A program made the position numbers and the translations under genes. This document shows positions 1-64,000 of a stretch of 64,000 bases of DNA, in pieces; positions within the stretch are counted from its first letter, which is position 1; the number at the start of each line of letters is the position of its first letter. This stretch comes from Muribaculaceae bacterium (lineage in GTDB: Bacteria > Bacteroidota > Bacteroidia > Bacteroidales > Muribaculaceae): the NCBI GenBank assembly GCA_017557625.1, contig JAFYYG010000026.1, positions 47,674-111,673 on the forward strand, written 5' to 3'. Below the pieces are notes generated by a model. It saw nothing but the letters and a program-made list of their open reading frames with translations. It was not told where the DNA came from and made no database searches.

Positions 1-1018
1 GCTAGAAGTTCCCATTGCCGATGGCGGTGACGGTACCTTCCAGTGCATAAGGAGCATAATAGGGGAGAAGGCTATGACGCGCCATGTGAGCGTGACGGCG
101 CCGCTACAGCAACTGCCGCATGTTGAGGCACAATATATCATTGACGGCGATACCGCCTACATGGACCTTGCCACGGCAAGCGGATTGGCGCTAGTGCCCT
201 ATGGTTGCCGCGATGTGATGTCAGCCACCACATTCGGTACCGGTGAGATGATTTTTCACGCTGTCAACAACGGCGTAAGGCGCATTGTGCTGGGACTTGG
301 CGGCAGCGCCACCTGCGACGGGGGAACAGGCCTACTCGCTGCCTTAGGTTTTAGGTTTCTCGACAAGGATGGCAATGATTTATACCCCTGCGGTTACAGC
401 CTCTCAAAAATTGTTAGTATCAACAGCGATAACGTTAACAACAATGTGCTTAATGCGGAATTCACGTTGCTGAGCGATGTCGATAATCCTTTGTATGGCG
501 ACAAAGGAGCTGCACACATCTTCGCGCCTCAAAAAGGCGCGACACCGCGACAGGTAGAGCTGCTTGATGAGGGGCTTAAACACTTTGCCACATTCCTTCC
601 TTCACATATTGCCCATCAACCAGGCGCGGGGGCGGCAGGCGGCGTGACAGCGGGAATGATGGCGATGCTCAACACTAACGTCAAACCTGGCATAGAAGTC
701 TTGCTGGAGATGGCACATTTTGACGACATCATCGCCGATGCCGACCTAATCATCACCGGCGAAGGACGCATTGACGCTCAAACCCTTCACGGCAAAGCAC
801 CGGCAGGAGTGCTGAAAGCAGCCCAGAAAAAAGGAATCCCCGTCATCGCCCTCTGCGGATGCATTGCCCCAGATGCCGACACTACCAGTATGGGCTTCAA
901 ACAAGTAATCGCAGTCACTCCCTCCGACATGCCTTTAGAACAAGCTCTCAATACTGATATAACCCTACAAAATGTCGCCACAGCCACAAGAGAAATATTA
1001 TTTTCGTTTTTTATGTAG
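1..1018 (+). CDS. glxK: Glycerate kinase, 5' truncated by window edge
   Basis: Glycerate kinase of the GlxK/GckA family, which phosphorylates D-glycerate with ATP in the cytoplasm and feeds lower glycolysis. The frame is open from base 2 with no start codon, so roughly the first 50 residues lie before the window. The internal ATG at 74 is not the start, because the family motif PIADGGDGT is encoded upstream of it (bases 11-37). Further family motifs are GLGGSATCDGGTG and, near the C-terminus, GEGRIDAQTLHGKAP. The C-terminus is complete with a TAG stop. The next operon has its own promoter a few bases downstream, so no co-transcription is implied. Confidence 0.9.
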   Translation, partial: LEVPIADGGDGTFQCIRSIIGEKAMTRHVSVTAPLQQLPHVEAQYIIDGDTAYMDLATASGLALVPYGCRDVMSATTFGTGEMIFHAVNNGVRRIVLGLGGSATCDGGTGLLAALGFRFLDKDGNDLYPCGYSLSKIVSINSDNVNNNVLNAEFTLLSDVDNPLYGDKGAAHIFAPQKGATPRQVELLDEGLKHFATFLPSHIAHQPGAGAAGGVTAGMMAMLNTNVKPGIEVLLEMAHFDDIIADADLIITGEGRIDAQTLHGKAPAGVLKAAQKKGIPVIALCGCIAPDADTTSMGFKQVIAVTPSDMPLEQALNTDITLQNVATATREILFSFFM

Positions 1019-1024
1019 CTGGAA

Positions 1025-1057
1025 TTTGCATTATCGGGAAAAAAGTCCTAAATTTGC
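1025..1057 (+). promoter_or_regulatory. Bacteroidetes-type promoter of the lipoprotein/radical SAM operon
   Basis: TTTG at 1025-1028, a 20-base spacer, and TAAATTTG at 1049-1056 fit the Bacteroidetes housekeeping consensus (TTTG, 19-21 bases, TAnnTTTG). The expected start of transcription is about 25-30 bases before the ATG at 1089. It begins only seven bases after the glycerate kinase stop codon. Confidence 0.7.
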
Positions 1058-1088
1058 TTGCTTGTTATGTTTTATAAAGTTTTATGCT

Positions 1089-1385
1089 ATGAAGAAGGTT
1101 AGTTTTAATGTCCAGAAATGGACAGTGAGAGTTATAGTTGCAGTTGGTGCCTTGCTCGGCATCTCGGCTTGTTGTCACACCAAGAAGGTGGTGGAAGATG
1201 ACAACTTTAACAACAATAATAACATGCCCCCTATTCATAATCTCAAATACGGGCCTCTCGTTGATGTGCATTACGATACTCTTGTCAGGAAATATATCGA
1301 CGAGAATGGTGAAGTCAAATATGATACTATATCATCCCCAGAAAAACCTAAGACGTTAAAACCATTAACTCCTGAAGATGAGTAA
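1089..1385 (+). CDS. Small lipoprotein 1 of the rSAM/lipoprotein system
   Basis: Predicted 98-residue lipoprotein. The start at 1089 is chosen over an upstream in-frame ATG at 972, because it begins with the same MKK-x-x-FxVxKW N-terminus as the next two genes and follows a good promoter. The hydrophobic stretch VIVAVGALLGISAC ends in a lipobox. The mature part has an Asn/Asp-rich spacer, a single YGPL motif (KYGPLVDV) and a Pro/Lys-rich tail. It is the most diverged of three tandem paralogues, having one YGP where the others have two VYGPP. Four bases separate it from the next gene. By analogy with the rSAM/lipoprotein systems of Bacteroidales (TIGR04133/TIGR04134) it may be a substrate of the downstream radical SAM enzyme; this is inference. 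Confidence 0.75.
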   Translation: MKKVSFNVQKWTVRVIVAVGALLGISACCHTKKVVEDDNFNNNNNMPPIHNLKYGPLVDVHYDTLVRKYIDENGEVKYDTISSPEKPKTLKPLTPEDE

Positions 1386-1388
1386 ACT

Positions 1389-1643
1389 ATGAAAAAGATG
1401 AGCTTTAATGTGCAGAAATGGGGCGTGAGAGCGCTGGTTGCCATTGGTGCACTGCTTGGTATTTCTTCATGCTCCCATAAGATGGATTTAAAATCGGTTG
1501 AAGGAGTCTATGGTCCGCCTCCAGGATACAATCCTCCGAACATAAATGTGATTGAGGACGTGTATGGTCCGCCAGTAGAGAGGATTGACAGTGTCAGGGC
1601 AACAGATGAGCTTGAGTTGAATCAGGATAAAGATATTCAATAA
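1389..1643 (+). CDS. Small lipoprotein 2 with two VYGPP motifs
   Basis: Predicted 84-residue lipoprotein. Its N-terminus (FNVQKWGVRALVAIGALLGISSC) is nearly the same as that of the preceding gene and ends in a lipobox cysteine. The mature part is short and acidic and carries two copies of VYGPP, one continuing as VYGPPPGYNPP and one as EDVYGPPVERID. No folded domain is evident, so the mature part looks like a presented peptide. Its TAA stop shares one base with the ATG of the next gene (TAATG), indicating translational coupling. The YGPP motifs are the natural guess for what the downstream radical SAM enzyme modifies; the residue and the chemistry are unknown. Confidence 0.8.
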   Translation: MKKMSFNVQKWGVRALVAIGALLGISSCSHKMDLKSVEGVYGPPPGYNPPNINVIEDVYGPPVERIDSVRATDELELNQDKDIQ

Positions 1644-1951
1644 TGAAGAAACCGACATTTTTAGTAAGAAAATGGATGGTGCGCGGCATTGTGGTGATTG
1701 GCGCTTTGATTGGCTTAACGGCTTGCCAACCAACTCACAAAAAGCATCACAACACTCATAAAAAGCATTATCAAGATGATGAAAGTTCCATCTCGGATGA
1801 CGAGAGCGAGAGCAGCGAAATAGAGGTGATTGAGGATGTATATGGTCCGCCAGTAGATGAGGTTGAGACAGTCTATGGACCACCGTCTTATTTCGATGAC
1901 AATGAGGGTAAAGTGGAGCCCGAAATTGTTGATGAACAAATGCCATCATAA
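1643..1951 (+). CDS. Small lipoprotein 3 with two VYGPP motifs
   Basis: Predicted 102-residue lipoprotein, the third tandem paralogue. The N-terminus FLVRKWMVRGIVVIGALIGLTAC ends in a lipobox. After the cysteine comes a His/Lys-rich linker with a repeated HKKH pattern, then an acidic Ser/Asp/Glu run, then EDVYGPPVDE and TVYGPPSYF, then an acidic tail. The EVIEDVYGPPV block closely matches the second block of lipoprotein 2, pointing to duplication and conservation of that short peptide. It starts inside the stop of lipoprotein 2 and ends 19 bases before the radical SAM gene. Confidence 0.8.
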   Translation: MKKPTFLVRKWMVRGIVVIGALIGLTACQPTHKKHHNTHKKHYQDDESSISDDESESSEIEVIEDVYGPPVDEVETVYGPPSYFDDNEGKVEPEIVDEQMPS

Positions 1952-1970
1952 TAAGGCAAAAACGTGAAAA

Positions 1971-3035
1971 ATGAAAACTCGTCAACTTATAGAACTTGAG
2001 AAGACACGCAACGAGAGGCGGTGGCTTGAGAAGAACCATCCGCTGCGCCAACTCTTTTGGGAATGCACATTGCGTTGCAACCTGTCGTGCCGCCATTGTG
2101 GCAGCGACTGCCGCAAGGTGTCGGTGACGCCCGACATGCCTCTTGAGCACTTCCTTCCCGTGCTCGACGATGTGGCAACGATGATAGAGCCCAAGAAAGT
2201 GCTGGTAAATACTGTTGGAGGTGAGCCATTGGTTCGTCCCGACATTGTGGAATGTGGCAAGGCAATTACCGACAGGGGATTTCTGTGGGGCTTTGTGACC
2301 AACGGTGTGCTTCTCACCGAGCAGATGCTGCGCGACCTGCTAAAGGCCGGTCTGCGCACTGTGGCAGTGAGTCTCGACGGTCTTGAGGATGAGCACAATT
2401 GGCTGCGAGGCGGTTCTTTTGACGGTGCAATGAGCGCGGTGAAACTTCTTACCCGCACCCGCAATCTGCTGTGGGATGTGATTACTTGCGTGAACCAGCG
2501 CAATTTCTCCACTCTGCCACAACTCAAGCAGTATCTCATCGACGCCGGCGTAAAGAAGTGGCGCATATTCACTATCTTCCCGCAAGGCAGGGCAAAGCTC
2601 AACAACGAACTGTTTCTGAGTCCTGAGCAGTATGTGGAACTGATGGATTTCATCGTCTCAACACGCAAAGAGGGCAAGATTAACCTTTCCTACAGTTGCG
2701 AGGGTTTCTTAGGTGACTATGAGGGAGAAGTGCGGGGACACATCTTCCGCTGCGATGCCGGCACGATGACCGCGTCAATACTTGCCAACGGCGACATCAG
2801 CGGCTGCCTTAGCATCCGTTCGCATTACAATCAGGGTAATATATACCGCGACCGTTTCAGCGACGTGTGGAACAACCGCTTTGAGCTGATGCGCGACCGC
2901 CGATGGATGAAGCATGACGAGTGCGCCAAGTGCAAGGCGTGGGACTGGTGCGCCGGCGGACCGTTCCACCTGCGTGACGACGATGGCAACATGATGCACT
3001 GCAACTACCTTACAATCTGCAAAGCGAAGAAATGA
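1971..3035 (+). CDS. Radical SAM/SPASM enzyme of the rSAM/lipoprotein system
   Basis: A 354-residue radical SAM protein. CxxxCxxC at C36, C40 and C43 would bind the SAM-cleaving 4Fe-4S cluster, and VGGEPL follows about 45 residues later as in the family fold. The C-terminus is a SPASM-type region with GDISGCLSIRS, ECAKCKAWDWCAGG and two later cysteines, suited to auxiliary clusters. The GCLSIRS...GNIY...DVW pattern is the one I associate with the TIGR04133 family (radical SAM enzyme of the rSAM/lipoprotein system). It is last in the operon behind three small YGPP lipoproteins, which are its likely peptide substrates. No precursor-recognition (RRE) domain is apparent, so substrate recognition is unexplained. 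The stop codon abuts a word-type repeat. Confidence 0.88.
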   Translation: MKTRQLIELEKTRNERRWLEKNHPLRQLFWECTLRCNLSCRHCGSDCRKVSVTPDMPLEHFLPVLDDVATMIEPKKVLVNTVGGEPLVRPDIVECGKAITDRGFLWGFVTNGVLLTEQMLRDLLKAGLRTVAVSLDGLEDEHNWLRGGSFDGAMSAVKLLTRTRNLLWDVITCVNQRNFSTLPQLKQYLIDAGVKKWRIFTIFPQGRAKLNNELFLSPEQYVELMDFIVSTRKEGKINLSYSCEGFLGDYEGEVRGHIFRCDAGTMTASILANGDISGCLSIRSHYNQGNIYRDRFSDVWNNRFELMRDRRWMKHDECAKCKAWDWCAGGPFHLRDDDGNMMHCNYLTICKAKK

Positions 3036-3135
3036 GGATCGGGGATCGGGGATAGTGAATCGGGAATCGGGGATCGGAACGCCGCCTCTCAACTCTATAC
3101 TCCCAACTCTATCCTCCCAACTCTACACTCTGCAC
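3036..3135. repeat. Word-type repeat tract, left arm of an inverted repeat
   Basis: Starts directly at the radical SAM stop codon. It consists of degenerate copies of GATCGGG(G/A), followed by degenerate copies of CCCAACTCTA. Bases 3066-3100 form a perfect 35-bp inverted repeat with 4484-4518 on the far side of the esterase gene. No coding sequence is evident. Confidence 0.8.
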
Positions 3136-3153
3136 TTTAAACCAATACTACTT

Positions 3154-4449
3154 ATGAAGCGAATACTTTTTGCTCTTATGGCAATGATTGGCTTGAGCCT
3201 GATGGCGATGGCGCAGTCGTCGAGTCACCAGTATGTTACGGTCGTGGCCGAGCCTGACCATGCCGACTGGACCTACCGCACCGGCGAGACAGCGCATTTC
3301 ACCGCCTACGCCATCAAGGAGAACGTGCGCATGCGCGACACCGAGATAACCTATAGTTACGGTCCCGACAAACTTGATGCAGTCTTTACCAAGACCATCA
3401 AGACCGACCACAACGGCGTGGCGCACTTTGATGTGCCAGGAGCCAAAACACCCGGGTTCACCAGCGTGAGAGTTAAGGTGGAATTTGACGGTCGCACATA
3501 TAGTTCTATGACCAATATCGCCTTCGATCCTTACAACATCAAACCCACCACCACAATGCCCGATGACTTCGAGCAGTTCTGGGGCGATGCGATGAAAAAG
3601 GCGAGTCAGGTGCCTATGCAACCCACCCTGCGCCACAGTGACGAGGAGAGCAACGACAAGGTGGATGTATATTACCTGCGGCTACAATCTTACAAGAAGG
3701 GCAACTATGTGTATGGTGTGCTCACAGTGCCTAAGACCGAGGGACGCAAACCCGCAATCTTGCGATTACCTGGCGCTGCCGTGCGTTCTTTCAACGGTCC
3801 CAATGAACTCGCCTACGAGGGTTTTGTGGTGTTGGAAATTGGCGTTCACGGCATTCCCGTTGATCAAGACAAGGAGATATACCACCAACTCGAGGCCGGC
3901 GCATTGGCGGGCTACACCACGATGGGCATCGACAACCGCGACACCTATTACTATAAGCGTTCTATACTTGGATGTGTTCGTGCCGTCGATTACCTGTGCA
4001 CGCGCGATGACGTTGACACCACCCGCATCGCCACCTACGGCGGCAGCCAGGGCGGTATGCTCTCGATAATGACGGCGGCGCTGAGTCCGCACGTGAGTGC
4101 TTTGTTCGCCTATTTCCCTGCTTTCTGCGATGTTACGGGTTACTACCACGGTCGCGGTGCCGGTTGGCCACATCTGTTCCGTGACCCCAACGAGCCAAAC
4201 CTGCAAGCGCGCATGAAAGTGTCACGCTACTACGATACCGTGAACTTTGCCCGCATCCTGCGGGTTCCTGGCTTCTATGCTTGGGGCTTCAACGACCCTG
4301 CTTGCTGCCCCACATCCACTTTCAGCGCCTATAACGTGATTACAGCACCCAAGCAGTTGCAAGTGGGTCGTGACACTGGCCACTGGCTCTACCCCTGGCA
4401 AGTGGATAACGCCATGAAATGGCTAAAGACCCAATTCCACATGGAATAG
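3154..4449 (+). CDS. Acetylxylan esterase, carbohydrate esterase family 7 (secreted)
   Basis: A 431-residue secreted esterase. An ATG at 3055 is in frame, but it lies in the repeat tract; the start at 3154 gives a clean signal peptide (MKRILFALMAMIGLSLMAMAQ). An all-beta N-terminal domain of about 100 residues precedes an alpha/beta hydrolase of the AXE1/cephalosporin-C deacetylase type. The nucleophile is Ser298 in YGGSQGG, the family acid is probably in WGFNDPACCP, and the histidine is probably in DTGHW. The expected reaction is removal of acetyl groups from xylo-oligosaccharides or other acetylated sugars in the periplasm or at the surface. No other glycan-degrading gene is adjacent, so it is not obviously part of a polysaccharide utilisation locus. 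Confidence 0.85.
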   Translation: MKRILFALMAMIGLSLMAMAQSSSHQYVTVVAEPDHADWTYRTGETAHFTAYAIKENVRMRDTEITYSYGPDKLDAVFTKTIKTDHNGVAHFDVPGAKTPGFTSVRVKVEFDGRTYSSMTNIAFDPYNIKPTTTMPDDFEQFWGDAMKKASQVPMQPTLRHSDEESNDKVDVYYLRLQSYKKGNYVYGVLTVPKTEGRKPAILRLPGAAVRSFNGPNELAYEGFVVLEIGVHGIPVDQDKEIYHQLEAGALAGYTTMGIDNRDTYYYKRSILGCVRAVDYLCTRDDVDTTRIATYGGSQGGMLSIMTAALSPHVSALFAYFPAFCDVTGYYHGRGAGWPHLFRDPNEPNLQARMKVSRYYDTVNFARILRVPGFYAWGFNDPACCPTSTFSAYNVITAPKQLQVGRDTGHWLYPWQVDNAMKWLKTQFHME

Positions 4450-4451
4450 GT

Positions 4452-4530
4452 TAGAGTACAGAGTATAGAGTGCAGAGTTGGGTGTATAGAGTTGAGAGGC
4501 GGCGTTCCGATCCCCGATCCCCGATTCACG
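4452..4530. repeat. Word-type repeat tract, right arm of an inverted repeat
   Basis: Mirror image of the tract at 3036-3135. Bases 4484-4518 are the exact reverse complement of 3066-3100, flanked by degenerate AGAGTACAG-type and GATCCCC-type words. It runs into the last codons of the convergent pantothenate kinase gene and supplies its TGA stop (4526-4528, read on the minus strand). It may also act as a transcription end for both genes. Confidence 0.8.
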
Positions 4531-5362
4531 ATTCTCGCACCGTAGGTGCAAACGCTAGTGCTGCTCCGAGGGCGGTGCAGTATTCAGCGTGGGCGGGGAT
4601 GTGGAATTTCACGCCATAGATTTCCTCGATGCGTGGGAACACCACAGCGCATTGCGGCAGACGGGTGAGGTTGCCAATCAGCACAAAATCCTTCACTCCT
4701 GTGTTGAGTTTTGACAGTACGGCAGCCGAGCCAATCGACTCCAGCACCATGCAGATGATGCCAAGAGCCACATCGTTTTCACTAGGGGTAATTTGACGCA
4801 CCTTGCCAAAGAGCGATGCCGTGGCATGCAGCGGCAGGCCCTCAAGGTCGGTTTTACAGATGTCCTTAATTTGAAGGTTTATGTGAGTGATGTCACCGTT
4901 CTTTGCCAGTTCTATAACGTCAGTGATGTGGTCGGTCTTAAGTAGCAGATGAGCCAGTCCCATCAATGTGCCGCCGCCAATGCCGATGCCGCCCAAGTGC
5001 TTGATAACGTCGCCGTCCACGCTCACCAGCGTTGTTCCAGTGCCCATCGACACAACAGTCAAGTTATCTAAGCCGCTGTCAAAGCGTGCGCCCAGACCGT
5101 CGGCCTGGAACTCATCGGCCTTGCTCGTGGGCAGGCCATAGATGGGAGTTGTCACACCCGAACTGCCAACACCCGTGAGCATCACATGCTCGATGTCGGC
5201 GAGCGTTATGCCGTTGTCGTAGATATACTTGCCAAAAGCTCCGAAGAGCGAGGTAATGGGGTCGGCAGCAGTGATAAACATAGGCGAGAGAATCTGCCCA
5301 TCGTTGAGTCCCACAATCTTGGTGGTGCTTCCACCCACATCAATTCCTATTACTAAGCCCAT
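4526..5362 (-). CDS. coaW: Type II pantothenate kinase
   Basis: A 278-residue ASKHA-fold kinase that phosphorylates pantothenate, the first step of coenzyme A synthesis. The N-terminal phosphate loop is GIDVGGSTTK. A second nucleotide-binding motif, SMGTGTTLVSV, follows near residue 108, and LGGIGIGGGTLMGLAHLLL near 130 is typical of the eukaryote-like (Fumble/CoaW) group. The final two codons and the stop lie inside the word repeat, so the C-terminal residues may vary between strains. It is transcribed alone, with a promoter at 5439-5471, and converges with the esterase gene. Confidence 0.88.
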   Translation of the reverse strand: MGLVIGIDVGGSTTKIVGLNDGQILSPMFITAADPITSLFGAFGKYIYDNGITLADIEHVMLTGVGSSGVTTPIYGLPTSKADEFQADGLGARFDSGLDNLTVVSMGTGTTLVSVDGDVIKHLGGIGIGGGTLMGLAHLLLKTDHITDVIELAKNGDITHINLQIKDICKTDLEGLPLHATASLFGKVRQITPSENDVALGIICMVLESIGSAAVLSKLNTGVKDFVLIGNLTRLPQCAVVFPRIEEIYGVKFHIPAHAEYCTALGAALAFAPTVRES

Positions 5363-5438
5363 AATATTAATTTTTTATTTAATTATCTCTCTGCTTTTCA
5401 CGCGCTGAGTATAGTTTCTTGAAAAATGGTTATCGGTT

Positions 5439-5471
5439 GCAAATTTAGTAATTACTTTGTAAAAACGCAAA
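5439..5471 (-). promoter_or_regulatory. Promoter of coaW
   Basis: Read on the minus strand: TTTG at 5471-5468, a 20-base spacer, and TAAATTTG at 5447-5440. Transcription would start near 5432, giving a leader of about 70 nt before coaW. Confidence 0.65.
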
Positions 5472-5523
5472 ATCAAAGCGGTATAAGACCTGTTTTTTTC
5501 AAAAAATAATTGGTAAAAAAACG

Positions 5524-5552
5524 TTTGCCACAAAAAATATCGCTAATTTTGC
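5524..5552 (+). promoter_or_regulatory. Possible promoter of the zinc-ribbon/ExbD-like pair
   Basis: TAATTTTG at 5544-5551 is a good -7 box. The nearest TTTG (5524-5527) is only 16 bases upstream, shorter than the usual 19-21, so the upstream element is uncertain. The ATG at 5646 would follow a leader of about 85-90 nt. Between this and the coaW promoter the AT-rich DNA shows no coding potential. Confidence 0.45.
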
Positions 5553-5645
5553 AAAGTAGAAAACCGCTATCTTTTTGTGCCATTTTTGAGACAATGACCA
5601 ACATGCGTTTTTCTTCTCTAGTTTTTATCGTTTAAAAAATATATT

Positions 5646-6362
5646 ATGAACTGTCAAAGTTGTGGAAATAGATTAAAACCAACTGATAAATATTGCACTT
5701 ACTGCGGTCAACAGATAGGCAATAGTCAAAAGAAAAAGCGCATTTGGCTAGCACTTATTTTATCGATTCTAGTCTTAACTGTTGCGGTGTCTGCAGTTTT
5801 CTTTTTTTGGTATGTAAATAAATTCCGCCAGACATCAACTGTTGAGTTGAAATTACCAGACATCAATAAAGGAGATAATTCAGTTAATGACAATGATGCT
5901 CGTATTTCTGAATCAATCACATTCATTATTGACGGCACCAACAGTAAAAACCAAACTTGTAATGACGGAGTCATATATTATTATGAAGGTAAGCCAGACT
6001 TGAATACCAGTGCATTAAAGGAAATAAAGATTGATTCCGTTCGCTTATTACTTGCCGAGAGGAACAATGAACTTATTTCAGAAATCGACAAAATAAAAAA
6101 AGAATGGTCGAAAGGCAATATTGACGATGAAAAGTACAAAGAACTCGTTAAAAAGGCACGTGACACCCAAGCGGCCGACCCCAATGCACATAGAGTGATT
6201 GTTACGATTAAACCAACACCCAACGCCATTTATGCCAACGTGGTTAGGATGCTTGACGAGATGCAAGTCAACCATATCACAACATATCAAATAGAGGCAC
6301 TAACCAAGGAGGACTCTATTCTTTATAAACAAACAACAGGCTATCCTATTAGATCCAAATAA
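5646..6362 (+). CDS. Zinc ribbon - transmembrane helix - ExbD-like domain protein (A)
   Basis: A 238-residue protein with unusual architecture. Residues 1-24 are a zinc ribbon (C3, C6, C17, C20). Residues 33-57 are one membrane helix after a KKKR stop-transfer cluster, so the ribbon should be cytoplasmic. From about residue 85 the periplasmic part resembles the long ExbD variant of Bacteroidetes: a beta strand ending in GVIYYYEGKPD, then SVRLLLAERN, a charged helix of about 40 residues, VIVTIKPTPNAIYANVV, then LDEMQ and a final strand. Canonical ExbD has a short tail and a helix with an essential Asp in place of the ribbon; this helix has no acidic residue, so it should not couple to the proton gradient. 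It lies 16 bases upstream of a paralogue, with no ExbB nearby. The function is unknown. Confidence 0.8.
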   Translation: MNCQSCGNRLKPTDKYCTYCGQQIGNSQKKKRIWLALILSILVLTVAVSAVFFFWYVNKFRQTSTVELKLPDINKGDNSVNDNDARISESITFIIDGTNSKNQTCNDGVIYYYEGKPDLNTSALKEIKIDSVRLLLAERNNELISEIDKIKKEWSKGNIDDEKYKELVKKARDTQAADPNAHRVIVTIKPTPNAIYANVVRMLDEMQVNHITTYQIEALTKEDSILYKQTTGYPIRSK

Positions 6363-6378
6363 TCAAAAAATATATATT

Positions 6379-7212
6379 ATGGAAGTAAATATATGTCCAA
6401 AATGTGGCAACATATTTAATGGTTCTGAAAAATACTGCTCTAATTGTGGTGCTAAACTTCTACAGGAAGATGGTGCAGACCAGCAATCATTTAAAGCCAA
6501 TAAGACTCTATTTGCATCAAAGCGTCGAAAAAACACAATTGTACTATTGTTGATAGCAGCACTCGTGATTTTTGGCTCTATATTGGCCTTCTTCATGTTG
6601 ACTTCAACATTTCTTGAGAAAGAACCCGTTCAGGTCATCACACCACCATCATTGAGCGAGGAGAATGTACCCGAAGAGAAATTTGTACAGATACTTATTG
6701 CCCCTGATGGTAAAGTTTATTTGAGTCTGGCAGGTACTAGAGACGAAAGTGTTCTACCTTCTGAAAAATTCAGAGAAGAGGTGTTGACTACTGCCTATGA
6801 ACTTTATCGTAATGATAACCCGAATGCAGAGGTCCTTACTCCAACTCAAATTACAGAATTTGGAAAAATAGGAACATTTGGTGTCCCAATGAACAAATTG
6901 CTGCAATGGCTTGATATGAGTACGGGGGAGCGTGATGAGATGTTGAGAAAAGAAGGAATTCCTATAGAAATTACAAAAGATCATCCAAACAGCCGCACTA
7001 ATGAGTTCCAATATTGGTTGAGTGCAATAAAGCAAGTCTTCAGTAAGTATGAGATTGACAAATATTTGCGTGATGGAAACTCAATAGTAATCAAAGCAGA
7101 ACAAGACACAGCGTTCGACAAAATACATGTTGTAATGGAAAACTTGCAGTCGGCGCATTTAAACAAGTTTATTCTGATGACTTCATTCAAATCGGAGATG
7201 GAAAGGGAATAA
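6379..7212 (+). CDS. Zinc ribbon - transmembrane helix - ExbD-like domain protein (B)
   Basis: A 277-residue partner of the preceding gene. The zinc ribbon uses C6, C9, C20 and C23; the membrane helix is at about 53-76, after KRRK. The rest resembles the second ExbD variant of Bacteroidetes: ILIAPDGKVYLSL, then GKIGTFGVPM, a helix with LLQWLDMS, IPIEI, an Asn-containing linker with FQYWLSAIKQ, then SIVIKAEQDTAFDKIHVVM and a C-terminal strand NKFILMTSF. The two genes therefore keep both halves of a typical ExbD pair, but each has swapped its energy-coupling N-terminus for a zinc ribbon. The helix lacks an Asp. They may form a hetero-oligomer. A different promoter-less gene follows after 16 bases and may be co-transcribed. 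Confidence 0.8.
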   Translation: MEVNICPKCGNIFNGSEKYCSNCGAKLLQEDGADQQSFKANKTLFASKRRKNTIVLLLIAALVIFGSILAFFMLTSTFLEKEPVQVITPPSLSEENVPEEKFVQILIAPDGKVYLSLAGTRDESVLPSEKFREEVLTTAYELYRNDNPNAEVLTPTQITEFGKIGTFGVPMNKLLQWLDMSTGERDEMLRKEGIPIEITKDHPNSRTNEFQYWLSAIKQVFSKYEIDKYLRDGNSIVIKAEQDTAFDKIHVVMENLQSAHLNKFILMTSFKSEMERE

Positions 7213-7228
7213 GCTCTATTTTAATAAA

Positions 7229-7753
7229 ATGAAAAAGATAATATCCAATGACATCGTGACGCTGCGGTCGCTTGAGGCGACCGACCTTGATGTGCTGTAC
7301 CAGTGGGAAAATGACTCTCGGCTGTGGACGGTGAGCAACATCATGGCGCCGTCGCCCAAGAGCTACCTGTGGCAGTACCTACAGAATTATGACAGTGATA
7401 TTTTCAACACCCGCCAGCTGCGCCTCATGATAACGCTCACCGAGACTGCCGAGCCGGTTGGCACCGTTGACCTCACGAACTTCGACCCGTTCAACAACCG
7501 TGCCGAGTTTGGCATCATGATAGACCAGGCCCAAGTGGGCAAGGGCATAGGCGATGCGGCGTTGAAACTCACCATAAGCTATGTGCGCGACTACTTGGGC
7601 TTATTCCAGTTATATGCCTTAGTTCCGGAGAGCAACACCGTGTGCATCACTATGCTCAGGAAGCACGGTTTCACTAGCTCTGGTCTCCTCAAGAAATGGA
7701 TTAACCACGGCACCGAAATCCACAACGTGGAAATGATGCAGCTGTTATTTTGA
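7229..7753 (+). CDS. GNAT family N-acetyltransferase
   Basis: A 174-residue acetyltransferase of the RimJ/RimL-like GNAT group. It starts with IVTLRSLEATDLDVLYQWEND, typical of the family. The acetyl-CoA loop is QVGKGIGDAALKL near residue 97, followed by LYALVPESNTVCITMLRKHGF, the usual strand-helix near the C-terminus. The substrate cannot be told from sequence. Base composition is more GC-rich than in the ExbD-like pair 16 bases upstream, so it may be a separate unit. The stop overlaps a possible TTG start of the next gene. Confidence 0.85.
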   Translation: MKKIISNDIVTLRSLEATDLDVLYQWENDSRLWTVSNIMAPSPKSYLWQYLQNYDSDIFNTRQLRLMITLTETAEPVGTVDLTNFDPFNNRAEFGIMIDQAQVGKGIGDAALKLTISYVRDYLGLFQLYALVPESNTVCITMLRKHGFTSSGLLKKWINHGTEIHNVEMMQLLF

Positions 7754-7761
7754 GCATAGCA

Positions 7762-8298
7762 ATGAATATAAAATACAGATTATCTCGACTTTTATCCAGG
7801 AAAGACCATATCTCTAGACTTCGCTCCTTTTCCGCCAGCCGCTGGCCTGAAGCATTGGGTACGATTCATGGAGTGAGACATTGGGACAGGGTGGCAAAAT
7901 TCGGCGAGATGCTTTTCGAAGCAGGCGCTGACAGGGATGTGATATTGGCCTTTGCCTACCTTCACGATTCCGAAAGAAGGAATAATGGAGAAGATATTGA
8001 CCATGGGAAAAGGGCGTCTAATCTCATTGATGCCATACGCCACTCTCAGCTCTACTTTTTGAATGATTCCCAAATAGCAAAGCTTAAACGTGCATGTGAG
8101 CTGCACACCGTAGAACACCGAACCGGTGACATTACAGTCGACATCTGTTTTGATGCCGACAGAATGGATTTGTTGAGAGTGGGCATTAGACCTTTGCCCG
8201 ATAGAATGGCGACTGTTAAAGGCGCTGAATTGGTCTCCAATCCTGATTATGCTGGTTTCTATGCTGAAATCAATCCTTTTTATATAGTTAGGCTATGA
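7762..8298 (+). CDS. HD-domain phosphohydrolase
   Basis: A 178-residue protein from the ATG at 7762; an in-frame TTG at 7750 would add four residues and overlap the upstream stop. The HD signature is HGVRHWDRV, then AYLHDSERRNN (the His-Asp pair) and DIDHGKRA, followed by a second histidine-rich helix (CELHTVEHR) and a late Asp (CFDADRMDLLRVG). It is probably a metal-dependent hydrolase of a nucleotide or similar phosphate ester. It is translationally coupled to the next gene by an ATGA overlap. Confidence 0.78.
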   Translation: MNIKYRLSRLLSRKDHISRLRSFSASRWPEALGTIHGVRHWDRVAKFGEMLFEAGADRDVILAFAYLHDSERRNNGEDIDHGKRASNLIDAIRHSQLYFLNDSQIAKLKRACELHTVEHRTGDITVDICFDADRMDLLRVGIRPLPDRMATVKGAELVSNPDYAGFYAEINPFYIVRL

Positions 8299-8669
8299 CC
8301 GTTTTCACGTTATTGATATCGCTCTTGGTGTGCCACTTCTTGGCTGATTTCTGCCTTACCACATCACAGATGATTGAGGCGAAAGCTACTGGAAAGCACT
8401 TGCAGCACATAGTGTTGCACGCTGCTGTTCATGCTGTAATGATGGGTGTGGTGCTATTGGTGTTTGGAGTGTCTTCTGCGGTTGTGGTATGGTTGTTCGC
8501 TTTTGAACTTATCACACATCTTGCAATAGATTACGGTAAAGGCTTTTTAGGCCGCAAGTTTATGGCATTAGGCGACAACACCACGAAACCGTTTTGGGTG
8601 CTATACGGTTTCGACCAGTTGCTGCATTTGATGGTGGTTGTGGCGATAGTGTATTTTGCGCTCTCTTAG
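8295..8669 (+). CDS. DUF3307-type small membrane protein
   Basis: A 124-residue inner-membrane protein with four predicted helices. Conserved polar residues sit in the membrane: CHFLADFCLTT, HIVLHAAVHAV, ITHLAIDYGKG and FDQLLHLM, the pattern of the DUF3307 family. No activity is established that I can cite. It starts inside the stop of the HD protein and ends by overlapping the convergent yqgE stop by three bases (8666-8668 versus 8667-8669). Confidence 0.75.
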   Translation: MTVFTLLISLLVCHFLADFCLTTSQMIEAKATGKHLQHIVLHAAVHAVMMGVVLLVFGVSSAVVVWLFAFELITHLAIDYGKGFLGRKFMALGDNTTKPFWVLYGFDQLLHLMVVVAIVYFALS

Positions 8670-9271
8670 TTCATGCTCACGTCATCGGGCCAGTTTTTCC
8701 ATAGCTGATATTGTTCGCCGAAGCGGGCTACGGCATTTTGCCATATATTGTCGTTGTCGGTACTCATCACGAGCGATGCAACGTTGCCTTTCAGAACCGC
8801 CCAGTCGTGGCGCTTGACTTCGCTGTCGAGCTGACCTACTGTCCAGCCGCTATAACCTACGATAAATTTCACCTTCTCGTTGACGTTTTCTCCGTCGGCG
8901 AGGAACATTTTAATTATTTCGAAGTCTCCGCCAAAGAACACGCCTGGTGCCAATTGCTCGCTTCCAGGAATGGAATCTTTGCCCAGGGAGTGCAGAAAAA
9001 ACATCATGTTGGTGCCCACTGGTCCGCCAAGGTAGAGCGGAATCTGTTCGTTGCACACCACGTCGGGTACCATCTCGTTAAGGGTGAAGCGGGTGGGTTT
9101 GTTAACGATTACTCCCATCGAGCCATCCACGTTGTCGTGGTCGACGAGAATAGTGATGCTGCGCTTGAAGCAAAAGTCCTCCACAGTGGGTTTCGCCACA
9201 AGTAGTGCGCCCCGTGCAGGCTCGGGCTGATTGTCGAGCAAATTGAATATGTCGAGGTTTAAATCTTCCAT
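8666..9271 (-). CDS. YqgE/AlgH family protein
   Basis: A 201-residue cytoplasmic protein of the UPF0301 (YqgE/AlgH) family. Diagnostic features are the early GALLVAKPT, the FxRSITILVDHD strand, GSMGVIVNKPT, and YLGGPVG. The molecular function of the family is unsettled. The gene is transcribed alone, and its promoter lies so close to the ATG that the mRNA may have almost no leader. Confidence 0.88.
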   Translation of the reverse strand: MEDLNLDIFNLLDNQPEPARGALLVAKPTVEDFCFKRSITILVDHDNVDGSMGVIVNKPTRFTLNEMVPDVVCNEQIPLYLGGPVGTNMMFFLHSLGKDSIPGSEQLAPGVFFGGDFEIIKMFLADGENVNEKVKFIVGYSGWTVGQLDSEVKRHDWAVLKGNVASLVMSTDNDNIWQNAVARFGEQYQLWKNWPDDVSMN

Positions 9272-9278
9272 TTCGCAC

Positions 9279-9310
9279 GCAAAAATAGTGCAAACCGAGA
9301 GAAATACAAA
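9279..9310 (-). promoter_or_regulatory. Promoter of yqgE, close to the start codon
   Basis: Minus strand: TTTG at 9310-9307, a 19-base spacer, and TATTTTTG at 9287-9280. Only 8 bases separate the box from the yqgE ATG (9271), so the predicted transcript starts at or within a few bases of the start codon. Confidence 0.65.
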
Positions 9311-9370
9311 ATCAAAAATGAAGTTTTTAATTTTTATTTCAGAGGTGCCGCCTATTTTATCAAAAAATAG
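9302..9370 (+). other. Degenerate copy of the FYFRGAA micro-ORF tail
   Basis: In the plus-strand frame ending at TAG 9368-9370 this encodes a tail with FYFRGAAYFIKK. The same FYFRGAA and a similar ending (KFMETK then stop) close the 35-aa ORF in the rpsL leader (59657-59764). Bases 9332-9352 match 59723-59743 at 20 of 21 positions, the one difference being synonymous in this frame (AGA/CGA). No ATG, GTG or TTG is in frame upstream here, so this copy looks like a remnant or a conserved nucleic-acid element. Another frame contains ATG at 9318 with 19 codons. Confidence 0.5.
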
Positions 9371-9452
9371 TCAATAATTGCAATTTTTACAAGATTTTTG
9401 GTCAGATATCAAGAAAAAACACTAACTTTACACGCAATTTAGATAAACACTC

Positions 9453-10316
9453 ATGAAAGTACTTAAATTTGGAGGAACATCGGTAGGGACAGTAGAGTCT
9501 CTTCGCAATGTGAAATACATTGTAGAGAACCAGGAGGAGCCAGTTATTGTTGTGGTCTCGGCACTTGGCGGACTCACCGACACGCTCATTCAGGCTGCGA
9601 ATTTGGCAGCCAAAAACGACATCGCTGCTTATCGCATTGTGCAGGATATTACCGCGCGCCACAATGAAATTATGAACAAACTCATTACTGGTGAGCAGAT
9701 TGACGACGCTCTAAACCGTGTACGTGCTCTTTTCTATGAATTGAGCAATGCCTATACCGACATCTCACGCAACGAGGAACTCACGGAGGCCGACCTAGAG
9801 GAAGTGGTTAGCTATGGCGAGCGTCTGTCCTCTCTTATTATCAGTCTTATCATTGACGATGCCACCTATTTCAACTCCCTCGAGATAATGCGCAGCTCCA
9901 ATCATGAGTGTGACCTGGAGGCGACTAATACCAATATCGCCAACACGTTAGGCAAGTTTAAGGGAAAAGTGGCTGTGATGGGTGGCTTCATCTCCCGCGA
10001 CAGCAAGAGCCGACGCATCTCCAACTTGGGACGTGGCGGCAGTGACTACACAGCAGCCATTGTCGCTAGTGCACTCAATGCCGACAGTTTGGAAATTTGG
10101 ACCGATGTTGACGGTTTCATGACCGCCGACCCAAAAGTTGACCCCACCGCTACTGTCATCCGCCAGATGACCTACGAACAGGCGCAAGAGATGTGCGACC
10201 AGGGTGCAAAAGTGATTTATGCCCCCACCATCAAGCCCGTGGCCGAAAAACACATCCCCATCTGGGTGAAGAACACCTTCAACCGTGGTGCGTTAGGCAC
10301 GCTTATTGCTGATTGA
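9453..10316 (+). CDS. lysC: Aspartate kinase, catalytic domain only
   Basis: A 287-residue aspartokinase, first step of the pathway from aspartate to lysine/diaminopimelate, threonine and methionine. It begins KVLKFGGTSVG. The catalytic domain is complete: VSALGGLTDTL, SYGERLSS, GRGGSDYTAA and DVDGFMTADP. Usual bacterial enzymes have about 400-450 residues with two C-terminal ACT domains for feedback inhibition; these are absent, and no remnant was seen in the next 80 bases in any frame, so this is not an obvious recent frameshift. A weak promoter (TTTTG 9396-9400, TAACTTTA 9423-9430) precedes it. Asd and LysA are encoded elsewhere in the window. Confidence 0.87.
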   Translation: MKVLKFGGTSVGTVESLRNVKYIVENQEEPVIVVVSALGGLTDTLIQAANLAAKNDIAAYRIVQDITARHNEIMNKLITGEQIDDALNRVRALFYELSNAYTDISRNEELTEADLEEVVSYGERLSSLIISLIIDDATYFNSLEIMRSSNHECDLEATNTNIANTLGKFKGKVAVMGGFISRDSKSRRISNLGRGGSDYTAAIVASALNADSLEIWTDVDGFMTADPKVDPTATVIRQMTYEQAQEMCDQGAKVIYAPTIKPVAEKHIPIWVKNTFNRGALGTLIAD

Positions 10317-10334
10317 GGATGATTTAGTCCTGTA

Positions 10335-10355
10335 TGTTGCGATGGCATCGCAACA
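10335..10355. repeat. REP-like palindrome
   Basis: A perfect 21-base palindrome with arms TGTTGCGATG and CATCGCAACA around a central G, followed by AACGGAACA. A near-identical palindrome, also followed by AACG, is at 58834-58853. It follows lysC, but no T-run follows the hairpin. Confidence 0.6.
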
Positions 10356-10396
10356 AACGGAACATGAACTGAAAACTTAAAACTTAGAACTAAAAA

Positions 10397-10693
10397 TTGG
10401 CTTATCCTAAATTCATCATTACCCAAGACGGTCATCTCAGGCTTGGGATGGTCACTTTGCATCGTCATCTCATGGTGCCTGGTGACGCGTGTCTTGGGGG
10501 AGGGTATTGGTACATAAACCATGGCACTCGGCAAGTGGAGCTGAGTGGCGCTTCGAGCGACTACGGCAAGCCGCAGTGGCACAAAATCGACAAAGTAATA
10601 CTCCCTCGTGACTACGAGGGTTATACTTTCACATGGCTCATAAACGGCAAGCAGCATCCCTTAACCGAGATGCTGCCTGTAGAGTATGTGTAG
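10397..10693 (+). CDS. Hypothetical protein, 98 aa
   Basis: I do not recognise a named family. The frame opens with TTG at 10397 directly after a word repeat (ACTTAAAACTTAGAAC), and there is no in-frame ATG until codon 18, so the start is uncertain. The protein has no signal peptide or membrane helix. It looks like a compact beta protein: PKFIITQDGHLRLGMVTLH, WYINHGTRQVELSG, then a C-terminal half rich in aromatic residues (YEGYTFTWLI). It runs between lysC and the convergent secreted-protein gene. Confidence 0.6.
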   Translation: MAYPKFIITQDGHLRLGMVTLHRHLMVPGDACLGGGYWYINHGTRQVELSGASSDYGKPQWHKIDKVILPRDYEGYTFTWLINGKQHPLTEMLPVEYV

Positions 10694-10710
10694 AAAACCT
10701 CGTTGTTACA

Positions 10711-11487
10711 TTACTTCACGAGAATCTTGCGGCCTTTTACCACGTAGATGCCGGGTGCGAGGCTGTTGACGTCGCTGGCTTTAACGTTGTGAGCCACGCG
10801 CATTCCGAGCACGTTGTAAACGTCGATGATGTCATTGGCGGCGGCAATTTCGTTGATGCTGGTAACCTCACCGGCTCCCAAGTGGTTGGGGGTGAGGGTG
10901 AATTGCTGGTCGCCTGGGATACTGATGTAGCAGCGTGTGGCATAGAAGAACGCCTTGTCATTGTCAATGGAGGTGAAGTTGGCGTCGCTGTTGTTGATGG
11001 CGAGGATACCGTAAAGTCCTTTGCCGTCGGTCTTGAATGCCGCGCCGTTCATTGTCAGTTCCACGCCACAGTCGGTAGTGAATGTCACCTTTGAATCTTT
11101 GCTAGCCACTTGTGTGTTGGCATGGAATTTTTTGGTGCCGGCTTCTCCCGGATAGTAGAGAATGTAAGGTTTGTTGGCTTCTATACCCTCTGCTTTGCAG
11201 TCTTGGAAATTCAGCACGATTTCTGTTCCTTGTTGAGTCACACCCACCAGTTTCTCCAGTTTCACGCCCATTCCCAGAGCGTCGTCAATCTCCTGCTCGG
11301 TCATTGCGAAAGGCATTGAGATGGTGTTCCAACCGGTGAATAGGTATCTGTCGGCCGTCACATTACAAAGTTGGCCATCGTAGCGTTCTACAGAAGTGCC
11401 GTTGTAGGTGCTGATATTCAGCGGTTTTTGTGCCATGGCGGTCAATGCGAGTCCCGCCAGCGCAATCATGCAAAATAATTTTTTCAT
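10711..11487 (-). CDS. Secreted protein with C-terminal sorting-like domain
   Basis: A 258-residue exported protein. The signal peptide is MKKLFCMIALAGLALTAMAQ. The central part (about 40-190) is beta-rich, with WNTISMPFAMTEQEI and KPYILYYPGEAG, resembling repeats common in secreted Bacteroidales proteins of unknown role. The last 50 residues (INEIAAANDIIDVYNVLGMR, then APGIYVVKGRKILVK) look like a type A C-terminal sorting signal of the type IX secretion system; with no T9SS genes in view this is inference. It is transcribed alone from a promoter at 11546-11578. Confidence 0.75.
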   Translation of the reverse strand: MKKLFCMIALAGLALTAMAQKPLNISTYNGTSVERYDGQLCNVTADRYLFTGWNTISMPFAMTEQEIDDALGMGVKLEKLVGVTQQGTEIVLNFQDCKAEGIEANKPYILYYPGEAGTKKFHANTQVASKDSKVTFTTDCGVELTMNGAAFKTDGKGLYGILAINNSDANFTSIDNDKAFFYATRCYISIPGDQQFTLTPNHLGAGEVTSINEIAAANDIIDVYNVLGMRVAHNVKASDVNSLAPGIYVVKGRKILVK

Positions 11488-11545
11488 AATAATACGTTTT
11501 ATATTGGTTAAACTTAATTTTTTGTCTTTGGTTTTAAATATTGTC

Positions 11546-11578
11546 GCAAATGTAAGCAGAAAAAATCAAATTGTCAAC
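11546..11578 (-). promoter_or_regulatory. Promoter of the 258-aa secreted protein
   Basis: Minus strand: GTTG at 11578-11575, a 20-base spacer, and TACATTTG at 11554-11547. The leader would be about 55 nt. Confidence 0.55.
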
Positions 11579-11597
11579 AAATGTCGCTTAAAAAATA

Positions 11598-12500
11598 CTA
11601 ATCAATTGTCTCTTTGAACTTTTTGCGTCGGAAGACGAAATTTCGGCCCAGGTATTTCTCGCGCACAACGGGATTGACGGCTAGTTCCTCGCTGGTGCCC
11701 TGGAAAAGGATTTTCCCTTCGAAGAGCAGATAGGCGCGGTCGGTGATGCTTAGAGTCTCGGGAGCGTTGTGGTCGGTGATGAGGATGCCTATGTTCTTGT
11801 GCTTAAGACTATATACGATGCTTTGAATGTCTTCTACGGCGATAGGGTCCACACCGGCAAACGGCTCATCAAGCATGATGAATCGCGGATTAATGGCGAG
11901 GCATCGGGCAATCTCGGTGCGTCGTCGCTCACCACCACTGAGTCGGTCGCCCAAGTTCTTGCGCACTTTCTCTAAATGAAACTCTGAGATTAGCTCTTCA
12001 AGCTTGTTGCGCTGATACTCGGCACTGGTGTTTGTCATCTCCAGCACAGTGCGTATGTTGTTCTCCACGGTGAGTTTACGGAACACCGACGCTTCCTGCG
12101 GCAAGTAGCCGATACCTAACTGCGCGCGGCGATAAACGGGCAGCTTGGTGATTTCAACATTATTTATATATACTCGACCTTCGTTTGGCGTGACCAGTCC
12201 CGTTGTCATGTAGAAAGTGGTGGTCTTGCCGGCACCGTTAGGCCCCAGCAGTCCTACAATCTCGCCCTGACGCACGTTGATGGAGACATGGTTGGCGACG
12301 GTGCGCTGGCGGTATTTCTTCACCAGGTTGTCGGTTTGTAGCACCAACTTACCCTCATCACCGCATTGCTTGAGCATAGCGGTCACCTTGTCGTTGACTT
12401 CGGTGATTTTCTCCTCGCTGGTGAAATCATCGCCTATCGCCACCGGCACTTGCTGGGTGTCGTCTTTCTTTTTCTTGTCGCGGTTATTGAAAAGTTTCAT
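11598..12500 (-). CDS. lptB: LptB-type ABC transporter ATPase (lipopolysaccharide export)
   Basis: A 300-residue ATPase that powers extraction of lipopolysaccharide from the inner membrane with LptF/LptG. Walker A is GPNGAGKT (residues 86-93), the Q-loop lies in GIGYLPQEASVF, the ABC signature is LSGGE (187-191), Walker B is FIMLDEP, and a switch histidine is in ITDHN. The short FxMTTGLVTPNEG and FRKLTVENNI segments are LptB-like. It carries a charged N-terminal extension of about 55 residues before the usual start; the ATG at 12498-12500 is the only suitable start. It lies 28 bases after udk and is probably co-transcribed. Confidence 0.9.
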   Translation of the reverse strand: MKLFNNRDKKKKDDTQQVPVAIGDDFTSEEKITEVNDKVTAMLKQCGDEGKLVLQTDNLVKKYRQRTVANHVSINVRQGEIVGLLGPNGAGKTTTFYMTTGLVTPNEGRVYINNVEITKLPVYRRAQLGIGYLPQEASVFRKLTVENNIRTVLEMTNTSAEYQRNKLEELISEFHLEKVRKNLGDRLSGGERRRTEIARCLAINPRFIMLDEPFAGVDPIAVEDIQSIVYSLKHKNIGILITDHNAPETLSITDRAYLLFEGKILFQGTSEELAVNPVVREKYLGRNFVFRRKKFKETID

Positions 12501-12528
12501 AAGTGGTTTTGTGACGAAAATAGTTCGG

Positions 12529-13146
12529 TCACTTCTTCAGGTAGAGGCGAGACTTGATGTAGTCGGTGAGCAAGTTGATGGCAACTTCGTTGTGTCCTCC
12601 CTCGGGGACGATGATGTCGACAAATCGCTTGCAAGGCTCGATGTGCATCAAGTGCATGGGTTTGAGCACGCGCTGGTAGCGGTCAATCACCTCTTGCGCT
12701 GTGCGTCCGCGCTCGATGCAGTCGCGCGAGATTACGCGGATGAGGCGGTCATCGCCGTCGGCATCGACAAACACCTTGATGTCCATCATCTTGCGCAAGC
12801 GTGGGTCACTCATAACCAAGATACCTTCAATGAGCACTACATCGTGAGGATCCATGTGCACCGTCTCTTTTTGACGTGTGCAGGTGAGGTAGCTGTAGGT
12901 GGGCATTTCTATTGACTCGCCCTTCTTTAGCATCTTCAGGTGCTCGAGCAGCAGATTCCAGTCGAAAGCTGCCGGTTCGTCGAAGTTGATTTTCTGACGG
13001 TCTTCAATTGGGATGTGACTCGAATCCTTGTAATAGGAATCCTGAGAGATTATGCCAACTTCACCTTTTGGAAGGCGTTCCATGATTTTGCGTACTACGG
13101 TGGTTTTTCCCGACCCTGTTCCGCCTGCGATACCAATGATAAACAT
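12529..13146 (-). CDS. udk: Uridine kinase
   Basis: A 205-residue uridine/cytidine kinase that makes UMP and CMP in pyrimidine salvage. The P-loop is GGTGSGKTT near residue 8, followed by ISQDSYYKD and NFDEPAAFDW, which bind the nucleoside, then VVLIEGILV (Walker B region) and RRxxRD-like RLIRVISRDCIERGR. Length and motifs are standard. It is first in a two-gene operon with lptB. The leader of about 100 nt contains a perfect 11-bp inverted repeat. Confidence 0.93.
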   Translation of the reverse strand: MFIIGIAGGTGSGKTTVVRKIMERLPKGEVGIISQDSYYKDSSHIPIEDRQKINFDEPAAFDWNLLLEHLKMLKKGESIEMPTYSYLTCTRQKETVHMDPHDVVLIEGILVMSDPRLRKMMDIKVFVDADGDDRLIRVISRDCIERGRTAQEVIDRYQRVLKPMHLMHIEPCKRFVDIIVPEGGHNEVAINLLTDYIKSRLYLKK

Positions 13147-13195
13147 AGCTTTTAAGTATTTAGTTTAGTGATAATCAGCATTTCACGATTTTGCC

Positions 13196-13244
13196 ACATT
13201 GGTGCAGCTGAAGATTGAGTAATCACACATCCATGCACCAATGT
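13196..13244 (-). promoter_or_regulatory. Inverted repeat in the udk leader
   Basis: Arms ACATTGGTGCA (13196-13206) and TGCACCAATGT (13234-13244) are perfectly complementary over 11 bp with a 27-nt loop. The element lies between the predicted promoter (13256-13287) and udk, hence in the 5' leader RNA. It could be a regulatory hairpin, or a terminator of the upstream micro-gene, though no clear T-run follows. Confidence 0.55.
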
Positions 13245-13255
13245 TTAAAATCTCA

Positions 13256-13287
13256 CAAAGATACACCATTTTGACTAGAATTTCAAC
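13256..13287 (-). promoter_or_regulatory. Promoter of the udk-lptB operon
   Basis: Minus strand: GTTG at 13287-13284, a 20-base spacer, and TATCTTTG at 13263-13256. Transcription would start near 13250, about 105 nt before udk. Confidence 0.6.
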
Positions 13288-13317
13288 ACTTGAGGGAAAA
13301 ATATTATAAAAATTTCT

Positions 13318-13473
13318 CTATTGTTGGCTTTCTTGGTTATCCTTTTTCTGTTGCGCCATTTTTTTGCGGTAGGCTTCTAAGTAAAGGTGCTGGCGGTGAC
13401 GACGGGCGGCTTCTTTGCGGGCCTTCCGCTTCAGGAAGTCGTTATGGTGGTTTTCTAAGTAGTTGTCGGCCAT
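13318..13473 (-). CDS. MADNYLE-type micro-protein, 51 aa
   Basis: A short ORF from the ATG at 13473-13471 to TAG at 13318. The product begins MADNYLENHHNDFLKRKARK and continues as a strongly basic, helical, His/Arg/Lys/Gln-rich protein ending QQKKDNQESQQ. The MADNYLE start is one I recall from small Bacteroidales proteins, some loosely annotated as dehydrogenase, a label the length does not support. There is no signal peptide or cysteine. Gene order recR, micro-gene, udk, lptB on one strand suggests a housekeeping setting; a promoter separates it from udk. Confidence 0.7.
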   Translation of the reverse strand: MADNYLENHHNDFLKRKARKEAARRHRQHLYLEAYRKKMAQQKKDNQESQQ

Positions 13474-13485
13474 AATTTATTAATT

Positions 13486-13563
13486 CATAATGCACAATTC
13501 ATAATGCACAATTGAAATCTCCGATTTCCAATCCCCGATCTTCGATCCCCGATCCCCGATTCA
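13486..13563. repeat. Word-type repeats between recR and the micro-gene
   Basis: Two copies of the 14-base unit CATAATGCACAATT (13486-13513) precede a run of GATCCCC-type words up to 13563. The second block shares 22 bases with the tract at 4508-4529. It supplies the stop codon of recR (TGA on the minus strand at 13561-13563). Confidence 0.8.
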
Positions 13564-14190
13564 CTCTTTAGAGAACGAGTCGCTGAAGAGTGTGCGGTTG
13601 AGGATTGAGCGGCCGAGGGTTAGTTCGTCGGTATATTCAATCTCGTTGCCCACGCTCACGCCTCGTGCGAGGATGGTGATTTTTACGTCGGGGTAGGGCG
13701 CCAGTTTGCGGTAGATGTAGAAGTTTGTGGTGTCACCTTCCATCGTTGCGCTGAGGGCGAGGATTACCTCTCGGACCTCTCCGCTTCTCACTCGCTCGGC
13801 AAGGCTCTCAATCTCAATGTCTTGTGGTCCTATGCCGTCCATGGGCGAGATAAGTCCACCCAGCACATGATAAAGTCCGTGATGCTGACCAGTGTTCTCG
13901 ATGCTCATCACGTCTTTCACGTTCTCGACCACGCACACGGTGCTGCGGTCGCGTTTTGGGTTGGCGCAGATGGGGCATGTCTCGGTCTCGCTGATGTTAT
14001 GGCACACCCGGCAGTAGCGTATCTCCTTGCGCAGCTTGATGATGCTCTCGCCAAAACGTGTGGCGCTGTCCTCAGGTTGCTTGAGCAGGTATAGCACGAG
14101 CCTCAGGGCCGTCTTTCGCCCTATGCCTGGCAGTTGCGCAAACTCACTGACGGCATTTTCCAGAAGTCTTGAAGCAAATTCTTGTTCCAT
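13561..14190 (-). CDS. recR: Recombination mediator protein RecR
   Basis: A 209-residue RecR, which with RecO/RecF loads RecA at gaps during recombinational repair. It has a helix-hairpin-helix ([17 protein letters not shown], from residue 20), a C4 zinc finger (C60, C63, C72, C75) and a Toprim domain ([15 protein letters not shown] to [14 protein letters not shown]). The stop codon lies at the edge of a word repeat. A -7 box sits four bases before the ATG, so the mRNA is probably leaderless or nearly so. Confidence 0.95.
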
Positions 14191-14193
14191 AGT

Positions 14194-14202
14194 GCAAAGG
14201 TA
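14194..14202 (-). promoter_or_regulatory. -7 box of recR adjacent to the start codon
   Basis: TACCTTTG (14202-14195, minus strand) is followed by CACT and then the recR ATG at 14190. No TTTG was found at the proper upstream spacing; the upstream DNA is a CAGTTGTCAGTT word repeat. It is supported by the -7 element only. Confidence 0.45.
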
Positions 14203-14293
14203 ATAAATAGTTTTCAGTTGTCAGTTATCAGTTGTCAGTTTTTTGCTCATAAGGTTCAACCTAGATTCGTCCCTAAACTCAAAAAACGATAAG

Positions 14294-14326
14294 AAAAGGC
14301 AAACCGCCGTGAACGATTTGCCTTTT
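14294..14326 (-). terminator. Terminator after the glp operon
   Basis: Arms AAAAGGCAAA (14294-14303) and TTTGCCTTTT (14317-14326) form a 10-bp stem with a 13-nt loop, 38 bases past the porin stop. A second small hairpin (CCCAC/GTGGG, 14332-14345) lies between. It probably ends the six-gene glp transcript before recR. Confidence 0.7.
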
Positions 14327-14363
14327 TGATTCCCACAAAAGTGGGTGATTGTGTGCGTGTTTC

Positions 14364-15704
14364 TTAGAAGGTGAACTGCACGCGTGCCTGGCCAACGTGG
14401 AAGTTCTTGTCGTAGGGCAAGAAGTCCTTCTGGAGCTTGTGGTAGGTGTAGTCAAACATCATTTGAACATACTTGTTGAAGGAGTAGTTAATACCGAATG
14501 TGAAAGAGTTCACTTTACCACCACCCACACTGCTGCTGGCGTATGGCCAGTCCTCCATGTAGCCGTTGGGATAGTACTGGTTGCGGCCTACTGCATAGTA
14601 CTCGCCGTCGTTCACGTCGTTGAGGTTAGTGTAGTTATAGCGTGCCACAATTTCAAGAGCCTTGCCACTTAGACCACCCAATAGACCCTCGCTGAGGTTG
14701 TACTTGTATGGGTTGCCAAAGATAAGGAAACCTGCCTCTACATATCCGCCGTGGAAGCTGTCGCTGCGCAGTGGGTTGGCAGCAAGCCACCAGTCATAAG
14801 AACCCCAAGTGTCGATGTTGTTGTTGCTAGCCTCCCACAGGGTGTTGCTGTCGCGTTTCTTGTTGGTGTGCTTGTACATGTACTCGCCACGCAGGAAGAA
14901 GCGGTTGTTGTGGTAGAGCAACTCAGCACCAAGGTCAACACTGTTGTCAATCCAGGGAAGTTCGCAAGAAACGAACTGGTCATCCTCGTCAACATAGGTC
15001 TCAAGGCTTTGGCCCAGATAGAGGGTCTTTTTAAGAACGTTGTTGGTGGTCACGCCACCGCCAAAGCGCTCATAGCGTGCGTTAAAACCAATGTGGAGGG
15101 TCTGGTTGTCGTCGATGATTGGGCGAACCAAGTAGCGACCGGCGACTGTGATGCCGTTGAAGCCCGACTCGATCTTGTTGTAGGCATTCTCGGTGAATAC
15201 ACCTTGATAAGCCATAAATTTCTCGCTGTTGTACTTATAGCTGATACCTAGCTCACGGCCTTCACCTAGAGCGTTGGAGCTTCCAGGACGAGAAATGAAG
15301 TGGTAACTACCTAGTGAGGTGTTGCGCGCCATTGTTCCGGCTGGATCGTTGTAGTAACCTACCTTGATTGAATGGGCGTCGCCATTCTCGGCATGTTTGG
15401 TGTACTGCAGGAAGATGTTCTTCTGAGCGAATTTTCCCTTGCCAAAGCCAAAGTCGGCATAGAAATACCAGTCTTTGTAGCTCATTGATGTGCGGATGCG
15501 TGCATCGGTGATGGCTGCACCGCTCTGCAATGGAGTGAAGTCGGAGTTGTAGTAAGCCGCATCGGCCATCATGCGCGCACCGATTGTGAAGTGCACGTCC
15601 TTCTCGTTGTTGTCAACCTTTAATGTTGGATCAGTGTCGAAATCCTGTGCGTTGGCAGCGAACGCAAAAATCGCCAAAGCAAAGATTAAAAAATATTTTT
15701 TCAT
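14364..15704 (-). CDS. Outer-membrane porin, phosphate-selective OprO/P-like
   Basis: A 446-residue outer-membrane beta-barrel. The signal peptide MKKYFLIFALAIFAFAANAQ is followed by alternating aromatic/polar strands (VHFTIGARMMADAAYY, WYFYADFGFGKGKF) and ends in a phenylalanine (VGQARVQFTF), a barrel signal. The family resembles phosphate-selective porins O/P. It is last in the glp operon, 73 bases after the phosphodiesterase. The setting suggests it lets phosphorylated glycerol compounds (glycerophosphodiesters or glycerol-3-phosphate) cross the outer membrane; this substrate is inferred from context only. Confidence 0.8.
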   Translation of the reverse strand: MKKYFLIFALAIFAFAANAQDFDTDPTLKVDNNEKDVHFTIGARMMADAAYYNSDFTPLQSGAAITDARIRTSMSYKDWYFYADFGFGKGKFAQKNIFLQYTKHAENGDAHSIKVGYYNDPAGTMARNTSLGSYHFISRPGSSNALGEGRELGISYKYNSEKFMAYQGVFTENAYNKIESGFNGITVAGRYLVRPIIDDNQTLHIGFNARYERFGGGVTTNNVLKKTLYLGQSLETYVDEDDQFVSCELPWIDNSVDLGAELLYHNNRFFLRGEYMYKHTNKKRDSNTLWEASNNNIDTWGSYDWWLAANPLRSDSFHGGYVEAGFLIFGNPYKYNLSEGLLGGLSGKALEIVARYNYTNLNDVNDGEYYAVGRNQYYPNGYMEDWPYASSSVGGGKVNSFTFGINYSFNKYVQMMFDYTYHKLQKDFLPYDKNFHVGQARVQFTF

Positions 15705-15777
15705 ACCAATATATTTTCTTAAATGATTACTAAATAAACTCTTTAAATGCTTTATTCAACTGTATTTGACGATTTTA

Positions 15778-17475
15778 TCAATATCCCAGACGAACAAGGG
15801 TTGCCTCAACATCGGGAACAACAGAAGGCGCTTGAGAGTTGTCATACTTCTGACCAGGATGGAACGGGTTTGGAAGGTTGGCATTGCAACGGAAACCGTT
15901 CTCAATCATATAGCGCAGCGAGATCTCCGAGCGGTTGGTGAAGAATCCGTCCATGTAAACGGGCACGCTCTTGCTACCGGTGAAGTTGGTATAGGCGGTG
16001 GCGGGCACTGTGAGTTGCAGCACGTCGTCAAACATGGTGGTGTTGCCCTGTCCGTAGTAGTCGGTGTAGTAACCCATGTATTTCGACATTTGAGCGTAAG
16101 AGTCGAATGAGTATGGGTGGTTATACATGCCCGACTTGCGAATCATGTAGGCCTGCCAGGGTTGGTTCATTTCAGGATAGTTGTTAGGAGCACCACTGAT
16201 GGCTGGGCCAATGATGTGTGCGCCGTAATCCTGTCCATAGCGGATGAAGTCGGCATAACCTGTTGGGGTGTCATAAGCGATGTCGGTTGCGTAGGGGGGA
16301 TCGCTGATCCAAAGAAGGAAGCACATGGGCACTTTACCCTTGAATACGTCGTAAGCGCGATGCAGAGCGTCGAACGAGAAGGTTTGAAGGATTACCTTGC
16401 CGTTGGTGTTACCTACATTAACCTTGCCTGCTTTGTAGAACTGGGTGTCGCTTGATGGGTTGGTGATGATGTTCCATCCGCACTCGGCGAGCACGTTGTA
16501 AACACGCACCTCCATGTCTTTTGGATTGAGCCAGCTCTCTTTGAACTCAATGTAGATGCCGGGGCGGTTGCCTGTGTCCTGCTCGTCAGCTACATAAGCG
16601 TTGGCGAAATCATACTCCACGAAGTCCATGTACTTAGCGGCATAGCCATAAGACACGCTGGGGTCATCGCATTTCACAGTCTTCTTCTCGCTGTTGTAAA
16701 TCTGCTCAAGGGTCATGTTTTTGTATTTGTCCTTGATTCTGTAAGGAAGAATACGCACACCATTGGCATCGCGTTTCAGTTTCTTGCCTTCGGCAAAGGC
16801 AATCTGGTCTTGGATTGCCGACACATAGAGACCGTTGCTGTAAATCAGACCGTCTTTTGTGTCGTTGATTCGGCCAAGCTGAGTGGCGGCATAGGAGTCG
16901 CGTCCCTGCTCACGGGTATCGTTGGCGCGGTTGAACCATTCGCCGGAGTCAAGCATAAGAAGCTCGGCATAGTAGTACGACATGGTGTAGTAGGTACGGA
17001 AGTCGTTCACGTCGCGCTGATATTGAGCTTCAATATCGGCCTCGCTGAAGTGTTGACTGCCATCAGGATTCTTGAATGAGCGATAGAATGCCTTGCGGAT
17101 TTCGGTGGGAACATAGTCGGAGAACATGCTCTGGATGTTGGTAGTGCGCTTTACGTTCTCGTCATGGTTGGCAAGCACGATACCGTCTTTGGTAGCCTGC
17201 ATGTCACTCTCAAGGTAGTCGGCGCCCATCTCACGAGCCCAACGCCAAGATGCCTCGGTCTCTTCGGGGGTCCAATAGATTGAGCCGCGGTGTGCTGCAA
17301 CAGCATACAGGGGCACATAGTCACGCACCTTTGCCATCTCGGCAGACAGTTGAGAAACCTCAATTCTGCGGGCATCGGTGTTCTCATTGGTGAACTGCTG
17401 CTCTTCGGAGCAAGAAGTTGCCAGGGAAGCGAGCAATAAGCCAGCAACGCCTAATCTAATGAAATTTTTAATCAT
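15778..17475 (-). CDS. Glycerophosphodiester phosphodiesterase lipoprotein
   Basis: A 565-residue lipoprotein (lipobox ending at C22). The glycerophosphodiesterase active site is recognisable: H62 in AAHRGS, E89 and D91 in LESDMQ, and H104 in LANHDEN. Hydrolysis of glycerophosphodiesters from phospholipids gives glycerol-3-phosphate and an alcohol. It is longer than the usual GlpQ (about 350 residues), with an insertion of roughly 150 residues between the first catalytic block and the IYIEFKESWLNP strand, and a long C-terminal part. It sits between glpT and the porin, so its product would be imported by GlpT and oxidised by GlpABC. Confidence 0.88.
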   Translation of the reverse strand: MIKNFIRLGVAGLLLASLATSCSEEQQFTNENTDARRIEVSQLSAEMAKVRDYVPLYAVAAHRGSIYWTPEETEASWRWAREMGADYLESDMQATKDGIVLANHDENVKRTTNIQSMFSDYVPTEIRKAFYRSFKNPDGSQHFSEADIEAQYQRDVNDFRTYYTMSYYYAELLMLDSGEWFNRANDTREQGRDSYAATQLGRINDTKDGLIYSNGLYVSAIQDQIAFAEGKKLKRDANGVRILPYRIKDKYKNMTLEQIYNSEKKTVKCDDPSVSYGYAAKYMDFVEYDFANAYVADEQDTGNRPGIYIEFKESWLNPKDMEVRVYNVLAECGWNIITNPSSDTQFYKAGKVNVGNTNGKVILQTFSFDALHRAYDVFKGKVPMCFLLWISDPPYATDIAYDTPTGYADFIRYGQDYGAHIIGPAISGAPNNYPEMNQPWQAYMIRKSGMYNHPYSFDSYAQMSKYMGYYTDYYGQGNTTMFDDVLQLTVPATAYTNFTGSKSVPVYMDGFFTNRSEISLRYMIENGFRCNANLPNPFHPGQKYDNSQAPSVVPDVEATLVRLGY

Positions 17476-17517
17476 AAGTTTGATTGGTTTGTTGGTTAAT
17501 ATAAATATTAATTAGTG

Positions 17518-18954
17518 TTATTCTTCGGTTTTCTCTTCAATGTTCTCTTCTTTTTTTGGAAGGTGCTCGCCCTTGCGGTCGGCAACGAGGTATTGCTCCT
17601 CTTTATAAGTCAACGCCATGAAGAAGATTGCGAGAACGCAAGCTATCATTAGCAGGATAAATACCCATGACCATCCCCACTTGTCGGCAACAAAACCGAG
17701 CAATGAGTTGGCGAGCAAGAATGTACCGAGCACATATCCCATGAAACCGGTGAATCCTGCTGCTGTGCCTGCTGCATTCTTTGGCGCGAGGTCAAGAGCC
17801 TGAACACCGATAAGCATCACAGGACCGTAGATGAGGAAGCCAATAGCGATGAGACATCCCACTACTACCCACAGGTTGCCCAAGTTTTGCCAATAAATAA
17901 TAATTGCAATGATGATGAGAGCCATAAACAGCATAGTGGGCATCGCGCGACGGCCCTTGAACACCTTGTCGCTGAGCCAGCCGCAGAAGATGGTTCCCGG
18001 AATGGCTGCAAATTCGTAAGCAAAATAAGCCCATCCAGCACTCTTAATGTCAACGCCATGGTCGCTCAAGATGGTAGGAGCCCAGTCAAGGCATCCGTAG
18101 CGCACCATGTAGATGAATGAATTGGCGAAAGCAATGAACCACAAGAACTTGTTGGAGAGAACGATTTTGAAAATCTCCTTGATTTTCAGAGTTTGCTCAC
18201 TCTTCTTCTCATCGTAGTTCTTTGAAGCTGAGCCGCTCCACTTCTCAATAGATTGAAGCCCGCAAGATTGTGGGGTGTCACGAATGAGTACATAGGCGAT
18301 AATTGCAATAAGGACTGCAACGGCAGCGGGGAAGGCGTAGGTTCCTATTAGGAAGTACATCTTCTCGTCGTTGCCATAGAACCAGCTGCCGAACCAGATG
18401 GCGCCGTAGGCTGCCATTGGTCCTACGAGGGCGCCACCCACGTTGTGAGCGCAATTCCATACACTCATCCATGTGCCGCGTTCCTTAATTGAGAACCACC
18501 GTGTCATTACACGTCCGCACGGAGGCCAACCCATGCCGTTAAACCATCCAACGAGGAAGTTGAATACACCCATCAATAAGATTGCAAGTCCCTTTTGGTC
18601 CTTGAAAAAATGGATGGGGACAATCATGAACGCCATGGCTGCCGCCGAGAGAATCAATCCCAACGGCAGGAAGCGACGGGCATTGCTGCGGTCGCTGATA
18701 CTTGCCATCACAAATTTTGAGATACCGTAGGCAAGTGCGTTCATACCTAACACAGTACCCATCTCGCCCTTGGTGAAGCCAAAAGGCTCCAGCATGGGGA
18801 TTGCCATCGACAGGTTCTTTCTAACAAGATAGAAACCGGCGTATCCGATGAAGATACCGATGAACACCTGCCACCTTAGTCGGCGGTATTCGGCGTCGGC
18901 CTCAGGCCCTGTTCTTTCCGGCTTGAATGCCGGAGGAGCTAAAAATTTACCCAT
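17518..18954 (-). CDS. glpT: Glycerol-3-phosphate transporter (MFS, OPA family)
   Basis: A 478-residue inner-membrane antiporter with about 12 helices. The N-terminal family motif GYAGFYLVRKNLSMA, LGMNALAYGISKFVM, FNGMGWPPCGRVMTRWF and WNCAHNVGGALVGP are typical of GlpT/UhpT. The expected exchange is glycerol-3-phosphate in for phosphate out. A charged cytoplasmic tail rich in Lys and Glu closes the protein. Gaps to glpC (52 bases) and to the phosphodiesterase (42 bases) have no promoter or terminator, consistent with one operon. Confidence 0.93.
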   Translation of the reverse strand: MGKFLAPPAFKPERTGPEADAEYRRLRWQVFIGIFIGYAGFYLVRKNLSMAIPMLEPFGFTKGEMGTVLGMNALAYGISKFVMASISDRSNARRFLPLGLILSAAAMAFMIVPIHFFKDQKGLAILLMGVFNFLVGWFNGMGWPPCGRVMTRWFSIKERGTWMSVWNCAHNVGGALVGPMAAYGAIWFGSWFYGNDEKMYFLIGTYAFPAAVAVLIAIIAYVLIRDTPQSCGLQSIEKWSGSASKNYDEKKSEQTLKIKEIFKIVLSNKFLWFIAFANSFIYMVRYGCLDWAPTILSDHGVDIKSAGWAYFAYEFAAIPGTIFCGWLSDKVFKGRRAMPTMLFMALIIIAIIIYWQNLGNLWVVVGCLIAIGFLIYGPVMLIGVQALDLAPKNAAGTAAGFTGFMGYVLGTFLLANSLLGFVADKWGWSWVFILLMIACVLAIFFMALTYKEEQYLVADRKGEHLPKKEENIEEKTEE

Positions 18955-19006
18955 TTTGTTTAATAGATTAATTTTAAAAGGTTAATATTATATTTTTATT
19001 TCGCGA

Positions 19007-20263
19007 TTAGTCTAATTTGTTGAGTTTTCTTGTTGTTTCCACATCAAGCGCTTCGGCGATAATTGAGATGGGGTTCATCACAGGTGTCCCTGTTGACATC
19101 TCAATCTGCCACTTGCAGGTTTCACAGTCGGTTGCAACGCAGTCGGGGGTCACTTCCTTGATTTGGTCGAATAGCCCCTTGCCTATGGCTTGCGAGCGTT
19201 CGTAGTTCTCTTTCTTGAAGCCGTAAGTGCCGCTGATGCCGCAGCATTGCGACTCAAGCATCACGAAGTCGATGTCTGGAATCATGCGCAGCAGCCGTGT
19301 GCTGTAGGGTGCCCAGCCCATGCGTTCCATGTGGCATGCGCTGTGATAAGCAACACGTTTGTGGTAGTCCTCACGGAAAGCGAGTTTTATCTCTCCTTTC
19401 TCAATGAGTTGGAACAAGAATCGTGTGGCAAGGCTGATGCTGTCGCGCACGTCGTGGTTGTCTATGCCAAGCAGGTGGTCATACTCATCGCGCATGGTGA
19501 ATGTGCAGGTTGAGCTGGTGGTGAGCACTTGATGTCCCTTTGCGATGGCTTTGCGCATCGAGGTCATGTTAACCTCGCCTTGGCGCTTAGCCTGCTTGGG
19601 CATGCCGTTGGCGATAAGTGCCACGCCGCAGCATTTCTCCTTCTCAAGCAGGTGCACTCCGTATCCCACGGCGTTCATAACCTTGACAAAGTCCATGCCC
19701 AGTTGCGGGTAGTTATAGTTCACATAGCATCCGTGGAAGTAGCTCACGTGCTTGTTGAACTTCTCCTGCTCAGAGGCAGCGTTTTTCTTGAACCATGACT
19801 CAAACTTGCGGCTTGAGTAGTCGGGGAAAGTGCGGTGCTTGTCAATTGCCATCACCCCATGCAGCACGGCCTTCATGGGCTTGAGTTTGAGGATGGGGTT
19901 GGCGATAGCGGCGAATGGTGATGCCATAGTGCCCACAAAGTCGGTGTTGGCTAGCATCATATCGCGCAGTTTGGGGCGGTGGGTGTTGTACTTGATGCGT
20001 GCTGCCTGGATGATGTCGCCAATGTGCACATCATTTGGACACGCCACCTCGCATCGCTTGCAGTTGAGGCACATCTTGAGAGCATCGTCAAAGAACTCCT
20101 TGTTCTTCAAGCGATATCGCTCAGCGTCGGGACCCGCTTGCTTGGGTCCAGGATATTCGGGACTCACCGCCGATACTGGGCAATAGACGGTGCAGATAGA
20201 GCATTTCAAGCACTGTTCAAAGTTGTTGACGCTCACGTTTTGTGTCTGTGTTTCGTTTGCCAT
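19007..20263 (-). CDS. glpC: Anaerobic glycerol-3-phosphate dehydrogenase, iron-sulfur subunit C
   Basis: A 418-residue membrane-associated electron-transfer subunit. There are two 4Fe-4S motifs: C18-C21-C24-C28 (CLKCSICTVYCP) and C65-C68-C71-C75 (CLNCKRCEVACP). Two CCG domains follow (EKCCGVAL and SQCCGISGTYG), as in heterodisulfide-reductase-like subunits. It should pass electrons from GlpAB to menaquinone. It follows glpB by 11 bases. Confidence 0.93.
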   Translation of the reverse strand: MANETQTQNVSVNNFEQCLKCSICTVYCPVSAVSPEYPGPKQAGPDAERYRLKNKEFFDDALKMCLNCKRCEVACPNDVHIGDIIQAARIKYNTHRPKLRDMMLANTDFVGTMASPFAAIANPILKLKPMKAVLHGVMAIDKHRTFPDYSSRKFESWFKKNAASEQEKFNKHVSYFHGCYVNYNYPQLGMDFVKVMNAVGYGVHLLEKEKCCGVALIANGMPKQAKRQGEVNMTSMRKAIAKGHQVLTTSSTCTFTMRDEYDHLLGIDNHDVRDSISLATRFLFQLIEKGEIKLAFREDYHKRVAYHSACHMERMGWAPYSTRLLRMIPDIDFVMLESQCCGISGTYGFKKENYERSQAIGKGLFDQIKEVTPDCVATDCETCKWQIEMSTGTPVMNPISIIAEALDVETTRKLNKLD

Positions 20264-20274
20264 AATCGTCGGTG

Positions 20275-21519
20275 TTATTTGATGATGTTATTTGCTGCTT
20301 GTAATGCTGTGAGCATATCCACGCCCCCAGCGTCGAGGCGCTTGATGCTGTTGTGGCCGCTCAGTATGGAGCCGGCAGCATATAGATTGCTGATTGTCGT
20401 TCCGTTGCGCATGCAACGCAGGTTCTCGTCGGTTTTGACTCCCATTTCCATATAGGGCTGGGCATCGGTTACGTCGATTTTTGCCCAAGTCTTGCGGTCA
20501 AGGCCGAGATCGTCAACATCGACTCCTAAAGCAGTCTCGTACACATGGTTGTAGTCGGCTCTTAAGCCACGGCTCATGAACGAGCCTGTTGCGAGGATGA
20601 AATTGTCGGACTCGAGTGTTGTGCCGTCAAGTTTGGCGGTTTTCACACCCTTAAGGATGTTGTCTTCAAACAGACCTTCAGTCACTTGGTCGCCAGTGAA
20701 GAAAGTGCCGCCCAGGGCAGTGAAGCGTCTGCGCAGCATAGTCTGCATCCTCACGCCGGGAACCGATGGTGGCAGCGTGGCGACAAATTGTGCAGGAGTT
20801 TTTATGAGTTCGAGCAAATGTTTGCTGTTTTTATCATTTGTCATTCCCAGAACCGCTGGCAGCAGCACCATGTCATAGTCCTCGCCAGCGACGCTATTGA
20901 CCTGGTCGGCGAGTTTGGCAGTCAGGTCATTGTTTCCTATAACCTTTGCGATATTTGTGGCGCGCATCTCGGTGGGACTCTTGCGAAGTTCTTGGAGCTC
21001 TGGCAGGGTAACGGCTTTTATATCGACTTCTACGCCTTTGTCACGCAAACCTGCTGCAAGGAACTTGGTGGGGAAGTCAAGGTAGTTTACAATATTCACC
21101 AGTGCCACTTTGCGCCATGGCATCTGGTTGGGGTCTTCAACAGTAGCCATGCCTTCCATGCTCAACCACGTGGGCATCAACCCGCCTATGGGGGTGATGC
21201 GCCAGTGGTTGGATGTTGCATTGCCAGTAGTGGCGATTCCAGCTCTCTCGAGTAGTTGTTTCGCCATACCAGCCAAACTTGACACGTTTTCGAGTTTATT
21301 ATATGGATGTTTACTGTTTACTTCTTTAATGGCATCAAGGGGATTATAAATGTCGTTGCCCTTCTCGTCGCAACCTAATAGGTCGAGAGAGCCGCTGCCA
21401 AAGTGCAGTGAGCTTTGTCCCGCACTTACAAGAGCCACATCTTTACCTGCCTCGGCAAGTGCTATGCCTGCGGTGAGGCCACTCAGGCCTCCTCCTATTA
21501 TAATGATGTCAAATTTCAT
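20275..21519 (-). CDS. glpB: Anaerobic glycerol-3-phosphate dehydrogenase subunit B
   Basis: A 414-residue flavoprotein-like subunit. It opens with the Rossmann motif IIIGGGLSGLTAGIALAEAGKDVALV. The C-terminus has NGTTISNLYAAGSILSGHN, the second FAD-contact segment of the GlpB family. With GlpA it forms the soluble catalytic dimer that oxidises glycerol-3-phosphate to dihydroxyacetone phosphate anaerobically. Its start overlaps the glpA stop by 11 bases. Confidence 0.92.
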   Translation of the reverse strand: MKFDIIIIGGGLSGLTAGIALAEAGKDVALVSAGQSSLHFGSGSLDLLGCDEKGNDIYNPLDAIKEVNSKHPYNKLENVSSLAGMAKQLLERAGIATTGNATSNHWRITPIGGLMPTWLSMEGMATVEDPNQMPWRKVALVNIVNYLDFPTKFLAAGLRDKGVEVDIKAVTLPELQELRKSPTEMRATNIAKVIGNNDLTAKLADQVNSVAGEDYDMVLLPAVLGMTNDKNSKHLLELIKTPAQFVATLPPSVPGVRMQTMLRRRFTALGGTFFTGDQVTEGLFEDNILKGVKTAKLDGTTLESDNFILATGSFMSRGLRADYNHVYETALGVDVDDLGLDRKTWAKIDVTDAQPYMEMGVKTDENLRCMRNGTTISNLYAAGSILSGHNSIKRLDAGGVDMLTALQAANNIIK

Positions 21520-23134
21520 AGTATTCTATCCTCCTTTCATTGGCTAGTTTATCAACGCCCAAGAGACTTTGATATATTGTCGCGGTGAGTTGGGCTTCGG
21601 CAAGGTTGTCGCCCCAAGCCACTGGCTGCATGCCCTTCCAGCGCTCGTTGATGAAACCGTTGAGGTCGTTAATTGCTTTTTTTGCGCTCTTGTCATCGGT
21701 GCACATCACCCCTGCTGCACGGCAAGCGCAAAGCTCGCCTTGACAGGTGCCCATACCCACACGAGTGCGTCGGCGCAGATTGATTAGGTTGTGAACATGG
21801 AGCTTTGTGACTGCATATTTCACTTCACCTACACTCACGCCCTCGCATTCACACACCAGTGCGTCGCTAGCAGCTTCACCTCGTTCAATGGCGTCGTTGA
21901 GAGTTCCGTGCCGCCCTTGTGCCGCCTTTTGTGAGAAACTGAATCTTTTTGTCTCTTCCTTGGGCTCGCTTCCTGGCAGTGGAGTAGTGGCAGTCTCACA
22001 ACTCTTGTTGATGTTGAGTTTTTGGCAAACGAGATTTGTGACCTCTTCGGCCATAAGTCGGTAGGTCATCATCTTGCCGCCAGTAATGGTGATGAAGCCG
22101 GCAAGGCCGTCACGTTTCTCGTGGTCGAGAGTGACAATGCCGCGGCTGATGCTGCGTCCGCTTGGGTCATCGTCACTTGCCACCAGAGGCCTCACTCCGG
22201 CATATCCCCTAAGAATGCGTGTCGAACCCAGCGACGGAGCCAGTTTCATTCCCTCGGCGAGCAATTCTTCAACCTCTTCGGGGGTCACTCGCATGTCGTC
22301 ACATTCCTCAATGGGAATGCGTAAGCTGGTGGTGCCGATGACACAAACGGCATCGTCGGGAACTAGTATGTCGGCGTTGGCAGGCTTGCGGCAGCGATTT
22401 ATCACCATGTTATTGACGCGGTGTCCGAAAATCAGCAACGATCCTTTTGCTGGGAACATGTTAATTTTCACGCCAGCCATCTGTGCTATTACTGTTCCCC
22501 ATATGCCTGCAGCATTGACGGTGACAGTGGCATAGGCGTCAATGGTGTCTCCGTTGTGGTTGTTGCGCAGCTTCACGCCCGTCATTCTGTCTTGCTCGAT
22601 GATTACATCAATCACCTCGTGATAAACAAGAACCTCGGCGCCATGCAGCTGGGCGTCGAGAACATTGGCCATTGTGAGACGGAATGGATCGACCGATGCA
22701 TCGGGAACTTTCACTGCGCCTATGAGTTCGGGATTTACCGAAGGCTCCATGAGCATAGCCTGTTTCGGGTCTATTATTTCGGCTTTGATTCCCGCTTCGG
22801 TGCACTTCTGCACAAAAGTGGCTTGGAAATTGATGTCATCTTCGGGCAGGGTAATGAAGAGTCCGTCGGTTTCCTCAACGCAGTGCCGAGCGATTTTTCG
22901 CAGAATCATGTTCTCTTGAATACACTCTTTGGCACTCTCGTGGTCGGTGACGGCATATCGAGCGCCGCTGTGCATGAGGCCATGATTGCGTCCGGTGGCT
23001 CCCGTCGAGAAGTCATGCCTCTCAACCAGTAGCACTTTAAGGCCTCGCATGGCGCAATCGCGTGCTGTTCCTGCGCCTGTGATGCCTCCGCCAATCACAA
23101 TCACGTCGTAATGATTGTTGTTTACTGTAGTCAT
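21509..23134 (-). CDS. glpA: Anaerobic glycerol-3-phosphate dehydrogenase subunit A
   Basis: A 541-residue catalytic FAD subunit. The FAD motif is IVIGGGITGAGTARDCAMRG, with TGATGRNHGLMHSGARY shortly after. The C-terminal 100 residues are a BFD-like 2Fe-2S domain with CECEGVSVGEV and MGTCQGELCACRAAG. It is first gene of the operon glpA-glpB-glpC-glpT-phosphodiesterase-porin, divergent from a DeoR-type regulator with a 409-base shared control region. Confidence 0.94.
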   Translation of the reverse strand: MTTVNNNHYDVIVIGGGITGAGTARDCAMRGLKVLLVERHDFSTGATGRNHGLMHSGARYAVTDHESAKECIQENMILRKIARHCVEETDGLFITLPEDDINFQATFVQKCTEAGIKAEIIDPKQAMLMEPSVNPELIGAVKVPDASVDPFRLTMANVLDAQLHGAEVLVYHEVIDVIIEQDRMTGVKLRNNHNGDTIDAYATVTVNAAGIWGTVIAQMAGVKINMFPAKGSLLIFGHRVNNMVINRCRKPANADILVPDDAVCVIGTTSLRIPIEECDDMRVTPEEVEELLAEGMKLAPSLGSTRILRGYAGVRPLVASDDDPSGRSISRGIVTLDHEKRDGLAGFITITGGKMMTYRLMAEEVTNLVCQKLNINKSCETATTPLPGSEPKEETKRFSFSQKAAQGRHGTLNDAIERGEAASDALVCECEGVSVGEVKYAVTKLHVHNLINLRRRTRVGMGTCQGELCACRAAGVMCTDDKSAKKAINDLNGFINERWKGMQPVAWGDNLAEAQLTATIYQSLLGVDKLANERRIEYYEI

Positions 23135-23235
23135 TTATGTTTTCGTTATAATTGAAGTTGTTGATTTCCGTCAATGGATTGAGGGTTTCTTGTTTGTGGC
23201 GTAAACAATAAAAAATGGTCTTGTTGTGCGGGTAA

Positions 23236-23258
23236 AATGGTTTCGAAACGCAACCATT
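23236..23258. promoter_or_regulatory. Candidate GlpR operator at glpA
   Basis: A perfect palindrome GTTTCGAAAC (23240-23249) lies inside a larger dyad, AATGGTT (23236-23242) and AACCATT (23252-23258). It is about 15-35 bases downstream of the predicted glpA transcription start, a position suited to repression. The TTTCG core recurs near the glpA ATG (TTTTCGTT) and, as CGAAA, at the regulator's own promoter. Confidence 0.5.
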
Positions 23259-23275
23259 GTTGTTTTATTCCGCAA

Positions 23276-23306
23276 CAAAATTAGATAACTTTTTTTAAAT
23301 AGCAAA
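23276..23306 (-). promoter_or_regulatory. Promoter of the glp operon
   Basis: Minus strand: TTTG at 23306-23303, a 19-base spacer, and TAATTTTG at 23283-23276. The expected leader is about 130 nt before glpA. The rest of the 409-base intergenic region (23135-23543) is very AT-rich and holds no coding frame. Confidence 0.65.
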
Positions 23307-23457
23307 ATTTTTCACTACTTTTTTTCATAAAAAAGGCGTTTTTTTTCTCTCGGGCAGAAAAAATATGCTCTTAAGCAGTGTTTTTTGGCTTATTTGAACT
23401 ATAATTTGTCAATAAAATTCCGTAAAAAATATATATATTGAAAAAAATGCAAAAAAA

Positions 23458-23490
23458 TTTGTTTCTTTTATAAGATTATACTACTTTTGC
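23458..23490 (+). promoter_or_regulatory. Promoter of the DeoR-type regulator
   Basis: TTTG at 23458-23461, a 20-base spacer, and TACTTTTG at 23482-23489. The leader to the ATG at 23544 would be about 50 nt. Confidence 0.7.
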
Positions 23491-23510
23491 AACGAAACTA
23501 AAACGAAAGT
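23491..23510. promoter_or_regulatory. Candidate GlpR operator at the regulator promoter
   Basis: Two direct copies of AACGAAA (AACGAAACTA and AACGAAAGTA), 11 bases apart, directly follow the -7 box and cover the likely transcription start. The CGAAA core matches the palindrome at the glpA promoter, so the regulator may control itself. Confidence 0.45.
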
Positions 23511-23543
23511 ATAGCCCTCACCTTATATAATTTATATAAAGTC

Positions 23544-24308
23544 ATGTTAAAGAAAAAACGCCAAGAACAGATACTTGAGGTGCTGCTCAAAGAAGAAGCC
23601 ATCAGCGTTGCCGAGCTGGCTGAGATGCTTGACGTCTCGCAGGTGACTATCAGAAAGGATCTGACTGAACTTGAGCAAGCCAATAAGCTCTATCGCAGCC
23701 ATGGCAAGGCTATAATCATTAATCCTTTCACGTTTAACCGTTCAGTAAACGAGAAGGAGAAAATCGCTGTCGAGCAGAAAGAGGCAATAGGTCGCGAAGC
23801 CGCCAAACTTATCGATAAGGACGACTCTATCATCATTGCTTCGGGAACAACGATTCATGCCTTGGCGCGAAACATCAAGCCCAAGCACCGGCTCACTGTA
23901 GTGAGCGCTTCGCTGCCGGCAAGCGACATCTTGTCGCAAGACGAAAACAATGACATCATCCAGTTGGGAGGAACGGTTCGCCACAGCAGTCTCTCGGTGG
24001 TGGGGCAGTACAGTAAGCAGATTCTGGAAAACTGCTCGTTCTCTAAGCTTTTTTTGGGAGTTGACGGCATAGACTTCGACTTTGGCTTCACCACTACCGA
24101 CATGCGTGAGGCGGAACTTAATCAACAGATGATGCGGTCGGCTCAAAAGGTGATCGTGCTTGCCGACTCAAGCAAGTTTGGCAAACGAGGATTCGCAAAA
24201 ATCGGCAATATCGATGACATAGACCTTATCATCACCGACGCAGGAGTCAGCGCCAACGTCATCAACCAAATCAACGAACACGGAATAGACCTCATTATAG
24301 CAGAGTGA
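23544..24308 (+). CDS. glpR: DeoR-family transcriptional regulator of the glp operon
   Basis: A 254-residue DeoR-type regulator. Residues about 15-45 hold the winged helix-turn-helix (SVAELAEMLDVSQVTIRKDLTELE). The C-terminal DeoRC sensor domain has IIIASGTTIHALARNI, LGGTVRHSSLSVVG and FLGVDGIDFDFGFTT, which bind a phosphorylated sugar or polyol. Divergent orientation to glpA and shared CGAAA sites suggest it represses the operon with glycerol-3-phosphate as inducer, as E. coli GlpR does. The symbol is assigned by context. Confidence 0.85.
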   Translation: MLKKKRQEQILEVLLKEEAISVAELAEMLDVSQVTIRKDLTELEQANKLYRSHGKAIIINPFTFNRSVNEKEKIAVEQKEAIGREAAKLIDKDDSIIIASGTTIHALARNIKPKHRLTVVSASLPASDILSQDENNDIIQLGGTVRHSSLSVVGQYSKQILENCSFSKLFLGVDGIDFDFGFTTTDMREAELNQQMMRSAQKVIVLADSSKFGKRGFAKIGNIDDIDLIITDAGVSANVINQINEHGIDLIIAE

Positions 24309-24330
24309 TCAAATATTAAAAAAAACGTTC

Positions 24331-24368
24331 GCAAATTTGCAAACACGGAATATTTGTAGTAATTTTGC
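24331..24368 (+). promoter_or_regulatory. higBA promoter with overlapping palindrome
   Basis: TTTG at 24336-24339, a 20-base spacer, and TAATTTTG at 24360-24367. The -33 element lies inside the perfect palindrome GCAAATTTGC (24331-24340), a plausible HigA operator. The higB ATG at 24375 is only 7 bases past the box, so the message may be leaderless. Confidence 0.6.
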
Positions 24369-24374
24369 AGCACG

Positions 24375-24692
24375 ATGATTGTTGTTTTTGAAAAAACATA
24401 TCTTCAAGAGTTATATGTTCATGGCAGAGCCAGTGACAAGAAACACCGGTTCCAGCCTACAGTTGTGAGCAAATATGTGAAAGTAATAAACTTGATGAAG
24501 CAACTTGAAAATGTCCTGAGCCTCACAAAATTTGGCTCGCTACACTATGAGAAACTTCATGGAAATAAAGATGGGCTTTCTTCGGTAAGGGTTGATAATA
24601 AATATCGAATAGAGTTTAGAGAGACCATTAAAGAAGGAGAGCAAATCGCAACCATTTGTAGTATAACAGAATTGTCGAATCATTATCAGTAA
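24375..24692 (+). CDS. higB: HigB-type mRNA interferase toxin
   Basis: A 105-residue toxin of the RelE/HigB fold. KYVKVINLMKQLENV, the loop KFGSLHYEKLHGNKDGLSSVRV and the strand KYRIEFRETI are typical, and such toxins cut ribosome-bound mRNA. It is followed after 8 bases by the antitoxin gene, the toxin-first order characteristic of higBA. The promoter lies immediately upstream. Confidence 0.88.
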   Translation: MIVVFEKTYLQELYVHGRASDKKHRFQPTVVSKYVKVINLMKQLENVLSLTKFGSLHYEKLHGNKDGLSSVRVDNKYRIEFRETIKEGEQIATICSITELSNHYQ

Positions 24693-24700
24693 TAAAAACT

Positions 24701-25042
24701 ATGTCTTTAGAAGGTATCAACCATAATATGATAGCCAACAATATGAAACCTTTCGTCCCCACTCACCCAGGTGAGGTGCTGAAGGAAGAACTGGAGTTTC
24801 GTGGAATCTCACAACGCGGATTGGCTCGAAAACTCGGCATTTCTTATTCGGTCTTGAACGAGATGCTTAATGGAAAAAGAGCGCTCAACACCCAACTGGC
24901 TATGATGCTTGAAGCGGCACTCGATGTCCCAGCTGCTCCACTGCTCGCCATGCAGAATGAATACAACATGCTGGTGGCTGAGCGAGATAAGTCATTCATG
25001 AAACGACTCAAATACATAAGAAAAATCGCCGCCGCATTGTAA
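24701..25042 (+). CDS. higA: HigA-type antitoxin
   Basis: A 113-residue Xre-family antitoxin. FVPTHPGEVLKEELEFRGISQ, then a helix-turn-helix (QRGLARKLGISYSVLNEMLNGKR), is diagnostic of HigA. It should neutralise HigB and repress the operon through the upstream palindrome. The tail is basic (MKRLKYIRKI). A strong bidirectional hairpin follows. Confidence 0.9.
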   Translation: MSLEGINHNMIANNMKPFVPTHPGEVLKEELEFRGISQRGLARKLGISYSVLNEMLNGKRALNTQLAMMLEAALDVPAAPLLAMQNEYNMLVAERDKSFMKRLKYIRKIAAAL

Positions 25043-25072
25043 AATACAATCGCGACATAAACAGTATAAATC

Positions 25073-25106
25073 AAGCACCGTGCTGGTAGTAGCCAACACG
25101 GTGCTT
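25073..25106. terminator. Bidirectional terminator between higA and the LRR protein gene
   Basis: Arms AAGCACCGTG (25073-25082) and CACGGTGCTT (25097-25106) form a perfect 10-bp stem with a 14-nt loop. It lies between two convergent genes. Confidence 0.7.
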
Positions 25107-25123
25107 ATAGTAGCTTTTAGGGA

Positions 25124-26467
25124 CTATTGCCCAACTCCTAAAAGAATATCATAGACAGCTGTTACATCGGCGGCGGTTACCACACCGTCACCGTTAACGT
25201 CGCCATAGACTGGTGTTCCGCCACTGCCGCTACCTTCTTCTAAGATGTTTAAGAAGTCGCTCCACGGCGCAGTGAATTGATAGTCCTCAACTTTACCTGC
25301 TGGCACATAAAGTTTGCAATAATTCGTAATGACTCCTTGAAAAATATCAACGCCATAAGACACACTTTCAGGATCGACAATCTTTGAATAAATGGTTCGT
25401 ATTTTACTGCACCCCGAGAAAGCACTCGTACCTATCGAAGTCACAGAGTTGCCGATGGTCACTGAGGTCAAGCCAGTACAACGATAGAAAGCAGAGATGC
25501 CAATCGAAGTCACCAAGTTGGGGATCGTCACCGAGGTCAAGCTAATGCAACCATTGAAAGCAGAGTTGCCAATCGAAATCACTGAGTTAGGGATCGTCAC
25601 CGAGGTCAAGCCGGTTAAACCATTGCAAAGAGAAGCAGGAATGTTTTCTACTTCATTGCCGAAATTAAAAGAAGTAATTCCCATTAAGTTATAGAATGGA
25701 GCACCATTCGCAATTGTGAAACAGTTTTTCGCATTCCATGTCACCGAGGTCAAGCCAGTGCAACCAGAGAAGACATAGCGGCCAATCGATGTCACCGAGT
25801 TGGGGATGGTCACCGAGGTCAAGCCACTGCAATAATGGAAGGCACCGTTGCCAATCGAAGTCACCGAGTTTGGGATGGTCACCGAGGTCAAGCCAATGCA
25901 ACCAGAGAAGACAGATTGCTTTATCTTTGTTATCGAATTAGGAATCACAAGATTGGTAACCTTACTGCCATTAAGGTAAAGATTGTGGGCATTAAATAAT
26001 GGATTTGAAGAATCGTCATAAAAATCAATGTTGCACCAAGCAGCAAGGTCGCTGATGTCAACCGATGTCAAGCCAGTGCAACCAGAGAAGGCAGAGGTGC
26101 CAATCGATGTCACCGAGTTGGGGATGGTCACCGAGGTCAAGCCACTACAACCAGAGAAGGCTCTTTCGCCAATCTCTGTCACCGAGTTGCCGATAGTCAC
26201 CGAGGTCAAGGCAGTGCAATTATAGAAAGCAGATTGGCCAATCGAGGTCACTGAATAGGTGCTCCCATTATAATTGATACTTGAAGGAATTGTGACATCC
26301 CCGCTAAGATTTGAGTAACTGCAATCACCAGCTATCTCATACGTTACAGTCACACTCGTGCCGTCGTTGTTAAAGTTGTAAGCAATGTCATCAACCATAA
26401 AGTCATAGGCACTGACTTGCAAAGAAGCTGTTAGTAGAGTTATCAAAATGAACATTAATTTTTTCAT
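25124..26467 (-). CDS. BspA-like leucine-rich repeat surface protein with dockerin-like tail
   Basis: A 447-residue secreted protein. The ATG at 26467 is chosen because it starts a signal peptide (MKKLMFILITLLTASLQVSA); an in-frame ATG at 26587 would add 40 residues upstream. About nine copies of the 23-residue BspA/LRR_5 unit (LTSVTIPNSVTSIGxxAFxxC) fill residues 70-380, broken by non-repeat inserts. The C-terminus after a Gly/Ser linker is one dockerin-like calcium motif, GDVNGDGVVTAADVTAVYDI. BspA proteins bind host or bacterial surfaces; the role here is unknown. Repeats are nearly identical at DNA level, so copy number may vary. Confidence 0.85.
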   Translation of the reverse strand: MKKLMFILITLLTASLQVSAYDFMVDDIAYNFNNDGTSVTVTYEIAGDCSYSNLSGDVTIPSSINYNGSTYSVTSIGQSAFYNCTALTSVTIGNSVTEIGERAFSGCSGLTSVTIPNSVTSIGTSAFSGCTGLTSVDISDLAAWCNIDFYDDSSNPLFNAHNLYLNGSKVTNLVIPNSITKIKQSVFSGCIGLTSVTIPNSVTSIGNGAFHYCSGLTSVTIPNSVTSIGRYVFSGCTGLTSVTWNAKNCFTIANGAPFYNLMGITSFNFGNEVENIPASLCNGLTGLTSVTIPNSVISIGNSAFNGCISLTSVTIPNLVTSIGISAFYRCTGLTSVTIGNSVTSIGTSAFSGCSKIRTIYSKIVDPESVSYGVDIFQGVITNYCKLYVPAGKVEDYQFTAPWSDFLNILEEGSGSGGTPVYGDVNGDGVVTAADVTAVYDILLGVGQ

Positions 26468-26537
26468 ACGCTTGGAATATTTAGTAGTTAGTAAAATGCA
26501 TTTTAGAAATGGTTCTACGAGATATCTCGAATTGCTG

Positions 26538-26569
26538 CAAAGATACACATTATTGTGATAAAACACAAT
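26538..26569 (-). promoter_or_regulatory. Promoter of the LRR protein gene
   Basis: Minus strand: ATTG at 26569-26566, a 20-base spacer, and TATCTTTG at 26545-26538. The leader would be about 65 nt. The rest of the 310-base gap to the next gene is AT-rich without a coding frame. Confidence 0.55.
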
Positions 26570-26696
26570 AAATTGGCAACAAATCACAAAAACAATTCAA
26601 TTTGTGTCTTAGTTGTCATTTAATTGTTTGTAATTGTTTGAAAAATCGAACAACGAGCATCTGCGACTTAAAAAACTTAAAAACCGGCAGGATAAT

Positions 26697-26727
26697 TTTG
26701 TCGGTTTTGAGTTTTTTTGTACTTTTG
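26697..26727 (+). promoter_or_regulatory. Promoter of the acyltransferase gene
   Basis: TTTG at 26697-26700, a 19-base spacer, and TACTTTTG at 26720-26727. The leader would be about 45 nt before the ATG at 26778. Confidence 0.7.
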
Positions 26728-26777
26728 AAAACTTGATTCTAAGTTAACGTAAATTGTTTTATTAAATACTTACCTTT

Positions 26778-27956
26778 ATGGAGAACGAGAACATTATTAT
26801 CCCCAGTGAATATGCCGACATTTGTCCCATTCAGGACAAGGATTTCCACAATGAGATGTCGATTCTGGTAAATGAGCCCATGTTCAAGCAAATTGCTAAA
26901 ATCGTCATGCCTCAGTACAACTACACGCAGCTTAAAATGTTGCTGTTGAGCCTTAACTCAAAATATGACTTGCAGACAAAGGTGATGAAACCATTCATTG
27001 ACGGCTTGCTCGCCAAGACATCAAAGGGTCTTACCGCCAGTGGTCTCGAGAATCTGGTTAAGGATGTGCCTAACACTTTCATCACCAACCACCGCGACAT
27101 CGTTCTCGACTCGGCGCTGCTGAGCTACCTGATGCTCGAGAACGGTATGGATAGCTGCGAGATTGCCATTGGCAATAACCTGTTGATATATAACTGGATT
27201 ACCAAATTGGTACGACTCAATAAATGCTTTATCGTGAAGCGCAACCTGGGCCGCCTGCAAACTATGGCCGCTGCCCTTCAACTATCGGCATATATGCATT
27301 TCGTGCTGAAAGAGAAGAATGGCTCTATATGGATTGCACAGCGTGAGGGACGCTGCAAAGACAGCAACGACCGCACCCAAGAGAGCCTCATCAAGATGCT
27401 TACTTACGGCAACCGCGACGTGCCGTTTGTTGAGAGCCTCAAGGAACTCAATATCGCACCAATAGCGCTTGCTTATGAATACGACCCCAACGACCGTCTC
27501 AAGGCGCGTGAGTACCTGCTCAAGAGCAAGAACCCCAACTTCAAGAAGACTCAGGAAGACGACCTTATCAGCATGAAGACTGGTATCGCCGAGTTTAAGG
27601 GAGAGATTCATTACTCGTTTGCTCCATGCATCAACGACAAACTCGACCGCATCCCCGCCGACCTTGACCGTCTGCTCACCGTGCAACGCATCTGCAACAT
27701 CATTGACCATGAGATTCATGCCAACTACAAAATCTTCAAGACCAATTACATGGCTCATGACATGCTGTTTGAGAATACCGATTTTGCTGAGCATTACGCC
27801 AGTGAGGAAGCTAAGATATTCAACGACTATCTCAACGGCCAGCTCGACAAGATTACCGACATCCCCGTGAGCGACAGCGACCGCAACTACATGTTCAAAT
27901 ATATGCTGCAGATGTATAGCAATCCATTGACAAATCACATCGAGGCGGTGGGGTAA
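26778..27956 (+). CDS. PlsC-like glycerolipid acyltransferase
   Basis: A 392-residue cytoplasmic or membrane-bound acyltransferase. The catalytic histidine motif is FITNHRDIVLDSALL (H105; the aspartate is at 107 or 111, a variant of HX4D). A second block, IWIAQREGRCKDSNDRTQ, matches the phosphate-binding EGxR segment. It is larger than classical PlsC because of N-terminal (about 90 residues) and C-terminal helical parts. The likely role is acylation of (lyso)phosphatidate or a related lipid. No membrane helix is clear. It is a single gene with its own promoter, followed by a 14-bp tandem repeat array. Confidence 0.75.
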   Translation: MENENIIIPSEYADICPIQDKDFHNEMSILVNEPMFKQIAKIVMPQYNYTQLKMLLLSLNSKYDLQTKVMKPFIDGLLAKTSKGLTASGLENLVKDVPNTFITNHRDIVLDSALLSYLMLENGMDSCEIAIGNNLLIYNWITKLVRLNKCFIVKRNLGRLQTMAAALQLSAYMHFVLKEKNGSIWIAQREGRCKDSNDRTQESLIKMLTYGNRDVPFVESLKELNIAPIALAYEYDPNDRLKAREYLLKSKNPNFKKTQEDDLISMKTGIAEFKGEIHYSFAPCINDKLDRIPADLDRLLTVQRICNIIDHEIHANYKIFKTNYMAHDMLFENTDFAEHYASEEAKIFNDYLNGQLDKITDIPVSDSDRNYMFKYMLQMYSNPLTNHIEAVG

Positions 27957-27957
27957 T

Positions 27958-28076
27958 CATAATGCACAATTCATAATGCACAATTCATAATGCACAATTC
28001 ATAATGCACAATTCATAATGCACAATTCATAATGCACAATTCATAATGCACAATTCATAATGCACAATTCATAATG
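27958..28076. repeat. Perfect 14-bp tandem repeat, 8.5 copies
   Basis: Eight identical copies of CATAATGCACAATT (27958-28069) plus a half copy (28070-28076) begin one base after the acyltransferase stop. Two copies of the same unit are at 13486-13513, and one inverted copy is near 41595-41608. There are no spacers, so it is not CRISPR. Confidence 0.95.
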
Positions 28077-28120
28077 GATTAAATGTTTTAATTCCTTTAA
28101 CTCTCTTTGACTGCTAATTA

Positions 28121-29383
28121 ATGACTATAAAATGGTTTCCGCTTATTGCGCTGCTTGTTGTGAACTTTGGCCTTGATTTGTGGCTGTTCCGCAAGTTCAA
28201 GCGTGACAAGAAGTGGCCACGGCTTAAGAGTGGCGCTCATGCTGTGCTGTCGCTGGTGCTGCTGGCGATGATGGTGGTGGCGATATCCATCCCTCGTCGA
28301 CAATGTGAGAACGGCACTTTTGTGGCTATCATGTGGATGATGTATATTTATTACACCTTCTATGTTCCACGATATCTGGCGGCAGTTATATGGGTTCCTA
28401 CTCATCTCAAGAAAAGTGGCAAGCGCACCCGCAAGGTGGGCGGCATCGCTGCTACAGCTGTGGGCGTGCTGGTGTTCATCTATATGTGGATAGGGCTCTT
28501 GGTCATCCCTTATCATGTGAATGTGGAGCGTGTGGAGATGGAGTTTGAGAATTTGCCCGAAGAGTTTGACGGTTACCGTATCGTTGTGTTTAGCGACACA
28601 CATCTAGGCACCTATAACGGCGACACCAAGTTTATTCAGGAGTGTGTAGATAGCATAAATTCCCTCAAACCCGACCTGATTTGCTTCACAGGCGACCTCG
28701 TGAGCCGCCGTTCTGATGAGGCATTGCCCTTTAAGCAGATACTCTCCAAACTTAATGCCCCCGATGGCGTTGTTTCGGTGTTAGGAAACCATGATATAGG
28801 ACATTATTATGATTGGCCTAGTGAGCAAGCCAAGCAAGCCGATATTCAGGCTCTAATCGATTTTCAGAAAGAAATGGGGTGGACGGTTCTTGTCAACAAT
28901 GATAGCATCTTGAGGCGTGGCTCCAGTGAGATTGCTGTAGTAGGTACTAAGTGTTTTCTTGGCTGGCCCTTTCCACAGAAAGGCTACCTTGATACAGCCT
29001 ATGTGGACTATGACAAGTCCGACCGCTTTGTCCTTTTGTTGCAGCACAATCCTATGCAGTGGAAGCTCGACAAAGCTTATCAAAAACGGGTAACGATGTT
29101 GCGGTTGTGCGACAAAGTTGACCTGATGCTCTCAGGTCATACTCATGCTATGCAGTGCATGATGCCTTGGTTTGGCCGCAACATCTCGCCAGCATGCTTC
29201 AACAATGAGTTTTGGGGAGGCACATATGTTGATGGAGACCACAAACTCTATGTCAACATTGGCATTGGCATGGTGGGAATGCCGGCCCGTTTAGGCAATG
29301 CTTACCCTGAAATAACCCTTATAACTCTCAAAAAACGAGGTGAGTGCATTGTTGATGAGAAAGGCAAGAGAATAAGGGATTAA
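28121..29383 (+). CDS. Membrane-anchored metallophosphoesterase
   Basis: A 420-residue protein. The first 130 residues contain four predicted helices, including LIALLVVNFGLDLWLF and AATAVGVLVFIYMWIGLLVI. The rest is a calcineurin-like phosphoesterase of the YkuE/YaeI type with metal motifs FSDTHLG, FTGDLVS, LGNHDIG and LSGHTHAMQ. Relatives act on UDP-diacylglucosamine or other phosphoesters at the membrane; the substrate here is unknown. It lies between the tandem repeat array and tex. Confidence 0.85.
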   Translation: MTIKWFPLIALLVVNFGLDLWLFRKFKRDKKWPRLKSGAHAVLSLVLLAMMVVAISIPRRQCENGTFVAIMWMMYIYYTFYVPRYLAAVIWVPTHLKKSGKRTRKVGGIAATAVGVLVFIYMWIGLLVIPYHVNVERVEMEFENLPEEFDGYRIVVFSDTHLGTYNGDTKFIQECVDSINSLKPDLICFTGDLVSRRSDEALPFKQILSKLNAPDGVVSVLGNHDIGHYYDWPSEQAKQADIQALIDFQKEMGWTVLVNNDSILRRGSSEIAVVGTKCFLGWPFPQKGYLDTAYVDYDKSDRFVLLLQHNPMQWKLDKAYQKRVTMLRLCDKVDLMLSGHTHAMQCMMPWFGRNISPACFNNEFWGGTYVDGDHKLYVNIGIGMVGMPARLGNAYPEITLITLKKRGECIVDEKGKRIRD

Positions 29384-29440
29384 GTTTTAAGTGGTTCTAG
29401 AATTTTTAGAAAAAAATAACTGAAAAATAATAGCTAAATA

Positions 29441-31588
29441 ATGGCCGATAAGATTTCTACTTTAATATCACAAGAACTTAATATTCCGCTGAATCAGGTG
29501 TCTAATACGGTGAGCCTGCTTCGCGATGATAACTCAATTCCGTTCATTAGCCGCTACCGTAAGGAGGCAACAGGAAATCTTGACGAGACTCAAATCCAGT
29601 CAATTGATGCCCGCATGGCTTACTATGACGAGCTTCAGAAGCGTAAATCGACAATTCTGAAGACCATCGAGGCGCAGGAGCAGCTCACCGAGGAACTTTC
29701 CAACCGCATCCTCAACTGCTGGGACGCTACCGAACTCGAGGACATCTACCTGCCTTACAAGCCTAAGCGCCGCACCCGTGCGCAGGTGGCTCGCGAGAAG
29801 GGATTAGAGCCGCTCGCCAAGATGATTATGGCGCAAAAGGGTGGTGATGTGAACCAGATGGCATCAAAATTTGTGGATGGCGAAAAGGTGCCGAATGCCG
29901 ACGAGGCGATTGACGGTGCCCTCGACATCATTGCCGAGTGGGTGAATGAGAATCAGTCTGTACGTAACAGCGTGCGCCGCTCGTTCCGTTACGATGCCAT
30001 TCTCAACAGTAGCGTGGTGAAAGGCAAGGAGATAGAAGGCCGTAACTATGAGTTCTACTATGACTTCTCCAAGCCTTTGAAGCACATCTCGTCGCATCAG
30101 CTACTTGCCATTCGCCGTGGTGAGAAGGAGGGTTTCCTCAAGGTGAGCATCGACATCAACAACGACCGTGCTGTCGATAATGTGTGCCGCATTGTGGTGC
30201 GCGGCAAGGGCGAGACATCGCAGCTCGTGGAGGAGGCTGCCGAGGATAGCTTTGACCGCCTTATCAAACCCTCGATAGAGAACGAGTTTGCCGCTCTCTC
30301 TAAGGAACGCGCCGATGCCGAGGCGATAGAGATGTTTGCCCAGAACGTGCGCCAGTTGCTCTTTGCGCCGCCACTGGGCCACAAGCGCATCCTTGCCGTT
30401 GACCCTGGCTTCCGCACCGGTTGCAAGGTTGTGTGCCTCGATGAGAACGGCAACCTGCTGCACAACGATGTGATTTATCCAACTGCACCCAACTATGACA
30501 TAGAGGGTGCTACCAAGAAGATTCATAATCTCGTAGAGACCTACAAGATTGATGCCATTGCACTTGGCAACGGCACCGCCAGCCGCGAGACTGAGAAATT
30601 CTTGAAGCGCATTCGCTATCGTCGTGATATCAACGTGTTTGTAGTAAGCGAGAATGGCGCATCGATATATAGCGCCAGCAAGATAGCCCGCGATGAGTTC
30701 CCCGACAAGGACGTGACCGTGCGCGGCGCTGTGTCGATAGGTCGCCGTTTGCTCGACCCGCTCGCCGAGTTGGTGAAGATTGACCCCAAGTCGATTGGAG
30801 TGGGGCAGTACCAGCACGATGTTGACCAAACCAAGCTCAAAGAAGCGTTGAACTATACTGTGGAGAGCTGCGTGAATAGCGTGGGTGTGAACCTCAACAC
30901 CGCCAGCAAAGAGCTGCTCACCTATGTGTCGGGACTTGGTCCAACATTGGCTCAAAACATTGTGAACTATCGTGCCGAGAACGGCGATTTCCACTCGCGT
31001 GAGGAGCTGCTAAAAGTTCCAAAACTCGGTCCCAAGACCTTCACTCAAGCAGCTGGTTTCCTGCGAGTGCCCGAGAGTGACAACCCTCTTGACAACAGTG
31101 CGGTGCATCCCGAGCGATATGCCCTGGTCACCAAGATGGCGCGCGATTGCAACTGCACCGTGGCTGAGCTGATTAAGGACAAGGAAAAGCGCAACCTCAT
31201 CGACATCAAGCGTTATATCTCGCACGACGTGGGCGAATTGACCTTGATAGACATTATGAAGGAACTCGAGAAACCTGGTCGCGACCCACGAAGCGAGGTC
31301 AAGGCGATGGAGTTTGACGAGAGCGTGCACGAAATCACCGACCTCAAGCCTGGTATGGAACTGCCGGGAATTATCACAAATATCACACAGTTTGGAGCAT
31401 TTGTGGATATCGGCGTTCACAAAGAAGGCTTGGTGCATGTGTCGCAACTAAGCGACAAACGGGTGGAGAATCCCGCCAAGGCGGTAAAACTCAACCAGCA
31501 TGTGCGAGTCCGCGTGGTGAGCATCGACCTTGAGCGCAAGCGCATCGCCCTGTCGATGAAAGGCGTGCAGCAGAATAAAAATAATTAA
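29441..31588 (+). CDS. tex: Tex-family RNA-binding transcription accessory protein
   Basis: A 715-residue Tex protein. The N-terminal domain opens SRYRKEATGNLDETQIQSI, a family hallmark. A YqgF-like RNase H fold follows (RILAVDPGFRTGCKVVCLD, then ALGNGTASRETE), then helix-hairpin-helix motifs (LNTASKELLTYVSGLG, LLKVPKLGPKTFTQAAGFLR) and a C-terminal S1 domain (GIITNITQFGAFVDIG to RIALSMK). It binds nucleic acid and is linked to transcription processivity in other bacteria. Length is close to the family norm. Confidence 0.95.
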   Translation: MADKISTLISQELNIPLNQVSNTVSLLRDDNSIPFISRYRKEATGNLDETQIQSIDARMAYYDELQKRKSTILKTIEAQEQLTEELSNRILNCWDATELEDIYLPYKPKRRTRAQVAREKGLEPLAKMIMAQKGGDVNQMASKFVDGEKVPNADEAIDGALDIIAEWVNENQSVRNSVRRSFRYDAILNSSVVKGKEIEGRNYEFYYDFSKPLKHISSHQLLAIRRGEKEGFLKVSIDINNDRAVDNVCRIVVRGKGETSQLVEEAAEDSFDRLIKPSIENEFAALSKERADAEAIEMFAQNVRQLLFAPPLGHKRILAVDPGFRTGCKVVCLDENGNLLHNDVIYPTAPNYDIEGATKKIHNLVETYKIDAIALGNGTASRETEKFLKRIRYRRDINVFVVSENGASIYSASKIARDEFPDKDVTVRGAVSIGRRLLDPLAELVKIDPKSIGVGQYQHDVDQTKLKEALNYTVESCVNSVGVNLNTASKELLTYVSGLGPTLAQNIVNYRAENGDFHSREELLKVPKLGPKTFTQAAGFLRVPESDNPLDNSAVHPERYALVTKMARDCNCTVAELIKDKEKRNLIDIKRYISHDVGELTLIDIMKELEKPGRDPRSEVKAMEFDESVHEITDLKPGMELPGIITNITQFGAFVDIGVHKEGLVHVSQLSDKRVENPAKAVKLNQHVRVRVVSIDLERKRIALSMKGVQQNKNN

Positions 31589-31736
31589 AGCATTTTTGTG
31601 TATTCGTGGTTTGTGTTTATTTCTTTGCATTCTAAAGACTAAACACGAGGAAATGAAGAATGTTGAATATTGACTATAATAGTTTCTCTTCAGAATATGA
31701 GTGTAATGGAAATTTAAAATTGTAAGGCTATAAAAT

Positions 31737-31767
31737 TTTGCAAAAAAGCAAAATAGTATTACTTTTG
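31737..31767 (+). promoter_or_regulatory. Promoter of the 188-aa lipoprotein gene
   Basis: TTTG at 31737-31740, a 19-base spacer, and TACTTTTG at 31760-31767. The leader would be about 35 nt. Confidence 0.7.
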
Positions 31768-31807
31768 TGCAATAATTCTTTGTTTAACTAATTAAAATTG
31801 TTCAATT

Positions 31808-32374
31808 ATGAAAAAATTCAATTTTGTGACTTTGGCATTTGCCATTTTGGTGCCTATGCTTTTTGCCAGTTGTGGAAACAACGATGAATTGGTTGGAAAC
31901 TATGAAGTTGATAAAAAAGACATCACAAAAATGGTTGGTCAGCTACCTGGTGGAGCAGAGTTAGGCTTGAAATTATCTCTGAATAAAGGAGATAGTGCGT
32001 TATTGGCTTTTGTTGTAAATGGCGACCTTATGATTCCTGAACTTGAAAGTAGTGTTAAAGTTTCATTTGATGTGGAATACAATGGCAAGTGGGATTATAG
32101 TGGAATTACCAAGCAAATCAAACTTGAAATGAATGAAGGTGAATTTAAAAACATCAAAATCGAGAGCGATGATGAGTTGACACAGGCATTTATGAAGGCC
32201 GATGACGCTGAAAATAAGTTGAAGGAGATTCTTATGAAAGACCCTCAATTTAAAGATTTGAAAAATATATTTAAGGAACCTGGAGCTCTAAATGTTAAAG
32301 AGATTCAAGATGACGGCTTCATTGTTGAGGGTAATGATGGTAAGGGTGATATAAAATTCAATAAAGTGAAATAA
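31808..32374 (+). CDS. Hypothetical lipoprotein, 188 aa
   Basis: Signal peptide and lipobox (VPMLFASCGNN) at the N-terminus. The mature part is a small charged domain: ELVGNYEVDKKDITKMVGQL, a strand-rich middle (VKVSFDVEYNGKWDY), a lysine/glutamate helix (DAENKLKEILMKDPQFKDL), and a C-terminal DGFIVEGNDGKGDIKFNKV. The pattern, one alpha helix among beta strands, recalls lipocalin-like lipoproteins of Bacteroidales, but I cannot name the family. AT-rich compared with tex. It is transcribed alone between a promoter and a terminator. Confidence 0.7.
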   Translation: MKKFNFVTLAFAILVPMLFASCGNNDELVGNYEVDKKDITKMVGQLPGGAELGLKLSLNKGDSALLAFVVNGDLMIPELESSVKVSFDVEYNGKWDYSGITKQIKLEMNEGEFKNIKIESDDELTQAFMKADDAENKLKEILMKDPQFKDLKNIFKEPGALNVKEIQDDGFIVEGNDGKGDIKFNKVK

Positions 32375-32409
32375 TTGCTTTTGGGAAAATCGAGATAGAA
32401 AAACAAAAA

Positions 32410-32445
32410 ACATGGAATCTTCACTTGCTGGTGGGGATTCCATGT
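32410..32445. terminator. Terminator after the lipoprotein gene
   Basis: Arms ACATGGAATC (32410-32419) and GATTCCATGT (32436-32445) form a perfect 10-bp stem with a 16-nt loop, followed by TATTTTA. It lies between convergent genes, with an A-run on the other side, so it can work both ways. Confidence 0.75.
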
Positions 32446-32468
32446 TATTTTACTGGCAGTTCCAGGGT

Positions 32469-32741
32469 CTAGACTTGTTCTTTGGGCTTGGTTTTTTGCT
32501 TTTCAAGGATGTCGAGTGCCATGTTGAGGATAGTTGGGTCGTCGAGGACAACGATGCCCCCGTCGGGACCAGGTTCAACGTGCACGCCCATGTGAATGCC
32601 GAAGTCATAGTTTGACCCGCCAAAGTAGTTTCTTACTGTTTGAACGCTAAGGTTCAACTTCTCGGCAATCTCGTGTGTAGAGCCTTCAGGCAGACTAGCC
32701 TTGATGCGGCGAAGCTCATTGAAAGTAATAGTCTTTGGCAT
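32469..32741 (-). CDS. Small helix-turn-helix protein, 90 aa
   Basis: A 90-residue protein with an N-terminal helix-turn-helix (STHEIAEKLNLSVQTVRNYFGG) preceded by ITFNELRRIKASLP. The C-terminal half contains GPDGGIVVLDDPTILNMALDILEK. No cysteines or signal peptide. I recall this type as a widespread single-copy DNA-binding protein of Bacteroidales, but the target is unknown. Confidence 0.7.
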   Translation of the reverse strand: MPKTITFNELRRIKASLPEGSTHEIAEKLNLSVQTVRNYFGGSNYDFGIHMGVHVEPGPDGGIVVLDDPTILNMALDILEKQKTKPKEQV

Positions 32742-32882
32742 GATAAATATTGATTTTATGATTTAGAATAACTTGTGTCTTTAAAAATTGCTATAAAGGT
32801 AGTGATTATTTTTTAATGTAAAAAGAAAAACGCTTTGTTTTTGAAAAATATTGTAATGATTACTGCTAAAAAAGCAAACTGA

Positions 32883-33599
32883 TTATCGTTTGAAAAGACC
32901 TAAAATATTATAGATGAATTCGTTGTTTTCGATAAATAGTGTCATGATTAGTGCTATTAAAGCCAAAAGAGCAACGTTAGCCAGTAGCGCAATGATCATT
33001 TGTCTTGTCTCGCCTGGAGTGAATGAGATGTCGAACCAGAGAGGATATTTCTTTTTCAGGCGTTTGGTGATGTAATATACTATTGCAGCTGCGGTGACAC
33101 CGAGGACAGCACCGCACACGATATCGCCAGGATAGTGCACGCCTAGATAAATGCGGCTGTAGCACATGAGCGACGCCCATGCTATCATAAACCATGTGAA
33201 GGCTCGGTTTTTGAATATAAAAGCAAAGAATAGAGCTATGCCAAAGCAGTTAGCGGCATGGCTCGATACGAAGCCGAATTTTCCGCCGTTGTAACCGTTC
33301 ACGAGGTGAACAGTGGCTTGCAGGTCGGGGTTTCGTGATGGTCGCAGCCTTGCCACGGCAGGCTTGATGATGCTCGCCGATACCTGGTCGGCGATAAGAA
33401 TCACTACTCCCACCGCCAGCAGTACCGCCAGCATTTTTCTCCATCCTTTCTTCTTATAAATCATGTAGAGCAGCATCAGTATCATCGGCAACCATGTGGC
33501 GATTACCGTAACCAGTGCCATGAAGTTGTCGAAATACAGAGCGTGCCAACTGTTGATGGTGGTAAATATGCTTGCGTCAAATTGCTGTAATGCGTCCAT
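32883..33599 (-). CDS. PAP2-family membrane phosphatase
   Basis: A 238-residue integral membrane phosphatase with about six helices. The three PAP2 motifs are KPAVARLRPSR, GFVSSHAANCF and SRIYLGVHYPGD. It likely dephosphorylates a lipid phosphate such as undecaprenyl pyrophosphate or phosphatidate. It lies 27 bases after batE on the same strand with no terminator between, so it may be the last gene of the Bat operon. Confidence 0.87.
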   Translation of the reverse strand: MDALQQFDASIFTTINSWHALYFDNFMALVTVIATWLPMILMLLYMIYKKKGWRKMLAVLLAVGVVILIADQVSASIIKPAVARLRPSRNPDLQATVHLVNGYNGGKFGFVSSHAANCFGIALFFAFIFKNRAFTWFMIAWASLMCYSRIYLGVHYPGDIVCGAVLGVTAAAIVYYITKRLKKKYPLWFDISFTPGETRQMIIALLANVALLALIALIMTLFIENNEFIYNILGLFKR

Positions 33600-33626
33600 T
33601 TGTATTTCTTCTTGTCCGTTTGTCTT

Positions 33627-34394
33627 CTATATTATCTCAAGATCAGCTTTTTTCATCCAACCGTTTTTATTACTAGTCTCTATCTTGTACCAAATACCGT
33701 CGTTGGAGTTTTTGTTGTCTAAAGAATCAACAATTTCCACCTTGGTGCCGCTCGGTAGTTTGAACTCCTCTTTCTCGCCTTGACGTGGAGATTTGTTGGC
33801 TGGAGCCTTGTCGGTCATTACAATGGCATATATGGTCTTGCTGGTGTGATGATACATGTAATAGGAGCTTGCTAGCGCCAGCAATGTGAGAAATCCCAGC
33901 ACAATGGCTCCAAAGAATCCTATTTTCTGCAATGCCACACTACTAGCAATACGGTAGCAGGCAATGCCGGCGAGCATTAGCATAAAAAGCAATACGGCAA
34001 TTATTGCCCAGCTGTTGCTTGAGATGTGACTCACCAATCCCGAAAGCAGATTGATGAAGTAGTTAGATCCAGTTGTCTCGTTGATTTTTGCTTTCTCATT
34101 GACAAACTTGAGGTTGAAACGTGCGTCACTATTGCCAGGTTCGAGTTTAAGAGCCTTTTCATAGTTTAGTATGGCGTGTGCACGGTCATTGAGACGATAA
34201 TAGGCATTACCCAGATTATATCGCAGTTGAGTCGACTCGCCATCTCGCAATGCGCGCTCATACATTTCTATAGCTTTTTTGTATTTCTTCTGGTCATAGG
34301 CTTTGTTTCCCTGGTCTATGTAGTCGATGCCACTGGCCAGTGCAGTCACTGCCATGAGCACAAGAGTAAGGAATATTATTAGTCTATTTCTCAT
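33627..34394 (-). CDS. batE: Aerotolerance protein BatE (TPR and SH3)
   Basis: A 255-residue protein. Signal peptide, then about three tetratricopeptide repeats (IDQGNKAYDQKKYKKAIEMYE, YNLGNAYYRLNDRAHAILNYE), two membrane helices near residues 130-185, and a C-terminal bacterial SH3 domain (KSPRQGEKEEFKLPSGTKVEI). The order matches BatE of the Bacteroides aerotolerance operon. The start overlaps the batD stop by four bases. Confidence 0.85.
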   Translation of the reverse strand: MRNRLIIFLTLVLMAVTALASGIDYIDQGNKAYDQKKYKKAIEMYERALRDGESTQLRYNLGNAYYRLNDRAHAILNYEKALKLEPGNSDARFNLKFVNEKAKINETTGSNYFINLLSGLVSHISSNSWAIIAVLLFMLMLAGIACYRIASSVALQKIGFFGAIVLGFLTLLALASSYYMYHHTSKTIYAIVMTDKAPANKSPRQGEKEEFKLPSGTKVEIVDSLDNKNSNDGIWYKIETSNKNGWMKKADLEII

Positions 34395-36220
34395 TTGGTA
34401 GAGGTTTTACTGCGTTTAATCTTTTCTAATTGGTCGATGAGCTGTGCGCATTTGTCATATACGGCCGGCATGTCGCCATCGTCTAGAGATGGGGCGTATT
34501 GAGCATACTCGCAGGTTTCGAGCATTGCACGCGTGTCATCGATGTGCTGTTGCTGGAATCCAAATTGCTCCATCTCGATTGCAATATTGTCTTTGCTAAG
34601 CTCCGAGATGGGAATAGTAAGTTTGTCGCTGAGATATCCCCACAGTGCGGTGAGCGCCTCGGTATAAAAACCATTGCTGTCGTGCTTGCTGAGACACTCT
34701 TTGGCTTTCTTGAGGCGTCGTTGTGCCACCTTGCTGGCACGTCGGGTTCGCATCAGGGTGGTGTTGGCGTGTGTCTTTTCAATCTTGCGGTAAACTGCTA
34801 GGCCAACAAGAGTGAATAGCAAAGTTGCTGCAAAGATGAGCCAGTACCACCATTTTGTGATAAAGAAACTCTGGTTTTTGCTCAGTGATATCTTATCGGT
34901 GTTGATGGGACGTATGTCCATGTCGTGAAGGTCGGAGGGTTTGCCCTCGCCTTTCTCCACTTTAAGGTTGCTGCCATTGACCTTGATGCTGTCGTATTGC
35001 TCAGTGTTTGTGTTGAAAAATACGAAGTATGTATCAGGAATATCAAAATTTCCTACATGCTGCGGGATGAAAGGATAATCAAATGTCACATTTCCGCTCA
35101 TGTCGTCACCGTTGGGGCTTAGGTCTATCCTGCTCTGTGGGTCGTAAGTGTCAAACTCATTAGGCATATCCACAGTAGGGTTCTGAATATACTTGAGGTT
35201 GCCAGTGCCGCTCACGATGATGCTGTAGGTGGCTGGTGAGTAGGTCTTTAAATTGCGTGGGTCAACTTTAGATGTTACTGTGAACTCACCCACGGCACCG
35301 CTGAAGTTGGCAGGTTTTGGTTCAGGTAAAGGTTTGATATTGACGCTTGCCGTGTTGCTCTTCACTTGAATGTCGATAGGCTCAGGTCGGGAAATTTGTC
35401 CCATGGGAGTGCTATACACATCATATTGCACTAGTTGAGCATCGTAATTTCCTGACGTGATGGTAAGTTTTCCCGACTGTTGCGGATAAAGGATGCACTT
35501 CTTGAGCACGGCGGTGAAATATTGCTTTCCGTTGACGGTCTCAATCTGAGGCTCATTGTTTTCAAAAGGAAGATCTTCAATAAGGAAACCATTGAATGTG
35601 GGCTGAAGAGTGCATTGGAATCTTGACACGTTGTAGCGAGTGTAAAGCTTGATAAGGCACACTACAGCTTCTTGTTCATATACCACATCTTTTGAAAGGG
35701 TGATTTTTACGAAGAAATCATTGGCTTCCACATTGTTGCCAGCAGTTTGATTCATCGGGTCGGTAAAGTCGGTGTCATTGCTGGGGTATGATGGCTGTGG
35801 TGTAGATGGATATTGTGGAGATGCATTGCTATTGCCACTTGATGGAACTATTTCTATGATTGTAGCTTGTGTGCTAATTCTGTTGCCGTTGGCAATTATA
35901 GTGGCTGGAGGCAGAGTGTGCTTGCCTGGTGTCACCGCTTCGTAGAGCATGGTAAGCACCTGCGAGTAGTTGGTCGTGGTCTTACCATTGATTGTTCTCA
36001 CACTCATGCTGGTAGAGACTGAAGGGCCGAAAAGCAGATTTGCGCCATCAAGGTTTGGGAGCGAGGGGTTGGTGCCCTCAGCGCCTTCAAGCACATATTC
36101 TACCCTGAATTTTCCACCCACTTCCACTTTAGTGGGTGCTTGCACACGGAATGAGACAGCATGCGCAGCAAGCGTTGAGAGTAGTAATATTAATGAAATT
36201 ATGTGTTTTTTCTTAATCAT
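34391..36220 (-). CDS. batD: Aerotolerance protein BatD
   Basis: A 609-residue membrane-anchored protein. Signal peptide, then repeated Ig-like beta domains beginning VQAPTKVEVGGKFRVEYVLEG, with the BatD hallmark GPSVSTSMSVRTINGKTTTNYS. A Pro/Ser/Gln-rich linker follows near residue 130-150. One membrane helix (WWYWLIFAATLLFTLVGLAVY) lies about 150 residues from the C-terminus and leaves a cytoplasmic helical tail. It probably works with the BatA/BatB vWA proteins in the envelope; the biochemical role is unsettled. Confidence 0.9.
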   Translation of the reverse strand: MIKKKHIISLILLLSTLAAHAVSFRVQAPTKVEVGGKFRVEYVLEGAEGTNPSLPNLDGANLLFGPSVSTSMSVRTINGKTTTNYSQVLTMLYEAVTPGKHTLPPATIIANGNRISTQATIIEIVPSSGNSNASPQYPSTPQPSYPSNDTDFTDPMNQTAGNNVEANDFFVKITLSKDVVYEQEAVVCLIKLYTRYNVSRFQCTLQPTFNGFLIEDLPFENNEPQIETVNGKQYFTAVLKKCILYPQQSGKLTITSGNYDAQLVQYDVYSTPMGQISRPEPIDIQVKSNTASVNIKPLPEPKPANFSGAVGEFTVTSKVDPRNLKTYSPATYSIIVSGTGNLKYIQNPTVDMPNEFDTYDPQSRIDLSPNGDDMSGNVTFDYPFIPQHVGNFDIPDTYFVFFNTNTEQYDSIKVNGSNLKVEKGEGKPSDLHDMDIRPINTDKISLSKNQSFFITKWWYWLIFAATLLFTLVGLAVYRKIEKTHANTTLMRTRRASKVAQRRLKKAKECLSKHDSNGFYTEALTALWGYLSDKLTIPISELSKDNIAIEMEQFGFQQQHIDDTRAMLETCEYAQYAPSLDDGDMPAVYDKCAQLIDQLEKIKRSKTSTK

Positions 36221-36265
36221 TGCAAAGTGTTAAGTGTATATATATTGTTGTGTTGGAGAAAGTAG

Positions 36266-37510
36266 CTACCACTTGTTGCTGCTTGACCGGCGTTCTATAT
36301 ATTCTTGCTTACTTTGTCCTTTGTGAATCTTTTCCTGGACATTGTTTTCTTTATCTTGTACGGCTTTAAGAATCCGTTGAATATTCTTCTCATCGAGATT
36401 TATTTGTTCATCTTGTGAAACACTTAATTTCTGTTCTTTATCTCTTTCTCTATTTTGGTCTTTATTTTGACCTTGTCCTGACTTCTGTTTCTTTGTATTT
36501 TCTTTTTCTGGTCCTTGACCTTGTTTCTTCTTTTGTTCTTGGTCTTTTTTGTTTTTTAAGTCGTTCAAGTTTCTTAAATCACTTTTATTTTTTAAGTATT
36601 TCATTCTTTTCAATTTCTTCGATTTTGTGGTATTATTATTGTCTTTGTCGTTATTTTCATTAATAGAGCTTCCATTATCTTGTTTCTGTTCTTGTTGTTG
36701 CTGCTGTTCATGTTGTTGCTGTTCTTGCTGTTGCTGTTCTTGCTGTTCTTGCTGTTGCTGTTGCTGTTCTTGCTGTTGCTGCTGTTGCTGTTCTTGCTGT
36801 TGCTGTTCTTCCTTCTGCTGCTGTTGCTGTTCTTCCTGTTGCTGTTCCTGTTGCTGATTTTGATTCTGCTGTTGGTCTTCTGTGGAATCTTCGTCTCCAC
36901 CATTTTCATTATTTTTGTCTTCTTCTTTTTTGTCTTCTTCCATTTCGTCTTCTTCCATTTCGTCTTCTTCCATTTCGTCCTCTTCCATTTCGTCCTCTTC
37001 TAAGTATTTCAGCTGCGCCATTCTAAGGTTATAGCGTGTCTCATCATCGTAGGGATTGTGACGAAGTGAGTATTTATAAAGAATGATGGCATCATCATAA
37101 TACCCCAGCTCATATCTTATGTTTCCCAAATTATGGTATGCCATAGCTATAATCGTTGAGTCTTTTGTTAGTTCAGTCACTAGATTGAAGAGGCTATCGG
37201 AGCGGACCATCATATCCATCTTGAAGGTGTCATCTTCAGTAGATTTAAATTGTTTAACAAGCGACACAGCCCAGTTATAGTTTGCTGCTGGAGAGTTGGG
37301 GTTCACCTGTGCCGCTTTTTTATACATAATCTCGGCCTCTTCATATTTTCCTTCTTCAAAGAGTTTGTTGCCTTCTTTGATGAGTTGTCGCTCTTCCTTG
37401 TTCTCGATAACAGGAGTGTATTTATCTTTTTTACCACACCCAGTCAGTAAACACATCGCTGTGCTTGCTATAGTAGCGATTATCAATGATATGATGATGT
37501 TATTCTTCAT
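36266..37510 (-). CDS. batC: Aerotolerance protein BatC (TPR lipoprotein) with Gln/Glu-rich insert
   Basis: A 414-residue lipoprotein (lipobox LLTGC, C25). TPR repeats cover about residues 40-165 (EEGKYEEAEIMYKKAAQVNP, YELGYYDDAIILYKYSLRHNP). Then come four tandem EEDEM units, a Lys/Glu/Asn/Asp stretch, about 80 residues that are mostly Gln with Glu, and a Lys/Asn/Gln tail. The last 60 residues return to the family pattern (LDEKNIQRILKAVQDKENNVQEK). The low-complexity part makes it much longer than a usual BatC. It overlaps batB by 11 bases. Confidence 0.87.
   Translation of the reverse strand: MKNNIIISLIIATIASTAMCLLTGCGKKDKYTPVIENKEERQLIKEGNKLFEEGKYEEAEIMYKKAAQVNPNSPAANYNWAVSLVKQFKSTEDDTFKMDMMVRSDSLFNLVTELTKDSTIIAMAYHNLGNIRYELGYYDDAIILYKYSLRHNPYDDETRYNLRMAQLKYLEEDEMEEDEMEEDEMEEDEMEEDKKEEDKNNENGGDEDSTEDQQQNQNQQQEQQQEEQQQQQKEEQQQQEQQQQQQQEQQQQQQEQQEQQQQEQQQHEQQQQQEQKQDNGSSINENNDKDNNNTTKSKKLKRMKYLKNKSDLRNLNDLKNKKDQEQKKKQGQGPEKENTKKQKSGQGQNKDQNRERDKEQKLSVSQDEQINLDEKNIQRILKAVQDKENNVQEKIHKGQSKQEYIERRSSSNKW
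36680..37008. repeat. Low-complexity coding repeats inside batC
   Basis: On the plus strand this is a run of CTGTTG/TTGCTG/TTCTTG triplet words (about 36685-36880), encoding Gln/Glu on the minus strand. Four near-identical 15-base units TTCTTCCATTTCGTC follow (about 36935-37000), encoding EEDEM. Both are prone to slippage in multiples of three bases. Confidence 0.9.
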
Positions 37511-38555
37511 TGTTGTTTTTTGCTTTTCGTTTAAAGAAGCTTTTCTTTGCCAGCCACTTGTTTCTATTGTTCAGTAGTAGCACACTAGCGATAAGCAGCG
37601 CCAGTGCTATCCAAGCGAAAATCGGGAACTGCTCTCCTTCACGGCTGTAGGTGTATTGTGACAGGTTGGTTGCATCAAGTTTCTTTAGAGACTCGTCGAG
37701 TGCTTTCACGGCATCGATGGCATCACCCTTGACCATAATGCCTCCTCCCGCTTTGGCGATTTCTTTGGCCTGGTCTTCGTTGAAGCTTGTCATTGCTATA
37801 TCACCGTTGTCATCTAGCATCCACCTTTGTCCATCATCAGTTGGGATGGGAACATCGGCTTCGCCAATTCCTATCACGTTGACTTGAATGTTTTTTTCGT
37901 GAGCTTTCGTTGCTGCCTCATTGGCATCGCCCTCAAAGTTCTCGGCATCGGTGATGAGTATTATGGCTTTTGACACTTTCTCGTCTTGCGAAAACGAGTG
38001 CATTGACAAGTCTATGGCGGCAGCGATATTTGTACCCTGAAGCGAAATGATGTCGGTGCCGATGTTATTAAGAAACATCTTAGCGCTAGTGCCGTCGATG
38101 GTCAAGGGCATCTGCATCAACGCTTTGCCGGCAAATACCACAAGGCCCACTTTGTCGTTATGCAATCGGTCTATGAGTTTTTCCATCACCATTTTGGAAC
38201 GTTGCAGTCGTGAGATGCCGTTTTTGCTCGATGTGCTACTGGCGTTCATTGAGTTTGACACATCCATAGCAATTATTACCTCAATGCCTTTGGTCTGTCC
38301 TTTGACTTTTTCCATAGCCCCAGCCCGAGGACGTGCCAGCATCACAATCACCATTGCCAACAGTAGCAGGATGATAACGAGTCTCACCATTGGTTTGCGG
38401 CTTGACACGTCGGGCATGAGTTCTTGCAACTGCTTTTCTTTTCCAAACTTTGCCAACTTGCGCTTGCGGGCCCACCTGTCTAGCAGGAACATTCCCACAA
38501 CTGCTGGCAGCAGGAACAGCAGGTAAAGATACTCGGGATTTGCGAAACTGAACAT
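37500..38555 (-). CDS. batB: Aerotolerance protein BatB (vWA domain)
   Basis: A 351-residue inner-membrane protein. An N-terminal membrane helix pair (YLYLLFLLPAVVGMFLL, LVIILLLLAMVIVMLARP) is followed by a von Willebrand A domain with MIDAS motif DVSNSMNASS and the later threonine/aspartate segments (TIDGTSAK, LITDAENFEGDA). A C-terminal membrane helix (IFAWIALALLIASVLLL) ends in a basic tail. It pairs with BatA and follows it by 34 bases. Confidence 0.9.
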   Translation of the reverse strand: MFSFANPEYLYLLFLLPAVVGMFLLDRWARKRKLAKFGKEKQLQELMPDVSSRKPMVRLVIILLLLAMVIVMLARPRAGAMEKVKGQTKGIEVIIAMDVSNSMNASSTSSKNGISRLQRSKMVMEKLIDRLHNDKVGLVVFAGKALMQMPLTIDGTSAKMFLNNIGTDIISLQGTNIAAAIDLSMHSFSQDEKVSKAIILITDAENFEGDANEAATKAHEKNIQVNVIGIGEADVPIPTDDGQRWMLDDNGDIAMTSFNEDQAKEIAKAGGGIMVKGDAIDAVKALDESLKKLDATNLSQYTYSREGEQFPIFAWIALALLIASVLLLNNRNKWLAKKSFFKRKAKNNNEE

Positions 38556-38589
38556 GATATATCTTTAGTCGTTTTTTGTCGTGAATAAA

Positions 38590-39603
38590 TTATGGAATAG
38601 TCCTCAGCACAGAGTATCTAATGATTGCGCATAGGGTAAGTATTATTAGCAGTGCCAACGCCCAAGGTTGATAGGCGTCGTCAATGTTGTTGTGGCGCTC
38701 AACAGCGATGTGCGACTTTTCAAGTTTATCGATTTTGGCAAATATCTTCTTGAGCATTCCCTCATCAGTCGCCCTGAAGTATTTGCCACCAGTGGTCTTT
38801 GCAATGCTTTTGAGCATGTTCTCGTTAATATCAACTTTCATATAATCATGGCCTACAATTTGGCCTGTATTTTCGTCAATTAATGGCATTGGAGCCATAC
38901 CTTTGGCACCAACGCCAATGGTATAAATCTTAATGCCTTTACTACGAGCTGTTTCGGCCGCCGTTTCGGGATATACAATACCAGAGTTGTTGCTGCCATC
39001 GGTGAGCAGGATGATGCTCTTTGACTTGGCTTTTCCTTTGAGGAGGCGACTAGTGGCAATGGAGATGCCTTCGCCTATTGCGGTGCCGTCTTCAAGGGCA
39101 AACATCATCTTGATATCCAGGCTGTTGATGCTGTTGATGAGAGTGGGTTTGTCGGTTGTCATGGGAACTAGTGTGAAGGCATCTCCTGCAAAGACTACAA
39201 TTCCGATGTTATCGCTGGTGCGTCCTCTCACAAAGTCGCTTGCCACCTCTTTGGCGGCATCCAGTCGGTTGGGCTTGAAGTCTTCGGCAAGCATACTGCC
39301 GCTCACATCAATAGCCAGCATGATGTCGGTGCCGTCAACATTGCTCTGTGACCAAGAGTTGCTGGATTGTGGGCGGCACAAGATTATCACCAGGCAAGCC
39401 AACGCCAGCATTTTCAGGGCAAACAGCACGTGTTGCATCCACACCTTCCAGCTTGTGTCAATTTTGTTGAAGGCGCTGGTGGTGGGGAGTTTAAGAGTGG
39501 GGTCACTTTTGCGGCTCTTCAGCACGTGCCATGCTGTGAGAGGAATTATCAGCAGCAGAAGCCACAGCAGCTGGGGGTGCATAAACTGCATATCGCTTAT
39601 CAT
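38590..39603 (-). CDS. batA: Aerotolerance protein BatA (vWA domain)
   Basis: A 337-residue vWA protein with N-terminal helices (LLWLLLLIIPLTAWHVL; ALKMLALACLVIILC), a MIDAS motif in AIDVSGSMLAEDF, then AGDAFTLVPMTTDKPT and LLTDGSNNSG. A C-terminal membrane helix is near residue 315. The first ATG overlaps the upstream stop by four bases; Met5 and Met8 are alternatives. BatA and BatB are linked to aerotolerance and envelope stress in Bacteroides. Confidence 0.9.
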   Translation of the reverse strand: MISDMQFMHPQLLWLLLLIIPLTAWHVLKSRKSDPTLKLPTTSAFNKIDTSWKVWMQHVLFALKMLALACLVIILCRPQSSNSWSQSNVDGTDIMLAIDVSGSMLAEDFKPNRLDAAKEVASDFVRGRTSDNIGIVVFAGDAFTLVPMTTDKPTLINSINSLDIKMMFALEDGTAIGEGISIATSRLLKGKAKSKSIILLTDGSNNSGIVYPETAAETARSKGIKIYTIGVGAKGMAPMPLIDENTGQIVGHDYMKVDINENMLKSIAKTTGGKYFRATDEGMLKKIFAKIDKLEKSHIAVERHNNIDDAYQPWALALLIILTLCAIIRYSVLRTIP

Positions 39604-40598
39604 TGCTCTTTTTCCTCCTTTCCTGCGGCATTGCTGTGACTTTCTTCTTTGCCTTCTTCTTCAACTGGCATGGGTTTGGTTTGTTCCACAAAGTTCAGAG
39701 TGCGCTCGAATGCTATCTCGTTCTCGTTGGCAAGGGTTTGCATCTTTGCAAATTTCACATAGTCGGCAATCTCAAGAACTTCGCTAAGCTGGTCTTTTAC
39801 TTGCAAGGCTTCTTCATTGTGCTTTATTTGCTCCATAATCTCGCTGGACGTCATCTCCACAGCATTGATGCCAAAGCGTCGGTCGATATAGACCCTCAGG
39901 ATGTCGGTGAGACAGGAGTAGTATTCTTTATGCTGTCCATTCTGCCATAGCTGACGCTCTTTTAAATTGTTGAGTGCAAGAATCGCCTCCTCGTAGGGTG
40001 GCAAGCGCTTCTTCTCGTGTTTAAATGGGTTGATGCCCTTTTTAAACCACTTGAAGTAAGCAAAGATGAGTAAAGCCAATGCGGCGAGTCCAGCAAGCCA
40101 CGCCCACCAGTGGTTAGCAATGACATTGGGTATGTAGTCAACGATTTTGAATGGTACGTCCACAATGGTTTTGTAGTCTTTTATTTCACCATTGACATCT
40201 ACTTTCATAGCCTCAACTACCAAGTGCTCTTGGTTGCTCACCACGGTATCGCCATCTACAAAATATTTGATAGGCGGCAAGTCATATTCGCCTGGTTCAA
40301 AGGGTTGTAGGGTAATGGTCTGTGTTATTTCCTCGCGGTTGTTGTCAATGCTTTTAATCTGCATCTTGTCGCGCTTCACGATTTCGATGTCACCCAAAGT
40401 GTCAATATTGGAATCCAGGATAATGCCAGTGAGTGATTCATCTTGCACGATGTTTATGTACAGTTTCACGGTTTTTCCCATCATCACCTTTGCCGAGTCG
40501 AGCTTGACGCTGATGATTGTGTTGCCGGCATGTGATTTCATCGTCGGCACGCAGAGCAAAGCCAGTAACAGAATGCGATATAATAGTTTTCGTGTCAT
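39600..40598 (-). CDS. Bat operon membrane protein (BatD-like N-terminus)
   Basis: A 332-residue protein. Signal peptide, a periplasmic beta domain (ISVKLDSAKVMMGKTVKLYINI), one membrane helix (WWAWLAGLAALALLIFAYFKWF, near residue 170) and a cytoplasmic helical domain (PPYEEAILALNNLKERQLW, CLTDILRVYIDRRFG, TSSEIMEQI) ending in an acidic Glu-rich tail. The cytoplasmic part resembles DUF4381-type proteins that accompany MoxR/vWA systems. It lies between the DUF58 gene and batA, as in other Bat operons. Confidence 0.75.
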   Translation of the reverse strand: MTRKLLYRILLLALLCVPTMKSHAGNTIISVKLDSAKVMMGKTVKLYINIVQDESLTGIILDSNIDTLGDIEIVKRDKMQIKSIDNNREEITQTITLQPFEPGEYDLPPIKYFVDGDTVVSNQEHLVVEAMKVDVNGEIKDYKTIVDVPFKIVDYIPNVIANHWWAWLAGLAALALLIFAYFKWFKKGINPFKHEKKRLPPYEEAILALNNLKERQLWQNGQHKEYYSCLTDILRVYIDRRFGINAVEMTSSEIMEQIKHNEEALQVKDQLSEVLEIADYVKFAKMQTLANENEIAFERTLNFVEQTKPMPVEEEGKEESHSNAAGKEEKEQ

Positions 40599-40638
40599 TG
40601 AGAATCAATAGTTTGTGTTGTGATTTATTGAGGAAATA

Positions 40639-41508
40639 TTATCCACGGCGCTTAAAGATTGCCATCAGCGACTTGACATAATCTTCATCGGTGGCTACTT
40701 GCGCCATGTCAATATTGCTGCGATGCATGATGTCGGTCATCGCCTGCTGGCGCTCATACCACCATCGGTCGTAGGCCTGTCGCACGCGTCGGCTGCTGGT
40801 GTCAACCCATCGTTCTGCTCCCGTCTCGGCGTCTGCCACTTTCATTAGCCCCACGTTGGGCAGCTGTGCCTCACGCTTGTCATAGACCTGCACGGCAATC
40901 ACGTCGTGCTTGTGGTTGGCTAAAGACAGGCTTTTGTAGTAGTCTTTCTCGTCAAGGAAGTCACTGATTACGAATGCTGTGCACCGTTTCTTGATTGCAC
41001 TGGTCATGTATTCTAATGCTAGATTGATGTCGGTGCCTTTGCTCTCGGCTTGGTAGTTGAGAAGTTGACTTATTATCAATAAGATGTGTTTTTTTCCTTT
41101 CTTGGGAGGAATGAAATTCTCGACCTTGTCGCTAAAAAGCAGCAGTCCCACTTTGTCGTTGTTTTCGATGGCAGAGAAGGCGATAGTAGCGGCAATCTCG
41201 GTCATCACGTCGCGCTTCATCTCGCCTAGAGCGCCAAAATCCTTGCTGCCGCTCACATCAACCACGAGCATCACGGTGAGTTCGCGCTCCTCTTCATAGA
41301 TTTTGACGTAGGGGCGGTTTTGTCGAGCGGTGACGTTCCAGTCGATGTCGCGCACGTCGTCGCCATACTGATACTCGCGCACCTCGCTGAACGTCATGCC
41401 ACGGCCTTTGAATGCCGAGTGGTACTCGCCAGCAAAGATGTTGTGAGACAGCCCTTTTGCCTTAATCTCAATCTTGCGAACCTTCTTTAGCAATTCACTT
41501 CGTTCCAT
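40639..41508 (-). CDS. DUF58 domain protein of the Bat operon
   Basis: A 289-residue soluble protein. It has the DUF58 signature EYHSAFKGRGMTFSEVREYQYGDDVRDIDWNVTAR and a vWA-like core with VVDVSGSKDFG, LLLFSDKVENFIPP and AFVISDFLDEKDY. DUF58 proteins are the usual partners of MoxR ATPases. It lies second in the operon, 106 bases after moxR; that gap contains word repeats but no clear promoter. Confidence 0.9.
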   Translation of the reverse strand: MERSELLKKVRKIEIKAKGLSHNIFAGEYHSAFKGRGMTFSEVREYQYGDDVRDIDWNVTARQNRPYVKIYEEERELTVMLVVDVSGSKDFGALGEMKRDVMTEIAATIAFSAIENNDKVGLLLFSDKVENFIPPKKGKKHILLIISQLLNYQAESKGTDINLALEYMTSAIKKRCTAFVISDFLDEKDYYKSLSLANHKHDVIAVQVYDKREAQLPNVGLMKVADAETGAERWVDTSSRRVRQAYDRWWYERQQAMTDIMHRSNIDMAQVATDEDYVKSLMAIFKRRG

Positions 41509-41614
41509 CCAATTTCATTCAAGTTTCTTTAAATTAGAAACTTGAGGTTTAGAAGTTAGTGTTTAGTGTTTAGAGATGCATTTGATTTCAGCCTCATTGT
41601 GCATTATGCATTGA

Positions 41615-42610
41615 TTATGGCACTGCAATCTTATCGAGGATGCTACTGATGATCTCGTCTGCGCTTATGTTGTTGGCCTCGGCCTCATAGGTGAGCCCTA
41701 GACGGTGGCGCATCACATCGTGGCACACGGCACGCACGTCCTCAGGGATGACATATCCACGACCACGCAAAAAGGCGTAGGCTCTCGCTGCCAGCGCCAT
41801 GCTGATTGAGGCGCGAGGAGAAGCTCCAAATGAGATAATACTCTTGAGGTCATTGAGGGCATAGTCCTCGGGGAAACGTGATGCAAATACGATGTCAACG
41901 ATGTAACGTTCAATCTTTTCGTCTATATAGATTTGTCGCACTACGTCGCGCACGTCAACGATGTCGGCGGGGGTGACTATGGGTTTCACATCAAAGCAGG
42001 TGTTGTCGATGTTCATCCTGATTATTTCTTTCTCCTCCTCACGACTGGGGTATCCAATCATCACCTTCATCAAGAATCGGTCAACTTGCGCCTCGGGCAG
42101 GGGATAGGTGCCTTCTTGCTCAATGGGGTTTTGGGTCGCCATCACCAAGAATGGATCATCAAGGGTGAAGGTGTTCTCGCCGATGGTCACTTGGCGCTCT
42201 TGCATAGCCTCGAGCAATGCGCTTTGAACCTTGGCAGGTGCGCGGTTAATCTCGTCGGCTAGGATGAAATTGGCAAACACTGGACCGCGTTTTACCTCAA
42301 ACTTCTCCTTTTGTATGCTGTAGACCATAGTGCCGATTACGTCGGCTGGCAGCAGGTCGGGGGTGAACTGGATGCGACTGTATTTGGCATCTATCAATTG
42401 CGACAGGGTCTTGATTGCTAATGTCTTGGCAAGTCCTGGCACGCCTTCAAGCAGCACATGGCCGTTGGCGAGCAAGGCAATCAGCAGGGAATCTACCAGA
42501 TGCTTTTGTCCCACGATGGTCTGGTTCATTCCTTGTGTGATTGCGCTCACGAAATTGCTCTTTGTCGCTATAATCTCATTCAATTCGCGAATGTTGACTG
42601 ATTCACTCAT
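41615..42610 (-). CDS. moxR: MoxR-family AAA+ ATPase
   Basis: A 331-residue AAA+ chaperone-like ATPase. Walker A is the MoxR variant EGVPGLAKT, Walker B is ILADEINRAP, sensor 1 lies in VMATQNPIEQEGTYPLPEAQVDRF, and the lid domain follows (ASPRASISMALAARAYA). It is the first gene of the aerotolerance operon and is thought to act on the vWA proteins encoded downstream. A -7 box (TAATTTTG, 42654-42647 on the minus strand) lies about 40 bases upstream. Confidence 0.92.
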   Translation of the reverse strand: MSESVNIRELNEIIATKSNFVSAITQGMNQTIVGQKHLVDSLLIALLANGHVLLEGVPGLAKTLAIKTLSQLIDAKYSRIQFTPDLLPADVIGTMVYSIQKEKFEVKRGPVFANFILADEINRAPAKVQSALLEAMQERQVTIGENTFTLDDPFLVMATQNPIEQEGTYPLPEAQVDRFLMKVMIGYPSREEEKEIIRMNIDNTCFDVKPIVTPADIVDVRDVVRQIYIDEKIERYIVDIVFASRFPEDYALNDLKSIISFGASPRASISMALAARAYAFLRGRGYVIPEDVRAVCHDVMRHRLGLTYEAEANNISADEIISSILDKIAVP

Positions 42611-42645
42611 AATGTGTGTTGTTTATGTTGTTATAGTTTTTTGTT

Positions 42646-42654
42646 GCAAAATTA
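42646..42654 (-). promoter_or_regulatory. -7 box of the Bat operon
   Basis: TAATTTTGC on the minus strand (42654-42646), leader about 30 nt. No clear TTTG at 19-21 bases upstream, so only the -7 element supports it. Confidence 0.4.
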
Positions 42655-42778
42655 TCATTTTGAAGTTTACCATAGCTCATCTTGCACGTTAATTAATAAT
42701 ATTTTTGAGTTACAAATGTTAAATTAAACACTATTTTAACTTAAGGCCCTATTTTTGAAAACATTTCTAAAAAGAAAT

Positions 42779-42817
42779 AAGAAGTCAGAGGCCGTGACTT
42801 TTGACCCCTGACTTCTT
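42779..42817 (-). terminator. Terminator after the prmC-lipoprotein pair
   Basis: Arms AAGAAGTCAG (42779-42788) and CTGACTTCTT (42808-42817) form a perfect 10-bp stem with a 19-nt loop. On the minus strand it is followed by TTATTTCTTTTT. The DNA just outside consists of the same CTTCTT-type words. Confidence 0.65.
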
Positions 42818-42843
42818 GCTTCTTACCTTTGCACTCTGCTCTA

Positions 42844-43311
42844 TTACTTCAAATCTTCGGGTGTAATGTCGAAGCCCATAAACTCATCGCCGGTGGCTTT
42901 GTTGACATATTTCACGGTGATTGTGGCGCCTTTGCTTTTGATGGTGGCATCGCTGGATTTAGTGCTTTTTTTGAACTCTTCAACAAATTTGTTGTATTCA
43001 GTTAATTCGTCAAAATCTTCCTCGCTTTGTCCTGCGGCAAATTCTATTTCTTTGACCATAGTCACGGTGTTGGTTGTGGCATCGTAAGTGTAGTTAGCAT
43101 CGGGGTTGGCATGTTCCTCTGTTACAGCCTTGTTGAGCTGGTCAACCGTTTCTTGTGAGGGTGGGGTAGTGCTGTCAACGTCATCTGAAGCTCCACTTGT
43201 GACAGTGGCGCTTGATGCGGGTTGACTGGCGTTGGTGTTTTCGGTTTTGTTGTCACAGCTGGTAATAGATATAGCCAGCATGAAGCTAAGAAGTAGTGTT
43301 ATCTTTTTCAT
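42844..43311 (-). CDS. Hypothetical lipoprotein, 155 aa
   Basis: Signal peptide with lipobox (LAISITSCDN). A Ser/Thr/Ala/Asn-rich linker of about 40 residues follows. The folded remainder has TVDQLNKAVTEEHANP, NTVTMVKEIEFAAGQSEEDFDEL and a strand pair (TIKSKGATITVKYVNK) ending in FMGFDITPEDLK. I do not recognise a named family. It overlaps prmC by four bases (ATGA) and ends in a hairpin terminator. Confidence 0.7.
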   Translation of the reverse strand: MKKITLLLSFMLAISITSCDNKTENTNASQPASSATVTSGASDDVDSTTPPSQETVDQLNKAVTEEHANPDANYTYDATTNTVTMVKEIEFAAGQSEEDFDELTEYNKFVEEFKKSTKSSDATIKSKGATITVKYVNKATGDEFMGFDITPEDLK

Positions 43312-44159
43312 GAGTTTGTTTTTATTGCTGATATAAATCGAATATTTCCGTTAAAGTCATTGTAAACTTGAATGTTATTCAATCCTGATTCTCTCAATGT
43401 GTTGCACACTTGTTGAGCCATTGAGCGGTTTATCTCTAGGTAGAGTCGTCCACCATTCTTCAAGGCTCGGCTTGCGTAGGCGGCAATGGGGCGGTAGAAG
43501 AGCATTGGATCGTCGTCGGGGACAAAGAGCGCGCAGGCTGGCTCATAGTCAAGCACATTGCGTTCCATAGAGGCTTTCTCGCTCTCGGTGATGTAAGGCG
43601 GATTGCTCACGATGATGTCCCACGCCTCACTTGGGGCGCGACATGAGAGGATGTCTTGCTCAAGAAATTTTACCCTTGTCTTTAGTGCTTCGGCATTGTG
43701 TTTTGCTACTTCAAGGGCTTGTAGGCTCACATCGGTAGCAGTGACTTGGGCAAATTTCAGCGCCCTTGCCAGCGAGATGGCGATACATCCGCTGCCGGTG
43801 CCTATGTCAAGCACTTCGAGGTCGGTGGCTGGGTTCTCGTCAACTATCATATCAACTAGTTGCTCAGTCTCGGGGCGGGGTATGAGTACTGCGGGAGTCA
43901 CAGCGAAACTGTGCCCATGAAAGCGCGCCTTGCCCAAAATGTATTGCAAGGGCTCCTGCCGCTTGAGGCGCTCGATGATGCTTGCCAGTCGATTGCCGAA
44001 AAACTCCGGCAACTGCTCGTTCTCGCGCATTATCATATCTACTGGCTGCCACAGCAGCACTTCTTCGAAGATAATCCGAGTAATGCTCTCTATCTCGCGG
44101 CTGTCGTAACTAGCGCCAAGCTCGCCGCGTAACAGCAAAATCGCTTCTCGTGTTGTCAT
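43308..44159 (-). CDS. prmC: Peptide chain release factor N5-glutamine methyltransferase
   Basis: A 283-residue methyltransferase (HemK/PrmC) that methylates the GGQ glutamine of release factors. The N-terminal helical domain ends in QEPLQYILGKARFHG. The SAM site is LDIGTGSGCIAISLA, and the catalytic NPPY is in DIIVSNPPYITESE. Length and motifs are standard. It is coupled to the downstream lipoprotein gene. Confidence 0.95.
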   Translation of the reverse strand: MTTREAILLLRGELGASYDSREIESITRIIFEEVLLWQPVDMIMRENEQLPEFFGNRLASIIERLKRQEPLQYILGKARFHGHSFAVTPAVLIPRPETEQLVDMIVDENPATDLEVLDIGTGSGCIAISLARALKFAQVTATDVSLQALEVAKHNAEALKTRVKFLEQDILSCRAPSEAWDIIVSNPPYITESEKASMERNVLDYEPACALFVPDDDPMLFYRPIAAYASRALKNGGRLYLEINRSMAQQVCNTLRESGLNNIQVYNDFNGNIRFISAIKTNS

Positions 44160-44292
44160 ATAAGAGTTTTGAGTTGTCAGTTTTTTTGTCTAAACTCGCA
44201 ACTGATTACTGAATACTGATAACTGTTTTTTGCGTTTTAGCTCACGAAAGTAGAAAAAATATTCAAAAAGTGAGCAAAAAATCGTGAGAAAA

Positions 44293-44324
44293 ATTGTTTT
44301 TTGAAGAATTGTGTTTAACTTTGC
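44293..44324 (+). promoter_or_regulatory. Promoter of lysA
   Basis: ATTG at 44293-44296, a 19-base spacer, and TAACTTTG at 44316-44323. The leader would be about 33 nt. The DNA from 44160 to 44230 is a word repeat of the CAGTTGTCAG type. Confidence 0.6.
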
Positions 44325-44362
44325 AAAAATATCACAAGAAACTCAAAACATAAAAGTACTAT

Positions 44363-45511
44363 ATGAAACTCCCTATCGATACATTAAGGGACTTGCACAC
44401 TCCGTTCTACTGTTACGACTTGTCGCTGCTGCGCCACACACTCAAGGTCATCAATGATGAGATTGAGGGTTATCCATTTGTCGTTCATTACGCTCTTAAG
44501 GCAAATGCCAACCCGGTGATACTTGGTGAAATTGTTAAGGCGGGGTTCGGCACAGACTTGGTAAGCGGTAACGAGGTGCTGGCTGCGCTTGACGCAGGGT
44601 TCATCGCAAGCAAGATGGCTTACGCTGGAGTGGGGAAGACCGATTGGGAGATAGAGGCCGGTATCGACAACGACATCTATTGCTTCAACGTGGAAAGCGT
44701 GCCCGAGATGGAGGTCATCAACGAGATTGCTGCTCGAAAAGGCAGGACGGCGGGTATCGCCATCCGCGTGAACCCCAATATTGACGCTCACACTCACCGC
44801 TACATCACTACGGGCACAACCGACAACAAGTTTGGCATAGACATTCCTGTGCTTGACGAAGTGGTGGAAAAGGCTGTGAATCTGCCAAATATCCACTTGC
44901 GAGGTTTGCATTTCCACATAGGTTCACAGATTACTACTTTGGAACCATACAAGATGCTTTGTGAGAAGATTAATGAGTTGGTTGAGCATTTTGAGAAAAT
45001 GGGTGTCAAATTCGAGATGATAGACGTTGGCGGCGGTTTAGGTGTTGACTATGAGAATCCTGAGGAGAACCCCATTGCGCCGTTCCATGACTTCTTCGAC
45101 GTGTTCAAGCAGGGACTTAAACTGCATGAGGGACAGAAAGTTCATTTCGAACTCGGCCGCTCGATAGTGGGGCAGTGCGGATCGTTGATTTCGAAGGTCG
45201 TTTTCGTGAAGGAGAACTCTGTTAAGAAATTTGTGATTCTCGACGCTGGCATGACCGACCTCATCAGACCCGCGCTCTATAGCGCACATCACAAGATTGT
45301 GAATCTCACCTCGCAAGAGAGCGACATGGAGACCTACGACGTGGTGGGGCCCATCTGCGAGTCTAGCGACGTGTTCAGCACCGATGAGCGACTCCCCCTT
45401 ACCCATCGCGGCGACCTCATTGCCATCCTCACAGCAGGCGCTTACGGCGAGTCAATGGCAAGCCGCTACAATATGCGCGACCTGCCACAGAGCAAGTTTA
45501 TTAAAGGATAA
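44363..45511 (+). CDS. lysA: Diaminopimelate decarboxylase
   Basis: A 382-residue PLP enzyme that converts meso-diaminopimelate to L-lysine. The PLP lysine is K46 in HYALKANANP. HLRGLHFHIGSQI and DVGGGLGVDYENP are the family signatures of the alanine-racemase-like barrel, and CESSDVF holds the catalytic cysteine of the C-terminal domain. It is at the short end of the family range. A word-repeat tract starts directly at its stop codon. Confidence 0.94.
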   Translation: MKLPIDTLRDLHTPFYCYDLSLLRHTLKVINDEIEGYPFVVHYALKANANPVILGEIVKAGFGTDLVSGNEVLAALDAGFIASKMAYAGVGKTDWEIEAGIDNDIYCFNVESVPEMEVINEIAARKGRTAGIAIRVNPNIDAHTHRYITTGTTDNKFGIDIPVLDEVVEKAVNLPNIHLRGLHFHIGSQITTLEPYKMLCEKINELVEHFEKMGVKFEMIDVGGGLGVDYENPEENPIAPFHDFFDVFKQGLKLHEGQKVHFELGRSIVGQCGSLISKVVFVKENSVKKFVILDAGMTDLIRPALYSAHHKIVNLTSQESDMETYDVVGPICESSDVFSTDERLPLTHRGDLIAILTAGAYGESMASRYNMRDLPQSKFIKG

Positions 45512-45595
45512 AGGAAAAGGACAAAGTAGGAAGGACAAAGTACAAAGTACAGAGTGCAAAGTACAGAGTGCAAAGTGTGAAGTGTAAAGTTCTTT
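45512..45595. repeat. Word-type repeat after lysA
   Basis: Degenerate tandem words of the type GGACAAAGT, GTACAGAGTGCAAA and GTGTGAAGT start directly after the lysA stop. They have the same style as the tracts at 3036, 4452, 42779 and 57321. No coding sequence. Confidence 0.75.
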
Positions 45596-45619
45596 TGTTT
45601 TTTGATTCTTGGATTTATT

Positions 45620-45916
45620 ATGAACAACTTTGAGCGACTTATTTCAGGCGACAAACCTGTACTTGTTGATTTCTTCGCCACTAGGTGTGGACCGTGCAAG
45701 ATGATGCACCCCATTCTTGAAGAACTTAAACAGAAGATTGGCGACCGTGCCACTATCATCAAAATCGATGTAGATAAAGCACAACAGCTGGCTATGCAAT
45801 ATGGAGTGCAAGCAGTACCCACACTGGCTATCTTCAAGCAAGGGCAACTCGTATGGCGAGAATCGGGAGTCCACTCCGCCCAGCAACTCGCCCAAGCAAT
45901 TGAGCGGTTTGTGTAG
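45620..45916 (+). CDS. Thioredoxin-like protein with RCGPC active site
   Basis: A 98-residue thioredoxin fold. The ATG at 45620 is chosen over a TTG at 45602 because MNNFERLIS is the normal length. The active site is ATRCGPC (C23, C26), where the nearly invariant Trp is Arg (R22), a TGG-to-AGG type change. The cis-proline region VQAVPTLAIF is intact, as are DFFA and the Asp-containing second strand. It is probably still a disulfide reductase with altered potential or partner choice; this is inference. Confidence 0.88.
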   Translation: MNNFERLISGDKPVLVDFFATRCGPCKMMHPILEELKQKIGDRATIIKIDVDKAQQLAMQYGVQAVPTLAIFKQGQLVWRESGVHSAQQLAQAIERFV

Positions 45917-45935
45917 CACCTAAAGTCGAAAAATG

Positions 45936-45954
45936 GCAACGGCGGAGCCGTTGC
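45936..45954. repeat. Intergenic hairpin after thioredoxin
   Basis: Arms GCAACGGC and GCCGTTGC around a GGA loop (8-bp stem), GC-rich among AT-rich DNA and lacking a T-run. It lies between convergent genes and may end transcription or be a small REP-like element. Confidence 0.5.
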
Positions 45955-45978
45955 ACGGCGAACCTCGCGTGATGCACG

Positions 45979-46281
45979 TTATTCTATCGTTTCCACAAGG
46001 AAGGATACCGGCCTGAAGCCGTCGTTGCAGGAGATCATGGCGCTGTGGGGATTTTTCATCCATCCGTCGAAGAAGTTGCCGCCGCCTTCGGCGAGATCTT
46101 TCACCCAGGGCAGCAGTGTCTCCCATGCGCTGTCGCACATTCCCTCTGGTTGCTGGCAGTTCTCAACGATGAAGGTTCTGCCCACTGTCATGTCGCAAGT
46201 GTGCTCGATGGGATTTTCATACTTCTCCATCAGGTCGTTATAGCACGCCATGCGCATCACTGTTATTTTGATTTTCTTCAT
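45979..46281 (-). CDS. TIGR04076-family protein
   Basis: A 100-residue protein from the ATG at 46281; an in-frame ATG at 46302 lies upstream of the likely transcription start. It begins KIKITVMR. Conserved features are HTCDMTVGRTFIVENCQQPEGMCDSAW, LPWVKDLAEGGG and the C-terminal SCNDGFRPVSFLVE, the pattern I know from the TIGR04076 family. Three cysteines suggest metal or cofactor binding. Function unknown. A minus-strand -7 box (TACCTTTG, 46307-46300) lies about 20 bases upstream. Confidence 0.72.
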   Translation of the reverse strand: MKKIKITVMRMACYNDLMEKYENPIEHTCDMTVGRTFIVENCQQPEGMCDSAWETLLPWVKDLAEGGGNFFDGWMKNPHSAMISCNDGFRPVSFLVETIE

Positions 46282-46365
46282 GTCATTGTCAGTTTTGTGC
46301 AAAGGTAGAACTTTTTTGTGACGAAAATAGTGGAGATTGTGAAAAAAGTGATACCTTTGCGCATT

Positions 46366-46980
46366 ATGAGACGATTTTTTGTGATATTATCAGTTTTGGT
46401 TTCCTGGTTCTGTGGTAATGCTCAAGAGTTGGATTCTATCGCCTATTTTGACCCCGATGAGGTGTTTGTCGTGGCTAATGATGTGGAATCGCAGGAGCGC
46501 TTGGCGGCGTGCCAGATGGTGGCAGGTGAGTGGCAGTATGACAAACCCTACGTTCATGCCGACGGCGCTTCGGTGATGGGTAAGCTTGGCAAACCCATCG
46601 CCAAGAGCAAAATCAAGAAGAAACTTGAAAAGGCATATAAGAAAATGAAAATCAACAAGCGATGGAGCTCGATGACGCTCACCGAGGATAGCGAGTGGAA
46701 GATGAAGGTGCTGGGACTGTCGTTTGGCGGCAGTTATACCTACGATCCCGAGCAGGAGCAGCTAACGCTTCGATGGCATGGCATCCCTCTCAAGTCGCAC
46801 ACCCATCGCGACGGCAAAAAACTCTATATCGCCTTCGACATGGACCGCCTGTTGGTTGTCCTCAGTTTCATCAGTAGCATGAGCAGCAGCGAGACGCTGA
46901 AGTCGCTGTCGTTCCTGAGCCAAAACTTCCGTAATGTGACGGTGGGATTTGAGATGAAAGCCATTTTAAAAGACTATTAA
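46366..46980 (+). CDS. DUF4923 (lipocalin-like) secreted protein
   Basis: A 204-residue exported protein. The ATG at 46366 starts a signal peptide (MRRFFVILSVLVSWFCGNAQ); an in-frame ATG at 46318 precedes the promoter box. The mature part has the DUF4923 order: MVAGEWQYDKPYVHADG, a Lys-rich helix (KIKKKLEKAYKKMKI), beta strands (WKMKVLGLSFGGSYTYD, LYIAFDMDRLLVVLSF), and the final VGFEMKAILKDY. Function unknown. TACCTTTG at 46352-46359 lies only 6 bases before the ATG, suggesting a leaderless message. Confidence 0.75.
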   Translation: MRRFFVILSVLVSWFCGNAQELDSIAYFDPDEVFVVANDVESQERLAACQMVAGEWQYDKPYVHADGASVMGKLGKPIAKSKIKKKLEKAYKKMKINKRWSSMTLTEDSEWKMKVLGLSFGGSYTYDPEQEQLTLRWHGIPLKSHTHRDGKKLYIAFDMDRLLVVLSFISSMSSSETLKSLSFLSQNFRNVTVGFEMKAILKDY

Positions 46981-47043
46981 GGACTATATCAAAGAGGTTT
47001 TTTATTAAGGACAATTGGGAGCGGAAACTTTCCGTAAAAAATA

Positions 47044-47073
47044 TAAAGGCGGCACACATTGATGCCGCCTTTA
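47044..47073. terminator. Bidirectional terminator
   Basis: Arms TAAAGGCGGCA (47044-47054) and TGCCGCCTTTA (47063-47073) form a perfect 11-bp stem with an 8-nt loop, T-rich on both outer sides. It separates the DUF4923 gene from the convergent 1614-aa gene. Confidence 0.85.
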
Positions 47074-47104
47074 TTTTGTAAATGAATATATTTGAAATTT
47101 TGAG

Positions 47105-50100
47105 TTACTTCTTTAGCATCTTGGTTGTTGTGCGTGTGCCGTCGGTGTATTCGGTAACTACAATGTTCACACCATCGAAAGGAGTGTCACTTACAATACC
47201 AGCTACATTAACGTATTTCACGCTCTTGACCTGAGCATTGCCAACACTAACAATGCTAATATTAGTGATGATGTTCTCTTGATCTCCTGGATCGAAGTCG
47301 AATGGATAAACTCTATAGCTGCCGTCGGAAGTATAGCCGCCAGGAGTGTGACCTGTCTCGCCATCTTTGAGCGATGAATAACCAGCTTTTTTTGGCATGG
47401 GTTCAGGTCTTTGCACGATGGCTTTGAACTTGTAGGCAGTGCCAACAACTAAGTCATCATACAGACTATGAGTTTCGCCTGTTGTTGGGTCCTCGGCATA
47501 CATATTATTGAAATCCCAGTAAACATCAATAATGCCAGGGATATTGGCGGGATTACCCGATGAAACGTCAGGTAACTCAAAGGTTGTGCCGTTCCACACT
47601 GCGAAGGTGATTGAGCAAACCTCTTGAATCTTGGGATTCATGAAGAAGTAATGCTTGTCGGCCGTGTTGGTAGTGTGCCCAGTAGCTTGACCATTAAGGT
47701 TCTCTTGCAGGAAGTTGGCCGGGCAATACAAGTTCAGAGGATACTCTAAGCGGCCATTGGTTTCCAAGCTTGAGGTTGACATATCAAGAATGTAGTTGTA
47801 CCTGTTGGCATAGACGCCTTTGACGGTTTCTGCCTTGATCTTCCAGCCAACATATTCTTGTATGGTGCTATACAAATTGGTGGGTTCATTGCGGTCACTG
47901 CCGTTGTTGAATCTTAATGCAATCCAGTTGCTCTGATCCCAATCGCCATTGAATCCACCACTAACAGTCATGAAATCCTCGTAGTTGTTGGTGTTGTAAG
48001 TAGGATTGATAGAAGTGGCTTGGTCTTTACACCACAGGTAAACACTGCCCCAATTGTCCTCGGCGCAAGCAACAGCGATAAGCTCGTCGCTGATGGTGTA
48101 TTCTTGCCACAGAGAGCCTTCTTGGCAAAGGTTGGCAAGAGAGATTGGTTTAGCGCGATAGTAGAGGCGTATTCTTGTGTGATGATCATCGAGCGGATAA
48201 TTCCAGTTGTGGCAATCGAAAACGCCATCAGCAGTGTTGTAAGATATGTTGGAGTTATCATGCTCGAGATAAACATAACCAGTGTGCCCGCCATTGTAAG
48301 CCCAAACAAGATCTTCTGGATTTTGTGGCTCTTGTGTTCTTACAATAGCTGGGGTAGGTGGATTTTGATCCCAATTGGAGACATGTCCAATAGCGTGGTA
48401 ATAGTAGCCGTCATCACCCTTGAGGAAGCCCTCGCGCCATGAGCCAGAGCCTTGTTCATACTCAAGTGAGAATATTTTCACATCATCACTATTGACTGTT
48501 GCGGTCTCATAGGTTGGGTCAAATGTGATATTGTTCTCACGAGGCAATGCAACGAAGCACTCATTTGTGGCATCGTAAGCACCTACAACCTTGTTGTAGT
48601 CATCGTCGACGATGATATACTCATACATACTTACGAATAAATCTCTGTTGTTTGTCACCAGTTTCCAGTCGCCCATAGCGTAGGTGTCGTAAGTGACACT
48701 TGCTATCTCGCTCAAGTGCCCATAGACCTCAGCCACAGCATAGATGGTGTGAGTTCCAGGACCAGGAACAAAGACATTGCCCCAGCCCCAACCATCATCA
48801 TAGCGTGCACCTTCGCTCTTAACAGTATTAGGATCTGTAGGTGCCGTGCCGGGATCTACCAAACAATAGATAATTGCTCGGTCTTCGTATTCACTCCACA
48901 CTTCAGCATAGAAGTCCTCGGGCATCAGCTCACCTGACGGGGGCCAGAACTCGGGAGGATTGGGAGTTATGATTTCACCGCGGGTGTAGAGCGAGACTTT
49001 TGGAAGGGTGCTTGTGCTGGCATAGCAAGAGAACAACGGCGAGCCATTGTTGGGATTGTATCTCAAATCATTTCTTGTGTTGTTGCCTTTGAATACAATG
49101 TTGGCATATACGATTCCGTCTTCGCCTGCCTCAAAAGTGATTGCTGCCTTCGCGTTATCATTTTTCTGAACTCCTGTCCTCAGCCAGTTGTTATTAGAGG
49201 AAGCGGCATAGATGTAACCGCCATCTGCTTTGAAGTACCATCCCGAGGCATCGCCTTCGAGTTTGAATACTTGTGTGTCATCATTTGTGACTCCAGCAAC
49301 CGAGAAATAATCTTCAAACGCAATAGAGGTCGCGCCACGGTTATTCCTGTTCTGGGTGGTGCTCATCGTCATGTGGTCATTGCCATAATAGTCTGGATAG
49401 ACAATGATGTACTCATTGCCGTCAACAAGTTGTGAAGCATCGGTAACGAGATCCCAAAGGCCTGCAGCGGTAGAATGATGTTTGTAAACAACTTCAACAT
49501 GCACAGGGAATGGAGGCATTCCGAATGAATAGCTGTTGTTTTGATTCTTCTTAATGGTGAGGGATGTTGTGCCGCCATTGTTGTTGGTGAATGTGGCATT
49601 AACCCCTATAATCCTATATCCGTCTTCAATGTCGGTGATGTTGAATTCCACGGTTTCGCCCACTGTGGCGAAGTTTGGACCGTTGTAGGTGCCATGTTCA
49701 CTAACAACTGTGATGGGATATCCACCAGCATAGAAGTTTGCGGTCACCTCTACATCGGCATTTGGCATCTCAAATGAGTAAACACCATTTACTGGTGTGA
49801 GCTCATTTTCAATGACTGTGACTTCTTCATCAACTGTGACACTATATTTAACTGTGATACTGTGTAAAGTGTATCCATTCCAAGGAGTGGCCTCGAGTGT
49901 TACCACTTCGCCAGGCAATGCCTTAGTTGCGGTGTTGCCGTCAACCTTTGCTTCAATAGTGCCTCCAGCCTTGTAGGTGTAGCCTGTCTCTTGATCGTAT
50001 GCATTTGGCACATCGCTGATTGCGGTGCAGGTAATGTTGCGAGAGGCTTCCACTGTGAGAGTTGACAGAGCGTTGTTCACGATAAGGAGATAATCGCCGG

Positions 50101-51949
50101 CGGTCTCCATGATGAAGTCGCCATTGTCGGTCACGGGTATGTCTGTATTGTAATGCTCTGATTTAATCACCCATCCGCTACCGCCGTGATGGTCGCCCCA
50201 TTCATCGGCGAAGCCGAATTTGCCGTTAGCGGCGATTTCCTGCGAAGTGGTCCAGCCATTATCGGTTGCTGTCATCGGAGCCAATTCCCAACTGTTGTTG
50301 TCGCCTTTGTAGTAAAGCAAGGCTTCACGGCTCACGTTCAGAGAGAGTGTGTTATTGTTGAGATTGATTGTGAAGTTGGTTGGACCTCCAATATTAAGCT
50401 TGAAGTTCTTTCCAGCGTCACCAGTTTTCAGCTCAATATTGGAATTGACAGTTCCAGTGATGCCGAAATAATCTCCTGCCTCTCCACCATACCAGGTGTT
50501 GGTGTTGTCATCAACATGGACAACTTTGAAGAAAACACCGCCCGAAATGTTGGGGAGATTGGCGTTGAGGGTGTAGGTCCCGTTCTCTTCGGTGAATTTG
50601 TAGCGGGCATCCTTTACAACCCAAGTGGTTCCATCACTCTCCATGTTGAAGTTGCCAACGAGATAATAGCCGTCTCCTGGATCTATCATAACTTCCTCAT
50701 AAGCCAATGGCATGAACCTTGCATCGTTGTTCCAGTTAGTGACACCATAGATGTTATAGGTCTTGCCAACGATTGGCGTCTCCACACCAGGGAAGGTCTC
50801 TTGCAGTGAAACGGTCTCGCCGCCTACATTAATTGTCATAAATTCGCCTGGCTGCTCAATTAATGCGTTATTGATTAGCGCATAGATGAACGGGTTGTTT
50901 TGGGTTACCTGCGATGGCGTAAGTTCTACGGCATTGAGCTCGCCAGTGGTGGTGGCTTCACTCATGTTCTGCAGGTTTGTGAGCTCCACAGCGCCATTGT
51001 AGGTGATTTTTTTTGCGATGAAACCAGCAGGAATCACGTCTTCGGTAGCGTAGTCGGGCATGTTGTCAAAGAAATGAATACCACCTGTTGCATCCTGAGC
51101 ATATAGATGCTTTCCGCTATCACCGCCCTTGCCACTAACTACCAAGTTGCCTCTGAACTTGAATTGCGTGTCATCGGCAAGGGCAAGAATCTCGGCGACA
51201 GTAGCGCAGCTTGGTCCGAAGGTAGCAGTTTCGGTAGCCACCTCACTTTCGTCACCATCGAGAACAGTCTTGGCTTGGATAGTGGTTGAGGTGCTGAAAG
51301 TGGGAGGGTTGCTGCTGTCATACTCTGTCCACTCTCCATCATTGAGCTTGTACTGAATTGTAGCACCTGCTTCATTTGTGGTAATGTTGGCAGTCACCTC
51401 ATCGCCGTCGTAGTATGGCGCACTTGGAGAGAGGGTGATGGTGGGAGAATCTAAAGGAACTTCCCATTCGATAATAACATTTGCAAGATAGACTACGTTG
51501 TTTATGGGGCGAAATGAAAGGTATTCAAAATCGCCTTCTACAGTCAGAGAATTGGAACCTCCATATTCTATGTAACCTAATCTTGTACCTTGTTTACTGG
51601 TGTTATAAATATCTGCAGTAGATGAGTAAGCTGAATTCTTACCGTAAAAAACAAGTTTATCTCCACTTGCGGGGTTGTGCCAAGTTACAGTAATCTTTTT
51701 TACTTTACCGCCTGAAGCAGTTGTCATAACACCTGAATTACTGCTATTTCTTAACTGAATGGTATTGCTCGAGCCAGCACAGTTTCCTGCATAAACAGCA
51801 TCGGAAGTAGCTTTTTTGCCACTAAAGTCTGCATAAGAATTACCAGTAATCCCCGTCGTTTTATACGACAGGACATCTGTAACAGTCCTTGCCCCAGCTG
51901 TTGTGAAAAACAGCGTGAGCAGTGTTAGAAATGTAATTAATTTTTTCAT
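47105..51949 (-). CDS. Large secreted multidomain surface protein, 1614 aa
   Basis: Signal peptide MKKLITFLTLLTLFFTTAGA. Roughly in order: a beta domain (to residue 168), a chitobiase C-terminal-like domain (PTITLSPSAPYYDGDEVTANI), an OB-fold-like block (CATVAEILALADDTQFKFRG), beta modules with WELAPMTATDNGW, two InlB B-repeat-like units (GEVVTLEATPWNGYTLHSI; GETVEFNITDIEDGYRI), further beta domains, another chitobiase-like segment (IIYCLVDPGTAPTDP), and a C-terminal sorting-like tail (YVNVAGIVSDTPFDG to KMLKK). No catalytic domain is seen. It may be an adhesin or glycan-binding scaffold. It ends the transcript from a -7 box at 52048-52056. Confidence 0.75.
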   Translation of the reverse strand: MKKLITFLTLLTLFFTTAGARTVTDVLSYKTTGITGNSYADFSGKKATSDAVYAGNCAGSSNTIQLRNSSNSGVMTTASGGKVKKITVTWHNPASGDKLVFYGKNSAYSSTADIYNTSKQGTRLGYIEYGGSNSLTVEGDFEYLSFRPINNVVYLANVIIEWEVPLDSPTITLSPSAPYYDGDEVTANITTNEAGATIQYKLNDGEWTEYDSSNPPTFSTSTTIQAKTVLDGDESEVATETATFGPSCATVAEILALADDTQFKFRGNLVVSGKGGDSGKHLYAQDATGGIHFFDNMPDYATEDVIPAGFIAKKITYNGAVELTNLQNMSEATTTGELNAVELTPSQVTQNNPFIYALINNALIEQPGEFMTINVGGETVSLQETFPGVETPIVGKTYNIYGVTNWNNDARFMPLAYEEVMIDPGDGYYLVGNFNMESDGTTWVVKDARYKFTEENGTYTLNANLPNISGGVFFKVVHVDDNTNTWYGGEAGDYFGITGTVNSNIELKTGDAGKNFKLNIGGPTNFTINLNNNTLSLNVSREALLYYKGDNNSWELAPMTATDNGWTTSQEIAANGKFGFADEWGDHHGGSGWVIKSEHYNTDIPVTDNGDFIMETAGDYLLIVNNALSTLTVEASRNITCTAISDVPNAYDQETGYTYKAGGTIEAKVDGNTATKALPGEVVTLEATPWNGYTLHSITVKYSVTVDEEVTVIENELTPVNGVYSFEMPNADVEVTANFYAGGYPITVVSEHGTYNGPNFATVGETVEFNITDIEDGYRIIGVNATFTNNNGGTTSLTIKKNQNNSYSFGMPPFPVHVEVVYKHHSTAAGLWDLVTDASQLVDGNEYIIVYPDYYGNDHMTMSTTQNRNNRGATSIAFEDYFSVAGVTNDDTQVFKLEGDASGWYFKADGGYIYAASSNNNWLRTGVQKNDNAKAAITFEAGEDGIVYANIVFKGNNTRNDLRYNPNNGSPLFSCYASTSTLPKVSLYTRGEIITPNPPEFWPPSGELMPEDFYAEVWSEYEDRAIIYCLVDPGTAPTDPNTVKSEGARYDDGWGWGNVFVPGPGTHTIYAVAEVYGHLSEIASVTYDTYAMGDWKLVTNNRDLFVSMYEYIIVDDDYNKVVGAYDATNECFVALPRENNITFDPTYETATVNSDDVKIFSLEYEQGSGSWREGFLKGDDGYYYHAIGHVSNWDQNPPTPAIVRTQEPQNPEDLVWAYNGGHTGYVYLEHDNSNISYNTADGVFDCHNWNYPLDDHHTRIRLYYRAKPISLANLCQEGSLWQEYTISDELIAVACAEDNWGSVYLWCKDQATSINPTYNTNNYEDFMTVSGGFNGDWDQSNWIALRFNNGSDRNEPTNLYSTIQEYVGWKIKAETVKGVYANRYNYILDMSTSSLETNGRLEYPLNLYCPANFLQENLNGQATGHTTNTADKHYFFMNPKIQEVCSITFAVWNGTTFELPDVSSGNPANIPGIIDVYWDFNNMYAEDPTTGETHSLYDDLVVGTAYKFKAIVQRPEPMPKKAGYSSLKDGETGHTPGGYTSDGSYRVYPFDFDPGDQENIITNISIVSVGNAQVKSVKYVNVAGIVSDTPFDGVNIVVTEYTDGTRTTTKMLKK

Positions 51950-52047
51950 ATGCTTTCAATTTTTATGGTTAGTTATATAATTAGTTAATTTAATGTGTCT
52001 TATGTAGTCTGTTGAATGTCTAATGTCAAATAATTCTTTTCCACGAT

Positions 52048-52056
52048 GCAAATTTA
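52048..52056 (-). promoter_or_regulatory. -7 box of the 1614-aa protein gene
   Basis: TAAATTTGC on the minus strand, leader about 90 nt. The best TTTG upstream (52084-52081) is 24 bases away, longer than usual. The remaining DNA between 51950 and 52325 is AT-rich, with only the asd terminator recognisable. Confidence 0.4.
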
Positions 52057-52265
52057 TAATATTTTTCTTAAATCCTACAACAAATAATAGATTTTTTTCG
52101 ACAAACAATTAGAAATCCTAAATGTGGATGTTTGTCTATTTTTTTCGCTTGTCATTATTTTGTTCAAAATTTTTTAGTTTCTAAAATAGATTTATGGTAA
52201 GAAATATTCAAGAGAACTTTCTGCTAATGCGACCTACAGCACTTTATATGGATAGATGATAAAAA

Positions 52266-52293
52266 GACCCGAGTCGGATAGTCGATTCGGGTC
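52266..52293 (-). terminator. Terminator after asd
   Basis: Arms GACCCGAGTCG (52266-52276) and CGATTCGGGTC (52283-52293) pair over 11 bp with one G-T wobble and a 6-nt loop. On the minus strand it is followed by a T-rich stretch (TTTTTATC). Confidence 0.8.
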
Positions 52294-52325
52294 AAATATT
52301 TTCAGAAAAATATTGAAAAAAGAGT

Positions 52326-53345
52326 TTACTTTTTAGGAAAGCCTCGGTGGGAGATTAGGTATTGGCCGATTTGCACTGCGTTGAGGGCAGCACCTTTTTT
52401 GATTTGGTCGCCTACTACCCAGAATGTAAGGCCGTTATCGCTGCTGGTGTCGATGCGTATGCGGCCCACATATACGGGGTCTTTCCTCGTGCAGGTGATG
52501 GGCATGGGGTAGGTGTTGCTGGCTGGCTCGTCCATCACCACGATGCCTGGAGCGAGCTGCAATGCGGCGCGTGCCTCTTCGGGTGAGATAGGTTCCTCAC
52601 ACTCAATCCACACCGCCTCGCTGTGGGTGCGCATCACTGGCACACGCACACAGGTGGCGCTCACGCGGATGTCGCTATGCATAATTTTGCAGGTCTCGCG
52701 CACCATTTTCATCTCCTCTTTTGTGTAGTCGTTGTCGGCAAAGATGTCGATGTGGGGTATCACGTTATAGGCGAGTTGATGCTGGAAGTGCTTCACGGTG
52801 GTTTCGAGTTTGCCATGGGCAATCTCGCTTTGCTGCAATGCCAGCTCGTCCATCGCCTGCAGTCCGGCACCGCTGGCGGCCTGATAGGTAGCCACTTGCA
52901 CGTTTTTGATGTGCGAGATGTTATCGAGCGGTTTTAGTGCCACCACTAAGATGATAGTGGAGCAGTTGGGGTTGGCGATGATGCGTCGTGGTGCGTTGAG
53001 GGCGTCGTCACCGTTCACCTCGGGCACCACCAGCGGCACGTCGTCGTCCATGCGGAACGCGCTGCTGTTGTCAATCATGATACAGCCATATTTTGTGATG
53101 GTCTCGGCATACTCCTTCGCCGGACCGCCCCCCATCGACACAAAAGCGATGTCGATGTCCTTGAAATCGTCGTTGTGCTGCAACAGCTTCACCACATGAT
53201 CCTTGCCACGGAAGGTGAAGATGCGGCCCGCACTACGTGCCGACCCAAATAATACCAGCTCGTCAACAGGGAAATTCTGCTCATCGAGCACTCGCATAAA
53301 CTCTTGTCCCACAGCGCCACTCGCGCCAACTATAGCTACTTTCAT
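52326..53345 (-). CDS. asd: Aspartate-semialdehyde dehydrogenase
   Basis: A 339-residue enzyme that reduces aspartyl phosphate to aspartate semialdehyde with NADPH, the step after aspartokinase. NADP motif [11 protein letters not shown], catalytic C128 in NPNCSTI, and the C-terminal domain with [12 protein letters not shown] and [13 protein letters not shown]. Length is standard. It is a single gene with its own promoter and terminator. Confidence 0.95.
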
Positions 53346-53385
53346 TAGATTATTATGTTTATAAGATTTTGTTCAAGTTTCGCCA

Positions 53386-53417
53386 CAAAGTTATAAATTT
53401 TTTGTATAAATAGCAAG
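53386..53417 (-). promoter_or_regulatory. Promoter of asd
   Basis: Minus strand: CTTG at 53417-53414, a 20-base spacer, and TAACTTTG at 53393-53386. The leader would be about 35 nt. Confidence 0.55.
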
Positions 53418-53481
53418 TTACGTGCCACAAATTGCACGGCTTGCCTCGGTAGTCATGAGAATGTAGCCATGAGAAGCCTTG

Positions 53482-53506
53482 CGCTGAAGCTTGTCATGCT
53501 TCAGCG
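53482..53506. repeat. Intergenic hairpin between asd and the 529-aa protein gene
   Basis: Arms CGCTGAAGC (53482-53490) and GCTTCAGCG (53498-53506) make a perfect 9-bp stem with a TTGTCAT loop. It stands in a GC-richer island (53420-53520) in otherwise AT-rich DNA and upstream of both divergent genes' transcripts, so it is not an obvious terminator. Confidence 0.55.
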
Positions 53507-53668
53507 TCACTTAAGGATGCCGTTTTATCCATTCAAGCCTTTGTGTTAAAAGTTTCTTGTCCATGCTTTTTTCTTTTTGCAAATATAGAGATTTTTACCT
53601 TTTTTTTAAAAAAAATGAGTATCTTTGCACGTTTTATTGGAATAAAAACCTATTTATGATAAATAATT

Positions 53669-55258
53669 ATGAAGAAACTTTTTACCTTTTTACTGATTAC
53701 AGTTATGGCTTTTAGCGCCAGTGCAGAGGAGTTGGAGTACTACACTCTAGGGATTTGTGGAATTCAAATTGACAGCTACCTTGCTCAGCCTCAGAACCTC
53801 ACTCGGATACTTACCAATCAAGGCTATTTGCAGAGTGGAACAGTGGGTTTCGACCCTCAGACCTTTACACTCACGCTCAACGATGCGGTGATTTCCTGTC
53901 CGAAAAGCATTATATATATTAGTACTCATGGTTATAGTGGTTATACCGAAGTTACCAGCCTTGAGATTTCGGTGAATGGTAATTGTGTGCTAGAGACCGA
54001 TTCCAGCAATAGCAATATCAGTTGTATTGAATCGGTTGGCAATGTGACGACTACTCAGGACTTCATCTTCACAGGCGACGGAACCCTCACCATGACATCG
54101 GGCAATATACCATTTTTGACAGTTAACAAGAGTAGGGTGCTATACCGCTTCAATGGTCCTGACGTCACGATAAACGGCGGCAATTATGGTATTTACTCAA
54201 CAAATACCTATGACGTTAAATATGAGATGCTCAAAGGTTCTGTCACTGTTGATGGCAGCCGTCTTGCAATTTGGAATTTTTTTAATGCCGGTGCCGGAAT
54301 CGCTGGAGAGATGGAGTTTGGCAATGGCATGGAAATTATTGAGCCAGAAGGCGGGCACCTTGTGTTTAACCCCACTATGTACAGCGGCGGCGTGATGATA
54401 CAGGACGAAAACAATACAGCTGCCAAGCATGTCAAGATAGGTGTCAGCGACTATGGTTTAAAAGTTGGCGATATTGCAGTGACATCTATTAACCGTGACG
54501 ATATCCTGGGCGACGGTAAGGTAACCTACAATCCCGAGACCAATACCCTGACCTTGAACAATGCCACAATTACCGGCGATGATTGCATCAATGTCGCCAA
54601 AACGCTCTCGGGTCTGAAGATTCTGGTTCAAGGCGAGGTGACACTTAACGCCACCCATGTCGCTCGCCCCGCCATCTATTTCAACAATAGCGACAACACC
54701 ATCATCCAAGGCGTTTCATCTAACGGTGAATATGCCAAGCTCAATATCAATGTGCCCGATGGGAACTACGTTACACCGGCAATTTACTACATTAGCTACT
54801 ATGGCAACGACGAGTATCGAGCCCATATCAAGGATATCGACATCCACATTACCGGATCGGCCTATATAGGTTCAGATAATTGGGACGAGTGCCTTACTAT
54901 TGATAACTCAAATATCATATCTGATGCACCTAGTGGCGAGTTTTACGTGATTTATGATGTGCAACTTGTTAACTGTTATGTGGCACTGCCCGAAGGAGGA
55001 TACTTCGATAGAGGGCAGTTATGCAATGCTCAGGGCCAGCAATACTATGGACCGTATCAAATATTGCGATCGCCAGCGGTTGCTGTTCCTGGCGATGTGA
55101 ACGGTGACGGTCAGGTTACCGCTACCGACATCACCGCTCTCTATAATTTCCTGCTCAACAACGATGACAGCAGTATAGTCAACGGCGACCAAGATGGTGA
55201 TGGCTTTATCACCAGTGGTGATGTTACAATTGTTTATAATGTTATTTTGGGAAATTAA
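53669..55258 (+). CDS. Secreted protein with duplicated domain and two dockerin-like repeats
   Basis: A 529-residue exported protein (signal peptide MKKLFTFLLITVMAFSASA). Two related blocks can be seen: near residue 60, VGFDPQTFTLTLNDAVISC, and near 290, VTYNPETNTLTLNNATITG, each followed by beta-helix-like strands (LEISVNGNCVLET; LKILVQGEVTLNA). The C-terminus has two EF-hand-type repeats, GDVNGDGQVTATDITALYNF and NGDQDGDGFITSGDVTIVYN. It is probably surface-exposed or secreted; the ligand is unknown. A -7 box (TATCTTTG, 53620-53627) precedes it by about 40 bases. The patatin gene follows after 13 bases. Confidence 0.75.
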   Translation: MKKLFTFLLITVMAFSASAEELEYYTLGICGIQIDSYLAQPQNLTRILTNQGYLQSGTVGFDPQTFTLTLNDAVISCPKSIIYISTHGYSGYTEVTSLEISVNGNCVLETDSSNSNISCIESVGNVTTTQDFIFTGDGTLTMTSGNIPFLTVNKSRVLYRFNGPDVTINGGNYGIYSTNTYDVKYEMLKGSVTVDGSRLAIWNFFNAGAGIAGEMEFGNGMEIIEPEGGHLVFNPTMYSGGVMIQDENNTAAKHVKIGVSDYGLKVGDIAVTSINRDDILGDGKVTYNPETNTLTLNNATITGDDCINVAKTLSGLKILVQGEVTLNATHVARPAIYFNNSDNTIIQGVSSNGEYAKLNINVPDGNYVTPAIYYISYYGNDEYRAHIKDIDIHITGSAYIGSDNWDECLTIDNSNIISDAPSGEFYVIYDVQLVNCYVALPEGGYFDRGQLCNAQGQQYYGPYQILRSPAVAVPGDVNGDGQVTATDITALYNFLLNNDDSSIVNGDQDGDGFITSGDVTIVYNVILGN

Positions 55259-55271
55259 GATAAGACTTTAG

Positions 55272-57320
55272 GTGAAAAAAACGATATTTACATTGATAGC
55301 ATTACTGCTGCTGGTCTCTCCACTTGCAGCTCAGAGAACCGATAGCGTGTCTAGCCGCAAGAAAGTAGCGGTGGTGCTAAGTGGTGGCGGTGCATTAGGA
55401 GCCATTCATGTGGGAGCGCTCAAAGTGATTGAAGAGGCAGGGATGCCGGTCGATATGGTGGTTGGAACCAGCATGGGAAGCATAGTCGGGGCATTGTATA
55501 GCGTGGGTTATAGCAGTGACGACATCGCCACAATGTTCCGCACAATGGACTGGGTTGATTTGTTTCTTGACCGTGATGCCCAGAATCGTCTCACTCTAAG
55601 CGAACGTGATGACCAGAACACATATATCTACGAGCGCGACTTCTACGTCGGGGGCAGCAAAGACCCTCAGCCAGGCGGCGTGATACGTGGAACCAACGTG
55701 GAGCGAGTCTTTGGCTACTACTTGCAGGAATATGCCGACAGTCTCAACTTCCTGCAAGACCTGCCGCGACAGTTTGCCTGTGTTGCTACCGACCTTGTGA
55801 CAGACGAGCAGGTGGTTCTCACTAATGGATCTCTAGTCAAGAGTATTCGTTCCAGCATGTCAATTCCAGGAGTGTTTACCCCGATGCACATGGGCGATAA
55901 GATACTTGTTGACGGTGGCGCCAAGAACAACTTCGCAGCCGATGTGGCGAGACAACTGGGAGCCGACATCGTGATAGGTGTGAAATTTGACGATGTGATT
56001 AATCCCAACAGGCAGTATCGCTCGCTCATGGATGTGATGGAGCGCACGGCAGGCAGCGATATTACACGTCGAGCCGATGAGAACGAGAAATACTGCGACC
56101 TGCTTATCAAGGTGCCTGTGACGGGATATTCCAGCGGCAGTTTCACGAAGAAAGCTCTCAATGCCCTCATGCAGCGTGGAGAGGATGCCGCACGCAATAA
56201 GCTTGACTCCTTGATGGCACTCAAGACTCTTGCCGGAGGAAACCACGTTCTCAAAAACGTCAAGCCTCTTCATGAAATCACCACTTTGCTTGACATCGAA
56301 GATGATGAGCGTGGCCTGCTCGATTTGCGCAAGAACAACACTGTTGTGGCATCAATCGGAGCTAGGTATGATAACGAGGACATTGTCGCATTCCAGCTTA
56401 ACGGTCATTACTATATGGGCGGCAAGGTGAACAAGGATCTTGACATGACGTTGAGATTGGGATTGCGCTCCATGCTCAGGCTGGGTTTTGACGTGGAACC
56501 CTGGAAGTTCAAGAAAATGGGCTTGGGTTATGAGATATGGTATAAATACAGCGACCTTTATACACGTGGCCATCGCAGCGCCAACATGTCGGTCGTCTAT
56601 CAGAATGCCAACGTGAAACTCTTCTCGCTCGACGCCATGAATTTTGACTGCGAACTTGGAGTAGGGTGGGAGCATTACCACTTCTTTAAAGGTTTGTGGA
56701 ACGAGCATAATGAGATGACGTTCAATCCTAATGAGCATTATTTCAACTATCATCTGCGCTTGCGCTATAACAATGAGGACAATCGCTACTTCACACGCAG
56801 GGGCATGAGGGCAGAGGCGCGGTATGCCTATTATACCGACAACTTGGCTCAGTGGAAAGGGCATAGCGGGTTCTCCTCACTCATGGCGATGTGGCAGATG
56901 ACTTTTGCTCTGGCACCAAACACCCACATCCGCCCAAGAATTCAGACCCGCATGGTGTTTGGTGATGATCTGCCAGTGACTGCCTATAACGTGATTGGCG
57001 GTCCCACCTACGGCAAGTATTTCCCACAGCAGCTACCGATTGAGGGCTTTGGACATGCCGAGTTTTTCGACAGCAAGTTCGTCAGCGCATCGCTGCGCTT
57101 GCAGCAGCGCATCACAGGCCGTCACTACGCCATGCTTGATGCAAGTGTCGCTGAGCATAACAACAAATTGGGCGACATCTTCGACCGCAAGCCAATTTGG
57201 GGCGCGCAGCTGAGTTACTTCTACAACAGTGGCATAGTGGGTCCATTAGGATGCTCACTAGGTTGGAGCAGTCACACCAAGCGAGTGCATTTCTATGTGT
57301 CGCTGGGATTGGAATTCTAG
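55272..57320 (+). CDS. Patatin-like phospholipase with C-terminal outer-membrane barrel
   Basis: A 682-residue protein starting at GTG (55272), which begins the signal peptide MKKTIFTLIALLLLVSPLAA. The patatin domain covers about residues 30-300: oxyanion loop SGGGALGAIHVG, nucleophile S68 in GTSMG, and D214 in VDGGAKNNF. The C-terminal 300 residues are barrel strands (NNEDNRYFTRRGMRAEARY) ending in phenylalanine (YVSLGLEF), as in PlpD-type secreted phospholipases. It probably hydrolyses membrane lipids at the cell surface. It lies 13 bases after the preceding gene and is likely co-transcribed. Confidence 0.88.
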   Translation: MKKTIFTLIALLLLVSPLAAQRTDSVSSRKKVAVVLSGGGALGAIHVGALKVIEEAGMPVDMVVGTSMGSIVGALYSVGYSSDDIATMFRTMDWVDLFLDRDAQNRLTLSERDDQNTYIYERDFYVGGSKDPQPGGVIRGTNVERVFGYYLQEYADSLNFLQDLPRQFACVATDLVTDEQVVLTNGSLVKSIRSSMSIPGVFTPMHMGDKILVDGGAKNNFAADVARQLGADIVIGVKFDDVINPNRQYRSLMDVMERTAGSDITRRADENEKYCDLLIKVPVTGYSSGSFTKKALNALMQRGEDAARNKLDSLMALKTLAGGNHVLKNVKPLHEITTLLDIEDDERGLLDLRKNNTVVASIGARYDNEDIVAFQLNGHYYMGGKVNKDLDMTLRLGLRSMLRLGFDVEPWKFKKMGLGYEIWYKYSDLYTRGHRSANMSVVYQNANVKLFSLDAMNFDCELGVGWEHYHFFKGLWNEHNEMTFNPNEHYFNYHLRLRYNNEDNRYFTRRGMRAEARYAYYTDNLAQWKGHSGFSSLMAMWQMTFALAPNTHIRPRIQTRMVFGDDLPVTAYNVIGGPTYGKYFPQQLPIEGFGHAEFFDSKFVSASLRLQQRITGRHYAMLDASVAEHNNKLGDIFDRKPIWGAQLSYFYNSGIVGPLGCSLGWSSHTKRVHFYVSLGLEF

Positions 57321-57543
57321 ATAAAGTATGAAGTAATAAGTATGAAGTAAGAAAGAAATAAATGTAAATCACCCGGTTATGGAGGATGACATAAAAATCA
57401 TTAAATCAAGAAATTTTGCCAATGCCGAGTTAATTTGAATTTTGTCATCAATAATTAAAACCATCAAAGACGGCAGCGACTAAAATCTATTATTTCCTTC
57501 TTACTTCCTACTTCTTCCTTTCTCATTCCTTCTTCTTTTAAAA
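57321..57543. other. Intergenic region with word repeats and a broken micro-ORF
   Basis: Words of the type AAGTATGAAGTAATAAG start at the patatin stop; TTCCTTCTTACTTCC words lie at 57493-57540 before the convergent gene. Between them, ATG 57379 opens 19 codons (MEDDIKIIKSRNFANAELI) closed by TGA; the frame continues 14 codons to a TAA. It may be a decayed gene fragment; evidence is weak. Confidence 0.4.
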
Positions 57544-58731
57544 TTACTTGTATTTGTCTCGCAGGTTATAGATTGCTTCATAAATGGTGCGGTCAGCTTC
57601 GGTGAGGGCGATGCCGCGGCGTGACATTACTCGTTCGGCAGTGGCGAAGAAGGCGTCAAGTTTCACATTCTTGAATCCCGCCATGTCGCTGCCTTCGTGG
57701 AAAGAACCCACAAATGGTCGTGGGAACCCTGAGCCATGCAGGTTGACGCCCACGCCCATCACTGTGCCAGTGTTTATCATGCAGTTCACTCCTGTCTTGC
57801 AGTGGTCGCCCATTATGAGTCCGCAGAACTGTCGCCCAGTGCGCATGAAGCGTTTGCTGGCATAGTTCCACAGCTTCACCTCGCTGTAGTCGTTCTTGAG
57901 GTTGGAAGCCGATGTGCCTCCGCCAATGTTGCACCATTCTCCAATTACGGCATTGCCCACAAAACCGTCGTGAGCCTTGTTGCTGTAGCCCAGGAACATC
58001 ACGTTGGCAACCTCGCCTCCCACTTTGCAGTAAGGGCCGAGCGTTGTGGCGCCATACACCTTGCACCCCATCTTCACCACGGCGTGGCGGCAGGCGGCGA
58101 ACGGAGCGCGTATGCAGCTGCCCTCCATCACCTCGGCGTCGGCACCTATATATATAGGTCCCTCGTTGGTGTTGAGCATCGCTCCTTCCACCTTTGCTCC
58201 CGGCTCGATGAATATCCTTGACTTGTCGCCAATCACAGTGCATGACTTGGAGACGGGTTGCGACTTGCGGCCGGCGGTGATGCGTTCGAAGTCAAGCTCC
58301 ATCGCCGCTCCGTTCTGCTCAAAGATGTCGTAGGGGTAGTGAAGCATGATGGGCTTTGCCGCAGGATGTGTCACGCTGGTGAAATGACGGTTGTCGAAGT
58401 CGCGAGCAGCGCCACGGAAGGCTATCAGTTCCTCTCCCAGCATCAGCGCTTCGCCGCTCTTGAGCGCCAGTACCTGCTGAACGAGCTCTGGGTTAGGCAG
58501 CACATGACCTGCAATCATCAGGTTGGCGCGCCGTGCAACAAGCGGGAACTTCGCCTTCAGATAGGGCGTGGTGAGGAACGAGTAGGTCATCTTGTCATCA
58601 CCGATGGCGGCTTTCCACTTGCTGGCGATGGTGGTGATGCCGCACCGCAGCATGGCGGTAGGGCGGGTGTAGGTGAGAGGCAGCAGGTTCTTGCGCACCT
58701 CATTGTCGTCAAAGAATATTATGTTGCTCAT
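57544..58731 (-). CDS. GlmU-family sugar nucleotidyltransferase-like protein
   Basis: A 395-residue protein of the alternative GlmU family of Bacteroidetes (TIGR03991 type). The N-terminal half is a diverged nucleotidyltransferase domain (FFDDNEVRKNLLPLTYTRPTA). From about residue 170 the C-terminal half is a left-handed beta-helix of hexapeptide repeats (IYIGADAEVMEGSCIRAPF, GEWCNIGGGTSASNLKNDY). It is thought to make UDP-N-acetylglucosamine or a similar nucleotide sugar; the exact substrate is unproven. A -7 box (TACTTTTG, 58761-58754 on the minus strand) lies 22 bases upstream. Confidence 0.85.
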   Translation of the reverse strand: MSNIIFFDDNEVRKNLLPLTYTRPTAMLRCGITTIASKWKAAIGDDKMTYSFLTTPYLKAKFPLVARRANLMIAGHVLPNPELVQQVLALKSGEALMLGEELIAFRGAARDFDNRHFTSVTHPAAKPIMLHYPYDIFEQNGAAMELDFERITAGRKSQPVSKSCTVIGDKSRIFIEPGAKVEGAMLNTNEGPIYIGADAEVMEGSCIRAPFAACRHAVVKMGCKVYGATTLGPYCKVGGEVANVMFLGYSNKAHDGFVGNAVIGEWCNIGGGTSASNLKNDYSEVKLWNYASKRFMRTGRQFCGLIMGDHCKTGVNCMINTGTVMGVGVNLHGSGFPRPFVGSFHEGSDMAGFKNVKLDAFFATAERVMSRRGIALTEADRTIYEAIYNLRDKYK

Positions 58732-58833
58732 AATGGAGTAATAAAATTTTGTGCAAAAGTAGTGTTTTTTTTTTACACACTAGTTTTTTTCATTAATTTT
58801 GTGGTCAAAATAGAGTCTTCCGTCTATTGTGTC

Positions 58834-58853
58834 TGTTGCGTTGCAACGCAACA
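58834..58853. repeat. REP-like palindrome
   Basis: Perfect 20-base palindrome with arms TGTTGCGTTG and CAACGCAACA, followed by AACGTGACA. It closely matches the palindrome at 10335-10355, including the bases that follow. It lies in the shared region of two divergent genes. Confidence 0.6.
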
Positions 58854-58902
58854 AACGTGACAGTGGAGGTACTATTATATTATAATAAGGTGTAAACGAC
58901 TA

Positions 58903-59454
58903 ATGGAATTTCAGGAATTAGATATTAAGGGTGTGTGGCTTATCAAGCCTCGGCGTTTTGGTGACAGCCGCGGATACTTCAGCGAGACGTGGAAGCAACA
59001 GGAGTTTGAGGCTCATGTGGGCAAGGTGAACTTCGTGCAGGACAACGAGTCGCTTTCGTCCTACGGTGTGCTGCGTGGCCTGCACTTGCAGCGCGGCGAG
59101 TGGAGTCAGGCAAAGCTGGTGAGGGTGTCGATGGGTAAAGTTCTCGATGTTGCACTCGATCTGCGCCCCGGCAGCCCAACCTGGGGCAAGCATGTGAGCA
59201 TGGTGCTGTCGCACGACGGTGGTGAGCAAATGTTCATCCCTCGCGGTTTCGCCCACGGCTTTGTGGTGCTGAGCGATGTGGCGCAGTTCCAGTATAAGGT
59301 CGATAACGTGTATGCCCCTCAAAGCGAGATGACCATAGCCTTTGACGACCCCGATTTGGGCATAGACTGGGTGATTGACCCTGCCGAAATGCTGCTCAGC
59401 GATAAAGATAAGAAAGGAACAAGGTTAAAAAATATTAAATCTGTAGAATTTTAG
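58903..59454 (+). CDS. rfbC: dTDP-4-dehydrorhamnose 3,5-epimerase
   Basis: A 183-residue cupin-fold epimerase of dTDP-rhamnose synthesis. Family motifs: GVWLIKPRRFGDSRGYFSETW, FVQDNESLSSYGVLRGLHLQ (catalytic His), KLVRVSMGKVLDVALDLRPGS and FIPRGFAHGFVVLSD. No rfbA, rfbB or rfbD is adjacent, unlike the usual gene cluster. A strong hairpin terminator follows. Confidence 0.93.
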   Translation: MEFQELDIKGVWLIKPRRFGDSRGYFSETWKQQEFEAHVGKVNFVQDNESLSSYGVLRGLHLQRGEWSQAKLVRVSMGKVLDVALDLRPGSPTWGKHVSMVLSHDGGEQMFIPRGFAHGFVVLSDVAQFQYKVDNVYAPQSEMTIAFDDPDLGIDWVIDPAEMLLSDKDKKGTRLKNIKSVEF

Positions 59455-59474
59455 TAAATTTCATGCTTTTTGTG

Positions 59475-59515
59475 AACTCCCTGAAATCTACCGAGTTAGG
59501 TGGTTTCGGGGAGTT
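59475..59515 (+). terminator. Terminator after rfbC
   Basis: AACTCCCTGAAATCTACC (from 59475) pairs with GGTGGTTTCGGGGAGTT (to 59515), a long stem with a few mismatches, followed by a T-rich stretch. It separates rfbC from the ribosomal operon. Confidence 0.75.
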
Positions 59516-59564
59516 TACATTATATAATAATATGGTCATATCCAAAAACTGAGCCCTAAAAACA

Positions 59565-59597
59565 TTTGGTTATTAGCCAAATAGTTTGTAACTTTGC
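59565..59597 (+). promoter_or_regulatory. Promoter of the str/S10 ribosomal operon
   Basis: TTTG at 59565-59568, a 20-base spacer, and TAACTTTG at 59589-59596. Transcription would start near 59603, leaving a leader of about 200 nt before rpsL. The leader has a 9-bp hairpin, ACTAAATCA/TGATTTAGT (59633-59651), six bases before a micro-ORF. Confidence 0.75.
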
Positions 59598-59656
59598 ATC
59601 GCTTTTTGGGCAAAAGGCATCCTTTGGCTTTGACTAAATCACTGATTTAGTGAGAG

Positions 59657-59764
59657 ATGAATAGGACTGCGCAATTCCCAAAGGGCATTTTAGAAAATTT
59701 GTGCAAGCCGTGTGAAATAAGATTTTATTTCCGAGGTGCCGCCAAATTTATGGAAACTAAGTAA
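59657..59764 (+). CDS. Leader micro-ORF, 35 aa, upstream of rpsL
   Basis: ATG 59657 to TAA 59762-59764, lying wholly inside the predicted rpsL leader, 37 bases before the rpsL ATG. The product starts MNRTAQFPKGILEN, has a CKPC motif in the middle and ends FYFRGAAKFMETK. It has no signal peptide. The FYFRGAA tail recurs at 9302-9370 with only one synonymous change over 21 bases, which argues against chance. It may be a leader peptide controlling ribosomal protein synthesis, a small Cys-containing protein, or the mark of a conserved RNA element. I do not know a named family. Confidence 0.5.
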   Translation: MNRTAQFPKGILENLCKPCEIRFYFRGAAKFMETK

Positions 59765-59801
59765 TAATTTAAAATTTCAAACAAAGTAAAATTAAACTAA
59801 G

Positions 59802-60185
59802 ATGCCAACAATTCAGCAATTAGTAAGAAAAGGTCGCACTTCACTGGAGAGTACCAGCAAGTCGCCTGCTTTGGATTCTTGCCCACAACGTCGTGGCGTG
59901 TGCGTGCGTGTTTACACCACCACCCCCAAGAAGCCAAACTCGGCTATGCGCAAAGTTGCACGCGTGAGATTAACTAACGGAAAAGAGGTGAACTCTTACA
60001 TTCCTGGCGAGGGTCACAACCTTCAGGAGCACTCCATCGTGATGGTTCGCGGTGGTCGTGTTAAGGACCTCCCTGGTGTACGTTACCACATCGTTCGCGG
60101 CACACTCGACACTGCAGGTGTAGCAGGCCGCACCCAGCGCCGCTCAAAATATGGCGCCAAGCGTCCAAAAGCTGCCAAGAAGTAA
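59802..60185 (+). CDS. rpsL: 30S ribosomal protein S12
   Basis: A 127-residue ribosomal protein at the decoding centre. The conserved blocks [40 protein letters not shown] and [14 protein letters not shown] are present. The two lysines linked to streptomycin sensitivity (in TPKKPN and GRVKDL) are wild type. First ribosomal protein gene of the operon. Confidence 0.98.
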
Positions 60186-60270
60186 GCAGACCAATTTTTT
60201 ACTAGAAACAAACAAAAAAATTTAGAAACTTAGTTTTTGATTATTGGATTGATTTATTTGGGTTGAGTAA

Positions 60271-60290
60271 ATGGCCGAAGAGTCGGCCGT
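60271..60290 (+). promoter_or_regulatory. Hairpin in the rpsL-rpsG gap, possible S7 control site
   Basis: GGCCGA (60273-60278) and TCGGCC (60283-60288) with an AGAG loop form a GC-rich stem in the AT-rich 161-base gap between rpsL and rpsG. In E. coli the S12-S7 gap is where S7 binds its own mRNA; the position is the same, the function here is inferred. Confidence 0.4.
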
Positions 60291-60346
60291 TGAAGAACAA
60301 AGAAGCAAACAACCAAGCGGACAAAAACTACAATTATTTTGAAAAA

Positions 60347-60823
60347 ATGAGAAAGGCTAAGCCAAAGAAAAGGATCATTTTGCCCGATCCTAAGTTCGGT
60401 GACGTGCGAGTTTCGAAATTCGTCAATCACCTAATGTTAGATGGTAAGAAGAATACCTCTTACCGCATCTTCTACAGCGCCCTCGACCTCGTGGGTGGCA
60501 AGATGAAGGATGCTGAGAAAGCTCCTCTTGAAATTTGGAAAGAGGCTCTCGAGAAGATTACACCTCAAGTAGAGGTTAAATCTCGCCGTATCGGTGGCGC
60601 TACATTCCAGGTTCCTACCGAGATTCGCCCCGATCGTAAGGAATCAATTTCGATGAAGAACATGATCAACTTCGCACGCAAGCGTGGCGGCAAGACTATG
60701 GCCGACAAGCTCGCTGCTGAGATTATGGATGCTTACAATGAGCAAGGTGGCGCGTTCAAGCGCAAAGAGGACATGCACCGCATGGCCGAGGCAAACCGCG
60801 CATTTGCTCACTTCAGGTTTTAA
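60347..60823 (+). CDS. rpsG: 30S ribosomal protein S7
   Basis: A 158-residue assembly protein of the small-subunit head. The ATG at 60347 is chosen because [21 protein letters not shown] matches the Bacteroidetes S7 start; an in-frame ATG at 60263 would add 28 residues unlike S7 and cross a hairpin. Typical blocks are [27 protein letters not shown] and [20 protein letters not shown]. Confidence 0.97.
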
Positions 60824-60845
60824 TTGAGAAAAAGGAATCATAGAG

Positions 60846-62969
60846 ATGAAAGCTGACGAGAATCTGAAGATGACACGTAATATCGGTATCATGGCTCACA
60901 TTGATGCCGGTAAGACTACCACTTCGGAGCGCATATTGTTCTACACCGGCCTTACCCACAAGATTGGGGAGGTGCATGATGGTGCAGCTACTATGGACTG
61001 GATGGTCCAGGAACAGGAGCGTGGCATCACCATCACTTCGGCCGCTACCACAGCTTTCTGGAACTATGATGACAAAAAGTTCAAAATCAACCTTATCGAC
61101 ACCCCAGGACACGTTGACTTCACCGTTGAGGTGGAGCGCTCGCTGAGAGTGCTCGACGGTGCTATCGCCACTTTCTGTGCCGTGGGAGGCGTGGAGCCTC
61201 AGAGCGAGACAGTGTGGCGTCAGGCCGACAAGTACAATGTGCCACGTATCGCTTACGTCAACAAGATGGACCGTCCTGGCGCCAACTTCCTTGAGGTTGC
61301 CCGCCAGATTCATGACGTGCTGGGCGCAAACCCATGCCCCATCGAGTTGCCAATAGGCGCCGAGGACAATTTCAAGGGCGTTGTTGACTTGGTGAAGATG
61401 AAGGCGTTGTACTGGCATGACGAGACAATGGGCGCAGAGTACTCAGTAGAGGATATCCCAGCCGAAATGCTCGACGAGAGCCAGCAGTATCGCGATGAGA
61501 TGCTCGAGAAGATTGCCGAGTTTGATGAGATCTTGATGGCAAAATACTTCGACGACCCCTCCACCATCACTGAGACTGACATCAAAAACGCGCTGCGCAC
61601 CGCTACATTGCAGATGGAAATCGTGCCTATGCTGTGCGGCAGCTCGTTCAAGAACAAAGGTGTGCAGCCACTGCTCGATGCTGTGTGCGCTTACCTGCCC
61701 AGTCCTGAAGACGCCGATGAGGTGACTGGTCATGCCATCAACGACCCCGACAAGCAGGAGGCACGTCGCCCCCTCTTCGAGGAGCCTATGTGCGCCCTCG
61801 TGTTCAAGATTGCCACCGACCCCTACGTGGGACGACTCGTGTTCTTCCGTGTTTACTCGGGTCAAATCGACGCTGGCAGCTATGTCTTCAACTCGAGGTC
61901 GGGCAAGAAAGAGCGCATCTCGCGCTTGTTCCAGATGCACAGCAACCACCAGAACCCTATGGAGACTATAGGATGCGGTGACATAGGCGCTGGAGTAGGC
62001 TTCAAGGACGTGCGCACCGGCGACACCCTCTGCGACGAGCAGCACCCCATCGTGCTGGAGGCTATGGACTTCCCCGAGCCAGTGATTGGCATCGCAGTGG
62101 AGCCAAAGACCCAGAACGACCTCGACCGTCTTGGCGTGGGCTTGCAGAAGCTCGCCGAGGAGGACCCCACTTTCCAGGTGGAGACCAACGACGAGACCGG
62201 CCAAACCATCATTCGTGGCATGGGTGAGCTTCACCTCGACATCATCATCGACCGTTTGCGCCGTGAATTCAAGGTTGAATGCAACCAGGGTTTGCCGCAG
62301 GTTAGCTACAAAGAAGCAATAACCAAGGCCGTGGAGCTGCGTGAGGTGTTCAAGAAACAGACTGGTGGACGTGGCAAGTTTGCCGACATCATCTGCCGTG
62401 TGGAACCTGCCGACGATGACTTCGAGGGTACACTCCAGTTCATTGACGAGGTGAAGGGCGGAAATATTCCCAAAGAGTATATCCCCTCTATACAGAAAGG
62501 TTTTACCACAGCCATGCGTAATGGCGTGCTTGCCAACTATCCCATGGAGCGACTTAAAGTTACCGTCATTGACGGAAGCTACCATCCGGTCGACAGCGAC
62601 CAGCTCTCATTTGAGATTTGTGCAATCCAAGCATTCCGCAGGGCATGCGCCCAGGCAGGTCCTGTCCTTCTGGAGCCCATCATGAAGGTTGAGGTGGTGA
62701 CACCCGAAGAAAACATGGGCGATGTGATTGGTGACCTCAACAAGCGTCGCGGACAGGTGCTGGGAATGGAAACCAGCCGCACTGGATGCCGCATTGTCAA
62801 GGCTTTGGCACCGCTAGCCGAGATGTTCGGTTATGTGACTGCCCTCAGGACAATCACATCGGGACGAGCCACTTCCACAATGTCGTTCTCTCACTTCGCG
62901 CAGGTGGGCACCGCAATAGCTCAGAAGGTGCTCGAGCGAGTGGGTGGAAGAGTAGATTTACTGAAATAA
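60846..62969 (+). CDS. fusA: Elongation factor G
   Basis: A 707-residue translocation GTPase. GTP-binding motifs are AHIDAGKTT (G1), [11 protein letters not shown] (G2), DTPGH (G3) and NKMD (G4). Domains II to V follow in normal order, with [14 protein letters not shown] in domain III and [18 protein letters not shown] in domain IV. The length is normal. It starts 22 bases after rpsG, in the str arrangement. Confidence 0.98.
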
Positions 62970-62988
62970 CTTTATTTTTTTAACAAAT

Positions 62989-63294
62989 ATGAGCCAAAAA
63001 ATCAGAATCAAACTAAAATCTTACGATCACAACTTGGTTGACAAGTCGGCCGAGAAGATTGTCAGAACAGTTAAGAGCACTGGCGCCGTGGTTAGCGGTC
63101 CTATACCCCTGCCCACCCACAAGCGCATCTTCACTGTGAACCGCTCGACTTTCGTTAACAAGAAGTCGCGCGAGCAGTTCCAACTGAGCGCCTACAAGCG
63201 CCTCATCGACATCTACAGCTCAACCGCCAAGACCGTTGACGCTCTGATGAAACTTGAGTTGCCCAGCGGCGTAGAAGTTGAGATCAAGGTGTAG
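62989..63294 (+). CDS. rpsJ: 30S ribosomal protein S10
   Basis: A 101-residue ribosomal protein that also takes part in transcription antitermination in many bacteria. Motifs: [37 protein letters not shown] and [19 protein letters not shown]. It follows fusA by 19 bases with no tuf gene between, the usual Bacteroidetes order. Confidence 0.98.
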
Positions 63295-63367
63295 TGACAA
63301 TCTCCCACACCAGTTTTATTAACCAATCCAAGTGATTAAAGTAAGTAATTTTTAAAATTTAAGAGAA

Positions 63368-63985
63368 ATGCCAGGATTATTAGGAAAAAAAATCGGAATG
63401 ACATCCGTTTTCAGTGCCGACGGCAAGAACGTGCCGTGCACTGTTATCGAAGTTGGTCCTTGTGTAGTTACTCAAGTGAAAACAATTGAAAATGACGGCT
63501 ACGAGGCTTTGCAGCTTGGCTTCATCGAGAAGAAAGACAAGCACACTACCAAGCCCGAGGCAGGTCACTTCAAGAAGGCTGGAGTAAAGCCACAAAGACA
63601 CTTGGCCGAGTTCAAAGGTTTTGAAGGTGAGTACAACATGGGTGACGTGTTCACCGTTGAATTCTTCAATGACGACCACTATGTTGACGTGATTGGAATC
63701 TCCAAAGGTAAGGGTTTCCAGGGCGTTGTTAAGCGCCACGGTTTTGGTGGTGTAGGCCAAAAGACCCACGGTCAGGACGACCGCTTCCGTGCACCAGGTT
63801 CTATCGGTGCATGTTCTTACCCAGCAAAAGTGTTCAAGGGCATGCGTATGGCCGGACAGATGGGTAATGAGAGAGTTACTGTTCAAAATCTCGAGGTTAT
63901 CAAGATTTTGCCTGAGAACAACCTCCTCATCGTGAAGGGCTCGGTTCCAGGTAGCAAAGGTTCAATCATTTCAATCTTGAAGTAA
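63368..63985 (+). CDS. rplC: 50S ribosomal protein L3
   Basis: A 205-residue ribosomal protein. It starts [19 protein letters not shown] and contains the extended loop with [37 protein letters not shown] and [16 protein letters not shown]. It is complete; the next gene starts after three bases. Confidence 0.98.
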
Positions 63986-63988
63986 ACT

Positions 63989-64000
63989 ATGGAATTAGCA
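63989..64000 (+). CDS. rplD: 50S ribosomal protein L4, 3' truncated by window edge
   Basis: Only four codons (ATG GAA TTA GCA, Met-Glu-Leu-Ala) lie in the window. The assignment rests on position directly after rplC, where rplD is found in nearly all bacteria, and on the MELA start common for Bacteroidetes L4. Confidence 0.7.

Follow-up and report, generated by a model that had tools for sequence, protein, structure and literature searches.

Can the outer part of the Ton motor, a motor for nutrient import, be put to use without the motor? Two adjacent genes in a 64,000-nucleotide stretch of DNA from a gut bacterium of the Muribaculaceae (the whole stretch is called the window here; contig C11 of genome G000) raise this question. 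Each encodes a four-cysteine zinc ribbon, a single membrane helix and an ExbD-type periplasmic domain, an arrangement put forward in a preliminary description of the DNA and confirmed here from open reading frames (ORFs), cysteine spacing, hydropathy and Pfam matches. By ORF coordinates the genes, termed A and B, lie 16 bp apart, and a further 16 bp separate B from the next gene (Table 1).

Table 1. Features of the gene pair and its flanks, in window coordinates
Feature	Coordinates	Strand	Basis
Gene A, zinc-ribbon ExbD1-like protein, 238 aa, ATG 5646	5646..6362	+	ORF, Pfam match, alignment to canonical ExbD1
Gene B, zinc-ribbon ExbD2-like protein, 277 aa, ATG 6379	6379..7212	+	ORF, Pfam match, alignment to canonical ExbD2
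Gene A zinc ribbon (predicted), C3-X2-C6-X10-C17-X2-C20	5652..5705	+	Zn_Ribbon_1 score, cysteine spacing
Gene B zinc ribbon (predicted), C6-X2-C9-X10-C20-X2-C23	6394..6447	+	Zn_Ribbon_1 score, cysteine spacing
Membrane helix of A (residues 33-56), free of Asp and Glu and lacking the canonical DFTPMVDMN motif	5742..5813	+	Hydropathy, alignment
Membrane helix of B (residues 52-79), free of Asp and Glu, with its N-terminal half exchanged	6532..6615	+	Hydropathy, alignment
Gene B kept ExbD2 helix half FFMLTSTFL, residues 71-79, same as canonical protein	6589..6615	+	Alignment
Gene A ExbD1-type periplasmic domain, residues 85-229	5898..6332	+	Pfam, alignment, conservation, predicted structure
Gene B ExbD2-type periplasmic domain, residues 99-270	6673..7188	+	Pfam, alignment, conservation, predicted structure
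TAATTTTG, promoter-like element, upstream of gene A	5544..5551	+	Fits TAnnTTTG
GNAT-type acetyltransferase gene (presumed), 16 bp after gene B	7229..7753	+	Follows promoter-like element directly in 7 aligned relatives
Pantothenate-kinase-like (PanK-like) gene (presumed), left flank	4526..5362	-	Comparison with relatives

Both proteins begin with a CX2CX10CX2C head, all four cysteines present, followed by one helix, the arrangement by which zinc-ribbon single-helix membrane proteins are recognized. The Zn_Ribbon_1 model, with a cut-off of 25 bits, gives A 24.6 bits in the Pfam search and 28.0 in the genome search, and B 20.7 and 22.1; A thus stands at the cut-off and B under it. The predicted ribbons may bind zinc.

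The helix that follows is not that of a motor subunit. The best 19-residue hydropathy window scores 2.82 in A and 3.05 in B, with no Asp or Glu in the window or within four residues of it, whereas the corresponding scores of the genome's canonical ExbD1 and ExbD2 are 1.71 and 1.68, and each of those proteins carries two Asp in the same stretch. The conserved-Asp helix of ExbD/TolR motor subunits is missing from both proteins, and the claimed absence of the coupling Asp holds for both. When B is aligned with canonical ExbD2, FFMLTSTFL is identical and KEPVQV comes next, after one substitution; ahead of FFMLTSTFL the canonical helix reads IDMTAMSDVTVLLLT, and B has IVLLLIAALVIFGSILA instead. In A, similarity to canonical ExbD1 restarts at FF, more weakly than in B. 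From these alignments, the proton-coupling half of the helix has been lost from A and B alike, and half of an ExbD helix is left in B, where the junction, as aligned, is inside the membrane helix and the Asp half is exchanged. To the preliminary description, which had the motor part replaced by a cytosolic metal-binding domain, this adds that B still keeps the FFMLTSTFL half.

Beyond the helix, resemblance to ExbD resumes. Against the curated Pfam cut-off for ExbD (PF02472) of 25.4 bits, full-length A scores 27.1 and B 46.9; taken by itself, the periplasmic part of A scores 17.4, under the cut-off, and that of B 28.7. Types were assigned by alignment to the genome's own canonical pair, to which A is 37% identical (ExbD1) and B 53% (ExbD2; E 7.3e-75 in a sequence search). 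The PF02472 scores and this E-value rule out chance resemblance. Sequence searches of the PDB found ExbD only below significance (ExbD E 0.026, TolR E 0.55, and one search none). Upon re-alignment of the Foldseek list, whose own E-values are not significant, TolR and ExbD fill the top five rows for both predicted models, and as modeled A and B have the ExbD/TolR periplasmic fold. The position of E. coli L132, where a TonB D-box binder would have a hydrophobic residue, may correspond to L266 in B and I216 in A, as assigned from end-anchored ranges only. With PF02472 passed by both proteins and TolR/ExbD heading the structural rows, the worry that no ExbD/TolR match would emerge falls away, and the claim of both domain types, ExbD1-like in A and ExbD2-like in B, is upheld.

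These periplasmic domains are still conserved. Of 39 columns with conservation of 95% or higher, 34 are kept in B and 35 in the genome's own ExbD2; of 84 columns below 60%, 10 and 18 are kept. For A and its own ExbD1 the corresponding figures are 21 and 27 of 30, and 15 and 19 of 76. Function accounts for such a pattern better than decay does, and the case is clearer in B than in A. Part of the pattern predates the duplication. We left out dN/dS because silent sites are saturated.

Where did the pair come from? The genome has five PF02472 matches. Besides A and B, contig C4 has two, both within an exbB-exbD2-exbD1-tonB cluster, and C42 has one that adjoins exbB. The exbB or tolQ neighbor expected of an ExbD/TolR motor subunit is not found beside A and B. 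In the genome search, MotA_ExbB matches occur only on C4 and C42, and none of the nine TonB_C matches is on C11, which bears out the preliminary statement that neither exbB nor tonB is adjacent. The Asp-bearing homologues that do sit beside exbB are canonical, ribbon-less ExbDs, the presumed ancestors of the pair, and so leave the claim for the ribbon pair intact. In trees built from periplasmic columns only, B clusters with the genome's own ExbD2 (support 97/96). A falls apart from its own ExbD1 in the best tree, among the ExbD1 proteins of relatives (95/84), but a tree forcing the two together is not rejected (p-AU 0.36). Derived states common with the own paralogue number eight for B and five for A. 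By these measures B clearly arose by duplication of the genome's own ExbD2; less clearly, A probably arose from its own ExbD1 in the same event.

No direct donor of the ribbon fusion was identified. The best partial ribbon matches are L022 for B (31% over 80 residues) and, for A, the ribbon protein encoded after tonB (50% over 24). The latter, in which a helix can be made out by eye, lies behind tonB in the exbB-exbD2-exbD1-tonB cluster (L007:1169-2215); a ribbon ORF occurs in 11 of the 80 loci L065-L144, all within the first twelve, which are near relatives.

The flanks show where the pair was placed. The left-hand gene, which we take to be PanK-like, is 93-98% identical in 14 of 20 genus relatives, and the right-hand gene, presumably a GNAT-type acetyltransferase, is 77-86% identical in 14 of 20; flank identity of this kind rules out a chimeric contig. 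In 10 of the 20 relatives searched the two are divergent neighbors 99-334 bp apart. An element TAnnTTTG, which we take to be the consensus of the Bacteroidetes -7 element, stands 29-32 bp ahead of the GNAT start in all seven aligned relatives; here it stands ahead of gene A, instead. This position, together with the short PanK-like/GNAT gap of the relatives, places the A-B pair between the element and GNAT, and A and B may be expressed from it. A scan for sigma-70 promoters and terminators returned no higher a count than in shuffled sequence.

The site may be insertion-prone. The PanK-like and GNAT genes are 1391 bp apart in G079, 1302 in G003 and 1257 in G007, each time with another ORF between them (L165:2039-3235 on G079:C31, 398 aa; L177:579-1688; and L178:2019-2831, respectively). 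By eye we take those of G003 and G007 to be glycosyltransferase-like; that of G079 begins MKKVISND, and GNAT begins MKKIISND. The flanking genes lie far apart on one contig in G050 and G070, and on different contigs in G045, G037 and G098; G077 has no PanK-like match, and G022 has neither. Elsewhere in the window (1089-3035), three short paralogous lipoprotein-like ORFs, none matching NCBIfam and two carrying VYGPP as a repeated motif, precede a radical SAM/SPASM protein of TIGR04133 (495.5 bits, cut-off 425).

The fusion has a narrow distribution among the survey genomes, which are one per species and often incomplete. In the genus, 84 of 101 genomes match B (17 do not), and G000 alone has a match that extends from residue 1 across the ExbD domain; with B as query, rows G000:C42, G050:C28 and G087:C3 cover the ribbon-helix end only. 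In the family, 291 of 397 genomes match at 1e-30, and the fusion is present only in G000 among the matches listed; rows G113 and G272 among them start before residue 30 but cross stop codons, and the ExbD2 of G113 (L184) is canonical on reading. In the order (393 genomes, 104 matching B residues 1-125), only G000 combines ribbon and ExbD. Nine other rows start before residue 30, and six were fetched: five contain ribbon ORFs without an ExbD match—two with LysM, one with BACON, one with WG repeats and one with no known outward domain—and L197 has no ribbon ORF of 100 aa. The remaining rows are the canonical G113 (L184), G000:C42, which is L022 and has no ExbD match, and G470, with an internal stop. 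In the phylum (395 genomes, 26 matching A), no ribbon-ExbD1 protein was seen outside G000; rows beginning at residues 21-29 start past the ribbon, L199 and L200 are canonical, and G837 matches the ribbon only. Among the best 80 of 518 matches in GTDB 220 contigs, where the nearest records are possibly omitted, all begin at a residue number of at least 38. A search for zinc-ribbon ExbD homologues, suggested at the outset, thus found none beyond G000 among the matches listed for the genus, the family, the order and the phylum, and the ribbon-ExbD pair is confined to one species in the matches seen. We found no description of a zinc-ribbon ExbD among the open-access papers listed in our searches.

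Two other readings can be set aside. Viral contigs hold no relative of the pair, records nearest its own genome being possibly omitted, and on this ground phage-borne origin is rejected; a stray defence gene is rejected because A, B and P0003 have no PADLOC match.

A search with A also found a second motor-less protein in the same genome, a 482-aa ORF (G000:C46:61017-62462; L202:2515-3963) with tandem ExbD1- and ExbD2-like domains and no motor helix. From a signal, LLGC, seen by eye, it is predicted to be a lipoprotein. Its PF02472 score, 17.7, is under the cut-off. Against an ExbD1 profile, residues 131-298 reach an hhalign probability of 99.5 with a relative from G026 included and 98.9 alone; against ExbD2, the C-terminal 60 or so residues reach 89 with that relative (pairwise E 2.3e-6) and 13 alone, and the second assignment is correspondingly weaker than the first. 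The relative in the sister species G026 (448 aa; L233:2578-3924) occupies the corresponding place, adjoining a gene that is presumably recF, and has no lipobox Cys; in another sister species, G086, only a short C-terminal relic is left at this place (L234:1616-1768). No other full-length match occurs in the 101 genus genomes or, among the matches listed, in the 397 of the family.

How might A and B work? An exbD2-exbD1 pair would have been duplicated, with a zinc-ribbon membrane anchor taking the place of its proton-coupled motor helix. Both proteins would sit in the inner membrane, N-terminus in and C-terminus out, where their ExbD1 and ExbD2 periplasmic domains could pair with each other; since the Asp helix is gone, ExbB could not drive them. 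In E. coli, according to an excerpt of PMC10907165, a single D-box strand of TonB is captured by a pair of ExbD periplasmic domains, and L132Q abolishes capture. By this analogy the likeliest role for A and B, which we favor tentatively and at somewhat less than an even chance, is that of a proton-uncoupled, TonB-capturing heterodimer on ribbon anchors, which would brake TonB or hold it in place and might bind peptidoglycan as well. A wider proposal, possible but more doubtful, is that in this lineage the ExbD1/ExbD2 heterodimer is a free-standing module that has been freed from the motor at least twice, as a ribbon-anchored gene pair and as a secreted or lipid-anchored tandem, and that both forms brake, hold or redirect TonB.

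Less likely again, though ahead of the other rivals, is an envelope tether, in which the helix with its ribbon serves solely to anchor each protein in the inner membrane, and the ExbD domains attach to peptidoglycan. Other ribbon proteins of the order carry LysM (L193, L194), BACON (L013, L020, L195) or WG repeats (L196); with heads on so many different proteins, the ribbon need not be a working part and may be only an anchor. In the part of PMC4628341 at hand, two CX2CX10CX2C membrane proteins encoded in a single Lactococcus lactis operon are zinc binders, and one of them has an effect on the integrity of the cell wall; ExbD itself touches peptidoglycan transiently (PMC10771500, in extract). 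But both ExbD types are found together twice in this genome, which points to pairing rather than to a single cell-wall binder.

Improbable, too, is that A and B are decoys for Ton-using phages or bacteriocins, or competitors that poison mixed ExbD dimers. The genome's own motor proteins have changed a good deal: set against the sister L065, own-only versus L065-only changes number 53:9 in ExbD1, 39:7 in ExbD2, 28:3 in ExbB and 32:9 in TonB, with no such excess in the flanking NqrA (9:6) or ribbon protein (6:8). However, fourfold-site identity (L065-L072) is 78-80% for exbB, exbD2 and exbD1 and 65% for tonB, against 41% for nqrA and 45% for the ribbon gene, which points to recent exchange of the exbB-exbD2-exbD1-tonB segment among relatives. 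The own-only excess is therefore not clean evidence of acceleration, and we dropped, as a clean claim, the idea of rapid co-evolution between the canonical motor genes and the pair. With an outgroup, own-only versus clade-only changes are 15:0 in ExbD2, 13:2 in ExbD1, 5:2 in ExbB and 4:1 in TonB, a lead, suggestive only, for faster change. The lack of PADLOC matches also speaks against decoys.

We rate as just as improbable that the pair consists of decaying duplicates without function. Long branches, confinement to one species and lower GC3 (0.36 in A and 0.35 in B; 0.43 in exbD1 and 0.39 in exbD2) would suit decay, but both frames are open, losses fall mostly at variable columns, the promoter-like element is kept and the ribbons are intact. 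Least likely of all is a metal- or redox-gated sensor, in which cytosolic zinc loss alters ExbD or TonB engagement: both ribbons retain four Cys, but the head is found on many other proteins, and the L. lactis zinc complex withstands both 37 C and oxidative agents (PMC4628341, in part).

Whatever its use, the domain exchange in A and B is real and well defined, and its distribution narrow. It suggests that the outer part of the Ton motor is usable without the motor. That both periplasmic types were kept while the motor helix was discarded is an argument for ExbD1 and ExbD2 acting as a unit useful beyond force generation, and A and B offer natural separation-of-function proteins for probing ExbD periplasmic domains. 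Those parts of the cited papers that we consulted do not say what makes two long ExbD types necessary in these bacteria.

Among known systems, A and B are like ExbD and TolR, the Ton and Tol stator subunits (PF02472), in periplasmic sequence and predicted fold, and as a pair they carry both long types of this bacterial family's ExbD; unlike stators, they have no Asp motor helix and no neighboring exbB, and have an extra cytosolic ribbon. In head, helix and outward domain they resemble zinc-ribbon single-helix proteins, as far as those are described in our sources: Llmg_0524/0526, likewise an operon pair (PMC4628341, in part), the BACON, LysM and WG types, and TcaA, whose NCBIfam model matches B weakly (22.6 bits, cut-off 550, residues 5-74). 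The outward domain is ExbD in A and B, and in no other ribbon protein among the order and phylum matches listed. The vWA proteins with a TolR/ExbD-like helix that form heterologous pairs, in the portion of PMC12204202 available, are likewise rearranged, paired Ton/Tol stator parts. They keep the Asp helix and have another periplasmic domain; A and B do the reverse, keeping the domain and swapping the helix, instead.
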